A stretch of DNA of 64,000 bases, taken from positions 21,925,725 to 21,989,724 of the forward strand of contig NC_056553.1 in assembly GCF_910596095.1 (NCBI RefSeq). The letters run 5' to 3'. The position numbers and the translations under genes were made by a program. Positions 1 through 64,000 of this stretch are shown piece by piece. Position 1 is the stretch's first letter; each line of letters opens with the position of its first letter. The notes below the pieces were generated by a model. The model made no database searches. It was given only the letters and a program-made list of their open reading frames with translations, and had not been told where the DNA came from. This DNA is from Thunnus maccoyii. Lineage: Eukaryota; Chordata; Actinopteri; Scombriformes; Scombridae.

Positions 1-2080
1 GTATGCAGTGGCAGGAACATGACTGCTGAAGCGAGGGTGCACAGTCTGACAGGTGAAGCATGTTTGAGCCTGAAGACCTGATAATTGATGAAATGATTTT
101 TTACTCATTATACCATCTGCCATTACCAGGAACTCCAGAGGCTCCTCACAATGACTGTTTAAGGTAATTATATCAATTTGTAAATTATTGATTTATTGAT
201 GTCCATGACGCCACACATGATGTTTTCGTGCATTACTTCCTGATAAGAGTCAACCTGTTCTCATTCCCAGGTCATCCAATACCGATGCTCTGTCACGCCC
301 CTCTGATACTGACGCACAAGGTGCCCTTTAGTGTCTGTGTGTGAGATGCACTGGGCTTTCAACTTACTCCAATGTAAACCCATCCATGTCATTATTAGAC
401 ACATTTTTCAATGTGCAGTAACACGCAGTTTGTGAAATTTAATCTATAAAGTCAGGTTAGGTTTAGGCACAAAAAACACTTGGTTAGAGTTAGGGAAAGA
501 TCATGGTTTGGGTTAAAATGGTTACTTGAAACATGGTTGGAAGCAGGAAGTAAACTCCTGCAGCAAAGTCCAACTTTTTGCCATCTATTTATCTTGCCAT
601 CCTCTCAACTCGCCACCTTTGAATGAGGAAATTTGCCACCTTATATAGACATCATCAGTCTCAAAGTGCCTATTTAGACATTGTGGGAGTTTTATAGAAG
701 TCTATCAGACTACCCTGCACACTGAAAAATGACACTAAGGGGTATTTAATGAGTTTGAATTGAGAATGGGCTGTAAGAGTCCAGGTGTTGTGTGGTGATG
801 ATAAGTGTTGATAATACAACTGTTTTCTTATGAATGAAGTCTGATACTAATGTTACAGAGACAGAGGAGATACAGTAGAGGAGACAGGATAGGGGGGCTG
901 ATGGGGACTTTATCATGAAGAACAGAGTGCTGTCTGATGATAAGACCATATGCCTCATGCCATAACAAATGCTCTGGTTACCATAACATTTCATCTTGTA
1001 AGAGTGCTTGTGTGGGACAGGAAGTGTGCGTCTCTTTTGGGTGATGCTTTGCACTATTAAAAGCCTGTGCAGTTGTCAGGCTGTGTATCACTCTCCTGCT
1101 GATAGGCTGCTGTGTATTCCTCAGCCAGGACAGACCAGGGCTTGTGCTGGCTAATGTAAAACATTAGCAATATCCTGAGTCAACAGTCTCCCGCTCCGTT
1201 TGTTTGGATATCACATTTCCCTGGCAACTGGATATATTGTCAAGAGTACACTGGATCCCGGTGGAAGGTAAAAGCAGCGTACTTCCTTGCAAATTGGTTA
1301 ACTGAAAGAGGCCACCAGTGGAGCCTGAAAGTTAATTTGACACTTAAGTAAATAGAGTTACAGAGGAGGGAAGAAGGCCAGGCTGTTATTGTTTGCACAG
1401 AGGGTTGGGAGGTTGTGCCATGACAGAGGAAAGTAACGGACATCAACTAACAGTGATCACCGCTCTCCGGTTCAATGTCAACATTGGCAACACATTTTTA
1501 TTGTAATGCTAAAACCTCCTCTTTTATCTTTACAGGTTGCAGAAGCAAAGAACATTTGGCTGTTGCATGCTTGAGGCTTAAACAAGACTCCAGCAGCTGT
1601 GCCCACTGACTCATTTGCAACACTATTCTACCAACAGAAAATGGGAGCCAAGAACTTCACTAGACAGGAATGCAGAGTGTAATGCTGTCATTTAGTTTCC
1701 AGTGAGGAGAGAGGGTGGTGATGGCTGGGGATATTTTCATTAGCGATGGGGTTAGAGGAAGTGAGGGAGTTGGAGAAAATGGGCCTTGGTTTACAAGGTT
1801 CAGTTGTTTATCCAACAATTTTTCTTGCATAATCACCCGGGTGAGCCATCTACCACATTAGCCTGTGATGTGATACATTTTGTGTGAAGATTTTTGGAAA
1901 GTGTATCCCAAACTCATTACTGGTAATCAGAAGCACTTATTTAAGTTCTGCTGACCAATCCAAGAAAAGCAACATGAACCATTTACTTTTGGATTAGATG
2001 ATCCTTAATTCTAAATTTGAAATCAGAGCCAATTGTGCTCAGATTTCCCCTGTAATGGAAGTTAAACATTTCCCTGCACA
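1..2080. other. Intergenic or intronic DNA, no gene seen
   Basis: Open frames here are short, have no recognisable protein content and are not flanked by convincing splice sites. Apart from one dispersed-repeat copy (454-600, listed separately) the stretch looks like unique, moderately AT-rich fish DNA. Confidence 0.6.
454..600 (+). repeat. Dispersed repeat family A, copy 1
   Basis: This copy carries the core GGTTAGGTTTAGGCACAAAA, followed by a CACTTGGTTAGAGTTAGGGAAA-type segment, GGTTTGGGTTAAAATGG and CTCCTGCAGCAAAGTCCA. The same ordered blocks recur at 36244-36480, and the first two recur at 30677-30730, all on the plus strand. This is a dispersed repeat seen directly by comparing the three copies. 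I do not know its class name. It has no coding content. Confidence 0.7.
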
Positions 2081-2720
2081 CTAAACCCCCTTTCACACAT
2101 GCAGTCTATCCCTGAAATGTTCAGGCACATTTCCTGCATGGGGTCATGTGTGAATGGGAGCAGGGATCGATATTCAGGGAAATCTGTACCACCAATTTCC
2201 CTCTTCAAGATCTAGTAACATTTCAGGCAAAATACTGGTGCAGCTGTGTTGTGAATGAAAGCAGTAACACTGCAGGGACAAGCACGTGAAGGGTACGTCC
2301 GTCTGACGAAAGACGTTTTCACGTGGAGCGACCCTAACCCGATCACAAGACTCTGCTGATGACATATTTGAATCTGCGACTTCTTTACGGTTGCCTTGCT
2401 AATGCTTTCACGGATGATTGATAACTAACAAGCAATAGAAGTTCTTTTGTTTGCAAACAAGCTCCTTTTTTCAAGAATGGCTGGAAACTGGACAGATGTA
2501 GTTTATGGCGGTTGGCATCCATAAGTGTTGCATTATCGCCATCTGCTGGACCGTCCCTTGTCCCATCTATTCTGTCATTGCCATAGCATGTGTGAAAAGG
2601 CGCAAGATGGAAATGTTCCTGAATGTAGCTGCATGTATGAATAGTGAAAATCACTAGCGGTGAATGAAAGCTTATCTCAGCAATTTAGCGGGAACTACTG
2701 TATGTGTGAAAGAGGCTTAA
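2081..2720. mobile_element. MITE-like non-autonomous DNA transposon
   Basis: The two ends are inverted copies of each other. The left end reads CCCCCTTTCACACATGCAGT. The right end, read on the minus strand, reads GCCTCTTTCACACATACAGT. The terminal inverted repeats are imperfect and about 20-25 bp long. The roughly 640-bp interior has no transposase frame. I could not settle a target-site duplication, so the superfamily (hAT-like or other) is unassigned. Confidence 0.6.
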
Positions 2721-3188
2721 CACTGATGCATACACACTACTGTAACTATAGTGTTTCTCTCTTAGTTTCAATTCATCTGCTGCAGAAAACTCTTCAAATA
2801 TACAATCATTTCTATCACATGCATTCTAACACTATTTTACAGTACTTATACTGTCATAACAGGCATAACTGTCCATTTGCACAGCTAAGCACATGATATG
2901 ACAGTATTTTCTCTGTCAATTAAACTGTTTCCTCGGAATGGTCCTCTCATATTTGATTAGCAGCACCAGCAAAATCCTAATGCAATAAAGACAAAATGGC
3001 TGGAGTTTGTTGAAAAATTAGCTAGTTGCTGCTTATACAAATAAATGATTTTTGTAGCAGTAGCATTTCTACACTCTAAAGTTAACCCTACTGCAGAATC
3101 TTTGTGCAAACAAACTCATGTTGTGCAGATGATCACCATTAAGACTCTCAGAAGTTTCAATTCCAGCAAAGCTTTCAGCATTTCAAGA
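2721..3188. other. Spacer, nothing recognised
   Basis: AT-rich sequence between the MITE-like element and the Tc1 element. I see no coding, RNA or repeat signal. Confidence 0.5.
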
Positions 3189-3190
3189 TA

Positions 3191-4623
3191 CAGTGCCTGA
3201 ATACATATGTCATACCTTTCAATATCATTAAAATGTTAAGTACTTACAAATCCTGTAGATTTAATACAATTTTATTTGTTTTTAGACAAACCCCAAGAAG
3301 AATTAAGCCAATTCATAAAAAAACAGAATGTTTGACTAATTAAACTATAATGAAAGGTCCATTTTAAGAACAAACTGCAACAAAAGTTAGCACAGCCTTC
3401 ATTAGTGAGACTCCATTCTTTTAGTATTTAATATTTTGTATGCCCACCTTTATTTTTATGACAGATTTGATCCTCCTAGTTATGGATGATACCAGTCTAA
3501 ATCTTTGAAATATGTTGTAATTCTTCACAGATGTTGCTTTACCTTCCTCTTTAAAATACTCTAAAGGTTTTCTATTGGATTCAAGCCAGGGGACATACTT
3601 GGCCAGGTCATAGTTTTCACTTTTTTCTTCTTTAAAAAATCTTATTTGATTTTTGCAGTGTGTTTTGGATCATTGTCATGTTGGAAAATTCCTCTCCTGC
3701 CAACCTTCTTGAGACTGGGAGTCATCTTTTCATTCAGTATTTGGGTAAACAAACTTGCATTCATAGTCCCATCTGTAAATGTCATCTCCCCTACACCTTT
3801 CGCATTCATGCAGCCCCATATCAGCACACTCCCACCTCCATGTTTCACAGTCGGCACTATATAGTCACTGTGGTAGTCCTGGCCAGGTCCACGCCAAACA
3901 TACTGGACCCCATCTGATTCAAACAAATTTACTGTGGTTTAATCTGACCAAAGAATGTGCTGCCAATATTCATCGGGCTTCTTTTCATGTTTTTTGGCAA
4001 AGTTTAATCTTGCAGTTTTATGCCGATTTGTGAGCAATGGTTTTCTTCTTGGAAGTCGTCCATAGAGGTTTACTTCTTGCAATGTCTTTCACACTGTTCC
4101 ACAGATAATCCTTGTGCCAAGTCAGAAGCACTTGCTCGTCTGTTTTTCAATGCAGGATTGTATAAATAGTGAATTGTGTGTGCCATCATTTTTCGAGGAC
4201 ATCCACTGCACCTTCTGTTATTGGTAGTATGGGTCCTCCTGTACCCTCTCCCATCTTTATGAAGTCTCACAATCTGATTCCTTACTTGTTCAGGCAATTC
4301 CTAACCATGTGGAGCCATGTTGCATTAGACTTTACTCACACCAAAATTGAGAAAGTTGTGGTGTTCACGGGTTCTTTTATAACCTTGTTCAGGCAGTTAG
4401 TCTTAATTGGAAGTCACAGGTGTACTCACTTTTGTTTCATTGAGGTTGGACTTTGAGGCCTGAATTTTCAATGTAATCTATCTGACCTGTTTTTAATTAT
4501 AAATAAAATCAAATACTCTACATTCTGCCCTAATACTACAATTATTGTAAGATGATACAGTGTTTAATCATTTAACATTTTAGTGATATTGCACATGGGT
4601 GTACTCAGTTTTGTTATTTACTG
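3191..4623 (-). mobile_element. Tc1-like DNA transposon, complete ends, dead transposase
   Basis: The element is bounded by TA dinucleotides at 3189-3190 and 4624-4625, the TA target duplication expected for Tc1/mariner elements. Both ends begin CAGT. The terminal inverted repeats remain alignable about 30-45 bp in: the left end has CAATATCATTAAAATGTTAA and the right end, on the minus strand, has CAATATCACTAAAATGTTAA. Transposase is encoded on the minus strand between them. At 1433 bp it is close to the usual 1.3-1.6 kb. Frameshifts and stops mean it cannot make its own transposase. Confidence 0.88.
3520..4317 (-). pseudogene. Tc1-like transposase remnant
   Basis: The reading frame starts at an ATG near 4317 but hits an in-frame stop after five codons. 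The next fragment (4297-4070) keeps the helix-turn-helix start of a Tc1 transposase (residues such as VRNQIVRLHKDGRGYR) but is internally shortened. The fragment at 3926-3642 is the catalytic core: it has the HGGGSVLIWGCM block and the FQHDNDPKHTA motif holding the second acidic residue of the DDE/D triad. The C-terminal SPDLNPIEN-type block is decayed toward 3520. The family normally has about 340 residues in one frame, so this copy is plainly a pseudogene. Confidence 0.88.
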
Positions 4624-4724
4624 TATGTGAACTAAATATGAAGCTACTGCTTGCAGCTAGTTATCTTAGCTTACTAACAATATTAACTTGTATCTTGTTT
4701 GGATGGTTAACATATTTATTAATG

Positions 4725-4915
4725 AGATTTAAAGGTACTGGTAGACACATTTTGTTACCTTCAGACAGAGCCTCTTACCAGTCTTTATGCCAAACTAGCT
4801 AATGTGCCAACCAGCTACTGGCTGTAACTTCATATTCATATGATCATATTTAATGTACAAACATGAAAATGGTATCAATCTTCTGTCAAACTATTCCTTT
4901 ACGAGAAGTGCTATA
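4725..4915 (+). repeat. Dispersed repeat family B, copy 1
   Basis: Ordered blocks (CAGTCTTTATGCCAAACTAG, GCTACTGGCTGTAACTTCAT, AATGGTATCAATCTTCTGTC, AAACTATTCCTTTA) match those near 26.96-27.14 kb (GGCTTTAAGCCAACCGGCTG, GTGGTATCGATCTTCTCGTC, AAATATTCCTTTA). Weak fragments recur at about 11688-11735 and 21760-21835. It has no coding content. It is a dispersed noncoding repeat whose class I do not name. Confidence 0.65.
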
Positions 4916-5234
4916 CAATTAAAGCTCAGTATTATGCATCGTATATAAACATTTCCTGAAAATTCATATATAATTCATATTTGCTATCTTTACATACTTT
5001 GAGATAGATTTTAACTGAGACTATGTAATTTTTGAAAATGGCAAATGCTAAAATATAGTTTAACAGAAGAAGAGGCACAGGTAGAGAAGAGTTATAAAGC
5101 TAGCAAACTGACTAAGTAATGTCAATCACACTCAAATATGTAGCTAAAGTTTGCTAACATTAGCCACCATAAGCTACTGGTCATACCAGACCAAGTAATG
5201 TTGTTATGAGTTAAAGTTTTCATTTGTGAGAAGA

Positions 5235-5460
5235 GGATTGTGTTTTTTTCTTCTTTAAAAAGTTACATAGTCTCACTTTAACTCTCTGTGAGAACTCAAT
5301 CACAGAGTGTTGACTGGTCCTTCACTGGCCTTCAACTTGGACAATATTGGTTGAAACACTTAAGATATCCTGGCATCCATGAGAATTGTCTGATTATGTG
5401 TTTCACCACCTGTAGCCAAGGAAAGCTCCCCTGTCTTAACTCCGCTGCTTCTGTCTCTAC
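5235..5460 (+). repeat. Dispersed repeat family C, plus-strand copy
   Basis: This segment matches the reverse complement of 7625-7860. Both share a TTCTTTAAAAAGTTACATAG-like block, GTTGACTGG followed by CACTGGCCTT, a TCCTGGCA block, ACCTGTRGCCAAGG and AAGCTCCCCTGTCT in the same order. The two copies form a widely spaced inverted pair. Confidence 0.7.
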
Positions 5461-6029
5461 TGTATGATATTCTGCAGTGAAAACCCCCTCGTGTGTTAAG
5501 TAATCTTGTAATGTAAAACCTCTAACTGTAAAATGTTATTAAATAAAGGTCTCATGTAGGTTCATGCTGTGTTCTCCCCTCAGAGGCCAAAGATAATCTC
5601 TCTGATCTACTGGCTGTCCAAGTCACTTGGCAGTTAGTAATGGCTGCTGGCTGGAGTCATGACAAGTCTGATATTAAGAGATCTTCCAGACTACAAAAAA
5701 GATAAATAAAAAATAAAAAAATTAAAAAATCCCCTAATCAATAAGAAAAATTAGCTGCTTTGCACTTAACACTTAACTTCAAGGAATATCATTATTATTA
5801 TTTTTTTTGTTTCTCAAGCATATTGTCCAGTATTTCCTTTTTCATTCTTTCTTCCCTTTTATTTAAGAATATCTTTATGTAGGCAGTAAATTTATCTTGT
5901 TAGGAGTGAAACTAAATGGGGATTATTTCAGAGTGAAGATTCTGCATGAAATGAAGATGAGTACATTCACCTCATGTAAGTATTTGTTTGCAGCAGACTA
6001 CCCTGAGTGCTTGTTTCCATTTTAACTGC
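5461..6029. other. Spacer, A/T-rich
   Basis: Contains an A-rich stretch near 5694-5730 and otherwise nothing I recognise. Confidence 0.5.
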
Positions 6030-6310
6030 TGTGAACACACTGCGTGACTGAGTCCACTCAGCGCTGACACAGCATCCGAGTGATGGAAAAGACAAGTAAG
6101 TGGACGGGCGCCATAAACAACGAGAAGCGGTGGCCTCAATCAGAAGCCATTCATTTTAGACCGCTGCACTGCATTTATTTCATTTCCTGTCTCACTTTGT
6201 CTTCGCAGTGGGAATAATGGGCTGGGTAATAAGAAGGGACTGGGATAATGGGAGATTCTGGCCCCTGCCTCTTTAATGAGACTGTGGGATCTGGGCTGGA
6301 GGAGAGGGAG
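6030..6310. promoter_or_regulatory. Candidate conserved noncoding block
   Basis: Non-repetitive, higher-complexity sequence with no open frame of note. It contains CCATTCATTTTAG, a TTTATTTCATTTCC stretch and a GGGTAATAAG motif. Its texture resembles developmental conserved noncoding elements. Conservation itself cannot be seen from one sequence, so this is a weak call. Confidence 0.25.
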
Positions 6311-6632
6311 AGGTTTATGCCAAATGCTGGAAAAACTAGAATCAGGGGGATATTGAGAATGCTGGTGTTAGCTTGTTATTGTTACACAGATGGAGAAAAT
6401 GATGATTGATAGCATACTCCAGTAACTGTGTTGTGTATGACTTGAGAAAGAAATGATGATGTAAATACATCACTTTCATGTCTGACACTGTGTGAGCAGG
6501 ATTTCGAGGGGAAAAACCAGAATGAAAAAAAGAAAAAATCTTATCTGAACCCATCATGTAAGTTTGACCTTTTGTAAGAATGTTTGTCATGTGTTCAAGC
6601 ACATGAGCAACTCTCTTAATAGATGCAAAAGG

Positions 6633-6707
<75 letters not shown>
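6633..6707. repeat. (CT)n(CA)n compound microsatellite
   Basis: An uninterrupted CT run passes into about 29 CA dinucleotides. It creates long artefactual frames in several registers, which are not genes. Confidence 0.97.
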
Positions 6708-6713
<6 letters not shown>

Positions 6714-6829
6714 GTGGAACCATTTCCAGGCAGGACTATTTATCTTCATGAATAAAATGAATGAGCCCAGCGATCCACAGAATTATTTTTATGAATGGAC
6801 ATTGAGAGTTGGACGACTGAGAAATGGAT

Positions 6830-7040
6830 TTTTCATGTAATTAAATCAAATAGCTGTCTGCCATGAGAGCTTTATTAGAGCACCACTTCTCCAAGCTCGC
6901 AGCAAAAACACTTCTCATGGCACAGTGACTCTTTGTCCAGCAAACAAGGCAGAAAAAATGTATTTTCCACAACTTAGTCACTTGCCCCTCTTTAATAAAT
7001 CAACTCTCTTCCTAGTGGGGACCGGTGGCCTCACAGCACT
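6830..7040. promoter_or_regulatory. Candidate conserved noncoding block
   Basis: Non-repetitive sequence with a GTAATTAAATC homeodomain-type core, GCTTTATTAGAG and CTCTTTAATAAATC motifs. There is no coding frame. The judgement rests on texture only. Confidence 0.22.
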
Positions 7041-7624
7041 GTATCCTGTTTCACTGCTTGTTATTGTATAGACATACTTTTTCTTAGCAAAAGGCACACG
7101 CATGCATTTCTCCAGAGGCAACCATTTTCATCAAAACCAGCGTGTTTGGATTTACATGTTATAAATGTATAGGTTTGCAAAACTACCCCTGTGCAATTAC
7201 AGTGGTATGGTCTGTTTCCTTATGTGAGGCGACCTTGAGTTGCCTGGCTGAGCAGTATGTGAATCTTTACGCTTTGTGTGTGTGTATAAAAGAGAAAACG
7301 TGGCCCCAAATTATCTCCATGTGGGTTTGATTAACGCCAGTATGAGGGGAACAGCATAGACCTAGTGTCCTGTAGCAAGTGTCCTGCAGTGGGTCCCCAC
7401 CCAGCCACCACAGACTTCAGGGAGCAGGGAACACCCAAGATGGCACCTTACTGGTGTGTAGCTCCTCGTCAATCCAAATAAAGGCAGGAAAATTCTTACA
7501 AGCCCTTCAGTCCAGAGGTGGACTACAGTCATTGTTTTGTAAGTCACAAGTAAGTCTCAAGTATTGCCTGTGAAGTCCTTAGTCAAGACCAACAAGTCCT
7601 AAGTTCCACTGCTGAATATCCTAC
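7041..7624. other. Spacer, nothing recognised
   Basis: Short frames on both strands have no domain content and no paired splice sites. Confidence 0.5.
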
Positions 7625-7860
7625 AGTGGGCATTAGAGTTTAGACAGGGGAGCTTACCTTGGCCACAGGTAGTGACGTAAATGATCAGATAATTCCACAC
7701 GGTTGCCAGGACATCTAAAGTAGTTCAAGGCCAGTGAGGGGCCAGTCAACTCCCTATGGAACAGCTTTGACTACAAGCATACCATGATTGACAAGTAATG
7801 ATTGACTTCTAACAGAAAAGTTCAAGCGGGACTAAGTAACTATTTAAAGAACAAAACAAC
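7625..7860 (-). repeat. Dispersed repeat family C, minus-strand copy
   Basis: Reverse-complement partner of 5235-5460, with the same ordered blocks. The spacer between the two copies is about 2.2 kb. Confidence 0.7.
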
Positions 7861-8703
7861 ATGTCAAGACTGACAAGTTTTTGATTTTTATCAAATCCAA
7901 ATCTGGTTTTCAAACTTTTATTGAATCCATTTGCTCAACATTTGTAATCCAAATTAAAAAATAACAAAAACTCAAAGATATGAGGAGATCAGTACTTTTA
8001 TTGGCTAAGAAGGCAAATAGACTACAGTTTTGAGTGTAACTATTTGTAAAAACCCACAGATGAAAGCTGAACATTAAATGAGCAGCTGAAGATAAGAAAT
8101 TCTGATTAATACATCTGACACATTTAAAAAATGTCGTATTTTTCTGTACTTATTTTTCATGAGCTACTTGCTCCAAGTACTAAAAATAACTGTAGGAGCC
8201 ATGAATTGATTTATTGTGAATTTAGAATGAATTGTAAATAGGTACTTTTGTGATAGTTTATATTTTGGTTATTTTTATTGTTTATTTGTTATGGTACAAT
8301 CTCTGTGAAAGCCTAGTGAAATGGGCCGTGATATTCGTATAGCTAATATAAGTACTGTTGACCTGCATGACGGCTGGTAAGAAAGAGAGAGAGGGTGAGT
8401 GAGTCTCTGTATAATTTGTTGACCGCTGTTTTTGCCTCTGATTGCTACAAGGACATTAGCCAGACAACAGCCAAAAGTTTCATTTTGGCCTTTTGTGGCT
8501 TTTGCTATTATCATTTAATTATGTACAGCGGATACAGAAGTGTGGACAAGGTTGTCATTAAAATCTGTTGCCAGGAAAATTAAGACCTTATTCACAGATT
8601 TTTTTGCCATGCTAGTGACGTGGTTTAGGAATAGCAATGTCAGTTTGATTTCACCACTTTTTCCCTCTAGTGTCACTATGACATTTATGGTTTTCAATTA
8701 ATT
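7861..8703. other. Spacer, nothing recognised
   Basis: AT-rich sequence without a supported gene, RNA or repeat. Confidence 0.5.
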
Positions 8704-9062
8704 GTCTCAACAACTATTGAATGAACTGCCATCTTGGATCCACAAGATGAATTGTAATAACTTTGGTGATCCCTTCACTTGTCATCTAGAGCCATCATCA
8801 GGTCAAAATTAGAATTTTTATAATACTTTAGTTTATGACTAAATGCTTTTAATATTGATAACATTCCCATGCATTTTGTGTTTAGTGCTTAATTGCAAAT
8901 GTTCACACAATAACGAGCAAAAAACTAAGATGGTAAACATTGTACCTGCTTGACATCAGCATGTTAGAATTGTAATTGGGAGGATGTTAGCATACTGACA
9001 TTAGCATTTAGCTCAAAGTACCCAAGCACAGCCTCAAAGAGCTGATAGCATGGGTGTGGACT
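8704..9062 (+). repeat. Dispersed repeat family D, copy 1
   Basis: Contains GATGAATTGTAATAACTTTG, GGTGATCCCTTCACTTGTCA, CATCATCAGGTCAAAATT, GTGTTTAGTGCTTAATTGCA, AAACTAAGATGGTAAACATT and ATGTTAGCATACTGACATTA. The same ordered blocks recur at 35405-35745. GTTAGCAT-rich repeats of this kind are very common in teleost DNA. There is no protein content. Confidence 0.75.
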
Positions 9063-10540
9063 TTTAGGGGAATATTTGTAAGCCATTACAAATTACCATC
9101 AGGGGTTCAAAACTCTGCATTACTGCATTTTTTCAGTTTATTAGGGTGTTTACAAAGACTAAATATGTAATTGATCACAGTTCATCTGATTTGCATGAAG
9201 AGCCGCTAAATAAGAGCTGAAACTGGGTTGTTTTGATGCATGTTGTGCATATCTGGAAAGAAATGGAGCACAAAAGTGTTTTCTGCTGCTTAACTTGGAA
9301 TACTGGTTAAACAGAAGACACGTTTGGGAGTTCAAGCTTGCATTCATTTAGTAAATAAGGACACGGAATTTGACTGTCTGAGAGTCTTTTTTGATTTTGT
9401 CAAGTGTAAGGTCAATAGACGCCATGCTGTAGCCATATCCTTTTAACTTTCTACAGACATCGCACTCACAAACAAATCCTTCATGTCCAACAAGGCCTCC
9501 CACTATGTTCACATTACCTAATCAGTAGCTTAAATAGTCTGCCAAGTAGCCAGCACAACTGAAATACCAGCGCATGTTTTAATCCTGTAAGAATTCAAGC
9601 GACTTTGACTAATCCTTTTGTGTTTGTGAGGAGAAGTTGAGCCCGGCCATAGCGTGACAGCACCTCTGACATACATAGATATCTCTAGAATTCTCTTCCT
9701 CCTTTTTTTCTTGGAATATGTTGGTTTCTTGAACATGCGATCACGTCCGCGACAGGATTAGACATATTTGTTCAGTTTTTATTTTTATCTACATTCACAG
9801 ACATCAGGCTGTGGGATCTTGTTGATAAAAATGTTTCTGTCTGTCACCATGAGTGTCACGTTGGTCTGACAGGATCCTCAGAGGATCCAGGGAAGAGGAA
9901 GGAATGGAAGGAAAGAAGGTGGTGGTATAGTGGTGGTGGTGGGGGTGGGGGTGGGGGGTTGATGTGAGGAGGATGACGGGGAGAGAAGGAGAAAAGAATG
10001 CGTGAAGGCCAAATGTTTTGACAAATATTGTGTGCTGGTGTGCGTCGTACCAGATACAATCAGGGGACTTGAGCATCTGCCAAGTTGCTGTATCATGGAG
10101 ATAGTAAATCAGTGCCGTATGAGACTCACAAGATTAGAAGAGCAAAGAGAGAAAACATCCCATAAATTCCAGACCAGGATGACACGATGCATGTTGAAAG
10201 AAAGACAAGAAAAATGAAAGACAGAGTCCTTGAATATGGATGTTCATTTCTCCTGTTGAGTTTCATTTTTGCATTAATCTGACAGCTCATTACACTTGAG
10301 CCTTCTCTTCCTTTGCTTGTAATCTCCAAATCGGAAATCAGACAGGCTCGGAAAAATGGAAAATGCAGACTAATAATTTGCATAAGTCAAGCGAGACCTC
10401 GAGTGAAAGAGAAGAGGGATTTTTTTTTTTTTTTTTATAAAAGAAATTTGGGGGGTTGGGGAGAGAAAAAGTTTGAAGTCGTGTGAGGAGAGGGTGGCTG
10501 GAGGTGGTTTCCAGGGAAATGAGGCCATATCTGATTCTCT
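9063..10540. other. Spacer with a G-rich tract
   Basis: No gene seen. The tract at 9919-9960 is (GGT)n followed by three long G runs, and on the minus strand this gives artefactual His/Pro-rich frames. A poly-T tract lies near 10420-10436. Confidence 0.5.
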
Positions 10541-10870
10541 CTGCTGACAAACATGCTGCCAGGTTGAGGCCTGCTCTTAGGCAAGACCCACAGAAGCCAC
10601 ATCTCTCTCCCTCTCTCCGTTGTTATTTGAGGGTTTTCTTGGCAGTGTTCAGGCACAGGATGCAAGCCATTTGCTGCAGGAAAGTATAACCGCATTGTCT
10701 GAGCTCGGACGGCCTAATTGCCCCACAACAAACAAAGTGTAAACTGAGGCTGATTATAATTTGAGCCCTGAGCCTCAGTCTGCTGATTGTAGAGGGGGGC
10801 CTCCAGCATCTATTTCATTAAGTCCCCGGGGCCAGCAGACTGAAGGGTAGGAACTCTTATGGATATATAT
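10541..10870. promoter_or_regulatory. Candidate conserved noncoding block
   Basis: Complex non-repetitive sequence with CCTAATTGCCC, ACAACAAACAAAG (Sox/Fox-like), GGCTGATTATAATTTGAG and TTTCATTAAG motifs packed within about 200 bp. No frame is supported. Proposed from motif density and texture only. Confidence 0.28.
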
Positions 10871-12139
10871 TTACCCACATTTCTTGTGGTGTGTGGTCAA
10901 GCGAGGTTAGATCCAAAATGAAGGTCTCTTTTCATTCCTCGCAGCCCAGCAGTAAATAAGTATGTAACACAAGCACAGGCACACAGACTGTAATAAGCTA
11001 GCCGCAGTGCGCTATGCGCCGCTGTGTGTCCGAATGCAAAGGTGACACAGTGAAAGAGAACAGTCCGTGGCCCAGTTTCAACCCGGTGCAGCGTCTGCCT
11101 CCATTGCTTCCTCATGTCCTCTGCTATTAATGAACAACATGCCGAGCGGCACATAAAGGAAACACTTCACACATCTTTGTCTTTGTTTCTTTCCAACAAG
11201 GCTCGCTCTAATGGTGTCCTAATGTGTTTGTACAGCGTCCAAAAAAAGCAAACACTTCCCTCCTTCATGGCTCCTGTTTTTCAGCCGATCTTGATCCCCG
11301 TTGAAGCCTCAAACTATAGCGCAGACAGTTAAAATAAACAGGATGTCCGATACGTTTGTACATCTAAGATCTGTTTGCAGATGACATTCAAAGAATAAAT
11401 CAACTTATCAGTCAAGATCTTACCAAACTTTCATCACATGCCATTACACTTAGTATGGTTTTTCAAGTCAGGAGAGTTTATTTTCTCAAATGTTAACTTT
11501 TTGAAAAGTTTCTTTTTTGACAGTTCTAGAGATGCGTGTCTCTACCTCCCAGACGATTATAGTGACCAAATGAAAATTAATTATTTCCTTGATTTTTATT
11601 TTAAACACTGAATTATAAAGGCCCCACAAAACAATGTCTTCTGCCGCACCAACAGCAGAAAAAATTCCCGACCTTATGCTATGCTAAAGTGGTATCAATC
11701 TTCTCATCTTCTTGGCAGAGAAAGCGATCGATACTTAGAAAGGTCGTTCATATCATTTTCATTTACAAATTTCATGCAAACGTGGGTGAGATGGTGGTGG
11801 TTTATTGCGTATATTACAGATATAACAACGTATTGTGGTGAAGTAGCACTCCTGACTTGTGGAGGACACGTACCAGCCATTGTGTTGTCTCTTGTGTTAG
11901 GGAGGGATGATGTTTGTAGATCATGTCACACAAACTGTCACGTTAGGATGAAATGCAGAGAGAGAATTTTAAGTGGGATGAAGGGGTGAGTGAGTAAGTA
12001 GAGAGAAGAAGAGAAGCTGAAAAGGAGACTGCAGAACAGAAAACACAGCAGCTCAAAGCACTCTTCACTCAGAAGCTTGTCTGTGTCTTTTTTTTCTCTC
12101 TCTCTCTCTCCCCTCCCTCTCTCTCATTCTCTCGGGGGG
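10871..12139. other. Spacer with a small family B fragment
   Basis: A short stretch near 11688-11735 has GTGGTATCAATCTTCTCATC, matching the tail of repeat family B. A CT-rich microsatellite-like tract lies at 12090-12125. No gene is supported. Confidence 0.5.
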
Positions 12140-12345
12140 TTATTATTGTTAATCATCTTATTACTGAAGCCAGAGTGAATCCCAGGTTCTGGGCCAGATG
12201 AAAGGTCGCAGCCGCTGAGTTCCGCAGACACCAAGCCGTCAACAGATCAAAGCCGATGCTCTCTGATGATCCTACACCATGTCGCTTTGATACTGTAGCA
12301 CACAAAGAAGCGTAGGCCTTGGCCGGATGACAAAGTTTGATCGCA
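12140..12345. promoter_or_regulatory. Candidate conserved noncoding block
   Basis: Complex sequence with TTGTTAATCATCTTATTAC at its left edge and a non-repetitive GC-richer body. No coding support. Confidence 0.22.
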
Positions 12346-15300
12346 CTTTTCAACTGATACCTTTACCCTTTCCTTTCAAAGTCATGCAGTGTACTGCCTC
12401 GATAATACATCTCTTTATGCACCAACGGTTTGTGGTGCATAGGCAGGTCGATGCGCCTCACTCACCTTGTTGTCGTGAGAAGGGTCCTGAAATACACAAT
12501 TCTGAAAGAGTGGGATTAGCTTTTGAAGTCAGTACTGTAATTACATGTGGATGTTTTTGGGAACAAAAATCAGATTGCAACTTTTACTGAAAAATGAGTT
12601 GTTTAGTATTAACCATTTGACAGAAAATCAATGAGATGCTGTTCTGTTAATCAATTGTTTATGCCATTCCTCAAGAAAAAGCAAAAAAGGTCAGATACTC
12701 CTTAGTTTTCCTCCAAAGTGTAAGGACAAGCTTCCCATCCCTGACCCATATGACCGTGATCTGAATATCTTAATGTCCTGGACTGTAGGAGAGAGAACAA
12801 ACAGTAATGAAAACAATAATCAATTGCAGCCCTTCCTATCTATAACTACAACAGAGGAAGTGCTCTCTTTCACAATGTAAGCAAATCTTTAAAAATGTAG
12901 TTCAAAAGGCATAGAGCCATTTTAGCTGGAAGGTTGGGTTTGCAAGTTGTAAAAGTTAGGAAAGGTTGTCAAAAAAAAGTGGGAGAGGATTTCCAACAGA
13001 GTAAAATTCTACATTGTGCTATAAGTGATGAAAAAGCTACTAAGTGTCTTTGTTTTATGGTGAAATTCAACAGATTTTGTGGAGCACCAAAAGTTGCAAT
13101 TAGTGGACAAGGCTTTAGAAAAATCCCACGGAAGTTAGACAAAGGTTTTAAAAAAGTAGTACCGATATTTCTTCACTTGCGGACAAAATGAAAACATACT
13201 GTATGCCTGAAGTTGTAAGATAAATATATGAGTACATTTTAGCCAGTTTTGATGTTGTAAGATGTATCAAATGTATAATCTTGAACAGTAGGAGGCCGAA
13301 AGCGGGTACAGGAAGTTGTATTGCTTATTCTTTTAAATGCCTCTTTCCACCACTCTGTGAAATATATATCTACTCTTTCTACGCCTCGCAAGTTGCATTG
13401 TTTAGCTTTGAAGTCCTTTGATAAAAACTGCTATCACACTGCTACTTTATTTTTTATTTTTCTATTGTCCACACAGCATTCACAACACACATTAACATTG
13501 CTAGATAACACATCAAGGTAGATCGAGTTCTCTGAGGTACATACTTCACTGTCTAGACTCCTGACAAACTTGATATCTGCTATGATACCGTGGCCCGGAC
13601 TCTGTCTGCTTTCACATACAGAGGCTGTTTAGCTACCGGAGGCTCACAGACACCCGGCAGGAGACCGCCTCCCCCTGTGGCGCAGCAGTGTGAGGTGTGA
13701 ATGAGTTTCTGTTACGACCTCCTGACCTCTTCCTGTCTCAGGACCTGCAGTCAGTTAGGAGTCAGAGGTCATCTCTTCCTTGATAAACCCCCTGAGCGCT
13801 GGCTGCTTCACACTGGCTGAGAGGGGACATGGAGTGAGGATTAGCCTGCCTTTGATCGATTAGCCTCCAAGCTCAGGCAGGAAGTGGGAGATATGGACCT
13901 GATTGGAAGAATTGTGCTGTAACTTGTTTTTCACTTCTGTTTACATTCCCAGCATCTACTGAGAAGATAAATTTTCCTCCATGCCAGTTTGTGCATGATT
14001 GACAGTTTAGAGGGGAATTAATGTAGAAATGAAGCAATTACAAGCCATTTATTTCAGTTACATGAACACAGAACAAGAATAGACTTTAGTACAAGCTCTC
14101 AGCCCCTCCAAAGAAAATCTGATAGGAGCAGCAGCAGTCAGCCAAAGAGATGTCTGGCCTGTCAAATCAAACTGCAAAGCTGCTGGCGCTTTATTTTGTA
14201 CACATTCTCCACAACTGATATGAAGGCTGAGAAAGCCCCTTTCTTTTCTCACTGGCTCAGTGATACAGCATCCACTCATGACCGCCACCGTCAGGACAGA
14301 GACATGAACTGCATGTCAGATTAGGAAAGCTTTCCTTGTGTGAGTAGAGGAAACCTTGAGTCTGGTTGTGATTATCCTTTCACCAGTAAGATAATTTGTA
14401 TCCTTATGATTTTAGGGTGAGCAGGTTTATTTGGCCAGCACATGAACTGTCAAATGATGACACGTGTGCTAGGACCACTTTCAGTAGAAGGCAACAGAGC
14501 AAGAATTAAACATGTTTTGTTGAACAAATATCTGTCAGAGCTGGATGAGTTTTGTCAGCAAAATCTTTTGTTGTTTCGTTAGAGGGCAAAAAATCAACCC
14601 CACGTGTGTGTGTTAAGATCTTCTTCTCCAAACCATGACCTCAGCCTTTGGCGGGCTGAACTGTTGTCTTTGTAACCTCAGAGATGACCAAGTCTTTCAT
14701 GTCCAAAGTGACCAGACGGTTGTCCACTCCCCAAGCTGTAGGAGACGAAGCCAGACAGTAACAACAATGACATCAGTGATTAGTGATGCTGACTGCATGG
14801 GACTGTGTTTATGTTTTTCCCAGACACATCAGCAGGTCCTTGGGAGACAGCTTGTCGAAAAGAGACAGACGCACTGACAAACAAACAGTAAGAGAGCCTC
14901 TGAGTATTTGACTATGCAAAGTCAATGACAATTTGTGGGTCAGAGAGAGGCAAACAAGCATTATGCATGCTCACAAAGGACATGCCTGGAGGAACATAAG
15001 AAGACACAGATGCTGTAAAAACACACACACAATGCATACACAAGTAGACCAGTCATTAGATTTTTGTTTGTTTGTTTGTTTGTTTGTTTATTTGGTGGTG
15101 GGAGAGAGGCTACTCTGCATTACGAGGGATCACTGGTGCATACTGGCTGCCGCTGCTCTTTGCTAAATAGCCAGTTGAAAGTGAACTTCACTGCTCATGT
15201 TATTAACGTGGCCTTCCTGCATTTTGCTCAAGCTTTTTATGTTTTTCCGTTTTCTGTCTGCGTGTTTTGATCGCTCCCTGAGCTGGAATACATTCTGTCG
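12346..15300. other. Spacer, no gene seen
   Basis: Several 60-85-codon frames occur but none shows domain content. A TTTG tetranucleotide microsatellite occupies 15061-15094. The segment 13600-13900 is GC-richer and unique. Confidence 0.5.
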
Positions 15301-15310
15301 AACTGGTGGA

Positions 15311-15465
15311 CTTTGGATTATCTCAAGTAAAGTACTGTTTATCTTCTCTACTGGGATTTACAGATTTTGGATTATTCAATATGAAGTGCTTCTTACCTTT
15401 TCTACTGGGCTTTATGGATTTTTGGATTATTCAGTATAAAGTGCTTCCTACCTGTTCTTTTAAGA
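15311..15465 (+). repeat. 54-bp tandem repeat, about 2.8 units
   Basis: Three successive diverged copies start near 15311, 15365 and 15419. Each has TTTGGATTAT, then an AAAGTRCT or AAGTGCTTCTTACC block, then TCTACTGGGMTTTA. The array sits directly upstream of the LINE and may be its 5' tandem region, which is inference. Confidence 0.75.
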
Positions 15466-16119
15466 TCCCTTTTCTCCAGAGGACAGCAGCTGTCTCTTCA
15501 TCCGGCCTGCCAACTCAGGTGTGCCACAAAGCCCTGTCTGGCTCCCCTGTACTCTCTATCAGCACGGAAATCACCCACAGCTGCACTGTCACTAATGGAC
15601 TCTCGTGACTGGGATTTTTCTTCAACTGGAGCTCCCCTCATGTTTGCTGTAATGATCTCCACTGTATGACTGTGACTGTGGTTGTTACCAACACTGCCAC
15701 TCTGCCCAAATGACGCAACTGCTTTAATTATGACACCGCCACACAGCTACGGGGTTTACGCAGCTTCTTAATTACACCTGACAAGGGGTTTTTTTTAACC
15801 CACTGTCAAGAGTTTGGGATTTTAAGAAACAGACCTCATCTATAGAGGCTCATGCATCAAGCCTTGTCCAGACCTCATCCATAGAGGCTTGCGCCATGGT
15901 GTAAATGTGGAATACGGAAGCAAAACAAACTTGAGTGTCAACGTTGGAAACATTGTGAGACTACCTATACCGGGCAAGATGCAAAATATGGAGTGGATCA
16001 CAGTGTACTGCAGAGTTTGCAGAGACTTCCATCCTCAGCTCTGTCTCCTGCCACCATGGAACTATTTAATACACAATCTCTCACCGATAAATCCCTCCTC
16101 ATGCATGACCACATCTTGG

Positions 16120-16800
16120 ACAATGGGCTGGATTTCATGTGCCTAACTGAAACCTAGTATAAACCAAAGGACTGCTCTGTGCTTAATGAGGCATGTCCTC
16201 CTGGCTATAGTTACATGGAAAAAGCCCGCAGCTCTGGCTTTAGTGGTGGTTTAGCAATCATACACAGGGCTGAACTGAAACTGTCTCCCCTGCCAATGCC
16301 TGATCTTTCTTCTATTGAATGCCTTGCTCTAAAATGTACACCTCCATACTCCATGACAGTGCTTCTCATCTACACCCCCCCCCCCCCCCCCCATACCAAA
16401 CTCATCTTTCCTCCCTGAGATACATGACCTCCACACCTCACTCTACTCCACGTCAACCAACATTGTCATTGTTGGTGACATAAATATACATGTTGACAAC
16501 TCTTCCATGTCATTTTGCAGTGGAGTTCCTGAGTCTGAATGAGTGTCTTGGCCTGAAGCAGCATGTTGATGTCTCTACTCACAACAGGGGGCACACACTT
16601 GACCTGGTCATCACTGACTCCACCCCCATCAATAACCTACAAGTCTATGATCTGGGTGTGTCCGACCACAAGGTGGACTCAATGGATTTCATATTTGTGT
16701 CAGCCCCTACTAAACCTAAGCATCAAATGCTTTTTCAGAACTGGAAAAGCATTTTCCATGCTCTGCTCCCTGGTTCACTCACGACCTGCGGAAAATAAAA
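16120..16800 (+). pseudogene. LINE apurinic endonuclease remnant
   Basis: Fragments in different frames match the endonuclease of L2/CR1 LINEs: CLTET near 16140, ACPPGYSYMEKARSSGFSGG at about 16192-16251, then NRGHTLDLVITD and VSDHKV at about 16583-16674. The last pieces are the DLVIT and SDH motifs near the catalytic end of the domain. A TAG stop follows the ETxx motif, and the poly-C tract breaks the frame. Confidence 0.82.
16375..16392. repeat. Poly-C tract inside the LINE
   Basis: A run of 18 C residues. It shifts the endonuclease frame and may be length-polymorphic or a sequencing artefact. Confidence 0.9.
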
Positions 16801-16899
16801 ACAGCTGGATGTGTCCTGGAATGATGTTTCAGACGCTCTGGTCTCGCTGTCCACAAACTGGCCTTCCATGAACATCAAAGGACTTATTCAAAATCCCTC

Positions 16900-17970
16900 A
16901 TGATGCTTTGCCCACAGTTCTACTCCAACCTAATTAATAACAATCCTGGCAACCCTAAGTATATTTTTTCCACCATAAATTATGTCCTGAAGCCACAATC
17001 ATCTTCCCCAATTGAGGCTACAGAGGAGCAATTTAACAGCTTCATTGACTTTTTCAGAGCCAAGGTCAACAACATCCAGTCTCTGATGTCCAGCTCTTCC
17101 CCTCTGCCTCCTCCTGTCATTGACCCTCTGTCTGGGAACTTGCTGTCTCTACTCCATTTTACTGGCGTCAGGCAGAGTCACATTGAGGAAATCCTCAGGA
17201 AGATGACAAACTGGTAGTGTTCCATCTGCCCTCAAGGTTGCAGTCATCTGTCCCCTCCTCAAGAATCCAACCTGGACCCAGAAGTTTTTGCCAGCTACAG
17301 ACCTGTCTCCAACTTACCTTTCCTGTCCAACGTGTTGGAGAAGGTGGGTGCTTCTGAGCTTCAGGACCACCTTAAACACAACAACCTATTTGAAAAAATT
17401 TCAGCCAGGTTTCCTTCAGCACACAGCACTGAAACAGTTCTACTCGGGGTTGTGAATGGCCTGTGGATCACACTATCCTAAGATATCTATGTAAAACCTT
17501 TTTCTACCATCTCAAAAACATCTCTAAACTCTGCCCCTCTCTAACCCTGTCAGATGCAGAGAAACTTGTCCATGCCTTAATCTCCTCAAGACTGGACTAC
17601 TGGACTACAATTCGCTCTTCACTGGGATCCCTGGCAGGAGCATCCAGAAGCTTTAGTACATTGAGAACAGCACTGCCAGGATCCTGAAGAGAGTGCGAAA
17701 ACACAAACATATAACACCAATTCTGTTTTCATTGCACCGGCTCCCTGTCTCCTTCAGGATTGACTACAAAGTCCTGCTGCTCACATACAAATCCATCAAC
17801 GGACATCCACCTCCCTACGTACAGGAACTGATCATACCACAAACCTTCACCTGCACCCTCAGATCTGCCAGCAGCTTGCTCCTCTGGGCCCCAGGTACCA
17901 AGCTCTGCACCATGGACCCCTCTGTTCTGCTATACTGGGCTTGTAGAACAGCCTTCCTAACCATCTGATG
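16900..17970 (+). pseudogene. LINE reverse transcriptase remnant
   Basis: The piece at 16900-17217 matches the linker before RT (YSNLINNNPGNPKYIFSTIN). Around 17290-17350 a frame reads as SYRPVSNLPFLSNVLEKV, the first RT block. From 17485 onward come the thumb and C-terminal parts (DAEKLVHALISSRLDY; then ITPILFSLHRLPVSFRIDYK). The FADD catalytic block is absent, consistent with an internal deletion near 17460. Several stops and frameshifts are present. Confidence 0.85.
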
Positions 17971-18229
17971 GCAGCACAGACCCTAGATTCTTTTATGAGG
18001 CCTAAAAGTTTTTTTCATCTTAACTCTTATTAATACTGTAGCACTTTGAGTTTCACTATGAATGAAAAGGGCAGTAGAAATGAAATGCATTATTATTATT
18101 TAGTATACACTGTATTTACTAGACCTTGACTTTGTGGAAATAGCATACATCTTGCATAGAAACAACATTTGTTGCATCATGTGTGATGATCAGTTTGTTC
18201 CCTGAGCAGAAACACAGTAACTGATGGGC

Positions 18230-18770
18230 TCTTCCCTTAAAGCTGCACTAATCAATATTTTTGTATTTAAGTCCACCTCCAGTCAAAATTTTCAGTGAAG
18301 AAAGAGACATATTTTGTCCAGCAGTTAAACTGAAAATGAAAATATTTGCATATTCATAGACTCTGGATTTTAATGAGGGAGAAGGAACAGATGTCATTTT
18401 AAGAATTTCTAACTATCTAATTGGACTTTTTTGTGGAAAAAACATATTAGACACAAATTATTATTCAAACAATTACTCAAAGACATGTCTGGAGGGGATC
18501 TTTAACAATAAATCAAGTGAGTATCTATCAAATGTAAGGGATCAATCATAGAGATGAACCCACACAGAATTTACACCCGACTCTGCAGTTCTCATTAGCT
18601 CTACTTAGTTTTTTTTAGCTTCTTTTAGCTCATTGTTTTGTATTTCCGCCCCTCTAACTCCTTTCCAGACTTGAAAACCTGTTTCCAGCTACAGCACGCA
18701 GCTTTTTTCTGCAAAAAAGCTCTGGTAAACTCACTATATGTTAGCTGCCTAGCTTTGTTTCTCTATAACA
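18230..18770 (+). repeat. Composite dispersed repeat (families E and F)
   Basis: The outer parts (TTAAAGCTGCACTAATCAAT near 18238 and TTTTAGCTTCTTTTAGCTCA near 18610, then CTGTTTCCAGC and GCTCTGGTAAACTCACTATA) match the reverse complement of 47930-48290. The middle part (about 18353-18510, ATTCATAGACTCTGGATTTT, AGATGTCATTTTAAG, CTTTTTTGTGGAAAAA, GGAGGGGATCTTTAA) matches 46385-46545 instead. The simplest reading is one repeat inserted in another. Confidence 0.68.
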
Positions 18771-19689
18771 TTAAATGTGACTAAATAAGTAACAAACAAA
18801 CCTAAAATTATTTTTTAAAAATCTGTTATAAATAAGTATAGAGTTTAGATTGTGTGGGTGTGGTTTGAGTGGTGTCTACATGGCAACAGAAGCAAACAAC
18901 CAAATAACTGCCATCAGATTCAGGTTGTGATTTTTATATTGTTCAGTTCAGACTGCTGCAGAAATAAATAAATCAAAATAAGCATCATGAGAATAAACTA
19001 GTTTTTACAGATAATAATGTGTTCATGTAAGATCTTGTGTAGGAAGATTATTAAGAAGCAAATTGGGTTTTAAGGGTCTTTACTACACACTGGAGCCTTT
19101 TCATTTTTAGTATGTACATTGATAAAAAACAACTGTGCCTTCAGTTTCAATATCTAATTTAATTTCATGATGTCTGGTGTATTTTGCAAAATCATTAAGT
19201 ATTATTCCCACTGAGAATGAATAGGAAGCCGAGGGGGGAATAGGAATTGCTCAGCCAAACCAAAAATTGGCTGCACATACTTTTCTCCCGGAGTCCTAAC
19301 TGCTCTGTGAGAAGAGGAAAGCCCTTGTGTATTCACATCTTTGTTGAAAGGGGAAACAGGAAGTGCAAACATATGTACGCACATCAGTTTTTTCCAAGAC
19401 CTTTCAACATCTTTACCAACAAAGATGAATGTAAAAGTTGGGAAGGCTCTACATCTGTCAACAAGCTCTGCATGCTAACGGTAGGCAACACCAGCATTTG
19501 TTGAGTTTACAGTTTGTACATTTTAGTATTGCTACTTTTACTTATGCAGTGTTAAAATGCTTTTTTAACACTGAAAACAATGCACATTGTTTCTTGTCTA
19601 CCACAGCACCACACTGTGGACTCAGCATTAGATCATTGCACCCTGAGGTAGCAGGATGAGCAGGGCCTCCCTCTCAGCACTGTTTAAAC
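18771..19689. other. Spacer, nothing recognised
   Basis: AT-rich unique sequence with no supported feature. Confidence 0.5.
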
Positions 19690-19910
19690 CCCTGAAGCTC
19701 TCTCTCCTCTCACAGCCGGATCCTTGCCATCCTCAGCCTCCCCTGCAGCTCCGCGCTCCCTGACCCAGACAAGAGAGGCTTTTAGCAGGCAGAGATTGGG
19801 AGTTTATCTGCGACCTTGTGGCTGATGTGGAGCCTTCGGCCTCATCAAAGAGCACTAATGTCTTCAGTGGGGGACACTTGCTTTAATAAGCTGACCCCTG
19901 TGGCCTGAGG
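19690..19910. promoter_or_regulatory. Candidate conserved noncoding block
   Basis: High-complexity segment including GAGAGGCTTTTAGCAGGCAG, GGGAGTTTATCTGCGACC and AAAGAGCACTAATG. It is unlike the surrounding simple sequence. Frames here have no domain content. Confidence 0.24.
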
Positions 19911-22900
19911 ATATGGGAGACACTCCGTCCCTCTGTCTCTCTCAGCATGAGGCATGCATTGGCCATTTACTTCACTTGCTTTCTTTCTTTTTCTGTTGTC
20001 TCCCCATTGCTGTCTGTCTTGTTCACCACTACCTCTTTTATATGTGTGGTATTTTTGTTCCCTTACCACTCTTTCTTTACATCTTTCTTCATCTCCTTCA
20101 CCACACAGCAGCTGCAGACATGACGGTATCCCACACTGTACCACCCCACCACGACGCCTGACCTCCTGCCTTTCCTCTCTGCTCGCCGCCTCTAAGACAT
20201 GACGTTACTATATCAGCGGCACTCAGACTCATATCTCCTCTACTGATGGTCAAGGACCACACATTCCACACTGTCTCAGGCTGTGTCACCTTTATGCTCC
20301 CGATATGGCCGCTTCACGCCACTAGTTTGGAGATCCATCTTGTCTTCCTTAGTATGGTTTGATTTACGGCACTTGTGCCAGATTTGTGTCTCTGACCCCC
20401 TATGCTTGATGACCCTCCTCACAAACCTCAGTAGCCCTGGATTTCCTCACCCCACCTCCAGCCTTCATGCTGACATGTTTATACCAAGTAGTAGTGTGAT
20501 TTATCCCCTCTACTGCAGAGGCACAGTGGTGACAGAGTGTCACCATGAAGAGTTTGTGGAAACTGGGGATGTACTGGACAAGGCAAATTTGTTTCTAATG
20601 GTAGATGGGGAATAATAGCATGGAGCCACTGCCAGGGTTGGGAGTTTCTTGTGAATGTGAGGTAGCTGTGCAACTGTTCGTATGGGAGACTGTGTGTGGC
20701 GCAGCTGAAAAATGGGCCAGGATAAAGGAAAACTCAGGTGGCCATGTGGCTGTACATATACACAGACAGGCACAAACGCACATTCATGTACACACACAAA
20801 CACACAGTACACACACAAGGGAGTCAACGGTATGGGTTGCATAGGTTGAGGCGCCCCAGCTGCCGAGGCCCCCAGTGGGGTGAGGAGGTCAGGAACATTA
20901 CCCACCATTTGTAAAGGAGAGAGTAGGCATGTCCAACAAGTCCCACCTGCCACTATATTTATGAAATTACTCATTGCAGCGTTTGGCTTCCATCAGGCTT
21001 GACAGTGGGAACCCCAACCGCCTATTAGTCTGGACCCAAATCTACAGTGGTGTCTGCCATTTAGAAACCCCAGAAGTCAACCCCCTCCATCTCCTCCACA
21101 CCCGTCGAGGGTTGCTGTGGTATCAACAAAATACCTCATCTACTGAGGGGTGGGGGGGTGGGGGTAACTAAACTGAGTTTCCTATCTAGAGCCACCAGTT
21201 GCTCAAGACACTTGAGGATACTTAGTGGAATTTAGGGGAAAAGCTGGTTTGAATTCTTACAAGTAGTCCAATGAGAAGATTGATATTGATTCCATTGCTG
21301 CGTGTTCAGCAGACAGGTAGCTCTCTGGGATGTGTTAAGCTTAACTTAACTTAAGAGGAACTTCTTAACTTAAGAAGTACTTACTTTAAACCAAACTATG
21401 ATCTTTTTGTGACTAAAACCGGTTGAACCTTAACCGCAGTGTTGTCACATCATAAAACATATTTATATTTCAAAAGGATTTGTAACAGTTTTGCAAGGGA
21501 CAGACAAATGATGTTGTCCTGCTGATAGGGGTGTCAGATCATAAAATGCTTATATGTGTCGTCGGAGTGCATTTACCAAGTATTTTCAAGAACAAAATTG
21601 TAAACAGCCTATAGTTACTATTTACTATATATACTATACACTATATATACTTTGTTACACTTCTATTAAAAAAAGTTTTTTATGAAAAACATTTCAATGA
21701 TGCTGTTGGAGGATGTGTTTTTTGCAAAATATTTCCTGGACCAATGTGTCTACTGAACAGACATGAAATTAACATCAGTCTTCTCATCTCATTCTTGGTA
21801 AGACAGCAAACAAGATATTTCCCAAAATGTCGTGGGTGTTCCCAAAATATATATTTCTTAAATACAGAAGGAGAAGGTGGACAACTTTATCTTACAGTGA
21901 AACATTTGTAGTTTTCTGAAAACACTATGGTTGGATTCATGCACAGTAGGCGCACTGTAGGATCACTGGTAAATTCCCACTAATGCAAGAGCAGCCAGTG
22001 TGAGTTGGGCCCTTCAACATACTGATCCTCTTCAACTCTGGTTAATTTAACAGAATCACTAAACACCTCTCACACATGTACAAACACACACACACACACA
22101 CACGCGGCAGTGGCTCTTCTCACACCGTATATTTAGATATGTAATCCTCTGGGAAGCTCACAGTGAATGGCTCGGCTCAAAGACCCCTGGCTGTGTGTAC
22201 AATAAGGGAGACTTATTGAAACAAGGCTGGCACTGAGAGCCCAGCGGTGGGGGGATTTATTTGGAGAGCAGCAGGGCACTGGCTAAACTTTGATCAGCAC
22301 TCGTGCTCTGCCTCCCCTTTCTCTTTCTCCCAACCACAGACTGGCCAACGAACACTACCGCCCACAGGGGGTCACCCTGGTATCCTGGCAACAGGGCCAA
22401 GCCTGACTCCAACTCACAGTTGTGTGCTGGCAAGAGGGGCCCTCTCTCAGTATTTCATTTACCATGAAATACCTACATATGGATGATTATTTTCCTATTC
22501 TACTAATGGTGGGTGCAGTATTTGGAAAATAAAAGCCACACTGGGTCGAGGTTTGTTGGTTTTTGATACTGATCAGAGAAAATCTGCACAGTGACTATAT
22601 AGCAACTATACAGTGCATTCCCCAGGTGTACACTTTATCTTCTGGCTATCAACTCTACATAATGGCCCAAAATTCACCCCAACCACTGGTCTTAATCAGA
22701 GATGTAATGGCAAAACTATCATCTCTATCATCAGGTTAGCATGCATTTTTGGTTTTTGGTTAGCTGGCTGTTAATATTCTGGATGTCTTATGCATTGCTA
22801 TATGGATTCACCCAAAATGTCTGTGTGACATACAGTATATGGTATCTCTGGAAACTTTAAGACCTCCATTAGAATATTAAATAAAGTTCTGAGAAACTGA

Positions 22901-23167
22901 GCAAAGTCTGTCCACACAATGTAAGTTTTTAATGATTGACCCCTATGGTTGGTCAGCGCAATTGAAAATGGTTGAGTTTATAAGGCCCTGATAGACTCCG
23001 AAACGGATATGGACGTTGACAGTGAAAGCACACATTGCTTGCGTCTATGCTTCATTGGGCATCTACATAGGTGGATGTATCGCAGTTAGCATGTGGTGTA
23101 CAATCTTCGGCTGTGTATGCAAGATGTCCACACAAGCTGTACCAAGTTCCTATCTTCAGCTTCCCAT
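19911..23167. other. Spacer with simple repeats, no gene seen
   Basis: Holds a CA-rich stretch at about 20757-20815, a G-run cluster at 21147-21165, the TTAACTTAAG-rich patch at 21338-21385, a weak family B fragment near 21760-21835 and a (CA)n microsatellite at 22085-22103. Frames of up to 144 codons here are low-complexity or featureless. Confidence 0.5.
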
Positions 23168-23652
23168 AAAAGGTCCCTTTACATAGTGCGATTTTGGGCT
23201 GTCTGCTGTCTGTCCGTCTTGGTCATCAATCCCAAACGGTGGTCCTTGATCTCATTGTGAAACACGTGCACTTTTAATCAATTTTGAGCTTTGGTCACCA
23301 AAGAAAACCTGTGGTAAAATTCTCTTTTTTCATAGCTGCCATTTTTGAATAAAGTTTAGGGGAAATACACACATGTTTTCATGAATACATCCATAGGACA
23401 CACAAACCAAAATGGATGCAAAACGAATAAGACGTCTGTGTGATTTGCATGATGCATTTTTAAAATATATTTGTATTTACATCATAGTGCTATGATTCAC
23501 CACACATTTATCGCACAATCTGACAGCCTCAAACTGATATTGTACAGTCTGACACAGATTGTGACCAAGATTTTATTAGACCCATCTCGCACAGTGGGAC
23601 ATGCAATAAACTTACATAATCGTTGTTGTTGTACAGTCTAAAGGCACCTTAA
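23168..23652. mobile_element. MITE-like element
   Basis: The left end AAAGGTCCCTTTACATAGTG and the right end, read on the minus strand, AAGGTGCCTTTAGACTGTAC form imperfect terminal inverted repeats. The roughly 480-bp interior has no transposase. The superfamily is not assigned because I could not define a clear target duplication. Confidence 0.5.
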
Positions 23653-26600
23653 GCCCGGACGAGGAAGCGCTGACCTGTCCAGTCTGGCTCCATTGCATTA
23701 GTGCCCCCCTTGGCTTGGCCCTCTAGGACCCTCCCACCACCCCTCATCTTCCCACACCAATTCAATATCTGATACTCATGTTGAAAGGCCCAGCCAAAAT
23801 ACAATTACATTCTTTCATAAGGACGTAAGCAGTGGGGGGGTGGGGGTGGAGGGGCTGCATGCCGATCTCCAACATTTACCCAGGTCATTAGGTGACTATG
23901 CGTCTCCATAGGCATCAGGAAACATTTTATACAAAAGTATGCTTCAATGAACACTTAGATAGCATTTATCGCACTGAACTGTGTAAATTGGCTACTTATG
24001 ATTCATTGTACCATTGCATGTATGTCATGTGTTCATGCCAAGGTAATCCTGACTTGAAACAACTACATATTAATGCATTAACATTCAGACTAATCTAGTT
24101 ACCAAATCTTTATCGAGAATTCTTTGTTGCTTTCCATATTCAACACACTGTCTGCATGAGGACATGTAAAACCTTTCTGTACATGTAAGTGATGGAAAAC
24201 ATTAAATAGCAAAAATGATTGACGCTAGCACCCTGCTAGTGACACTCCTCCAGCTCAGCAGAGAAGCTCCTCTTGACCTCCCTGAAAAAGGCCATTGTGC
24301 AAACTTGACCTTGTGGGTTCTTATTCCTGTAATGACACCCTGTCTTTTGGCTATGGGGTAAACCTGGTGCTGAGCTTAGCCAGAATGATACTTATGAGAC
24401 CATAGTTAGGAGAGACACTTCACATCTTGGAATTTTCCTTCCAAAGAGAGAGAGGAACAGAGGCAGAGGTCAGAAGGTCAGAGCACTCTGCGAGCTCCTA
24501 GCCCCAGCAACTGAGATGAAAGTTAACCTAAATAATCCTGTAAAGTGCTCAGACGGAGCAGAAATTCCCCTGAGGGGGGTCTCTAGTGTGACCTCCACCC
24601 CTTGATGCTCTTGCCCCCCCCCCCCGGCCCTGAAAACCACAGACACTTAAGTTCACATCCATTAGGCAAATTAGCAATTAGAGGACTAGTGAACGTAACC
24701 AGCCAGTGTTTGTAGAGATTGGAGCTGATGAAAGGGGTGGAGGGTGGAGGGTGTGTCACAGCCAAAAGGCTTACTTTGACATTTCAGACTGGATGGCTTG
24801 TCACTGATAGACCGCTGAGTGACTAGTTTTGGCATGCTGTGTTTCATCTGCCCCCTCTCCCAGCCCTTCCTTCAATCCACCCTAGTCTACATGGTTAGAT
24901 AAACACTCTCAGACATATAAAGGAGCAACTTAAGAGACTAATGGACCTAAAAGCCCCAATGAAAAGGAACACCGAGCTAATAAACGTCATGTTTTAATGA
25001 GTCGAACAAACAAAGACCCAAGGACAGTTTAGTTATGTTTACTCACTAGTACTTGAAGGACATGAGGATGCATGGTGCAATATGGAGTCTCTTAAGAAAC
25101 TCCTAATAAAATTTCCTGAAAGGTTCAGTTTGAGGATGAGTGTGTTTTCTTTTTCCAGTAATGTTAGTTTTCCCATCTAGAAATGTCAGTGACATGACTG
25201 TTTAGCTGATTTGTACCCTGTAACTTCCCACGCCGACATCACTGTTATTTAGGCTTTTACATGAGTCATTGCCAAAGATCTTTGAGTGTTAAATATGTGC
25301 CGCTAAGATCACAGAAAACCTTTGCTGGTAAGTTGAACAACACTCTGGGTTTCTTAAGAATTCAAGTTAAAAAAAGGTCTTAAGCTTTTTAAATTTCCTA
25401 TCCTATTACTAGACTGTGCACAACATGAATTGGGCTCGACATCCCCTCCACCCCTCCTCTCTCTCTCTCCTTCCCTCTCTCTCTCTCATCTTTTCATCTT
25501 ACATGAAGCCTGTGCCCTGGTACATCTGGGGCCAGTCCCTTCCCACAAAAGGAGGTTCAAACCCGACATGGCCTTTGACCCCAGCAGCACGTCTGTAGCC
25601 CAAACAACTCACCTCTGTTGCAGCTTGCCTGGTTTTAATTACAAGCTCAAAAAAAAAAGTTCAAGTTTGATGTGGATGGGTGAGTTGAGAGGTACAGAAA
25701 CAGAGAGGGGGGAGAGGGCTTGAAAAGTTGCTGTCGGAACTGGGCGACCTGTCTATTTGATGTCTGCCAGGCAGGCGGGCTCTGTCACTCAGGCTGGGTC
25801 GGGCCTCCTTTCAGAGGCTCTAAACTTCAAAGAGAAACTCATCTCTCTCCTGCAGTGGTCCTCTCTAGGCCGAGACCACCAGGAAGAAAATATAGAGCGA
25901 GGAAAGGGGGAAAGATGGCATCCCAGATTGGAATATGTCAGAATGAATACTCAACTATGCTCAGAAGTGATGATAAAAAAAAAACGAAACATAGAGCGCT
26001 ACTTGAAATAGGGATCACTGTCAATGGACATGCTAGTTCTCTACCTGAAGGCGCCATGGAAAGGGTTGATGTAGCAGTGGTGCTGGGGTCATGGAAGCCT
26101 GGCAAGCTGTCACCATGACAACATCACCTGACAGCACGTGGCCCAATGGGACCCTGATGGGACCAGATCCATCCCGTTCAGGGCCAAGATGCTACAGGCA
26201 GTGTTTCCTACAGTAAGTGCCTGGGCACCAGCGTGTTCACACACACTGTGAATATTATGCCAGCGCCTCTGTGGCAATTCTAATGACTTTCCATTCTGAA
26301 TCTCTGACGTGGAGAGTTTTGGTATTCCAGTCTCCCGCAGCTTCCTTCCCCTTCACAGTGAAGACAGGCTTTGTGCGCCCTGCTGAAGAGGATTTTCCAC
26401 AGGGAAAGGAAAAAGGGGAAAAATAAAAGTGAGGCTCATGCTGTGAAGTATCAGCTCTTGTAAGGAGGTGCTCTTAATATTCTTGTAAAAGGGTTTACAA
26501 GTAAAAATCCCGGTGTGTAAACAAAAACAAACGGTCTATCTTGGAATAGTGCAGGGAGGTTCAGTTATATTTGCTTGATATGTTGCAGGTTGGACCTCTA

Positions 26601-26754
26601 AATTATATCACACTTTATTTTCTTTTGTTTTCTTCTGGATTTTTAAATTTTGTGCACCATTTACGCCAAATGAGTGCATGATGTGCCGATATTCAGTGGA
26701 TGTAAAAGCAACATTCTAGCAACAGCTGTGTCCAATGGTTACAAAATCCTCCTA
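23653..26754. other. Spacer, no gene seen
   Basis: Contains a G-run cluster at 23833-23855, a 12-C run at 24614-24625 and CT-rich tracts at 25448-25490. The 132-codon frame near 25720-26118 has no recognisable content and no flanking splice pair. Confidence 0.5.
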
Positions 26755-27145
26755 CCAACATCTCTAAAGCTCACTAATTAGCACGTCATTTGTTTAATAT
26801 GTACAAAAACCAAAGTGTAAAAACAATAAGTTGCAGGGGTTTATGTGCCAGACTAATTCTTTCTTTCCACAATTTTTTTCATTTTTACACTTTGGGTTTT
26901 GTACAGATTAAACAAATGAGGTATAGCATGTTAATTAGTGAGCATTAAAGGTGCTGGTATGTAGTTGGTTGTTATTGTGATACAGAGCCAGGCTAGCTGT
27001 TTCCCCTGTTTCCAGGCTTTAAGCCAACCGGCTGCTAGCTTTATATTTACCGTACAGGCATCACAGTGGTATCGATCTTCTCGTCTAACTCTAGACAAGA
27101 AGGCAAATAAGCATATTTCCTATAATGTTGAAATATTCCTTTAAA
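26755..27145 (+). repeat. Dispersed repeat family B, longer copy with foldback
   Basis: The 5' part is an inverted repeat. Left arm 26759-26828 carries AAAGCTCACTAATTAGCACG, TCATTTGTTTAAT and GTACAAAAACCAAAGTGTAA. The right arm at about 26880-26950 is its near reverse complement. The 3' part matches the copy at 4725-4915. Confidence 0.7.
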
Positions 27146-28679
27146 AAACAACATTGTCACACAGAAGACTACTTATCACCATTACATATTTTGCAAAAAA
27201 AAAAAGTATTTTGTTGTGTTGGAAAGATAGGACTGCTCCAACTTTTGATTTATTTCTTGATCAAATATTATTATTATTTTTATTTATTATTATTTTCTTC
27301 CCCTGGAAAAATGATGTATAATAACAATAATATATATATATATCATTGTATATAACTGCAGCACTGTTTTTGCTTTTTGCTGGTGTTTGTTTTTGGCCTG
27401 GGCTTGGGGGGAAAGATAAAATGTGTGGGCTGCATTGCTTGTAGTATCTACAGTTTTGATGAAATATAAAATAATAAAAAAAATATATACTGCAAACAAA
27501 TAGTGAGTTTGTAATACAGTTTAAGCTTGTTGTGCTTCCATTTCAATTGTTGGCAGTTAGTGTGGTAATATATAAGGCCATGTCAGGGAGTGCGAGGCTG
27601 TGGCTATTTCCTTGAAGCAGTACGTACCAGTGTAGACCTGGTACATGCCAAACTAGGAAAAGTCTCAGTAGAGAAGATTTGTCTGTTCATTTTTGGCCAG
27701 CAGAGTGCTTTCCATTTCTCTCTACAGCACAATCCTCTCAGAGATAACTTAGAAAGGACATCCTTTGAGTACTGAACCAAAGCGCTTGAAATCACAACAA
27801 GGCAGTGATGTCCTCTCTTCCGAGACGGAAACTCGGCACCCGCCAACCGGGCACAGCTACACCCCTCTTTTACAACAAACTGCACACACAATGGGCACTT
27901 TCTTTAGATGAAAGGCCAGGCGGGGCTGGGTGGCGGTGTAGGGGGTGGGGGGTTAAGGGTTGGGGTTGGGGGTGAGAACAGGACAAGGGGATGACAGTGC
28001 TACTCTGAGTGTGTGTCATTTTTTGGAGTCAAGCAGGAGGGCACCGCTGAGGGACAGAGCAAAGGCCTGTGTGAGCGACACTTTGAATGCAGATTATGTT
28101 ACACTGTACACGGCTCCCCCGGAGTTCAGAGGGAGCGGGTCATTTATTTTGTGGATATTATGAATGTCGGGTTTGTTTTCGGGTCGAGCAGAACACGGAT
28201 GTTTTCGCTTATTTCTCCACGCAGGGGCCGAGAGGTGGGCTTTTATTTTGGTCATACGGAAACCATGGGATTAATCACTCTGTAATGTAAAGCCTCCTGC
28301 AGTAGAAGTATTTACAAAGCGTTTATAAGAAAAGTTGCAATGTCAAAAACTGGTCAGGTCCCTTGCAAGTAATGACCATAACTTAAATCCAGGATAAACT
28401 AGTATATGTACACAGTTCAAGCTTGATGTACACAATCTGGAAATTATAGACGGGTTAAAAGCTTTTTTCCACTAGCTAAAGGACCCAGAGGTCAGCAATA
28501 ATAACCCAGAGCAGACTTTGCCTGATGAGGGAAGAAGATAAAGCCTCACATGGCAAAAGGGAGGCCTGGGCCAACACAACACCAACATTATTGGCCCCTT
28601 TTTCCCTCTCTCACTCTCTCTCCGCCAAACAATGTCTGTATTCAGGTTTTTTTTTTTTTTTTAAAAGCAATATCGGTCA
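27146..28679. other. Spacer with a G-run cluster, no gene seen
   Basis: A TA microsatellite lies at 27328-27343 and the G-rich tract at 27922-27973 is listed separately. Otherwise unique sequence with no supported coding exon. Confidence 0.5.
27922..27973 (+). other. Potential G-quadruplex tract
   Basis: Seven runs of three or more G occur within about 52 bases. The last five are separated by loops of 1-4 bases (for example GGGTTGGGGTTGGGGG). This satisfies the usual G3+N1-7 pattern for intramolecular quadruplex. Folding is inferred, not shown. Confidence 0.6.
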
Positions 28680-29040
28680 CATATGAGTGAGGCAAACGCT
28701 GAGAGACATTCCATGCAGAGAAGGCATTTTTCCACAAGAGGCATCGCGGGAAATCAAAAGCCTGGATTTATCGGGGAGATATGGTCGCATTCCACAACGT
28801 CTGTGTGTGTTGTTTTAAAGTGCAGGCAGTGAGGGAGGCTGAGAGGCAGCGTGTTGGCTTTGCGCTGATGGTGCATATTAAATATTTTTAGAGTGACTAC
28901 TTAGATTTAGAGGGCGAAAGGAGGGGTTTGATCACTTTAGTGCAGCGGCTATTTTAATAAACTGAGCAAACATGACTCGGACAAACCGGCCTTTGTGTGG
29001 GAACGCGGCGGTTGTGAAAAATGTTTAATAATAACTCCTA
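28680..29040. promoter_or_regulatory. Candidate conserved noncoding block
   Basis: Complex sequence with GGTGCATATTAAATATTTTT, GGCTATTTTAATAAACTGAG and GTTTAATAATAAC motifs. There is no coding frame. Proposed from texture only. Confidence 0.28.
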
Positions 29041-29194
29041 CGACAGACTGAGAAAAGAAGTGTGTGAGCATTTTGGGTGTGTGTGCATGCTCGTGTGGGA
29101 AAGTTATGTCCCCAAAACACTCACTGTGTTTTTTACCCTAATCCTTGACATTTGCCTACACTGCGATTTTTTTTTTTTTTTTTTGCCTTCTTTA

Positions 29195-29600
29195 GTATTA
29201 TAATCCTATTTTCCACCTCAGTGTGACTTCCTCCCTGAACAGTATTCTTAATTAAACTGGCCCTGACTCTGGGGAATTAGCACATATCACTTTTAATACG
29301 CTGCTCTCTGAGTGCCAGCGAAACTAATGGCTGCCATTAACCACATCACGACGCCTCCTCAACATGTCCTGTCCCGCTCCAAAGAGACAGACTCGGAGAG
29401 ATTGTCATCTACCTTTTCTCTACATGTTAATAACTTGACCTTTGTGTGCAGAAACTGCCTATTAACTCCCACCCTGGAAGACTGTTTCTGGTGTTTAATC
29501 ACAGGTAGGAATTTGAGAATACATGATGGATGCCTTACCACTAATAGAACACTGCGAGTTCAACAACCCCCAGGAGCTAGAGGCATGAGAGAATAGCTTG
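29195..29600. promoter_or_regulatory. Candidate conserved noncoding block
   Basis: Contains TTCTTAATTAAACTGGCC, GGGGAATTAGCAC, CACTTTTAATACGC and CTGCCATTAACC, several homeodomain-type cores in about 130 bp. Frames across it are featureless. Confidence 0.3.
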
Positions 29601-32325
29601 TGTAGAGATTTGTATTTTTCTTACCTCGATATTTTAGTATCAATTCACTTTCAGTTAAACGCAACCCATCAAAAGTAGAGTTTATACCCTAAAAGCATCC
29701 GTTTGAAGAGTTAAATTGTCCAAATGTTCAGTGTAACTTCTTTTGTCTGTGACCCTGACTTTCCCTCAGGGGCCTCTCTCCCATCTCCTCCTGACACCTA
29801 GAGAAAGGCCTTATTAAAAGGACTGGGAGGGCTGGGAGAGGAATGGAAGAGACCCCCACCAGCTTGCTTGGGAAGGCGATTTTTCCCTTTGAGACAAGCC
29901 CAGCTGACTCCATCACTCAGGAGCATGACTTTCAGAGGGAGGTGTTTGGGTGTGTATGTGTGTGTGTGTGTGTGTGAGGTGGATAAAGAGGGAGATGGAG
30001 TGTCAGTTGTATAAGCCCATATTGAAATGGGGACCTCCCTCTGGAGGCAGTGGACAGACATGCTCAGCAGGACTGAGGCCCCCGAAGTCTCACAGCAGAC
30101 TGGAGGTGGTGGAGGAGGGAGGGGAGGGGTGCATGGGTCAAAGATCATCGGGACCTCCAATTTTAAGGGGGTGTAACAGCATGGTAAAGAGTGTTGCATT
30201 AGTGGGAATATCATAGTATTTACACAGTATTAAGGAATTATTCTGTTTCCATAGTGATTAGTGCCAACACATTTTATATTTGAATTACCTGCAAATGTTG
30301 TGCCCTTAAAACAGGGAAAATAGTCTTGAGTCTTAATTGTGTACAGTTTAACCAAATTCACACATTTTCTCAGTGTGGATGTACTCAGTCTCAGGACCAC
30401 AGTTTCCACAACTAAGTTATTCTCTGTTTTTTTTTCTAAATAATGTAAATTATATTTTAAACCAACATAGACTGTAACTTAAATGAAATACATTTACCTT
30501 TTTAACTTTCATATTTTACCTAACACATGAACTGACCTTTAACCAGAATAAAATAATGTTTTCAAACACCTTACAGACAAGCTTAAATGCAGAAAATAGC
30601 GGAACAACAGTTGGGCGCTATATCGAGACAATAGCAGTCGCTAGCTTACACGGTGACGGAGTTAGCGACTATGATTTGGTTAGGTTTAGGTACAAAAACT
30701 ACTTGGTTAAGATTAGGAAAAGATCATATTTGTTTGTTCTCTTTTCCTCAATCTACCTTAATTTAAATATGTTGCATATAGTGTTTTCATTTTATGTGGA
30801 CATTACGATTAATATCTGGTGCCTGGAGTCTCTATATATTTTATTAATTTACCCCCTGTGTTGACTTAACATGAACAAGGCTGACAAAAGTATGCTAACA
30901 CTCTTCTCTGTCAGCCAACTTCCACTCAGAACACTGGGACTACCACATCCTGCAAATCTTTACAGCTTTGTGGATACATTTCTCTTTGTATTTCCATGAT
31001 AACCTGTAGAAATATAAGCCAAGTCATTAGCTGACAACAGTGTCCACTATATTAAACCTTTGTTATTTGCAGTTTACTCTGCTGTATGGTGCATGCACTG
31101 TTTTTCCATTTGATGTGTGATTTTATAAGCAGTATATTAAGAGTTGATTAACAGTATAATGTAATTTCAAACAGATATAAGAACATTTTTAAGTGTTTAT
31201 TAATGTACAGTATTTGTCAGCAATTATAATTTCTCCTATGAAGACATATTTACACTGATGTCTGCAATCTGATTGGTCTGTCTCTCTGTCTGCTCTGGTA
31301 AAATAGTTTCCCAAACTCAAAGCCAACATATGAAATGCAAAAGTTAAAAAAAAAGGTAAAAAAAGAAAGAAAAACTTTGTGATGTAGATCCCATGTAGTC
31401 AGTATATGAACACTCTACATATAATATCCCCCTTCTATTTCTTATTGAATTTCTGGCATGTGAAAAACTTAGTGTGCAGTGTAATACAACTCCACTCTTT
31501 TGGTTTAATATTGTCAGAACAGGTCTAGAATATCTGCGCAATGCATGGCAGCTGAGAACTGAGGGTGGCCCATGTATCAGCGAGCAGTCACACATGTGAT
31601 TCTCCTCAAGAAGCATAAAATCAACCCTGATCTGCACATACAGGTTCGAACACACACACAGGCACAGACGCACACTGTGTTTCTCACCGTAACCAAACAG
31701 CAGTCTCAGTGTTTCAACCTGCATAAATCTTGACTTTTCAACTGTTTTATGTGCAAACAGGTCAACCAATTACTGGAGCATGAATTTATCAGCTGTCAGT
31801 ACACAGCAACTGGAGGGTGCCAGGCCAGGGAACTTCCAGGATGTTTTATCTCTTGTCAACAAGCAAACCAACCTGAGAGGCATGCAGCTAGAGATTGGGG
31901 ATTGGATAGATAGATCATAACCAGTTCTGTGCTGACTTGTTGCTATGAAGTGCAATAGTGCAATACTTCTTGTAGACTAGAGGATATTTCTCAGGAAAGA
32001 TTTTTCTGACAAGGGTTGGAAAAAAAAATTTAAAAAAAGACAAATTGGCTGTAGGTTGAATCCCTATTGTGTTAAATCAGTCAAATGATAAAAGTATTTT
32101 CATATTCCAACAGATGTGACAGACTGTCATGGAGTCCTGCCTCGGGTCAGGAAAAGCACAAATAGCTTGCAACATTTCCAGATCTGTGTCTGTTCACATC
32201 AGCTGGTTTCTATCAATTGACTTTATATGTAGTCACGCTTCTTTTAACATTTATTTCAAATTCAGTCTCAACAAACCTTCAAACTTTGTGTTTCTGCTCT
32301 ATCTTATGCTTTTCTGCCTGTCTGG
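29601..32325. other. Spacer with repeat fragments, no gene seen
   Basis: Includes a (TG)n microsatellite at 29957-29976 and a short family A fragment at 30677-30730 (TTGGTTAGGTTTAGGTACAA). The 141-codon minus-strand frame near 31344-31769 has no recognisable content. Confidence 0.5.
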
Positions 32326-32945
32326 GGGAAGAAAATTGCTCTTTCATTCTGGACGGAGGGCTGAAACGAGGAGAAAAAAATGTGTTTATAAACTGAAGTG
32401 GCTTGGTGTGGATATACTCTTAGACTACATCTACACTATGCCACCAAATTTTTAAGACTGTTTTTGTGTGAAAATAATATTTGTTCTCATATTTTTCTGT
32501 CTCTGTTGTCAGACAACAAAACAATTATGAAACAGGGATTTAATCTCAAACAATAAACCTGTTAACCTGCATTCATTCAGCAGCTGCTGTACTGCACTGA
32601 TAAAATCATTATGTTGAAATAATGAATATGGTCTGACAAACATCAACATAAATCCAGCTCTGCTGTGTATTCACCTTCACTGACATTTAAAATGAACAAT
32701 CACAGAAGAAGTTAGAGGCCACTTAAGATTGTCCTTTACTGCCACATAGCCCTGAACCTCACCGAGCAGCTTACCATCATCATTTTGCAAAAGCTCAGTT
32801 TTCCCTGAACACACTGAAACACCAAGCCAGTGCTTTAAGGGAGAAAAATGTTGTTTAGTCTGGACAGAGGGCTGAAATGGAGAGAAGAGATGTGTTTACA
32901 AGTTTAACCTGCTTTGAGTGGACTTACTCTTGGTCTCATGAGTCA
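32326..32945 (+). repeat. Direct duplication, two copies about 520 bp apart
   Basis: Copies at 32326-32425 and 32848-32945 share the order TCTGGACRGAGGGCTGAAAY, GAGAAGARATGTGTTTA-like and GTGGAYWTACTCTTRG. This indicates a local duplication or two insertions of one short repeat. Confidence 0.6.
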
Positions 32946-35404
32946 AAGTATGAATGGGCATTAAACTGCTGGGAAGGGATTCACACCTTGACCCTTGTGA
33001 CTCTAAAGACTGTCACATGACAGCCAGGTGGACCAACGACCCTCATGTGACCTCAATAACTCTCAAGCTGCAGACCTGAAAAACGACCGTACAGAGGTTC
33101 AATACCTGGGATTCCACACAGTTAGTCAAAACTGAAGAAACTTTGTGGATGAGGTCTTCAAGAATCTAAATTAAGTCCAGTTGCCCTTGACTTAGCCCTT
33201 CTAGATGTCCAGTGTATGCTCAGGTAGGCATTTCCCATGGCTTTTACTGTAATAGGCTTTCTTTGTCTGATCGGACTCTGAAAGTCAAAACTGAGTCACT
33301 GTGTTCTAGTTGTGTGTGCACATGCATGTGTGTTTTTTTAAAGTAACAAACCCACCACTCTACTAAACCCAACACTATTTTGCCCTATCCTATACTTATC
33401 CACCCTTTACAGGGTGGGATGTTCTTGTGCAATAGCTTCACCTCAACACTTTAAATATCCTTGCCTCCACCTTGCTGAATCAGCACCATTGTAACTTATG
33501 CTCTCAGTGATGTTTCCATGATGTCTTACAAACAAAGATACTTTATCTTCAAATAGCAACCCACTCTTTGGGTTTAAACATGTTTCCCAAGAGCCACTGA
33601 AACTTGTTTCCTCCTCAGTGTTAATTAAATCCATTACCGGGCCAAACATCCTCCTCAAATCACACACAGTCAGAGCTCTGGTGCCCCTTGGTTGAAAGAA
33701 AACAGGAAGCAAGGGGACTTGAGGATGGGATGGGATGGTTCCCTTGTCTCTGGACATTGTTTTGGTTGGACTCCTGTTCAGTCTTGCCTTTTATATCCTA
33801 GCTACATTTACTCTACTCAACACACCAGCAGAAGACCTGATTCCACAGAAGATCACCGGAACTGAGCAGTCCAAAAATACACACACCACAATGGCCTGGC
33901 CTGCGGGATGTGAGTGAGTCAGTTGAGTTCCTGACTGCCATGTTTTTAGTACCTTCCCCCTGCTCTCTGTTTCCTCACAAGGGGCAGCTTGACTTGTTTC
34001 TGTGTATCCCCTCATGAATCTGGTCTCCTGCCCCTCTGTCTCTCTGCTTCCTCTGTGAGAAGCATGAACCAGCCTTTATGAAAGAGGCTTCTGCTGTGTT
34101 ATTGGAATTGACAGTGGTTGAATAATGTTATACACAAGGCAGCGGTTTCCGATTCTAGCCATGCAGATCAAACACAACATTAATTCTGTGTTTTCCCCTA
34201 CTCCTGGGCCTTCTTGGCTGATTTTTATCAACACCTCAATGAGGACCGCTGTGTCTGTCTCTGACCCGACCTCTATGCTCCGTGGAACTGCAAGGCTTGG
34301 CTGTGAGTGAGTTGTATGTGTGTACGATATACACTGTGTTGGCTCCGGTGCCCAGGATGTGTTCAACAGGCATACCAACAACAAAAACAAACCCCCTGAG
34401 GTAGTCTGGGCTGGATAACACATGTAGCAGTGGTGGTCTGTGCTTTATAGAAAACACTGCAACAAATGTGCATCTTTAATCACTTATTCCGTCATAAAAT
34501 CATAAAAATGTGTGAAATAATTAAGGTTAGTGTCTAATAATGTTTTTTTCCATTGTGTCGAAAACCATAAAATATAACAAAAAGGAAAACTACTCTATTA
34601 TAACTTCGGGTTTTATTTTCAAAGCTTTGGCCATTCTATTGTTTATGATAACACTGTGATCACTAAAGCTGAGGTCAGCTGTGGCAGAGGGTCATACATA
34701 TAGACAAACCAACAGTTTAGCCAGATTATCTAAACCATGACTGCACCAGTATATCACTCATAATCCTTTGTGTCACAGGAAAATTGTGTGTACAGTACAG
34801 TACTATAATAAGTGCGGTCGGTCAAAGTTTAACCAGGAAGTTGGTGTGCAAACTGTGATGTTTATTACAGAGAGATGAATACTAATTTTACCGTTTGGCT
34901 TCATCTTCACTTTCAGCCTCTTATACAAACTGTCTGATTGTCTGACCTACAATATTTTTATCAACATTACCATGTTCCCAGAACTCAGCAACTGCTTCGG
35001 TCAGTACGAGGTTATCAAGATTCCTGCAGTGGGAACAAAGCTCATAACTAGTAAAATTGATGGCCAGAGCTAAAAAAGTAAAAAGCAAGATGAAATAAAC
35101 CATAGTTTTCCTATAAGCATTAATAGGCGATTAGCATCACCCAAAGTTGGTCTTATTGGCCTTATGATTCATATCTATGGAAATAATCTCAACCATTCAA
35201 ATACTCATTATTTAAGTCCATTGTAAGTTAAAAGTTCGTAAACCATGGCTGATTGCTAATTACCTTATTCAGACAAAAGATTTCACTCAAAGAAACATCT
35301 TCTGAGTGACATCATATTTTTGTCATTGATTGTATCCATTGTGTTGTGTACCTGTCCTTTAAACAAGCCTGGGATGGTACATACTAAAAAACTGCCAGTT
35401 TTCT
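32946..35404. other. Spacer, no gene seen
   Basis: Frames up to 115 codons have no recognisable domain content. No repeat was paired here. Confidence 0.5.
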
Positions 35405-35745
35405 TTTTTCACCACTGCATAGATTGCCATGAAATTTGGTTCAGACATTTATGTTCCACTCAAGATAAATTGTAAAAGCTTTGGTGAGCCCTGATTTTCC
35501 ATTTAGCACTATTATCAAAATTTTAATCTGTCCAATATTTTGATTTATGGCCTATTTGCAAAGCTAATGATATTCCCATCAGCCTGAGAAGTACTTTGTG
35601 TTGGGTGCTTAATATGTTAGCATGATGACTAAACTAAAATGGTGAACACTGTAAACATTATACTGTACCTGCTAAACACCAGCATGCTAGCAATGTCACT
35701 GTGAGCATGTTGCCATGCAGCTAATGTCTTTCTGTGTGTTCAGAC
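35405..35745 (+). repeat. Dispersed repeat family D, copy 2
   Basis: Contains GATTGCCATGAAATTTGGTT, TAAATTGTAAAAGCTTTGGT, TGATATTCCCATCAGCCTGA, GTGTTGGGTGCTTAATATGT, AAACTAAAATGGTGAACACT and ACCTGCTAAACACCAGCATG. These parallel the blocks of the copy at 8704-9062. Confidence 0.75.
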
Positions 35746-36243
35746 AGAATTTTAGAGGCGTTGTGATTACTTAAAAAGTCAATGGAAAGATGCAAGTAGA
35801 CACAAAAAGACAAGGGGTAAAGAGAGAGACTGTAGGGAAGTAACAAAAACAGAGTTTCTGGTGAGTTTTGAGTTCAGTTAGAAGCTGAAGTGAACACGAA
35901 CACACAAGCTTGGTCAATACACCCGTTGCTAGCTAACTTATGGCTAACTTACACTTTGCTGTTTGTGACGAATGAACACAAATGGTCCGACAGTCAAACT
36001 CATGCAAATATAATGCAAAAACTTGCTTCGCGTTCTGTCTGGCCATACACTAAGTGTTTTTACTTTCAAGATGAGAAAAAAATAAAATAATATGCTTGTG
36101 GGACAATATCAAATGCAAAGATGTGTAGTCCTGGCCACCCTGTTAGCCAAATGGTTAGGAACAACACATTCTCATAAAAAAACAACCAACAACAACTTTC
36201 CACAGCCATTACAAATCACTGTTATGACAACACTGTGGTTAAG

Positions 36244-36480
36244 GTCTGGTTATGTTTAGGCACAAAAACCACTTGGTTAAGGTTAGGGAAAGGTTTGGGT
36301 GTGGGTTAAAATGGTCACTTGGTTTATACCCCCTTAAAGTTACACAACCTTTGTCGTCATGGCAAAAGTAAACACCATGACGCTATGGTTTTTTAAAAAA
36401 TGACCCGTCTCATGGTTGGAAACAGGAAGCGAAACAGTCGTCTCCTGCAGCAAAGTCCACTATCTATCTATCCCACGCCC
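36244..36480 (+). repeat. Dispersed repeat family A, copy 2
   Basis: Carries TATGTTTAGGCACAAAAACC, ACTTGGTTAAGGTTAGGGAA, GTGGGTTAAAATGGTCACTT, CATGGTTGGAAACAGGAAGC and CTCCTGCAGCAAAGTCCA, the same order as at 454-600 but with an internal segment of about 100 bp that copy 1 lacks. Confidence 0.7.
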
Positions 36481-36599
36481 TAACAAGACAAAATCATTTT
36501 ATCAAGTCACCTTATCAAGTTACCTTATATTGACGTCATCTGAACTGCGTCACTTCCCCGGGTCATAATTACTGTGGCCACTAGATCTTGTAAACGTAA

Positions 36600-37589
36600 C
36601 TCTAGGTCATGTTTGCCGGCCTGAATTTTCGACCTGTACTGTTGTTTTCCTTGTGAGGACGGGCTGTGAGGTAGCGTACTATACCAGACCTTTTCTTCAT
36701 GTCATAACCCTCTTTGTCACCTCATTTCCTGTCTGCCTCAACTATCCAATAATAGCAAAAATGACATAAAAGTAACCTTTAAAAAATTGTGTAGTCCTTT
36801 AAAAAAAGCCAAAACTAGTATAAATTACTAAGACTGTAATATTTGTGACAGAATGAATGAAAGGTTGAAGACCTTTTTGGTTTTGCTTGAGAGAGCACAC
36901 ACTATAAATTTATCTAACTGGGATACATAGACTCCTGTTGTTTGCATGTATAAATGAGACAAACAGCTCTGTGTGTGTGCGTGTAAATGTGCATGTACAT
37001 CTCTAAAGAGTGTGAAGACAGAAGACAGCCATCTCTGTTAGAGCGTTACGACCCTCCTCACGCCTAAAGAAAAGGCAGAGTACAGCATTGTCAAGAGAGG
37101 TCATGACCCCAGTGCAAAAAAGACACAGTAGTGAATGTGCTACACTGTTAGCTGAAGCCCTACGAAGAGTGTGTGAGAGGCTGAAAGAGGAGGGATACGC
37201 TGGTGAGGAGAGAGAGAAAAGAGAGATGGAAGGCTGGGGAATATCTGTGGTCTCACTGAGCAGCATGCCAAACCTTGCTCCGGATACCAACCCGCCCAGG
37301 ATGCCATGTTTCTTCTCTCACTTTTCTTTTTTTTTTTTTTTCAGAACAAACAGACCTATGGAAAAACGGAATGTATTAATTAAAAATGTCCACAAGCAGG
37401 TGGGCGAGAGGGCAGCCAAAGTTCTTCAAATTTAAAAAACATGGATTAGAGGTCCCACTAATGAACTTAGTCCTCCGTGTCGTGTGGTTTCAACAATTGA
37501 AAAAATACAAGAGAGACATGAGAGTTCAAAGAAACAGGGAGGACCCACAGAATAAATACAGAACAATAATCATTTGACTATCTCCCACT
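36600..37589. other. Spacer, nothing recognised
   Basis: Unique sequence. The 115-codon frame near 37088-37435 runs through a poly-T tract and has no domain content. Confidence 0.5.
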
Positions 37590-38180
37590 GCTGTCACTGA
37601 GCTCGGCTCACGACATTTATTTCTAATGCTTTCCCAGCTGCAAATTGAAAATGACAACATTGATCCAGCATCATAAACTTGAAAGCGGGGACTCTGAATT
37701 GAGTTGAATTTTTCATAAAGTGTAATTGCTTCATATGTTTATCATTTCCTCTTGGAAAGTTATTATTCAGCAGGCTCAACAAAGCCTGGAAAAATAATGC
37801 CTTTTTTTTTTTCTCTTCCGTTAGCTATCGTCGTTTCTGTTGAAGCAGAGGAGGAGGGATGATGCCATTTTCTGTTTTGATTATTCAAAAGCTTTAGCGG
37901 TCTCCATGCGGCACAGCTCTTCTGTGACTGAGGCTCAGACATGTAATTAAGGGAGAGATCTGAGGAGTTGTGGTTAGCTCGGGGCATGGCCTCGGGACAA
38001 GGACGGCGCTGCATGGGATGGGCTCGAGGACAGAGACACATGCAGTGTTTTGGCAAAATTTTTATAAGGCATTTAGTATTGTGTTGTGTTCTGTCTTTAC
38101 AGCCTGATGAAGGCTTTTGACAAACCGCGTGGGTGTCAGCCATGCAGAATTAAAGGCTTCTCATGGCTTGGAATTTTATT
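37590..38180. promoter_or_regulatory. Candidate conserved noncoding block
   Basis: A long high-complexity segment with AAAGTGTAATTGCTTC, GTTATTATTCAGC, TTTTGATTATTCAAAAGC and GACATGTAATTAAGGG motifs. The minus-strand 126-codon frame over it has no recognisable content. It is the longest such block in the window. Confidence 0.3.
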
Positions 38181-38767
38181 TTTTATTTGCATTTGTTGAG
38201 GCCCTTAACTCCAAAGAACTCTTTGTTTGTTGAATGTGACTTTTTAAATTACTTTTCATTTATTGTTCATCAAACAAAGACACACTCCAGTTTTTTTGAG
38301 TCTGTTATTACTTTACCACGGCCATGAGATGCAGCTGAAAGCTCTGCAAGATATCTAGTTTGACTTTGAGTGAAGTTTTTCTCAAACTACAATTTACAAA
38401 CTCAACGTCTTCATAAGTTTCAAACGCAGTTAATAACACACTTTTAATGATTTGTTCATGTGATTCGTTCACACACAGTTGCGAGTATGTTAGGATTTAC
38501 ACATTAAAGGTTTTCTGAAGACCTAGAATTTTTAGGAATTACATTTCTATGTGCTGAGTAACATAATCCAATACACAATGAAAATGTGTGTGTAATGTAA
38601 TCTCTCTGAGTAGCAAGATTTTTTAACCACTTACTAGTATGTACGATTACCAAATTGTTGCAAAACACAATTAAGCGTTTGTGAACTCTATAACGACACT
38701 GGATTTGCTTCAGCATTGATATTAATCCCATCTATGCTCAAGATGTTGTTCAAACTAAGTAGCAAAC

Positions 38768-39700
38768 ATGGCAAAGAAAATGGTTCTGTCTCAAAAGCTA
38801 AGAGAGGAAATTATTTCATTACACCAAAAAGGAAATGGCTTCAGGAAGACTTCCAAGACACTTAAACTTCCAAAAGACACAGTTGGCTGCATCATACACA
38901 AGTTTAAAACTCATGGTACAGCAGCAAAACTTGCTGGGCATGGAAGAAAGAGCAACATTCCTCCAAGGGGAATAAGACATTTGAAAACAACAGCTGAGAA
39001 ATCCCCCTGTATTACTGCCAAAGACTTGCAGCAGGATCTGATGAAGGCAGGAACAAAAGCACAAAAAAAGTCAACTTGAATATTCAAGCAGAAATTTGGA
39101 TAGGCCTGTAGAGTTCTAGAAGACTGTTTTATGGAGTGATGAGACTAAACTGGAAGAGTTTGGACCCATGGATCAGCTGTAGGAGGGCAAGGCCTCTAAC
39201 AAGAAATACACCATCTCATGAGTCAAGTATGGAGTTAGGTCAGTCCTGCATTAGGTTGTATTCAGACCAAATCAGTCAGTGCAGCGTTCAGCCGCAGGGT
39301 TGAGCGGAGGTGTGTTGGAGTGTGGGCGTCTTTATTTGTGCTCTAGAACATAACTGCTGTGACACAATCAGAAAATAACATTTTATTGATCTGATTCACC
39401 GGCTGTCTCACTACCAGAATTCCCTCATAGAGTTGTTTTGCTGCTGTTGGAACTGGTAACCTTGACTGTGTGACTGGCATCATGGATTCTTTTAGCAGGC
39501 CATTTTGAAGGAGAATGTGACGCCCTCAGCTAGTAAATTGAAGCTTGGTAATCATTGGGCTTTCCAGAAAGACAATGATCCAAAGCATATGTCCAAGTCA
39601 ACCAAAGCTTTGCTCAGGAATCGTTCCTGGAATGTCCCTAAGTGGCCATCTCAGTCCCCGGATTTGAATCCCGCTGGAAACGTTTGGATTTAAACAAAGC
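38768..39700 (+). pseudogene. Tc1-like transposase remnant
   Basis: The first frame (38768-39079, 103 codons) keeps the start codon and paired-type helix-turn-helix region (KMVLSQKLREEIISLHQKG, then KDTVGCIIHKFKTHGTAAKL). After a frame break the DDE part continues: LWSDETK near 39130 (first Asp) and FQKDNDPKH near 39566 (second Asp), then PSQSPDLNP near 39648 (third acidic block). Stops, frameshifts and the insertion at about 39258-39430 inactivate it. Confidence 0.88.
39258..39430. mobile_element. Small insertion nested in the Tc1 copy
   Basis: The transposase sequence is continuous on either side (ending near TCAGTCCTGC and resuming near GTTGTTTTGCTGCTGTTGGA). About 170 bp of unrelated sequence starting near GTATTCAGACCAAATCAGTC lies between. 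Exact ends and target duplication are not resolved, so class is unknown. Confidence 0.5.
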
Positions 39701-40015
39701 AGCACAGAAAACAAAGAATATTTGTGGGCTGGAAGCTTTTTGCACGCAAGGAATGGGCTAAAATTCCAAAAGAGAAGTGTCAGAAGTTTGTGAGAAACTA
39801 CTGGAAACATTTATTGGAGCCATAAAGGTTAAAGGATGCTCCACAAAATATTGTCTTGGGTTGAATAAATTTGCTTATAGGCCTTTTTAGAGAATCTGTG
39901 ATTACTTACTATTAGTAAGTTCTCAAAATTAACTCAAATATATATTATTAAACTTTCTTTGACTATAGTATCTTGCATTGAGGTTGAGCTGGTTTAATAA
40001 TTTTGATTGCAACTG

Positions 40016-43000
40016 TATCATTAAATCAGTACAGCTATATTATACTGTTATGAATCATTCATTATGTAAATCAGTTAAAATGCTTCAGTAGTTATACCTA
40101 AAATATCCCAATATATGCTTACAACCACACTGAAATGTGTTCTAAACATTTAGTAAATGTTCCTATACTGCTTATATATACTTAATAGTGAGGTGTAAAG
40201 TAAAGTTACCAAGCAAATGAGGACATTTCTCCCCCAGTTGTGCAGTGAGAATAGATACAAATACAAAAAGAATATATTTGCTGTTAAATTGAATTATATG
40301 AACAAGTCCCTTTCATAGTGCACCACCCAGTGGCTAAATCTCCTCTGACTCTGGCAGTACTTATTAAGAGGGTGCTGAGTTCTTTGCAGTCACAAGAGAG
40401 CAGGTAAAGTCAAAGCCAGCACTGGTAGCACCACAGATCAGGAACAACCTCCTGATCCTCAGTCAGAGCCCATCCTGCTGTTCATTCCACCTCTTTGGGA
40501 AAGTATATTTTTCCTGCACAGACTTTAGAAAATCACACATTTTCAGTAAGCCCCACGGCACCAGCAGGGAGTATTAATTTATAACAGCAGGGTGGTGGAA
40601 AAGCGTCAGCGGTGTTTATACATTTCAGCTAAAGGAATAACATAAATCCTTAAGTAAACCTAATCTGTCGGTGATTGTAAACAGTCTGTCACAGTAATGG
40701 CCTCAGGAACAAATGAGGACCTCATGGCGGGGCCTCAAGTAAAAGCCCTCACACACTACCCCCCAGCTATCCCTCCCCATGTTGTATCTTACCTCTGTCC
40801 ATCTAAAGCCCAAACCCTTCATACCCAGCGCCTCCAGTGTCCCAGTATGCAGTGGGTGAGGACGGAACTGGAAGGAGCTTCCTGCCTTTTGCTCTAAACT
40901 CTTGGGGAGCTGAATATGAAAGAAGGGGGGGGGGGCACCACAAACTAACCCCCACTCTGTCTATCTCCACAGAGGGGGAGCGAGCAGAGGCCTGACACCA
41001 AAGCAGGCCAGGCCAGGATCTGTGTGCGAGATAAGACAGGCAACAGGAAGGAGACAACCCAGAACCCCGCACTCCCCGACGTGACAGAGCCACTATTCAT
41101 TTTTCAGGAAGAAAGAAAGAAAAACATCAACAATATCAGATGCAGCATAGGAAAGGGGAAAGGGGGATAAAAAGATTCGGCTAGTGGGCGACTTGACTTC
41201 ATTAAGAAACGTTCCTGTCTCTTCCCATGGAATTATTGACTAACTGGAGGTTGTTTTGAAAAGAGAAAAAAAAAATCCAGAAAATAACTCATTTGCCTGT
41301 AAAATGACCATGTCCTTAAATTTCCCTGTGCCTTAAAACTCTGAATTTGAGCATGTCAGTGAATAATCACTCAAAAAGTCGCTGCATAAACAGCTTCCAT
41401 TGATTTGTAGTTTAGCATTTTGTAAAAGTTTCCACAAATAAACACTGGGCTGTGGAGTCAGTGCCTCTGGGCTTCAGCCGATTCCACGGGATAAAGAAGC
41501 GCATTGGCGCCACTGCAACCCAAACACTTGTTGTTGTCACTACACACATAAATCACTCCTTTCTCTTCATCCGCACACAGAAGCTGTGAACAATAGCAGG
41601 TAAACAGAGATGACGGTGGAAGAAGAGGCTGTTAGCTCAGCGCTGTCCTCTCCCACACACATTCCTAACAGCCTGTGTGTCTAGTTAAGGTGCAGATAAA
41701 CGGCCGCGGCACCATATGTCAGCGCAAAGCAAACATGCTGGACAGACAAGAGCATGAGAGACAGAGCAATGATTAGGATCACACACATGCAAATGCAAAC
41801 AGTCACTACAGACATGTGCACTGACACACAGAAAGCCATACAGACACCCTCAAGAAAAGTCAAAGAGAACACAGAGAACTGAAATTTTGTACCCTACATA
41901 CTGCTGCACTTTTCATGTTCTCTTTTTCATAAAAAACATGATTTTTTTTAACTCCTCTAGGCCAATAAAAGAGTCTTTGCCTTGCAAACTGATATGAGCA
42001 AAAGGGAATGTGAGTTGGCCCGCAGGACAAAGTGGAAGGTTACAACAGTGAGTCATCCACAACATTTTAAAAGAATATTCAACTAAGAATCAGTCTTTTG
42101 AGTATCAGATTCAGATGCTGACCCCCCTGTCCGGATGGCAGCTGCTGTCAGTTTGGTTCCACAGGTTTCAAAATGTATTAAACTTCTCAGCACAATCCTT
42201 GATCAGTAGGTTCAGCATGTATTTGATAATCTAAAGATATTCTGGTGGAGTACTCTGTCAGTTTCTAACTTTGAGAATGCACGTACATTGAAGTGATGAC
42301 CACTTCAGCTCTTCCTCAACTTACCCTACTTTTTTCCCAAAAAAGTTTAAACAGAATGCAATATTGGTATATTTAATTACTATGTTTTGAAAAATGAGGC
42401 TACATTTGCAATTTTATATGGAAAAATGGAGATTCAGACTTTTTATTTTAGATGAGATGTTGTATTTGAAGGAAAAGTTGGTTGAAAGGTTGTATTTATG
42501 TATATTTATATTTTTCTTATAAACCTTTTCTATCTACAGGAAATATTATAATCCATAAAACTATTTTAAAAGATGTTTTGAATCGATGGATAATATATAA
42601 AGAACCTGGAATCAACTTGAGATACCATTCTGATGAGGGTAAGATGGCCAAAAATGTTTGAGGAGTAAAGCATGTTATGTTGGAGAAGACCTAATTATCC
42701 AGTTCTGATATTATGACAAAAAAAAAAAAAACAGACTTGAGTTGCCCAAAAAACACACCCAGTGAAATGCCCATAAGCAACAACCTTTGAAGTCATGCTT
42801 GGCCTGCGTGTACTGTCAGGGTGGTGGCCTCTGGCTTAGAGAATCAGCGGTTTGTCTGGCCCTCACACAGGGAACAGAGGATGGCAGGAGGGCACACAGA
42901 GAGGCATAGTTGGGAGGAGGAGGAGGAGGTTTGGATTGACAGCAGCGGGTTGCCCTGAGAACAATGTGGGCTCCATAAGTGTTTGGTTCCCTGCTTCATG

Positions 43001-44344
43001 TGAACGCTTGCTGTCTGAAAAGAATGAAAAGGCACCACCTTGCTGTGAGGTCAAGGGTCAGTGTAGCGCTGAATGCTCATTTATCTCAGACAAGGAGATG
43101 GTGAGGGTAAAAACCTCTTGCTTATGGTCAAGTAATGATTCATGTCAGAGATCATCTTCCGGTTGCACCAGCACTTCACAAGTTCAAACTTAGCCTAAGG
43201 TTAGGTATTATTAACTTAGCCCTAGGTATTATGGAAGTGTTAACTAAGTGCAAATTTATGCATCACTAAATTAAAACGGACTGCACCACTATCACTAGTT
43301 CTTATATAGAGAATAGCTGTTACTAAATACAATATCAAGTAACTCCCACTAACTGCCAGGTGTAACTAGCTAACAGAACTAATATTGACAAAACTAACAT
43401 CAGCTTGCTAATATACAGCTCGTTAAAGAGTGGAGAGTAAAAGAGGTCAAATGGAATATGGTCAACACATTCGACCCAAAACTTGATAAAAATGCTTTTT
43501 AATAATTATTGAGATTTTGAAAAATGACATACCTCAACTTGCAATATGCTATGCCAATAACAGTATACTAAATTAGTAAATAGCGTTGGTTAGTTTTGCA
43601 TAATCAGACATTTTTCAGTCATTCTAAACTGATTTAATATTACTAACTGACATTTCTCTGTGTATGCATATATAAATAAAACAAAGTTATATCTATAGAT
43701 TGGTACAGTGGTAGTGCACTTGAACGTGTCCCACTTTTCCACAACAGTTTGACTGCAGTGAAAGCAAAGCAGTGAAGTCACCATCTGTCATCTCTAACTT
43801 TCTCTATGATCACTCATTTTAAATGACTATATGGCTGATCACACAGCTATTATCATTAGCCTGCTTGTTACGTCATAGCTTGTGATGTTACTGTTAATGC
43901 TTGCGTTTGATAGGATTGGGGATACAAATATTTCTAAGCAACTGATTTAGACATTAATCAAGTCAAGTCAAGTCTTTACAACCCAAGACATTTCAAGTCC
44001 CTCTCCGCTCACAAATTTTTACTTCTTCTTCCTTCAGTTGGTTATTTGAGCTTCACTGTGCAGAATGATGTATGTGCAGAGTTTGACACATGTAGTTTTC
44101 ACATTTATCTGCTGAAGGGGGGAAATTTCTCTGTGCTCAATGAAAATCTGAGTTTAAGGAGTGGGCCTATGCTCATGATTTGTGACATCACAACTAGTTT
44201 GGAGCCAATCGTGGTCAAGTATGCAATTTATAAAAGTGTGATATGGAAACATGAAGCCTGCAGTGCACATACACAAAAATTGACTTTTCAGTAGGAAACA
44301 TCTTTTATATGGAGTTATTATTATAACAAAGGTTCAGGAACAAG
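40016..44344. other. Spacer, no gene seen
   Basis: Includes an 11-G run at 40925-40935, a higher-complexity block at 41390-41560 that could be a conserved noncoding element, and an A run at 42718-42731. No coding exon is supported. Confidence 0.5.
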
Positions 44345-44411
44345 ACCACGTCCCTCTCTCTCACTAAATTCAATCACCTGCGCCTCACTCATTCAATCAT
44401 TCGTGCATACC

Positions 44412-44419
44412 TATATAAG
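44412..44419 (+). promoter_or_regulatory. TATA-type box of the C-rich element
   Basis: TATATAAG lies about 100 bp before the first ATG and about 25 bp before a pyrimidine-rich stretch suitable for initiation. It is consistent with a Pol II promoter inside the element. Confidence 0.4.
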
Positions 44420-45238
44420 CGTGTCTAACCCCTTTCTCTCCCGTTCGTCTCAGTTCTCACGCGACCTACGACACACTTGCATCACAAACACTTACCTCTC
44501 GCCCGTGCTCCGTGATCCATGTTCCTCGGCAACATACCGCCCACGACTAGATCCAGCAGTACCAACGTGATATCTCCTTCACCACCACATCCACATCCAG
44601 ACGCCGCGCTTCTGATCAGCTGGGATCCAGACGCTCCACAAGCATCCACGCAACCGCCCACTCCAACGCGGCTCTTTTTCAAGCAATTAACATCTTCAAC
44701 TGGATGTTTGCTCACCTCCGGCGAGCTCTCAAGGAGACGGTCGTCCCACTCCTACGAAACGATGATAAAGACAAACTTTCCAACTCTATGCAGACTCTAC
44801 TTCCATCAACTCTCTCGCCGGCAGCTCAAATCCTCCCGCTCTTTCGGGTTCACTGTCCGCCGCCGGGTCGACGCACACCGATGACGTCACAACGCCGCCT
44901 ACTACAACAAAGCCCAGACTTCTTCAGCCCCGGCTGAATGCCAGGCTGAGCTCCAGATACAAATCCCGTTTCGCCGAACCGACAACAAAGCCAGCGTCTT
45001 CCTGCTCCTCTCTGCCTCCACCCCCACCACCGCTCCGGATGGCTGCTCACTTCCGAGTTACCCGCCCAGCGCCACCCGTATGCCGCACGTCGATGACGTC
45101 ACGACACAGCCAACTGCTTCAGCCCTGTCGCAGGGCCAGGTTGTATTTCCCCATATGCCTGCTCCCTACGTCTTAATTTGCGTCGTGTTTTTGTTTCATC
45201 CCTGCGTCTATAAGCCGCACATCTTACCACTTCACACG

Positions 45239-45320
45239 CATCCCTTCATCCCTCACCCCTCATCCCTTCATCCCTCACCCCTCAACCTTCATGCCTTCAT
45301 CCCTCACCCCTCAACCTTCA
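45239..45320 (+). repeat. Short C-rich minisatellite
   Basis: Imperfect tandem copies of CATCCCTTCATCCCTCACCC and CCTCAACCTTCATGCCTTC, with a period of about 20-30 bp, lie inside the C-rich element. Confidence 0.8.
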
Positions 45321-45396
45321 TATTATTTCTTTACAGCACCCCTTTTCGCTTCCTCCTGCCACAGCTACTATAGCTCCCTCGACTCGCCTGCTTCTT

Positions 45397-45615
45397 TTCA
45401 TTCATTCAACCTTTATTTACATCTCGAGGTATCATTGAGGGCATTCCCTCATTTTCAGTGACATTGACTGACTATCAACTACTTTACCACAGTGAACAAT
45501 TTTCATTGCAATCGCTTCATATCGATTCATTGCTTCAGGGAGCCTGGTTTTCCTCATCATTAGTTGATACGTAAGGAAGCCATGGAGCTCCCTCCTTTCT
45601 AACCCCCTCCATCTT
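45397..45615 (+). repeat. Possible inserted repeat inside the C-rich element
   Basis: Begins TTCATTCAACCTTTATTTAC with an AACCTTTATTTA motif seen at the 3' ends of several vertebrate SINE and LINE families. The composition switches to AT-rich here and back to C-rich after 45615. Boundaries are approximate. Confidence 0.4.
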
Positions 45616-46384
45616 GTATTTGTTTTCATTTTCGTCTCATCCCTGTGTCCGCAGGCTGCACAATCAACCCCTGCACATACATCCCCTCATCCCGGCATCC
45701 TTTCCTCTTCCCTTCCTTCAGCTGCAGTTACTTCAGCGCTTTCGGCTCCACCCGTCCCTGCAGCTCCTCTCTTTCTTCCCATAGCCACTACTGGTCCTTC
45801 TGTTACCTCAGCCACAGTCGCACCGAGCCACGGTGCTCCCTCTACTGGACCCACTCCATTTCCTCCTGTTCTATCCCAACCTGTCTCCCCACATTGACAA
45901 AGTCAGTCCACATTCCTAACCGTACTCTGGCCAATTCTTCCGTACTGGAGCCGCTTCAACCGCTTCCAAATAAGAAATCCCAGACCACCTGTTAAAATTA
46001 AATAAATAAAATTCTTGACCGCTAGTCTTCCCAAGATTCCATACCTACCTCAGTGACATTCAAAGAGCCCGTTCTCACTTAGTCCAATGAAGTTAATTTT
46101 GGGGGATGACGAAGCAGAAAGCTCATCGAGACATGTCCCCCACCGTGAGTCTCGACCCCCGGGTTCCTAGACGCTCAAGCCTCTTTGTGATTCCATTTGG
46201 TCCCCGGTCATCCCCATGCCATCGACCCCCTTCATCCCTCTCCTCGACCCCCATCCAGCCCACCATACACTATCCTCATCCAATCCTGAACCCTCTCGAC
46301 AATCCAAATAAAACTACTTTTTATACCATTCAAATGGTGTGGTCTTTGTTAGTGAACCAGCAGTTAATCTTTTGAACTGAACAA

Positions 46385-46545
46385 TATTCATAGATTCTGG
46401 ATTTTTCAGTGAGGAAGGAGATGTCATTTTAAGGATTTTAACAAGGCAATTCAACTTTTTTGTGGAAAAACCACATCAGACAATTTATTACTCTGAGCAG
46501 AGGATTTTTTTTATCTCTTAAAACATGACTGAAGGGGATCTTTAA
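46385..46545 (+). repeat. Dispersed repeat family F, copy 2
   Basis: ATTCATAGATTCTGGATTTT, GAGATGTCATTTTAAGGATT, AACTTTTTTGTGGAAAAACC and GAAGGGGATCTTTAAG match 18353-18510 in order and orientation. Confidence 0.72.
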
Positions 46546-47929
46546 GTTTTAATGATGTGACCCAGTTTAGTAAATCACTAGTTTACAAAGAACTTTACTC
46601 AAAAACCTTGGATTTAAGAATAGCTGTTGCAACCCAGACCAGATACTGACATCCATCAGAATGAGAATATCAGCTGTTTAGGTCCTTAGAATGCACTGAA
46701 ATCATGTTATGCAAAGTAACCAGATTAAAAGTGGGTAATTTTTCTTCTAAAATGTAGTCATTACAATGACACCTCATCTTAATACAGAGCCATTTGTGTT
46801 GCTGGCATATTTCATCATTTCCAGTCCTATGAGAGGGATGTGAGGGATTTTGCTGCTGATTTTGAAATAAACCAAACTCACAAACTCACTGCCAGAGCCA
46901 AATAAAAGTGAAAAGCAAATCAGAGAGACTATTGTTGGTGACAGGGATTTTATTCTGCTAGTATCACAGGCTGTTATCACCGCCAAAACACACAGAGAAA
47001 ACACTACAGGTGTTGTGTGTAGGCTAGTGACTGTTTAATGAGCTGTAACATGTATGGTGTGTTTAGACTCCAATTCAATCCTCCCTAATACTCCTTCTCC
47101 ATTCCCCAAGCCTGGCCGCCATAGAAGATAAATCTCCTCAGGAGCCACAGAATATGCTTCCTTGTTGTTAATTGAGATTTAGTGCTTATATTAACAACAT
47201 TCACTGGGCAGTGTTTGAAAGCTTAGATGCGTGCCAAGTCCTCTGGAATAAGGATTAGAGTTAAAGAGACAGTAAAATAACTATGGCATGTGCTGTTAAC
47301 TCCAACCTAGATCTCTCATTTCACCTGTATTTACAGAGACAAGACTTGCACTCCGCTTCATATAGTGGAGAATAAATAGTGAGTTAGCTTGCTGGCTCTG
47401 TAGATTGTCATGGGAGTGGAAAAGTAGAGGGGGTTGGGGAACTGTGAGGTTTGAATTTCAGAGAGGGACGCAAAGGAAGTCATAAAGCTAACTATCTTTA
47501 ATATGAGACAGTGGATGATTAAAGCTAAATAAACAATGTTATCCAGCACAGGGAACTTAAAGTTGATGTTTGACTGGATGTCTGGCCAAGTAATGGCATG
47601 AATCACATCCTCTGGTTGGCCCAAAATTCCAGTGAATGGTGATTTTTTTTTGCATACTTGCATTTGGTAATTAATTGTGGTTGAACTTGCAATAACACAA
47701 TCTTGCTTCAAGCTGCATTAATTTAATTTTTTGGGCACTTGGGGGCATTGGAATAAGCTGAATGCATAACATCTGATATGACCTTATGCAGTTGTTATGG
47801 CTATCTTTAGCAAACAGTTGCTTATTTACACATCCAGCAGACAACATGGCAACATTAAGCATTCATTTGGAGTTGTTTTTATGGCAACCTGGCACATGTA
47901 AGTACAACAGAAGTTGACCCTCATCTGAG
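46546..47929. other. Spacer, no gene seen
   Basis: Unique AT-rich sequence. Frames up to 117 codons on the minus strand lack recognisable content. Confidence 0.5.
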
Positions 47930-48290
47930 CTCTGTTTTGGTCTTCATCAAATGTTGGCTCTTTAGCTGCTAAATAATCCACTGTGTTCACTAGCTAGATG
48001 CTAACTTTGTCTGTCTGCCTGGCCAGGTAATGTACAGTGGGTTAATTAGAGATTTTTTTTTACCTAAAAGAGCTCCCTTCTGGAAACAAGATTAATAAGA
48101 GCAGAGTTGTCCAGAAAACCAAAAAAAAAAAAAGAGTTAAAAGAGGCTAAAAAGCTTGGGACAGCTGAGGGAACCCGCAGACTTCGTAACAATTCTTATC
48201 AAGCAACATCTTTCACATAAGACAGGGTCCGTTGAGCCATTATTAATGTAAAAAATATTGATTATTGCAGCTTTAAAGCCACTATGTGCA
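47930..48290 (-). repeat. Dispersed repeat family E, minus-strand copy
   Basis: The reverse complement carries TTAAAGCTGCAATAATCAAT, GCTTTTTAGCCTCTTTTAAC, TTGTTTCCAG and AGCTCTTTTAGGTAAA, matching the outer parts of 18230-18770. Confidence 0.68.
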
Positions 48291-51200
48291 CACTTTTTGT
48301 CATTTTAGCATATTTCACATTATTTCACATTTCACATTATTTGAATAGCATAAACTTTACTTTGCAGGAAAATGTTTGTGCAGTCTGTGTGTTACTTTTG
48401 GCCCATTCATTCATCTCCAGATGAGAGATGGTCTTCTTTCATATTACCACTGGCGGGAGCCAAAGTCAGCCATTTGCTAATTCTGCACATAAGTGGCTTA
48501 AAGTTAAAAAAGGATACAGACATTAATTGTACATATATTTTGTCCCACAATATGTTTCATACATAGTTTGTTTTGAAGGTGATGCACCAGTCTGTTTCAT
48601 AAGATGAATCATTCTCAGTTGTTTTCATACCACTGGCCAGGTGTTTTGGGCCTGCCAACATCAGAAAGACAAGCTATGTGCCTCCACAGCAGCTTTCAGT
48701 AGAACTCCTTTTTTATCAGAGACAGAGCCAGGATGTTGAATGAACCTCTAACTCCAGCGGTTATCAGCCTCATGTCAGGATTCGAGCCACTGGGCCTTCA
48801 CAGTAGCCAGTGGTGATAGTGATCCTGCTTTGTGTTAGCATTTATGTTGGAGTGATATCCATCTCTTAGGGGGACCCTATAGGGTCAGTGGAGGAGGCGC
48901 TGGTCGCTTTTAGCTCAGGAGAGTTTTCTGGGTTCTGTGATGTTAAGACTGAGAAACATACACAGAGTGGGAACACCTACAGTACAGAGGAGCTAGGAGT
49001 TAGTAATGTGATACAGATGGAATCCATACTGGTGACTTGATGAGGGGGTCTGTGATTTCAAGACCTATACTTCTGCTAGTCTAGACCACAATAAAATAGC
49101 TCCAGCCTCTGTTACTGTCGGAATCACTGCTGACAGACTCCTCCAGATGGGGTCTTTGTGGTGAATAGGGAAAGGTATACCTGACAGCACAGCTCAAGGT
49201 CAAGTCTATGCTAAATGTACCTGACGTTGTGTGTATGAAAGTTTTTTAAGTAGTCCTGATAAAATGTCACAAATGATTGAATGTGATTTCTTTACAAAAG
49301 GCTATTATACAGGAGGAAAAGTGAAAAATGCCATGTATCAAGGACCACCCGTGGTCAATGTGATGCATTCTTTAAGAGATTATATGTAATTTGGGCAGCT
49401 AATGTTTGTGAAACTATTCTGCAACCCACACAGGATTCGTTTTCTGATGTTTATTGGCTTTAAAGAGATCCAGATTATTGGCTTGCCAAGATGACAGTCA
49501 CCCTGGTGTCACTGGATAGGCTCTACAACAGTGTAAAAAATCTCCACCCCAGATATTGCCAATGACAACATACAATCTTCTTCATGGTGGCACACAGAGT
49601 GGAAAGTCAGCAGAAACCACAAACAGAGCCTTTAAAGAGGGTTTGTGTCAGTGCTGTGTATGTGTCCTCGAATGTGACACAGAAAATACTCTGGGGACAT
49701 AAGTTTCACCAGTTTGTTTTCTCTAATGTGTGCTGTTTTACTGTTTCTCAAAGTAAAAGGGCAACGGCACTCTGTTTGAAGGCCTGCTGCTCCCTTGGGT
49801 GTAAAGTCACATTTTGAACACAGAGGCCATTCCAGGGCAACACCAGGGTTTCTTCATCTGAAAACAAGCAGCATTTCTGTGGTGAGACCATGAAATCTAG
49901 GGTGTTTTAGTTCACTAAATGTTTTGCTTTCACTTCCCCCCAATGTTCCTACGCATCATTCAGAGAGGGAGCTTGGCAAGAGCTTGGATAGATTCTCCTG
50001 GGCAGTAAGACTAATCTGGAATTTGATTTCATTTTCATAAAGTGCAGATATAACTCAGGTCGACTTAGCTGCGCAGGAACTGTAAGTCTTTTTGTGTGCG
50101 ACAGAGGCTGCAACACACACGGTTTATTAGGAACAACTTGAGTTCTGCTTCGTTGAGATTTACCAGTCCACCCATCCTCAAGGGGATGGTACAGCGTCCA
50201 GCCCCCGACCTCCCCACTGGGCATCGATCTCTGCCCACAGGCCCCCAGCCAGAAGGGCCCGACAGTGCCAAGAAATGTGGGGAAACTCACCTCAGAGAAT
50301 ATGTGTCATGTCCTACTTAGTCATTCCTGCTGTGCTGCAGGTCCAAGTCCCAGCCCAGTGGAGGGTAACACAAACAGGCGAACAGCAGGAGGTGACGGTG
50401 GCCAAGTCAAACAAGGGAAATATGTATGCACAATGGTGCATGCACATGCACAGGGATACGGTGATGCAAATACATTACATGCATGCACATGAATATGCTT
50501 TCATAACTGCGCACTCTGCACTCTAAAGCACACAACATGAAGTGTACACAAGCAATTATTCCTCAAACACACTTGGTCACAGTCAGCAGAGCAAACCAAT
50601 TTGGGTGAGAGCAAATAAACAGACTCAAGTATGCATAACCACCGATAATACACATGATGATCGTCTGAATGAAGATATAAGCAGGAAAATTATCCACTTA
50701 AATGCACACACAGAATCCGCATCTGTATCCTTGCCAGTGTCAGTGCAGCTGCTTGTTTCATGCGTCTTCATGGCGGAGTGTCATGTAAACGGCTGTTGAA
50801 ATGTCAGCAGCTGAATATGCTGCTCTCATGCCGGGCTGCGTGGTCGCTGTGCCCCACTGGCCTGCTTCAAGGTAGCACAGACACAGCTTTGTCGGCTTGG
50901 CAGAGGAGACCAGGCTCTGCTCAGAATCCATATTTGTATGTGATGATGGAGCAACTCAGGCTTGAATAAGAACTGATATCAGAGCTGCTTCATATGGCCT
51001 TAATGACAGCCTCTTTTGTTGTTTAAATTTACTCATAAACTTGAATAATTTGTATTTGTATTTTTTTATTTGGTTGTGGTTGTAATATTTCACTTTAAAC
51101 AAGACAAATAAGATCTTAAGCTGGTCTAGTAGACTGAATTAACTGGATGGATGTGTTTGCATTGTAACTAAGGATTTATGGTTCATTTAAGGTGAACTTA

Positions 51201-52580
51201 ACCAAAGAACAGTTTAAAAATCACTTAATCCTCAAAGGTTTAACCATCGTTAAGCTTGGTTGGCATGGGCAAACATGCTTACGGTCAAAAACACCAGCAC
51301 TCAAGCATGTGTGCTTGCACATACAGGTCATCCACATTGTGCATACTCTCTCTCTCTCACACATACACATATACATGCAGATAAAACACTGTACTAACTC
51401 TCCATCACATGGTCTCTCTGAGGCCTGAAGCAAAGTTTTCACCTGCTGGCTCTTGCACTCAAGACAAAGACCTCATTGTGACCAGTTGGATTCCGCTGTT
51501 AGTCCTGGATGAGATTATAAGGCTTTAGAACACACACACACTCGCTCTCTCTCACACACACATACATATACACATGCATTTTCTATGGGTTTTTTCACAC
51601 CAACACACACGCAAGTGAGCATACAGAGTCAAACTTGCATGCAAGAGAAGTCATGTGGGGGGAGACACACACACACACACACACACAGAGGGCAATACAG
51701 GCTTGATGCAGGCATTCTGAACCATTATCTAGTATTTTTATGTATAAAATTAAATGTTTTGTCATATGCATATATATATACATATATATATATGTGTGTG
51801 TATTTAAAAGCACAGCTGCTTTAAAGTTGTAAATGTGTATTTTTGTTGAATTACACCATAAATGTGTCAAGAAACTTTTTTAGGGAAAGTCACAGCTCTC
51901 GATTGTCATTGTTTCAGTGAACTTTCATGGTGCAATAACACCATCTGCTGGAGAGAGCATGAGTGGCACTGGTGCGCCACACTGATTTCAAAATATCACA
52001 TTAGATTATATTGAAGAAAACTGGTATTAGAGCCACTTAATATATAATCAAGGCTGCATTATCAACCAAACCCAAAAGTGCAGGTCCACTGCAGGTCAAC
52101 TTGTTATGGTCATTTGATTAATTGCACATTTGTTTGGAATTTGCAGCACTTAAGTTCAATGATGCATGTTCCTGAATCATGTTTGTTAAAAATGTTTTGT
52201 TTATTGAATCTTTTACCTCTTTTTTGAGCCAAAATATGTCATGTCAAGTATCAAAAGTGCTAACCATCAAAATTTGTTTTTGAATGCTACGTCAGATTCT
52301 TATCCGTGTTTATTCAATTCTTTAATCAGATATTTCCTAGCCAGTAAAGTGTTCTAACTTGAGACAATATTTCATGTAGTTAAACATATTTAATCAACAC
52401 TGATGCATTTGCCATATGATGAAATGTTGCTAGTGTACAAGTCAACCTATACAGTGTGTGTTTTGTGTTGTGTTCTTAACTGTATTTCTCAATGAATTGG
52501 CCCAAGAGAATTTTGGGAAACCTGTAGAAGACAGCCTTTACTGTCAGTAGCATCATACCCACACACCTCCTGTATGAATG
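48291..52580. other. Spacer with microsatellites, no gene seen
   Basis: (CA)n and (TA)n tracts cluster at 51345-51375, 51531-51570, 51664-51687 and 51764-51802. Frames up to 113 codons, including the overlapping set near 49949-50526, have no recognisable content and no convincing splice pairs. Confidence 0.5.
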
Positions 52581-52687
52581 AACTTTGACCTTTAGTAGGT
52601 AACTTCTCATTCAAGCCATGTTACAGAATGCTGTGTCTTCCTATAGAGTCTGACTTATCAGTATGCTGCCTGTTGACCTTCTCTGAG

Positions 52688-52746
52688 GCAGTGTTGCTCA
52701 GAGGTAGAATGTATTTGCATGTATGAGGTGCTTGATTCTCTACTCA
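52688..52746 (+). pseudogene. tRNA-Ala(TGC) relic
   Basis: GCTCAGAGGTAGAATG keeps the A-box region. TTTGCATGTATGAGG is the anticodon arm and following bases of vertebrate tRNA-Ala(TGC). The T arm is reduced to TGATTCTC and the acceptor stem is gone. About 5 bases are missing from the 3' half. It is not functional. Confidence 0.65.
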
Positions 52747-52938
52747 TCTTCTTCTCTGGTGAAGATGAGTTGTATATGAAACTAAACTGTAGTGCCTGAT
52801 AATGAGCAGCTACATCAATAAGCTGACAACACTGCTTTCTAAGACCACAGTGACAACATGAACTGTTAATTCATCTTGTTTGGTCGAAACCTTTCTTTCA
52901 ATGCAGACAATTGTATACCCAGCAGAAAACTGCTTCAA

Positions 52939-53020
52939 GTTGTTGTGGCCGAGTGGTTAAGGCGATGGACTCGAAATCCATTGGGGTCTCCCCGCGCAGG
53001 TTCGAATCCTGCCAACAACG
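52939..53020 (+). tRNA. tRNA-Ser (anticodon CGA)
   Basis: 82 nt. The 7-bp acceptor stem is perfect (GTTGTTG with CAACAAC) and the discriminator base is G. The A box is TGGCCGAGTGG and the B box is GGTTCGAATCC. The anticodon stem ATGGA/TCCAT closes a CTCGAAA loop, giving anticodon CGA, which reads UCG. The long variable arm GGGGTCTCCCC marks a serine tRNA. No run of four T is seen in the first 60 bases downstream, unusual for a Pol III gene. The body matches the neighbouring AGA gene. Confidence 0.92.
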
Positions 53021-53873
53021 ATACATTTAAACAATGGTAAAAAAATTCAACTTCTACAGCTTGCTTGGAGTGTGGTATGTCCTCTACTCCTGCAGGTACA
53101 TCAGTCAATTGTCCAGGTGACACAGCTGTGTCCAGAAGCTTGTTAACATGGTGACTGCATACAGTGCTAGCTTGTGAGCTATCTGCTAACTTGCAACACA
53201 CCCCACCCAGTGCTAGCACTAGTCAGTCTCAACAGCTCCCTGAGCTTCCATCTATGTTTCTGTTTACTTCCCCCTGATGTTTTGTTCACCATTGCACACC
53301 TTTTTGTTCAAAAAAAGTTACTGGAGAAGGAAAGTTACAGTCTATGAGCTAACAAGCTTGCTATTGGTCAGTTATGAAACAGCAACTAAAGGGGCAATAA
53401 CTTCCCACTGTTTTTCAAGATTGACTCCATTGACTCCTGTCTCTGCAAACCATTGCTCTTTAGTGGAAAAGTTTTTACTCCAATAGAGGAGGATAAATAA
53501 AAGTGACTAGTGTAACAGCTAATAAGCTACAACAGCTTCTTCCATTTCAGGCACTCTGGCTGTTTGCCCCCTCAAAGGTCAGCCCTGTCAGCTTGCTATT
53601 GGTCAACTCTAAAACTAAACCCTAAAAGTGCAAATTTGATGGTTTATTTTGCCCTTGTGAGCAAATCCACTGATCAAGTGTGATTCATTGGAAGTTCAGC
53701 ATCAGATTTCACCCACTCACAGCACCACTGCAGCACTAGATGAATGTGTTTCAGTCAGCAGTTTATAGGGAATATTTGAGTGGTAGAAAATAGTTCCAAA
53801 GAACTGAACTGATGACAGCCCAGACTGTGGGTTATCCAGAATAAACAGGACATTGTTTTTGTAGAGAAAGTGG

Positions 53874-53896
53874 GCTGTCATGGCTGAGTGGTTACA
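53874..53896 (+). pseudogene. 5' fragment of a tRNA-Ser relic
   Basis: CTGTCATGGCTGAGTGGTTA resembles the first 20 bases of the tRNA-Ser copies (A box TGGCTGAGTGG). The rest of the tRNA is not recognisable downstream. Confidence 0.45.
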
Positions 53897-54095
53897 TCAA
53901 CTCAACTCCTCTGTAAAAGACAAATGACAGAAACTCTGGGAATTCTGGTAAGCTTCTTGTGTTAACATTACCTGCATCATGCTTTGAAGTTAAATAAACT
54001 TTGACCTGCAGCAGGTGTGTGGTCAAACAACTTTTCTCACACTGTTAAAGGCTTTTAGTGATAAGTTGTTGTATAGTGAAAGTACAATTCCAGTA

Positions 54096-54177
54096 GTTGT
54101 CGTGGCCGAGTGGTTAAGGCGATGGACTAGAAATCCATTGGGGTCTCCCCGCGCAGGTTCGAATCCTGCCGACAACG
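54096..54177 (+). tRNA. tRNA-Ser (anticodon AGA)
   Basis: 82 nt. The acceptor stem GTTGTCG pairs with CGACAAC and the discriminator base is G. The A box is TGGCCGAGTGG, the B box GGTTCGAATCC, the anticodon loop CTAGAAA, and the variable arm GGGGTCTCCCC. AGA (inosine at the wobble position after modification) reads UCU/UCC/UCA. A TTTT terminator follows within about 13 bases (54186-54189). This copy has the standard anticodon for this backbone and is the likely parent of the neighbours. Confidence 0.94.
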
Positions 54178-54397
54178 ATTTGAAGTTTTCACTGAGGTGA
54201 ATAACAGCCACTGGTTTCATCATGCCTCTGAAAGTCCATGGGAGGCAAGGTAGGCTGAGTTGTCAAAATAGAAATGAATTGGTGTGAGCATGATGCTTTA
54301 AAACTATCCAGATTATAACATTAACTCTTCATTTACATCTATGTTGTTAGGCCTACAAAACCTTCCTGTGACAACACACATTTGTGAAACTCACTGA

Positions 54398-54471
54398 GTT
54401 GTTGTGGTTAAGGCGATGGACTTGAAATCCATTGAGGTATCTCCACACAGGTTCAAATCCTGCCAGCAATG
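54398..54471 (+). pseudogene. tRNA-Ser relic with anticodon TGA
   Basis: The backbone is the same, with loop CTTGAAA. Eight bases (CCGAGTGG or equivalent) are deleted from the D arm and A box, and several changes weaken the variable and T arms (GAGGTATCTCC, GGTTCAAATCC). The acceptor ends still pair with two G-U wobbles. Length is 74 nt. Loss of the A box argues against transcription. Confidence 0.85.
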
Positions 54472-54990
54472 TTGTGACCTGTCCTTTGATGTGAACCTGG
54501 CTTCTCTAATAATATTTGACTGAGTTCCCTGTTAAACCAGATCCATGCTGGATATTTTGGTGTTATGATGAACTTGACATGAATTAACATGAATGAACTT
54601 TAACCTGCTGTTTCTGGAAGTACCCACCTTCACACTAATGATGATCCTACAACTTTAGAACTAAAATATGAAGATTTTAGTAAGTAAAACTTAATTTATA
54701 CAGCATTTTTCAAACCCGGGGTCACAAAGTGCTTCACAATTACAAAAACAGGACATAAGAACAAGAATCACAGAACAAATATTTTACGAGAAGTTGATGC
54801 ACTGAAGCTGTGCTGTCTGTTGATTTACTTCTCTAAGGGGATGTAGCCAAGTTGTAGCAGTCCCCAACATCTCCAAGCTTTTCTGCTGAAGATAAGTTCT
54901 GTACTAGACCAAACTGTAGTAAGTCAGTGATACATGTTCACATGCGAGCTGTTAATGAGCAGCCATATCAATAGAATGGCAATAGAGAAG

Positions 54991-55669
54991 AATTTAAAGA
55001 TGCAGATTAAATATTAAAGTCTATAGTTTGTGAGAAAATTATTCCAGTGAGCTACTGGGATATTTCTCCAACTTTGAAACAGATGATTTTCTACCCAGCT
55101 CCTGCAAAGAACATACAGCTGAGTGTCTATGAGAGAATGTGTCCTGCTTTTCAGCATGCAGAAGTGTGTGTGTTGATCACAAATAGGCCACTGGATGGGG
55201 CTCTTGTAGCCACAAGTATTTGGCACTGCAGGTTTTTGTTTTTGAAGAAAAATAATATAAGTTGCATCTTAAGGTTTTAAAATGTATAATAAGTCATTCA
55301 CTGCATATGTTTTTAGGTGTCATTTGCAAAAGTGCTTTGATCATTGAGAGTTTAAGTCACCTTTCTGACAATCAACATGAATTTTGACACAGACTTCAAA
55401 TGTTCAAACCACTTCATCACACAGACGTACTGCAGTGATGCAAATAGATTATTATTCATCGACAATAAACTTCCATATTGTAACTATTTTAAAAATACAA
55501 ATGAACTGTACTATCATGTCACTTTACATGTGACACTGAGTTCTATCATGAAACTTTTTTTTTTTTAAATAAATCACATCAGTTAGACTTCAGTTGAAAT
55601 GTACATTATGTCATCACTTTTCTCCAGATGTGCTGAATATAAATGCAAACACACACTGTGACTTCATGT
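54991..55669. other. Spacer, nothing recognised
   Basis: AT-rich unique DNA between the tRNA neighbourhood and the minus-strand exon array. Confidence 0.5.
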
Positions 55670-56048
55670 GAAAACATGTTTATTAAAGACAAAAAGCAAC
55701 ACATGAAGGATGTTCATTTGGCTACACAGACAAATTTATTGTTGATTTATGGCATTTCATGGTATTTCTTGATAATAATAAAAAGATGAAACAATGTTTC
55801 TATCTTTTAAGGGGTTGAACAAAATGTAAATGTATCCAAAGGGGTGTAAAGAACTTCTTGTGGATGATGTTTGATGCTTCCATGTAAGACATGACAAAAG
55901 CAGTTGTAACACTTTGTAAAGTTGCAGACTGTGTTGAGACGTGGAGTCCAGCTGGATCTGTGTGTGATGGCAGACAGGATGATCTTCAGGACAGAAACTG
56001 TCTTGATGATGCTGCAGCAGATGAGGAAACATCTGGAGTTCGTCCTCA
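55670..56048 (-). CDS. Exon-like block at the 3' end of a minus-strand transcript
   Basis: On the minus strand a strong acceptor (TTTCTTTATCTATTTCCAG) ends at 56049 and is followed by an open block. Two frames stay open for about 80-100 codons. One (from 56047) begins RTNSRCFLICCSIIKT, contains a hydrophobic segment resembling a membrane helix, and stops at 55807. The other begins EDELQMFPHLLQHHQD. Two AATAAA signals on this strand (55740-55735 and 55684-55679) follow. I do not recognise either product. The splice and polyA signals support a terminal exon, but the coding frame is undecided and the block could be 3' untranslated. Confidence 0.4.
55679..55740 (-). terminator. Two polyadenylation signals, minus strand
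   Basis: AATAAA on the minus strand occurs at 55740-55735 and 55684-55679, just beyond the exon-like block. By eye these are the first canonical signals on this strand after the stop codon at 59089. Confidence 0.45.
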
Positions 56049-57420
56049 CTGGAAATAGATAAAGAAAGACAAGGAGGGAAAACAGTTAATAACCTCAACA
56101 ACCTGGTGAGCAGATGAAGTGTTTAACAACATATTGATTCTGATAATAACATGAAACTTATCTTTTTAAATGTTGTCTCCTTTTGTCTTTTTCTTGTTTC
56201 CTCCTCAAATCGTTTCCTCTCCTCTCTCTAAAAGACAAGGAGCAGTTAACTTTAACTAAACAGAAGAACTATTGATCAGTGTAGAAATTCTGATTGAAAT
56301 ATAGAAGAAATGTATACATATCTTTTTAAATAAGAATCTTAGTAATGTATGCTGTCTGCTGTCCTCTCTGTGAAAGACAAAGAGCACATACAGGAGGAAA
56401 ATAATGGCTTCAGCAATGACATAAATGAAGAACTATTTATAAGAATAGAAACTCATAATAATGTAGCAAAAATGTAACCTTCTCTTTGTTAATAAGAGGG
56501 TTCACAGTGCATGAGGTCTCCTTTCTTCTCCCCTCGTCCTCTTCTCTTCTCTCTCTAAAAGTCAAACAACAGATAAACAGAAGCAGTTAATAACTTGAAT
56601 GGCTGAAGCAGAGTAAGTTTTGATCAGTATAGAAATCTGATAATTTAGAATAAATGTATATTTATCTTTTTAAATGAGAGTGTTCACAGTGCATGAGGTC
56701 TCCTCTCCCCTCTCTGTAAAAGTCAAACAACAAACAGGAGAGATAAAGGTTAATACACAATTCCAACTTTGATAACTTTAGCAATTCTGATAATAAAATA
56801 GAATAAATGTATATTTATCTTTGTAAATAAGAAGGTTCACATAATGTTTTCTCTCGTCTGGTCTTGTTTCCATTTCGTGTCGTTTCCTCTCCTCTCTCTA
56901 AAAGACAAATGGCAGACAAGTGGAGATAACAGTTAATGAACAACTTCAGCAACCAGAAGAAATATTGATCACTATGTGAACTATAATAATAGCATAAATA
57001 AAATGTATATTTATCTTTTTTAATCAGAGTTCACATGTTGTTTCCCTCCTCTTTTCTCTCTCTGAAAGACAAATGGCAGACAACAGGGGATAACAGTTAA
57101 TAATTCAGTAATGAGGTAAACAGAAGACATATTGATCATTATAGAAATGCTGATAAAAACTGAATAAATGTATATTTATCTTTTTGAGATGAGAGGCTTC
57201 ACACTGCATGCTGTCTCCTCGCTGCTTCTTGTTTCCTCCTCATGTTCCTCTCCTCAGACATAAAGTTGATAAACTGAAGTATTCATCAATATGTTGATTC
57301 TAATAATAAATTGAAATACTGGAATTTCAGGAAAGGTTCATATCATCAGTGGTTTGTGTCCTCTCTCTCTTCTTCTATCAGCCTGTTCTTCCTCGTCCAC
57401 ATGTCTGTCAGTGATGGATC
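56049..57420 (-). repeat. Array of diverged 140-195-bp units with exon-like cores
   Basis: Anchor motifs (TCTCTCTAAAAGACAA and variants) recur near 56050, 56224, 56364, 56551, 56710, 56891, 57055 and 57249. On the minus strand most of these read as a pyrimidine tract plus AG (for example TTGTCTTTTAG, TTGTCTTTCACAG), followed by a short Arg/Glu-rich segment. The unit at 56224 gives REERKRFEEETRKRQKE, the one at 56891 gives REERKRHEMETRPDERK, and the one at 56551 gives REKRRGRGEKKG. The remainder of each unit is AT-rich (GATAAATATACATTTATTC). Some cores have early stops. They look like duplicated short exons for a charged helix, or a decayed satellite derived from one. Confidence 0.5.
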
Positions 57421-57627
57421 AGTAGTGCAGCTCTCTGTTGTGATTCCTGTTCCTCGCTCACACTGAAATCTGAAGCTAGACCTGACCTACTGATGAGTCA
57501 GCCTCATTAATTTAGAGTTTCCACTTCATCAAATTTCAATTCAAGATATGTCACATCTCAGAGTTCTCTGTGACTCTCCTGTGGTTCCACCATGTCAGAC
57601 ACTCAGGCCAGCCGTCAATAAAGAAAT
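57421..57627. other. Spacer between the exon-like array and the 87-bp array
   Basis: On the minus strand there is an AP-1-type site (TGACTCA, in GAGGCTGACTCATCAG, near 57495) and then a stretch ending ACATGTGGACGAGG near 57400 that could be the first unit of the array. Degenerate pieces of the 87-bp repeat (CAGACACTCAGGCCAGCCG) begin near 57596. Confidence 0.35.
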
Positions 57628-57655
57628 GTGCAAGACGCACTAAAATCACTGACCT

Positions 57656-59086
57656 GTGTACCAAACCATAGTGAAGCAAATATATACAAATGTACAATAT
57701 TTAACCCTCAGCCAACTTTATCCTACATGTGTTGCAGCATGTCTGCATGGGCCCTGGTGCAAGACGCTACCAGGGGCCTCACCAGCCCTGCCAGACGCTC
57801 AGGCCAGCCCAAAAAGATGGATGAGGATAAAAAGGTGGATGAACCGCAGTGCAAGACGCTACCTGGGTTATCCAGACCAGCCCTGCCAGACGCACAGACC
57901 AGCCCTGCATGAGTATATACAGTCCATAAAACCAGGTGCAAGACGCTACCTGGGTTATCCAGACCAGCCCTGCCAGACGCACAGACCAGCCCTTCATGAG
58001 TATATACAGTCCATAAAATCAGGTGCAAGACGCTACCTGGGTTATCCAGACCAGCCCTGCCAGACGCACAGACCAGCCCTGCATGAGTATATACAGTCCA
58101 TCCAACCCGGTGCAAGACGCTACCTGGGTTATCCAGACCAGCCCTGCCAGACGCACAGACCAGCCCTGCATGAGTATATACAGTCCATCCAACCCGGTGC
58201 AAGACGCTACCTGGGTTATCCAGACCAGCCCTGCCAGACGCACAGACCAGCCCTGCATGAGTATATACAGTCCATCCAACCCGGTGCAAGACGCTACCTG
58301 GGTTATCCAGACCAGCCCTGCCAGACGCACAGACCAGCCCTGCATGAGTATATACAGTCCATCCAACCCGGTGCAAGACGCTACCTGGGTTATCCAGACC
58401 AGCCCTGCCAGACGCACAGACCAGCCCTTCATGAGTATATACAGTCCATCCAACCCGGTGCAAGACGCTACCTGGGTTATCCAGACCAGCCCTGCCAGAC
58501 GCACAGACCAGCCCTGCATGAGTATATACAGTCCATCCAACCCGGTGCAAGACGCTACCTGGGTTATCCAGACCAGCCCTGCCAGACGCACAGACCAGCC
58601 CTTCATGAGTATATACAGTCCATCCAACCCGGTGCAAGACGCTACCTGGGTTATCCAGACCAGCCCTGCCAGACGCACAGACCAGCCCTGCATGAGTATA
58701 TACAGTCCATCCAACCCGGTGCAAGACGCTACCTGGGTTATCCAGACCAGCCCTGCCAGACGCACAGACCAGCCCTTCATGAATATATACAGTCCATCCA
58801 ACCCGGTGCAAGACGCTACCTGGGTTATCCAGACCAGCCCTGCCAGACGCACAGACCAGCACTTCATGAGTATATACAGTCCATAAAACCAGGTGCAAGA
58901 CGCTACCTGGGTGTGAGCAGCCCTGCTAGACACTCAGGACAGTCCTCAGGGGTAAAAAGAATCACTACTGTTAACCTGCCAGACGCTGAGGTCACAAACA
59001 TCACGTACAACACACTAAATAATCTGCAGAGCCAGGAGTCTCCAGGTCCTCCAGGAACTGCTGGATGTCCTGGTTTGTGCTTGTGA
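57656..59086 (+). CDS. 476-codon repeat-built ORF, unknown protein
   Basis: The frame begins at 57656 and runs to TGA at 59084-59086. Residues 1-64 are non-repetitive or degenerate repeat. Residues 65 to about 412 are twelve 29-residue repeats (GARRYLGYPDQPCQTHRPA, then LHEYIQSI and KP, KS or QP), and about 60 non-repeat residues end the frame. There is one Cys per repeat and no signal peptide or known domain. The 87-bp unit is divisible by three, so open frames are expected by chance in several registers. However, eight base differences between units fall at codon position 3 (five) or 1 (three) of this frame and none at position 2. Translation is possible but unproven. The start codon is uncertain, and an acceptor-like TGTGTTGCAG at 57728-57737 offers a spliced alternative. 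Confidence 0.35.
   Translation: MYQTIVKQIYTNVQYLTLSQLYPTCVAACLHGPWCKTLPGASPALPDAQASPKRWMRIKRWMNRSARRYLGYPDQPCQTHRPALHEYIQSIKPGARRYLGYPDQPCQTHRPALHEYIQSIKSGARRYLGYPDQPCQTHRPALHEYIQSIQPGARRYLGYPDQPCQTHRPALHEYIQSIQPGARRYLGYPDQPCQTHRPALHEYIQSIQPGARRYLGYPDQPCQTHRPALHEYIQSIQPGARRYLGYPDQPCQTHRPALHEYIQSIQPGARRYLGYPDQPCQTHRPALHEYIQSIQPGARRYLGYPDQPCQTHRPALHEYIQSIQPGARRYLGYPDQPCQTHRPALHEYIQSIQPGARRYLGYPDQPCQTHRPALHEYIQSIQPGARRYLGYPDQPCQTHRPALHEYIQSIKPGARRYLGVSSPARHSGQSSGVKRITTVNLPDAEVTNITYNTLNNLQSQESPGPPGTAGCPGLCL
57849..58910 (+). repeat. 87-bp minisatellite, 12 full units plus a partial one
   Basis: Units start with GTGCAAGACGCTACCTGGG at 57849, 57936, 58023, 58110, 58197, 58284, 58371, 58458, 58545, 58632, 58719 and 58806, exactly 87 bp apart. 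A partial unit starts at 58893. Degenerate units lie upstream at 57628 and 57757. Inside each unit AGACCAGCCCTGC occurs twice, 22 bp apart, pointing to an older internal duplication. Units are nearly identical, so the array is recently homogenised and probably length-variable between individuals. Confidence 0.98.
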
Positions 59087-59088
59087 TG

Positions 59089-61245
59089 TCACACTCTCAG
59101 GCGTTTCTTTGGTGGAGTCAGGCTGCTGCTGCTGCTACTGCTGCTGCTCTCTTCTTCAGCAGCCTTCCTCTTCATCCTCTCCCTCTGAGTCTTTGCACAC
59201 TGTGTTGATTGTTTGGTAAACCTGCAGAGGACTGACATGAGAGTGTGGCCGTCTGCAGTGTAGTCGGTCAGTCTCCAGCGGTTCATCAGCTCCGTGTTCT
59301 CAGAGCTGTACACAGGGGAGATGACTCTGGTGATGGTTCTGCCATCCAGCTCCAGGTGGTGGACGCAGTTTCTGCGGTCGCCCCTCACGGCTGCAAGATC
59401 GGCCTTCTCAGGAAGAACTGGAGTCAGCACAGTTTGAGGAGAAGAGCCGGAGCGTGCAGTGGGCGCCATTATACCTGATGGTCCTTCCATTAGAGGAGAC
59501 AGAGCAGTATTCTCCCTCCGCTCCTGCTCGATATGTTGGAAGGGTGTTGACAGCACACACGAGCGGAAAGATCCTCTGTATGCAATGAAAGGGAACTTCT
59601 TAGAGCCTGTGATGAGGTTGTGATACAGCCTCAGGATGGACTCTCTCATGGACTCTATGTTTACGCTGCTCACAGGACGGTTCCTCAAGTTTGTTACAAA
59701 CATCTGAAGGATTGGTGAAGGCAGTGGCAGGTCACCTACATGGAAAGAAAAACAAGGAACACATTAGTCACTCTAGTTAGGACATGATGGGACTCATTAC
59801 AGCCTATATTCATCTATGAAAAAACACAGTTTGCTTCTTTTTACATAGATACACTTCAAGGTTCACAGCACGACTTATTGTGGAAAACGTTCAGATTATT
59901 CATGTGGGCCGAGCTCAGCACAAATGATGCAAACTCTTCTTTGTTTCAGAAATGCTTAAAATATTAAACAGCTGTGAATGCAGTCCATGCTCTGCTGTTA
60001 GATGTTGGCACTAGGTACATAAGTGACACACGAATTAAACACCATTCAGATATCCTTCAGATCTGCTCCTCTTACAATTAAATATTACAAATGGTGTCTG
60101 TTTCATTTCTATGTTTTTATTGACATGACATTTAAAATCAGATTGAAGATGAATGTGCTGCTTTCACTGTGAGGCTGCAGTTGTGGTCTGATATTATTCA
60201 TAAGCCAGATTTGAATTAAAAACCTAAAAAAGTAGTGTGTTTTTCTAGTATTTACAAGCACATATGCTGACTGGTGTGACCTGTGTGCTGTGCAGAGACT
60301 TAACAGTGATCTAGCTCCATGTTTCAAGCAGCCTATAACTACAGTCCATGTCAAATTATAAAAATTGAAGACAAGTCATTATTATTTTATATCTTAATTT
60401 GACATACTGTATGCACACAATATGGCATATTTTATGCATCTGGAGCACACAAAAGATCATCCTGGAGAGCTCTGTACACCTGAGAGTTATGAACAGACAT
60501 AACTTTTCTTATAAATCTGCAACAACACTGATCTATCAGTGCCTGTCTGAGGAAATCCAGATGCTTTAAAAGGCTGAATATGATCCCACTGAGCTTTGAA
60601 TTTATTAACTTGATGCTTTAACACCTCTGGATATATTTCAATCCAGCATCAACAATCAAAACCTTCAAACTCAGTCAGCACATACAAAGAACGGGCCTCG
60701 GGTTGACTACACTGACGTCAGACGTCAGTCTCCGGCCGGTTCTAATACCTGACGTCGTCTCCATGGCGCCTGCAGCATCACAACTTTTAGCATTTTCCAA
60801 AAAACGGCCCAGTCGCCATCTTTGCCCTATACTTTCAATGTTATGCTCGACGACCCTGCACCCCCTCAAAAAACTGTTTTTCCCAAATAATACATTAATA
60901 TTCATACTTATTCCACCTGTCACGCGCACACTAATGAAATCCATCGTCTTTAATCATTTTACACCGAAATAAAAAGTTAAAGCAGGTTTCATGTCTTGAT
61001 TGAAAACTGTGGAAATTTTCCCCCAAACAAAACCAAATAATTCATATTTATAGGCTAAATATGATGTTAATTGATTTATTATTTAATTGATAATATTATA
61101 CTCTGCTCTTTTTGATCATTATATAGATCAAACATGTTCAAATGAGCAGTTCAGTGGTGCTCTGTGTTTTACCATAGCGGCAATCCAAACGGAGGATGCC
61201 TGTGGTCAGCAAGTGGATCTCACGGCCTGAGCCAGTAGAGGCCAT
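59089..61245 (-). CDS. Two-exon gene for an unrecognised 239-residue protein
   Basis: Exon 1 coding part is 61245-61173 and exon 2 is 59735-59089. The intron of 1437 bp (61172-59736) has donor TATG|GTAAAA and acceptor TTTCCATGTAG|GTGAC. Exon 1 leaves one base and exon 2 supplies two, restoring a Gly codon. The summed coding length is 720 bases including TGA. The ATG has purine at -3 and G at +4. The N-terminal part (MASTGSGREIHLLTTGILRL) and the exon 2 start (DLPLPSPILQMFVTNLRN) read as a compact globular region. The C-terminus has a basic RERMKRK, an acidic EEE plus nine Ser (from an AGC-type trinucleotide repeat) and PPKKRLRV, which looks like a nuclear localisation signal. No catalytic motif or known family is recognised. 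The stop lies two bases from the opposing repeat ORF. Gene reality is well supported by phase and promoter; function is unknown. Confidence 0.75.
60713..60756. promoter_or_regulatory. Three clustered CRE-type motifs in the intron
   Basis: A perfect TGACGTCA (60713-60720) is followed directly by GACGTCA (60721-60727) and by TGACGTC (60750-60756). The surrounding segment, to about 60870, is CpG-containing, unlike the AT-rich intron. It could be an enhancer, an alternative promoter or part of an old inserted element. Confidence 0.4.
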
Positions 61246-61308
61246 TTTTTCCACATTCAACAGGTGCTGTCTCACTTCCAGATGTCTACAGTTGTTTATT
61301 TCATTCAG

Positions 61309-61322
61309 GGTTTTCACTTTTC
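61309..61322 (-). promoter_or_regulatory. IRF/PRDI-like motif in the 5' leader
   Basis: The minus strand reads GAAAAGTGAAAACC, which contains AAGTGAAA, the core bound by interferon regulatory factors. It lies between the predicted start of transcription and the ATG. One motif match is weak evidence for interferon control. Confidence 0.3.
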
Positions 61323-61408
61323 AACGAATCTCTCAGCTGAAGAGTTTCAAGAGTTCAGCTCCTGTCAGCGCTCAGGTGCAGAAATGAAGATGGAATTAAG
61401 GGCTCTGC

Positions 61409-61415
61409 TTTTATA
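61409..61415 (-). promoter_or_regulatory. TATA box of the two-exon gene
   Basis: CCTATAAAAGCAG on the minus strand, with TATAAAA at 61415-61409. A start of transcription about 25-30 bases on (near 61382) would give a leader of about 135 nt. The leader holds two upstream ATGs: a two-codon frame and a 16-codon frame overlapping the main start in another register. Confidence 0.6.
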
Positions 61416-61497
61416 GGGGCACGTCAGTCTTCATCACCATGACTACCAGTGACACGTTATCTTGGGTTCACTGGATAAATAATATCATATTTTGTAT

Positions 61498-61507
61498 ATT
61501 ATTATTA

Positions 61508-61550
<43 letters not shown>
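61498..61550. repeat. (ATT)n microsatellite
   Basis: About 17 ATT units with one interruption lie just upstream of the two-exon gene promoter. Confidence 0.95.
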
Positions 61551-63942
61551 TCTATCAAATTACTCTAATTAAACCAGTTGGCTGCAGCGGACAGGAGAAG
61601 TCATTAATAAATAAGTCGATCGACAGAAAACGATTTTTGACATTTGATAGGTTCATCAATTAGTTCTAATCGTTTCATCCGTTTTTCAAGTAAAATTGCC
61701 AAAGATGATCTGCTTTCAGATATGTCAACTTTTCGTTGGATAAATTAAGCAACTTGAACACGTCACTTTACAGTCTGAGACTTTGTGGCATTTTTGACTT
61801 AAAATAAAGAATTAATGTTCAGTTATCTACTTTAAATAAATACATTTACTTGCTAAAAATAGCCTCTTTCCAACATACAGAGAAATAACGGATGTAGGCT
61901 ATAAAACAAGGACATCAAGGTCTATGACTGCAACTAACGAACAGGCCAATGTTCAGCCTCTTTAATAATCTGCGGGTTCTTTTTAAAATTAATATATTAA
62001 AGTATAGTATTTATTTACATGCTACTATATGTACCGGTTTCATTATTATTGTTATTATTATTACTATTATTGAGGGTTATCTATGTATTTCTACTGCAAT
62101 CCAAAATACGCATGAGCATGATTTTTCTGGAGACGAAAATATACAGAATTTGTAGCAATATGTTAATAGTACCCCTTTAATTTACGGGCCGTTAATTACT
62201 TAGTAATATGAAGAAACTGCTAAGAAATAACAGTAAAGTAAAATCAGTGAAAGCTGTACTTTCAAGGTCAGCTAGTGTTGAAATTAAATTTCTAGAGAGA
62301 CTGAAACTCCTGTCAGAGCCTACCTTGAAGTTGTGTATAACAAAATGATTTTGAGAAGAGCAATCCGGTCGATTAGAACATAAACTGAAAGCTCCCTGTA
62401 ATAATCCTCCTGATACGGCAGAATTTATTCGGACTATCCAGAGGAAACAGCGTTTGGTAATTTACCTAAAGTTAAAAAGTCAGATACAATACAAAATATA
62501 TTATTCTACAAACTTGAAATCTGTGTTTGCAGACAATGAAGATCAGTACCACGACATCCCAGTCTGTCGGGAGATTTAAATCATTAATGAAGGTACCGCT
62601 GCGCCAGCTGTGCGTAAAATTACGCGCTGTGCACCAAAAACCGTGGATACTGTGGATGCAACACGTTCCTGCTGCTGATGGCTGCATGTGTTTAAATGAA
62701 AAAGAACTTTTACAACTTGTTATTTTAGAGAGATCAAGGTCTCAGCCAAGAACGCGTGAAATGGTCTGCTAGGTGGTCTGAGCAGACGGAAACGCGAGTA
62801 AACATGATCTATGGTCAGCACACATGAGTATTATGTTTGTTTCTTTCGTTCCCTGTCTGCTTCTCTCTCCCCGCCGTCTGTGCAGCATTCAGCTGTGCCA
62901 GCAGCCTGCTCTGGAGGGTCCTGATACTGTTCCGTGTTTCAGAGATGCAGAAGAGCATCATAGAAACCTCCAAATGTCATGTTATGGTTACTGTGGTTAT
63001 TTTTCAACTGGTTTCACATGAAGGCAGTAATAATGATAGATTAGATATTAAATTATCAGTATCAGTGGCCTCTTTAAAGCCAGACAGCATCAACTGGAGA
63101 ACTGTTTGTTTTTTTCAAAGTTAATACAAAAGACGAGATCTGGAATCCTTTAATGGAATCGGCTGATACTTGCAGCTGAAAACTGCCAAACCAGTCTGAG
63201 AGATAAAGGCAGCTTGCACCTAAAATAAAAACAACCTATGCTCATCACTATACTATCATCGCTGTGGAAGATGAGGATTTTACTGCAAAATCAGCACTTT
63301 ATATCAGTGTCAAAATTAAACAGGGAGAGGAGGAGGAACAGGTGATTACTGTTATTAGACTTTGGAGCCATTTGTAAACTAACTAATGTGACCAGGGCAA
63401 GGAGCATTTCACCCTGTGCAGCGGTGTGGCTCACTGACGTATTTTAATAGTTTTTCCACAACAACAGAAGTCTGCGGCGCAGAAGAGTACGATATAACAG
63501 GCTCTGGATGATGTAGATGAACAACTGAAAATTTTCTTCAGTTGTTCATCAACAATGTGACAGACCCCTAATTTTTAATCACTTTCCAAACGTTCTATGG
63601 CAGATTTCGTGAGAGGACTTGAAGGAACCCTGTGGTATGTCTGCAATTTAAGGCAATTTACTAGAAGAGACCAACAGAAAACTGAACTGCACCACCCTCT
63701 GAAAGACGAAGACGAAGACGAGGTTTTGACAGTGGCGCTGCGTGACTTTTAGCCTCAAGAAAATTTAAATGGGTGAGTTATATAAAAATTCTCCAAAAAA
63801 ACTATTTTGTAACAGGCTGTAAACACCTTTGGAGGTAGCCTCAGGTGACCATTTGAGTAACTGCAGTATTTGGCACTTTCGCACTGGCTTGGTTTCTCAG
63901 CCACAGAAATTGCCACCTGCTTTGTAAACAAAGTATCTGAAC
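61551..63942. other. Spacer, no gene seen
   Basis: AT-rich with a second short ATT-rich patch at 62040-62072 and a small GAAGAC repeat near 63703-63720. Frames up to 95 codons (62837-63124) have no recognisable content. Confidence 0.5.
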
Positions 63943-64000
63943 TGCGATGGCCGGGAATCGAACCCGGGTCAACTGCTTGGAAGGCAGCTATGCTCACCAC
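63943..64000 (-). tRNA. tRNA-Gly (anticodon TCC), 5' end cut by the window edge
   Basis: Read on the minus strand, the visible 58 bases are the D-arm end, the anticodon arm CTGCCTTCCAAGCAG with anticodon TCC, the B box GGTTCGATTCC, the 3' acceptor strand CCATCGC and discriminator A at 63943. The pattern matches eukaryotic tRNA-Gly(TCC). The first roughly 14 bases lie beyond the window. No TTTT is seen in the first 40 bases downstream. Confidence 0.9.

Follow-up and report, generated by a model that had tools for sequence, protein, structure and literature searches.

Gene anatomy

Does the minus strand between positions 59,089 and 61,415 of this Thunnus maccoyii DNA carry a real gene, and if so, does that gene stand alone? 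The window (the whole 64,000-nucleotide stretch analysed here, C21:21925725-21989724) was compared with its own genome, 782 Mb in 54 contigs. A preliminary description, made from the letters of the window, had put forward a two-exon gene of no familiar family. When we went through the window sequence, we found each of its parts in place, from the TATAAAA box, leader and ATG to the 73-base exon, GTAAAA donor, 1437-bp intron, AG acceptor and 647-base exon ending in TGA, with phase-1 joining and a total of 240 codons:

61409..61415, minus strand: TATAAAA box of promoter 1; five of five copies carry one, 157-170 nt 5′ of the ATG
61246..61408, minus strand: 5′ leader region, alignable among the five copies
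61173..61245, minus strand: coding exon 1, 73 nt, MASTGSGREIHLLTTGILRLDCRY plus the first base of the next codon (phase 1)
59736..61172, minus strand: intron, 1437 nt, acceptor TTTCTTTCCATGTAG/G (slash, splice site)
59089..59735, minus strand: coding exon 2, 647 nt, to TGA, with a Ser/Glu-rich tail and a PKKRLRV nuclear-import-like end

The ATG lies at 61245 on the minus strand, 170 nt from the TATAAAA box, and the TGA at 59089; joined, the exons make 720 nt, that is 239 residues and the stop. Two upstream ATGs occur in the leader, one opening the two-codon frame ATGAAATAA and the other, GAATGTGGAAAAAATGG, out of frame and 11 nt 5′ of the start codon. The leaders of the copies on C5 and C1 described below lack this out-of-frame ATG, and one of them (C1b) has a different upstream ATG. 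No AATAAA was found within 2.6 kb 3′ of the stop, where a single ATTAAA occurs at 57024.

Copies in the genome and selection

When the exon 2 product was searched against the genome, six matches were returned, namely the window itself, an identical inverted copy, three diverged copies and one remnant. The copy with the identical coding sequence lies about 36 kb away on the opposite strand of C21, at 22020.8 kb, in the second arm of an inverted duplication:

55352..63107, no strand assigned: inverted-duplication arm; other arm at C21 ~22016-22025 kb

The diverged copies, at C5:29.96M, C1:15.122M (C1a) and C1:15.137M (C1b), share 61-63% protein identity with the window product. Exon 1 and the leader were located upstream of every full copy, and all five have in common the TATAAAA, ATGGCCTC, an exon 1 of identical length, phase and GTAAAA donor, the AG acceptor and the PKKRLR end, with introns of 1437, 1435, 1177, 1244 and 1258 nt; their frames, all intact, encode 239, 239, 231, 231 and 231 residues. 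Aligned as proteins, the C5 and C1 products show one gap of 1 residue and one of 7 relative to that of the window; the alignment of the introns has many irregular gaps. The phase agreement across the intron, which the preliminary description had taken to be more than coincidence, thus recurs with the same anatomy and an intact frame in all five complete genome copies, the window's included, and as far as the comparison of paralogues reaches the proposed gene model is correct to the base. What has to be given up is the idea of a single hidden gene, as the genome has no fewer than five intact copies, which probably form part of a wider superfamily.

Two remnants were also seen. At C1:19163.6k (L012:3602-3782), the leader is fused directly to the C-terminal coding part, the ATG and the greater part of the gene being lost, while at C19:3.819M (L019:3407-4497) the family promoter and leader stand without recognisable coding sequence.

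Using a codon alignment built from the protein alignment, we obtained Nei-Gojobori dN/dS values of 0.386, 0.482 and 0.460 for the window against C5, C1a and C1b, and of 0.271, 0.274 and 0.192 for C5 against C1a, C5 against C1b and C1a against C1b, respectively. Fisher tests on rounded counts, carried out for four of the six non-identical pairs, gave P values of 5.9e-8 (window-C5), 4.3e-5 (window-C1a), 2.1e-5 (C5-C1a) and 0.0039 (C1a-C1b). Between the inverted arms, the coding sequence shows 0 differences in 717 positions and the intron 20 in 1432 (coding vs intron, P 4.4e-4), with 2/164 in the leader, 23/991 in the 5′ flank and 7/160 in the 3′ flank. That the arms do not differ in coding sequence may be due in part to local, exon-limited gene conversion and not to selection, but such conversion does not account for the dN/dS values. 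Since intact copies with the same anatomy occur together with dN/dS of 0.19-0.48, we conclude that purifying selection acts on a gene family here and that the frame is not due to chance. Judged by these sequence comparisons, the feature is very probably a genuine protein-coding gene belonging to a multi-copy, rapidly evolving family of this fish genome. The family grows and decays through duplication at the DNA level, in tandem, inverted and dispersed forms.

A conserved block within the intron

The intron contains a conserved block with the following elements:

60668..61003, minus strand: conserved intronic block, candidate second, TATA-less promoter; 77-80% identical to the C5/C1 copies
60806..60823, minus strand: core AAAGATGGCGACTGGGCC, which we take to be YY1/TISU-like; exact 18-mer at 11 places in 782 Mb
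60749..60764, minus strand: candidate alternative first coding exon, ATGGAGACGACGTCAG/GT, METTS plus phase 1; CCATGG start and phase-1 donor in five of five family copies
60713..60727, minus strand: paired sites TGACGTCTGACGTCA, presumably CRE-like; GACGTCTGACGTCA retained in five of five copies

The identity of the block with its counterparts in C5, C1a and C1b (80, 79 and 77%, respectively) compares with 75, 75 and 74% in DNA matches that span the greater part of exon 2. In the genome, the block has nine matches, of which five are long and lie at the family copies and four are partial (three on C13, one on C19); the intronic cores of C12 and C17 were reached only through the 18-mer. The reversed 18-mer, taken as a control, has no exact place in the 782 Mb. 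When up to two mismatches are allowed, the core has 157 matches against 8 for the control, so that near variants are common.

All five family copies hold AAAGATGGCGACTGGGCC, CCATGGARACGACGTCAG/GT and GACGTCTGACGTCA, and in each the next donor after the CCATGG start closes an exon of 16 nt that ends in phase 1, as exon 2 requires. This organization suggests METTS as a candidate second first exon behind a TATA-less promoter. The TATA promoter would produce the first exon MASTGS..., the YY1/CRE-type promoter inside intron 1 would produce METTS..., and both would be spliced in phase 1 onto the same exon 2. We put forward a product made from two alternative first exons tentatively, at slightly under an even chance. 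The chances are even that the block acts solely as an enhancer or as the promoter of a non-coding RNA, the METTS exon being nonexistent. Conservation of the block on either side of the candidate exon fits this second explanation, as does the fate of the exon elsewhere, the ATG frame being lost by an in-frame stop in all three C13 loci and the donor missing in C19. It is harder to reconcile with the exon lengths, which, with a donor present, equal 1 modulo 3, as exon 2 needs, in 10 of the 11 loci: 16 nt in the five family copies, 52 in C12 (to a phase-1 donor) and in the three C13 loci, and 64 in C17 (likewise to a phase-1 donor). As these matching lengths represent few independent events, the support that they lend to the METTS exon is modest.

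Compared with TISU/YY1-type TATA-less promoters, the intronic block is alike in having a sense AAGATGGCG core that is followed by a CCATGG start and a donor. It differs in that its core is not an exact match to TISU.

A probable superfamily

The 11 exact places of the 18-mer are the five family copies, three loci on C13 and one each on C12, C19 and C17. At C12:6.30M, C19:22.22M and C13:24.03/25.22/25.61M (C13a-c), the core lies within the introns of putative two-exon genes, in which an exon 1 of 73 nt (C12, C19) or 79 nt (C13a-c) ends in phase 1 at a GTAAGA donor and is followed by a single second exon. The two-exon, phase-1 anatomy with an intronic core is shared by all five; as these loci were chosen by the core, its presence there is not independent evidence. 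They resemble the window gene in the place and sense of the intronic core, the GTAA(A/G) donor, an HLL in exon 1 with an acidic residue at the first or second position ahead of it, and basic KR-rich clusters in the C-terminal half of the product. In contrast, their products are acidic, Pro-rich and 300-439 residues long (439, 372 and 300 in C13a-c, 405 in C12 and 314 in C19; an alternative acceptor in C13b and C13c would yield 317 and 245), and similarity in exon 2 is undetectable. The C17 locus has exon 1 and the core, and no exon 2 was found there. Two relatives of the C12 gene occur on C8 and C15; that on C8, which was found by its protein, lacks the core and has an early stop in exon 2, and the C15 frame stops after 78 codons.

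The coding part shows little resemblance between the groups. With hhalign, the window group and the other group could be aligned over residues 1-26 only (E 0.02, probability 2.3). In DNA comparisons of the leader and exon 1, two of the 15 pairs, both involving C17, scored better than all 300 shuffles; the score of the window against C13a was reached by 6 of 300 shuffles and those of the remaining 12 pairs by at least 27.

A further resemblance lies beyond the stop codon:

57753..58946, minus strand: tandem repeat beyond the stop, unit of 87 bp (29 codons), probably in the 3′ UTR or flank; unit core resembles repeats 3′ of the C12, C13a and C13b genes

When the 3′ repeats of the window and of the inverted copy were compared with those of C12, C13a and C13b, we found matches in the same orientation, with lengths of ~50-65 nt at 77-83% identity and, in one case, 169 nt at 69%. 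C13c has a 20-nt match only, and no such repeat was found at C5, C1a, C1b, C17 or C19. We consider that the window family probably belongs to a wider superfamily, because similarity around the core extends over 52-88 nt at 78-85%, because the core always sits at the corresponding position, and in the same sense, of a phase-1 intron that follows a short HLL exon and, for C12, C13a and C13b, because of the 3′ repeat.

Repeats and neighbouring features

Several frames of the 87-bp repeat, from both strands, stay open for hundreds of codons, and the copy number of the repeat varies between the inverted arms, with ~6.2 in the other arm and 12 overlapping copies listed in the window. Farther 3′ of the gene, at 56100-57250, diverged units recur 142-185 bp apart, without clear structure in the array; such units also occur 3′ of the C5/C1 copies, at ~64-82% identity.

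Five of the 146 non-exact core matches were retrieved, and all were found in another dispersed repeat that shares a 17-mer (16/17 in two of them) with the AAAGATGGCGACTGGGCC core and little else. These members (L058-L062, on C10, C1 twice, C6 and C3) are 80-94% alike and hold CAAGATGGCGAC(T/G)(G/T)GGCC, TGACGT-like sites and GGCGTCTTGC(A/T)C, the last of which resembles the 3′ repeat of the window gene. Among the core matches listed, several lie within 1-2 Mb of contig starts.

Elsewhere in the window, tRNA-like genes occur at 52939-53020, 54096-54177, 54398-54471 and 63943-64000, three of them called tRNA-Ser with anticodons CGA, AGA and TGA, and similar tRNA-Ser DNA lies near the other inverted arm (L010:3885-3956). 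Judged by eye, an open frame at 16825-17217 is similar to a long one at L034:5858-6892 that we take to be a LINE-type retroelement fragment.

Mobile element or pseudogene?

The unit might be cargo or an accessory gene of a transposable element, spread by transposition, since copies with flanking DNA are found on several contigs, the remnants at C1:19163k and C19:3819k could be read in this way, and the 17-mer core also occurs in a separate dispersed repeat. Yet the copies retain their introns, five are intact, and they are arranged in tandem and inverted as well as dispersed. For the one copy in which we looked at the ends, C5, the unit ends without a terminal inverted repeat (score 8, equalled by 137 of 300 shuffles), and in the collections searched the window protein shows weak matches only and no homology to transposases or viral proteins. 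We therefore regard transposition as improbable. More improbable still is a decaying pseudogene family that is intact in appearance only, a notion to which the same two remnants, the early stop of C8 and the short C15 frame could be fitted, given five of five full copies with open frames, dN/dS well under 1 and inverted arms without coding change. A genuine gene family under selection is the reading that we retain below.

The protein product

The window protein matched no Pfam family above the gathering score, and the four family members compared with Pfam gave only PF09691, in one member, at E 0.054. Searches of PDB and PHROGs gave no match that clearly rose above noise, in agreement with the earlier remark that the product has no familiar domain, and no convincing relative of the window protein was found in the phage and IMG/VR collections. 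The KKRLRV-type tail pointed out in the same description is well conserved, KKRLR being invariant in the four distinct sequences aligned. The AlphaFold2 model is poor overall, with a mean pLDDT of 51.5 and N-terminal helices below 50. It places strands at exon-2 residues 123-179, with pLDDT of 71-76 in the blocks from 121 to 170 and of 56 in 171-180, and the structural description that it allows is a weak one. On balance, we favour a small protein of the nucleus, with a beta-meander predicted and a Ser/Glu-rich tail that closes with an import signal of the PKKRLRV type. Its role can be guessed at as nuclear binding or regulation where copy number matters, for example in the germ line or early embryo.

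Biological meaning

Among fishes and other animals, lineage-restricted (orphan) multigene families consist of short two-exon genes that have no recognisable domain, whose proteins change fast and whose copies are born and die. The window family, which may likewise be lineage-restricted, as the preliminary description proposed, is similar in being short, two-exon, without a recognisable domain and fast-changing, with copies gained and lost; it differs in that its non-coding intron block is conserved to the same degree as the coding exon, or slightly above it. As an uncharacterised multi-copy gene, it is an ordinary kind of thing; the regulatory intron is unusual and the probable superfamily interesting. 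The case shows that inspection of raw sequence can correctly identify a short two-exon gene with no known domain, and that within-genome paralogues and selection can then lend it strong support.

Across the superfamily, protein sequence seems to have been kept less well than the anatomy of regulation and splicing. It is conceivable, though we think it unlikely, that a chassis made of leader, short exon 1, phase-1 intron with YY1/CRE promoter and alternative exon, and sometimes the 3′ repeat, has been reused genome-wide for very different second exons. If this were true, new nuclear proteins would arise by replacement or radical divergence of exon 2, with no change of promoter, start or splice phase, and the origin of orphan genes would become testable as a choice between an exon 2 that diverged and one that was exchanged.
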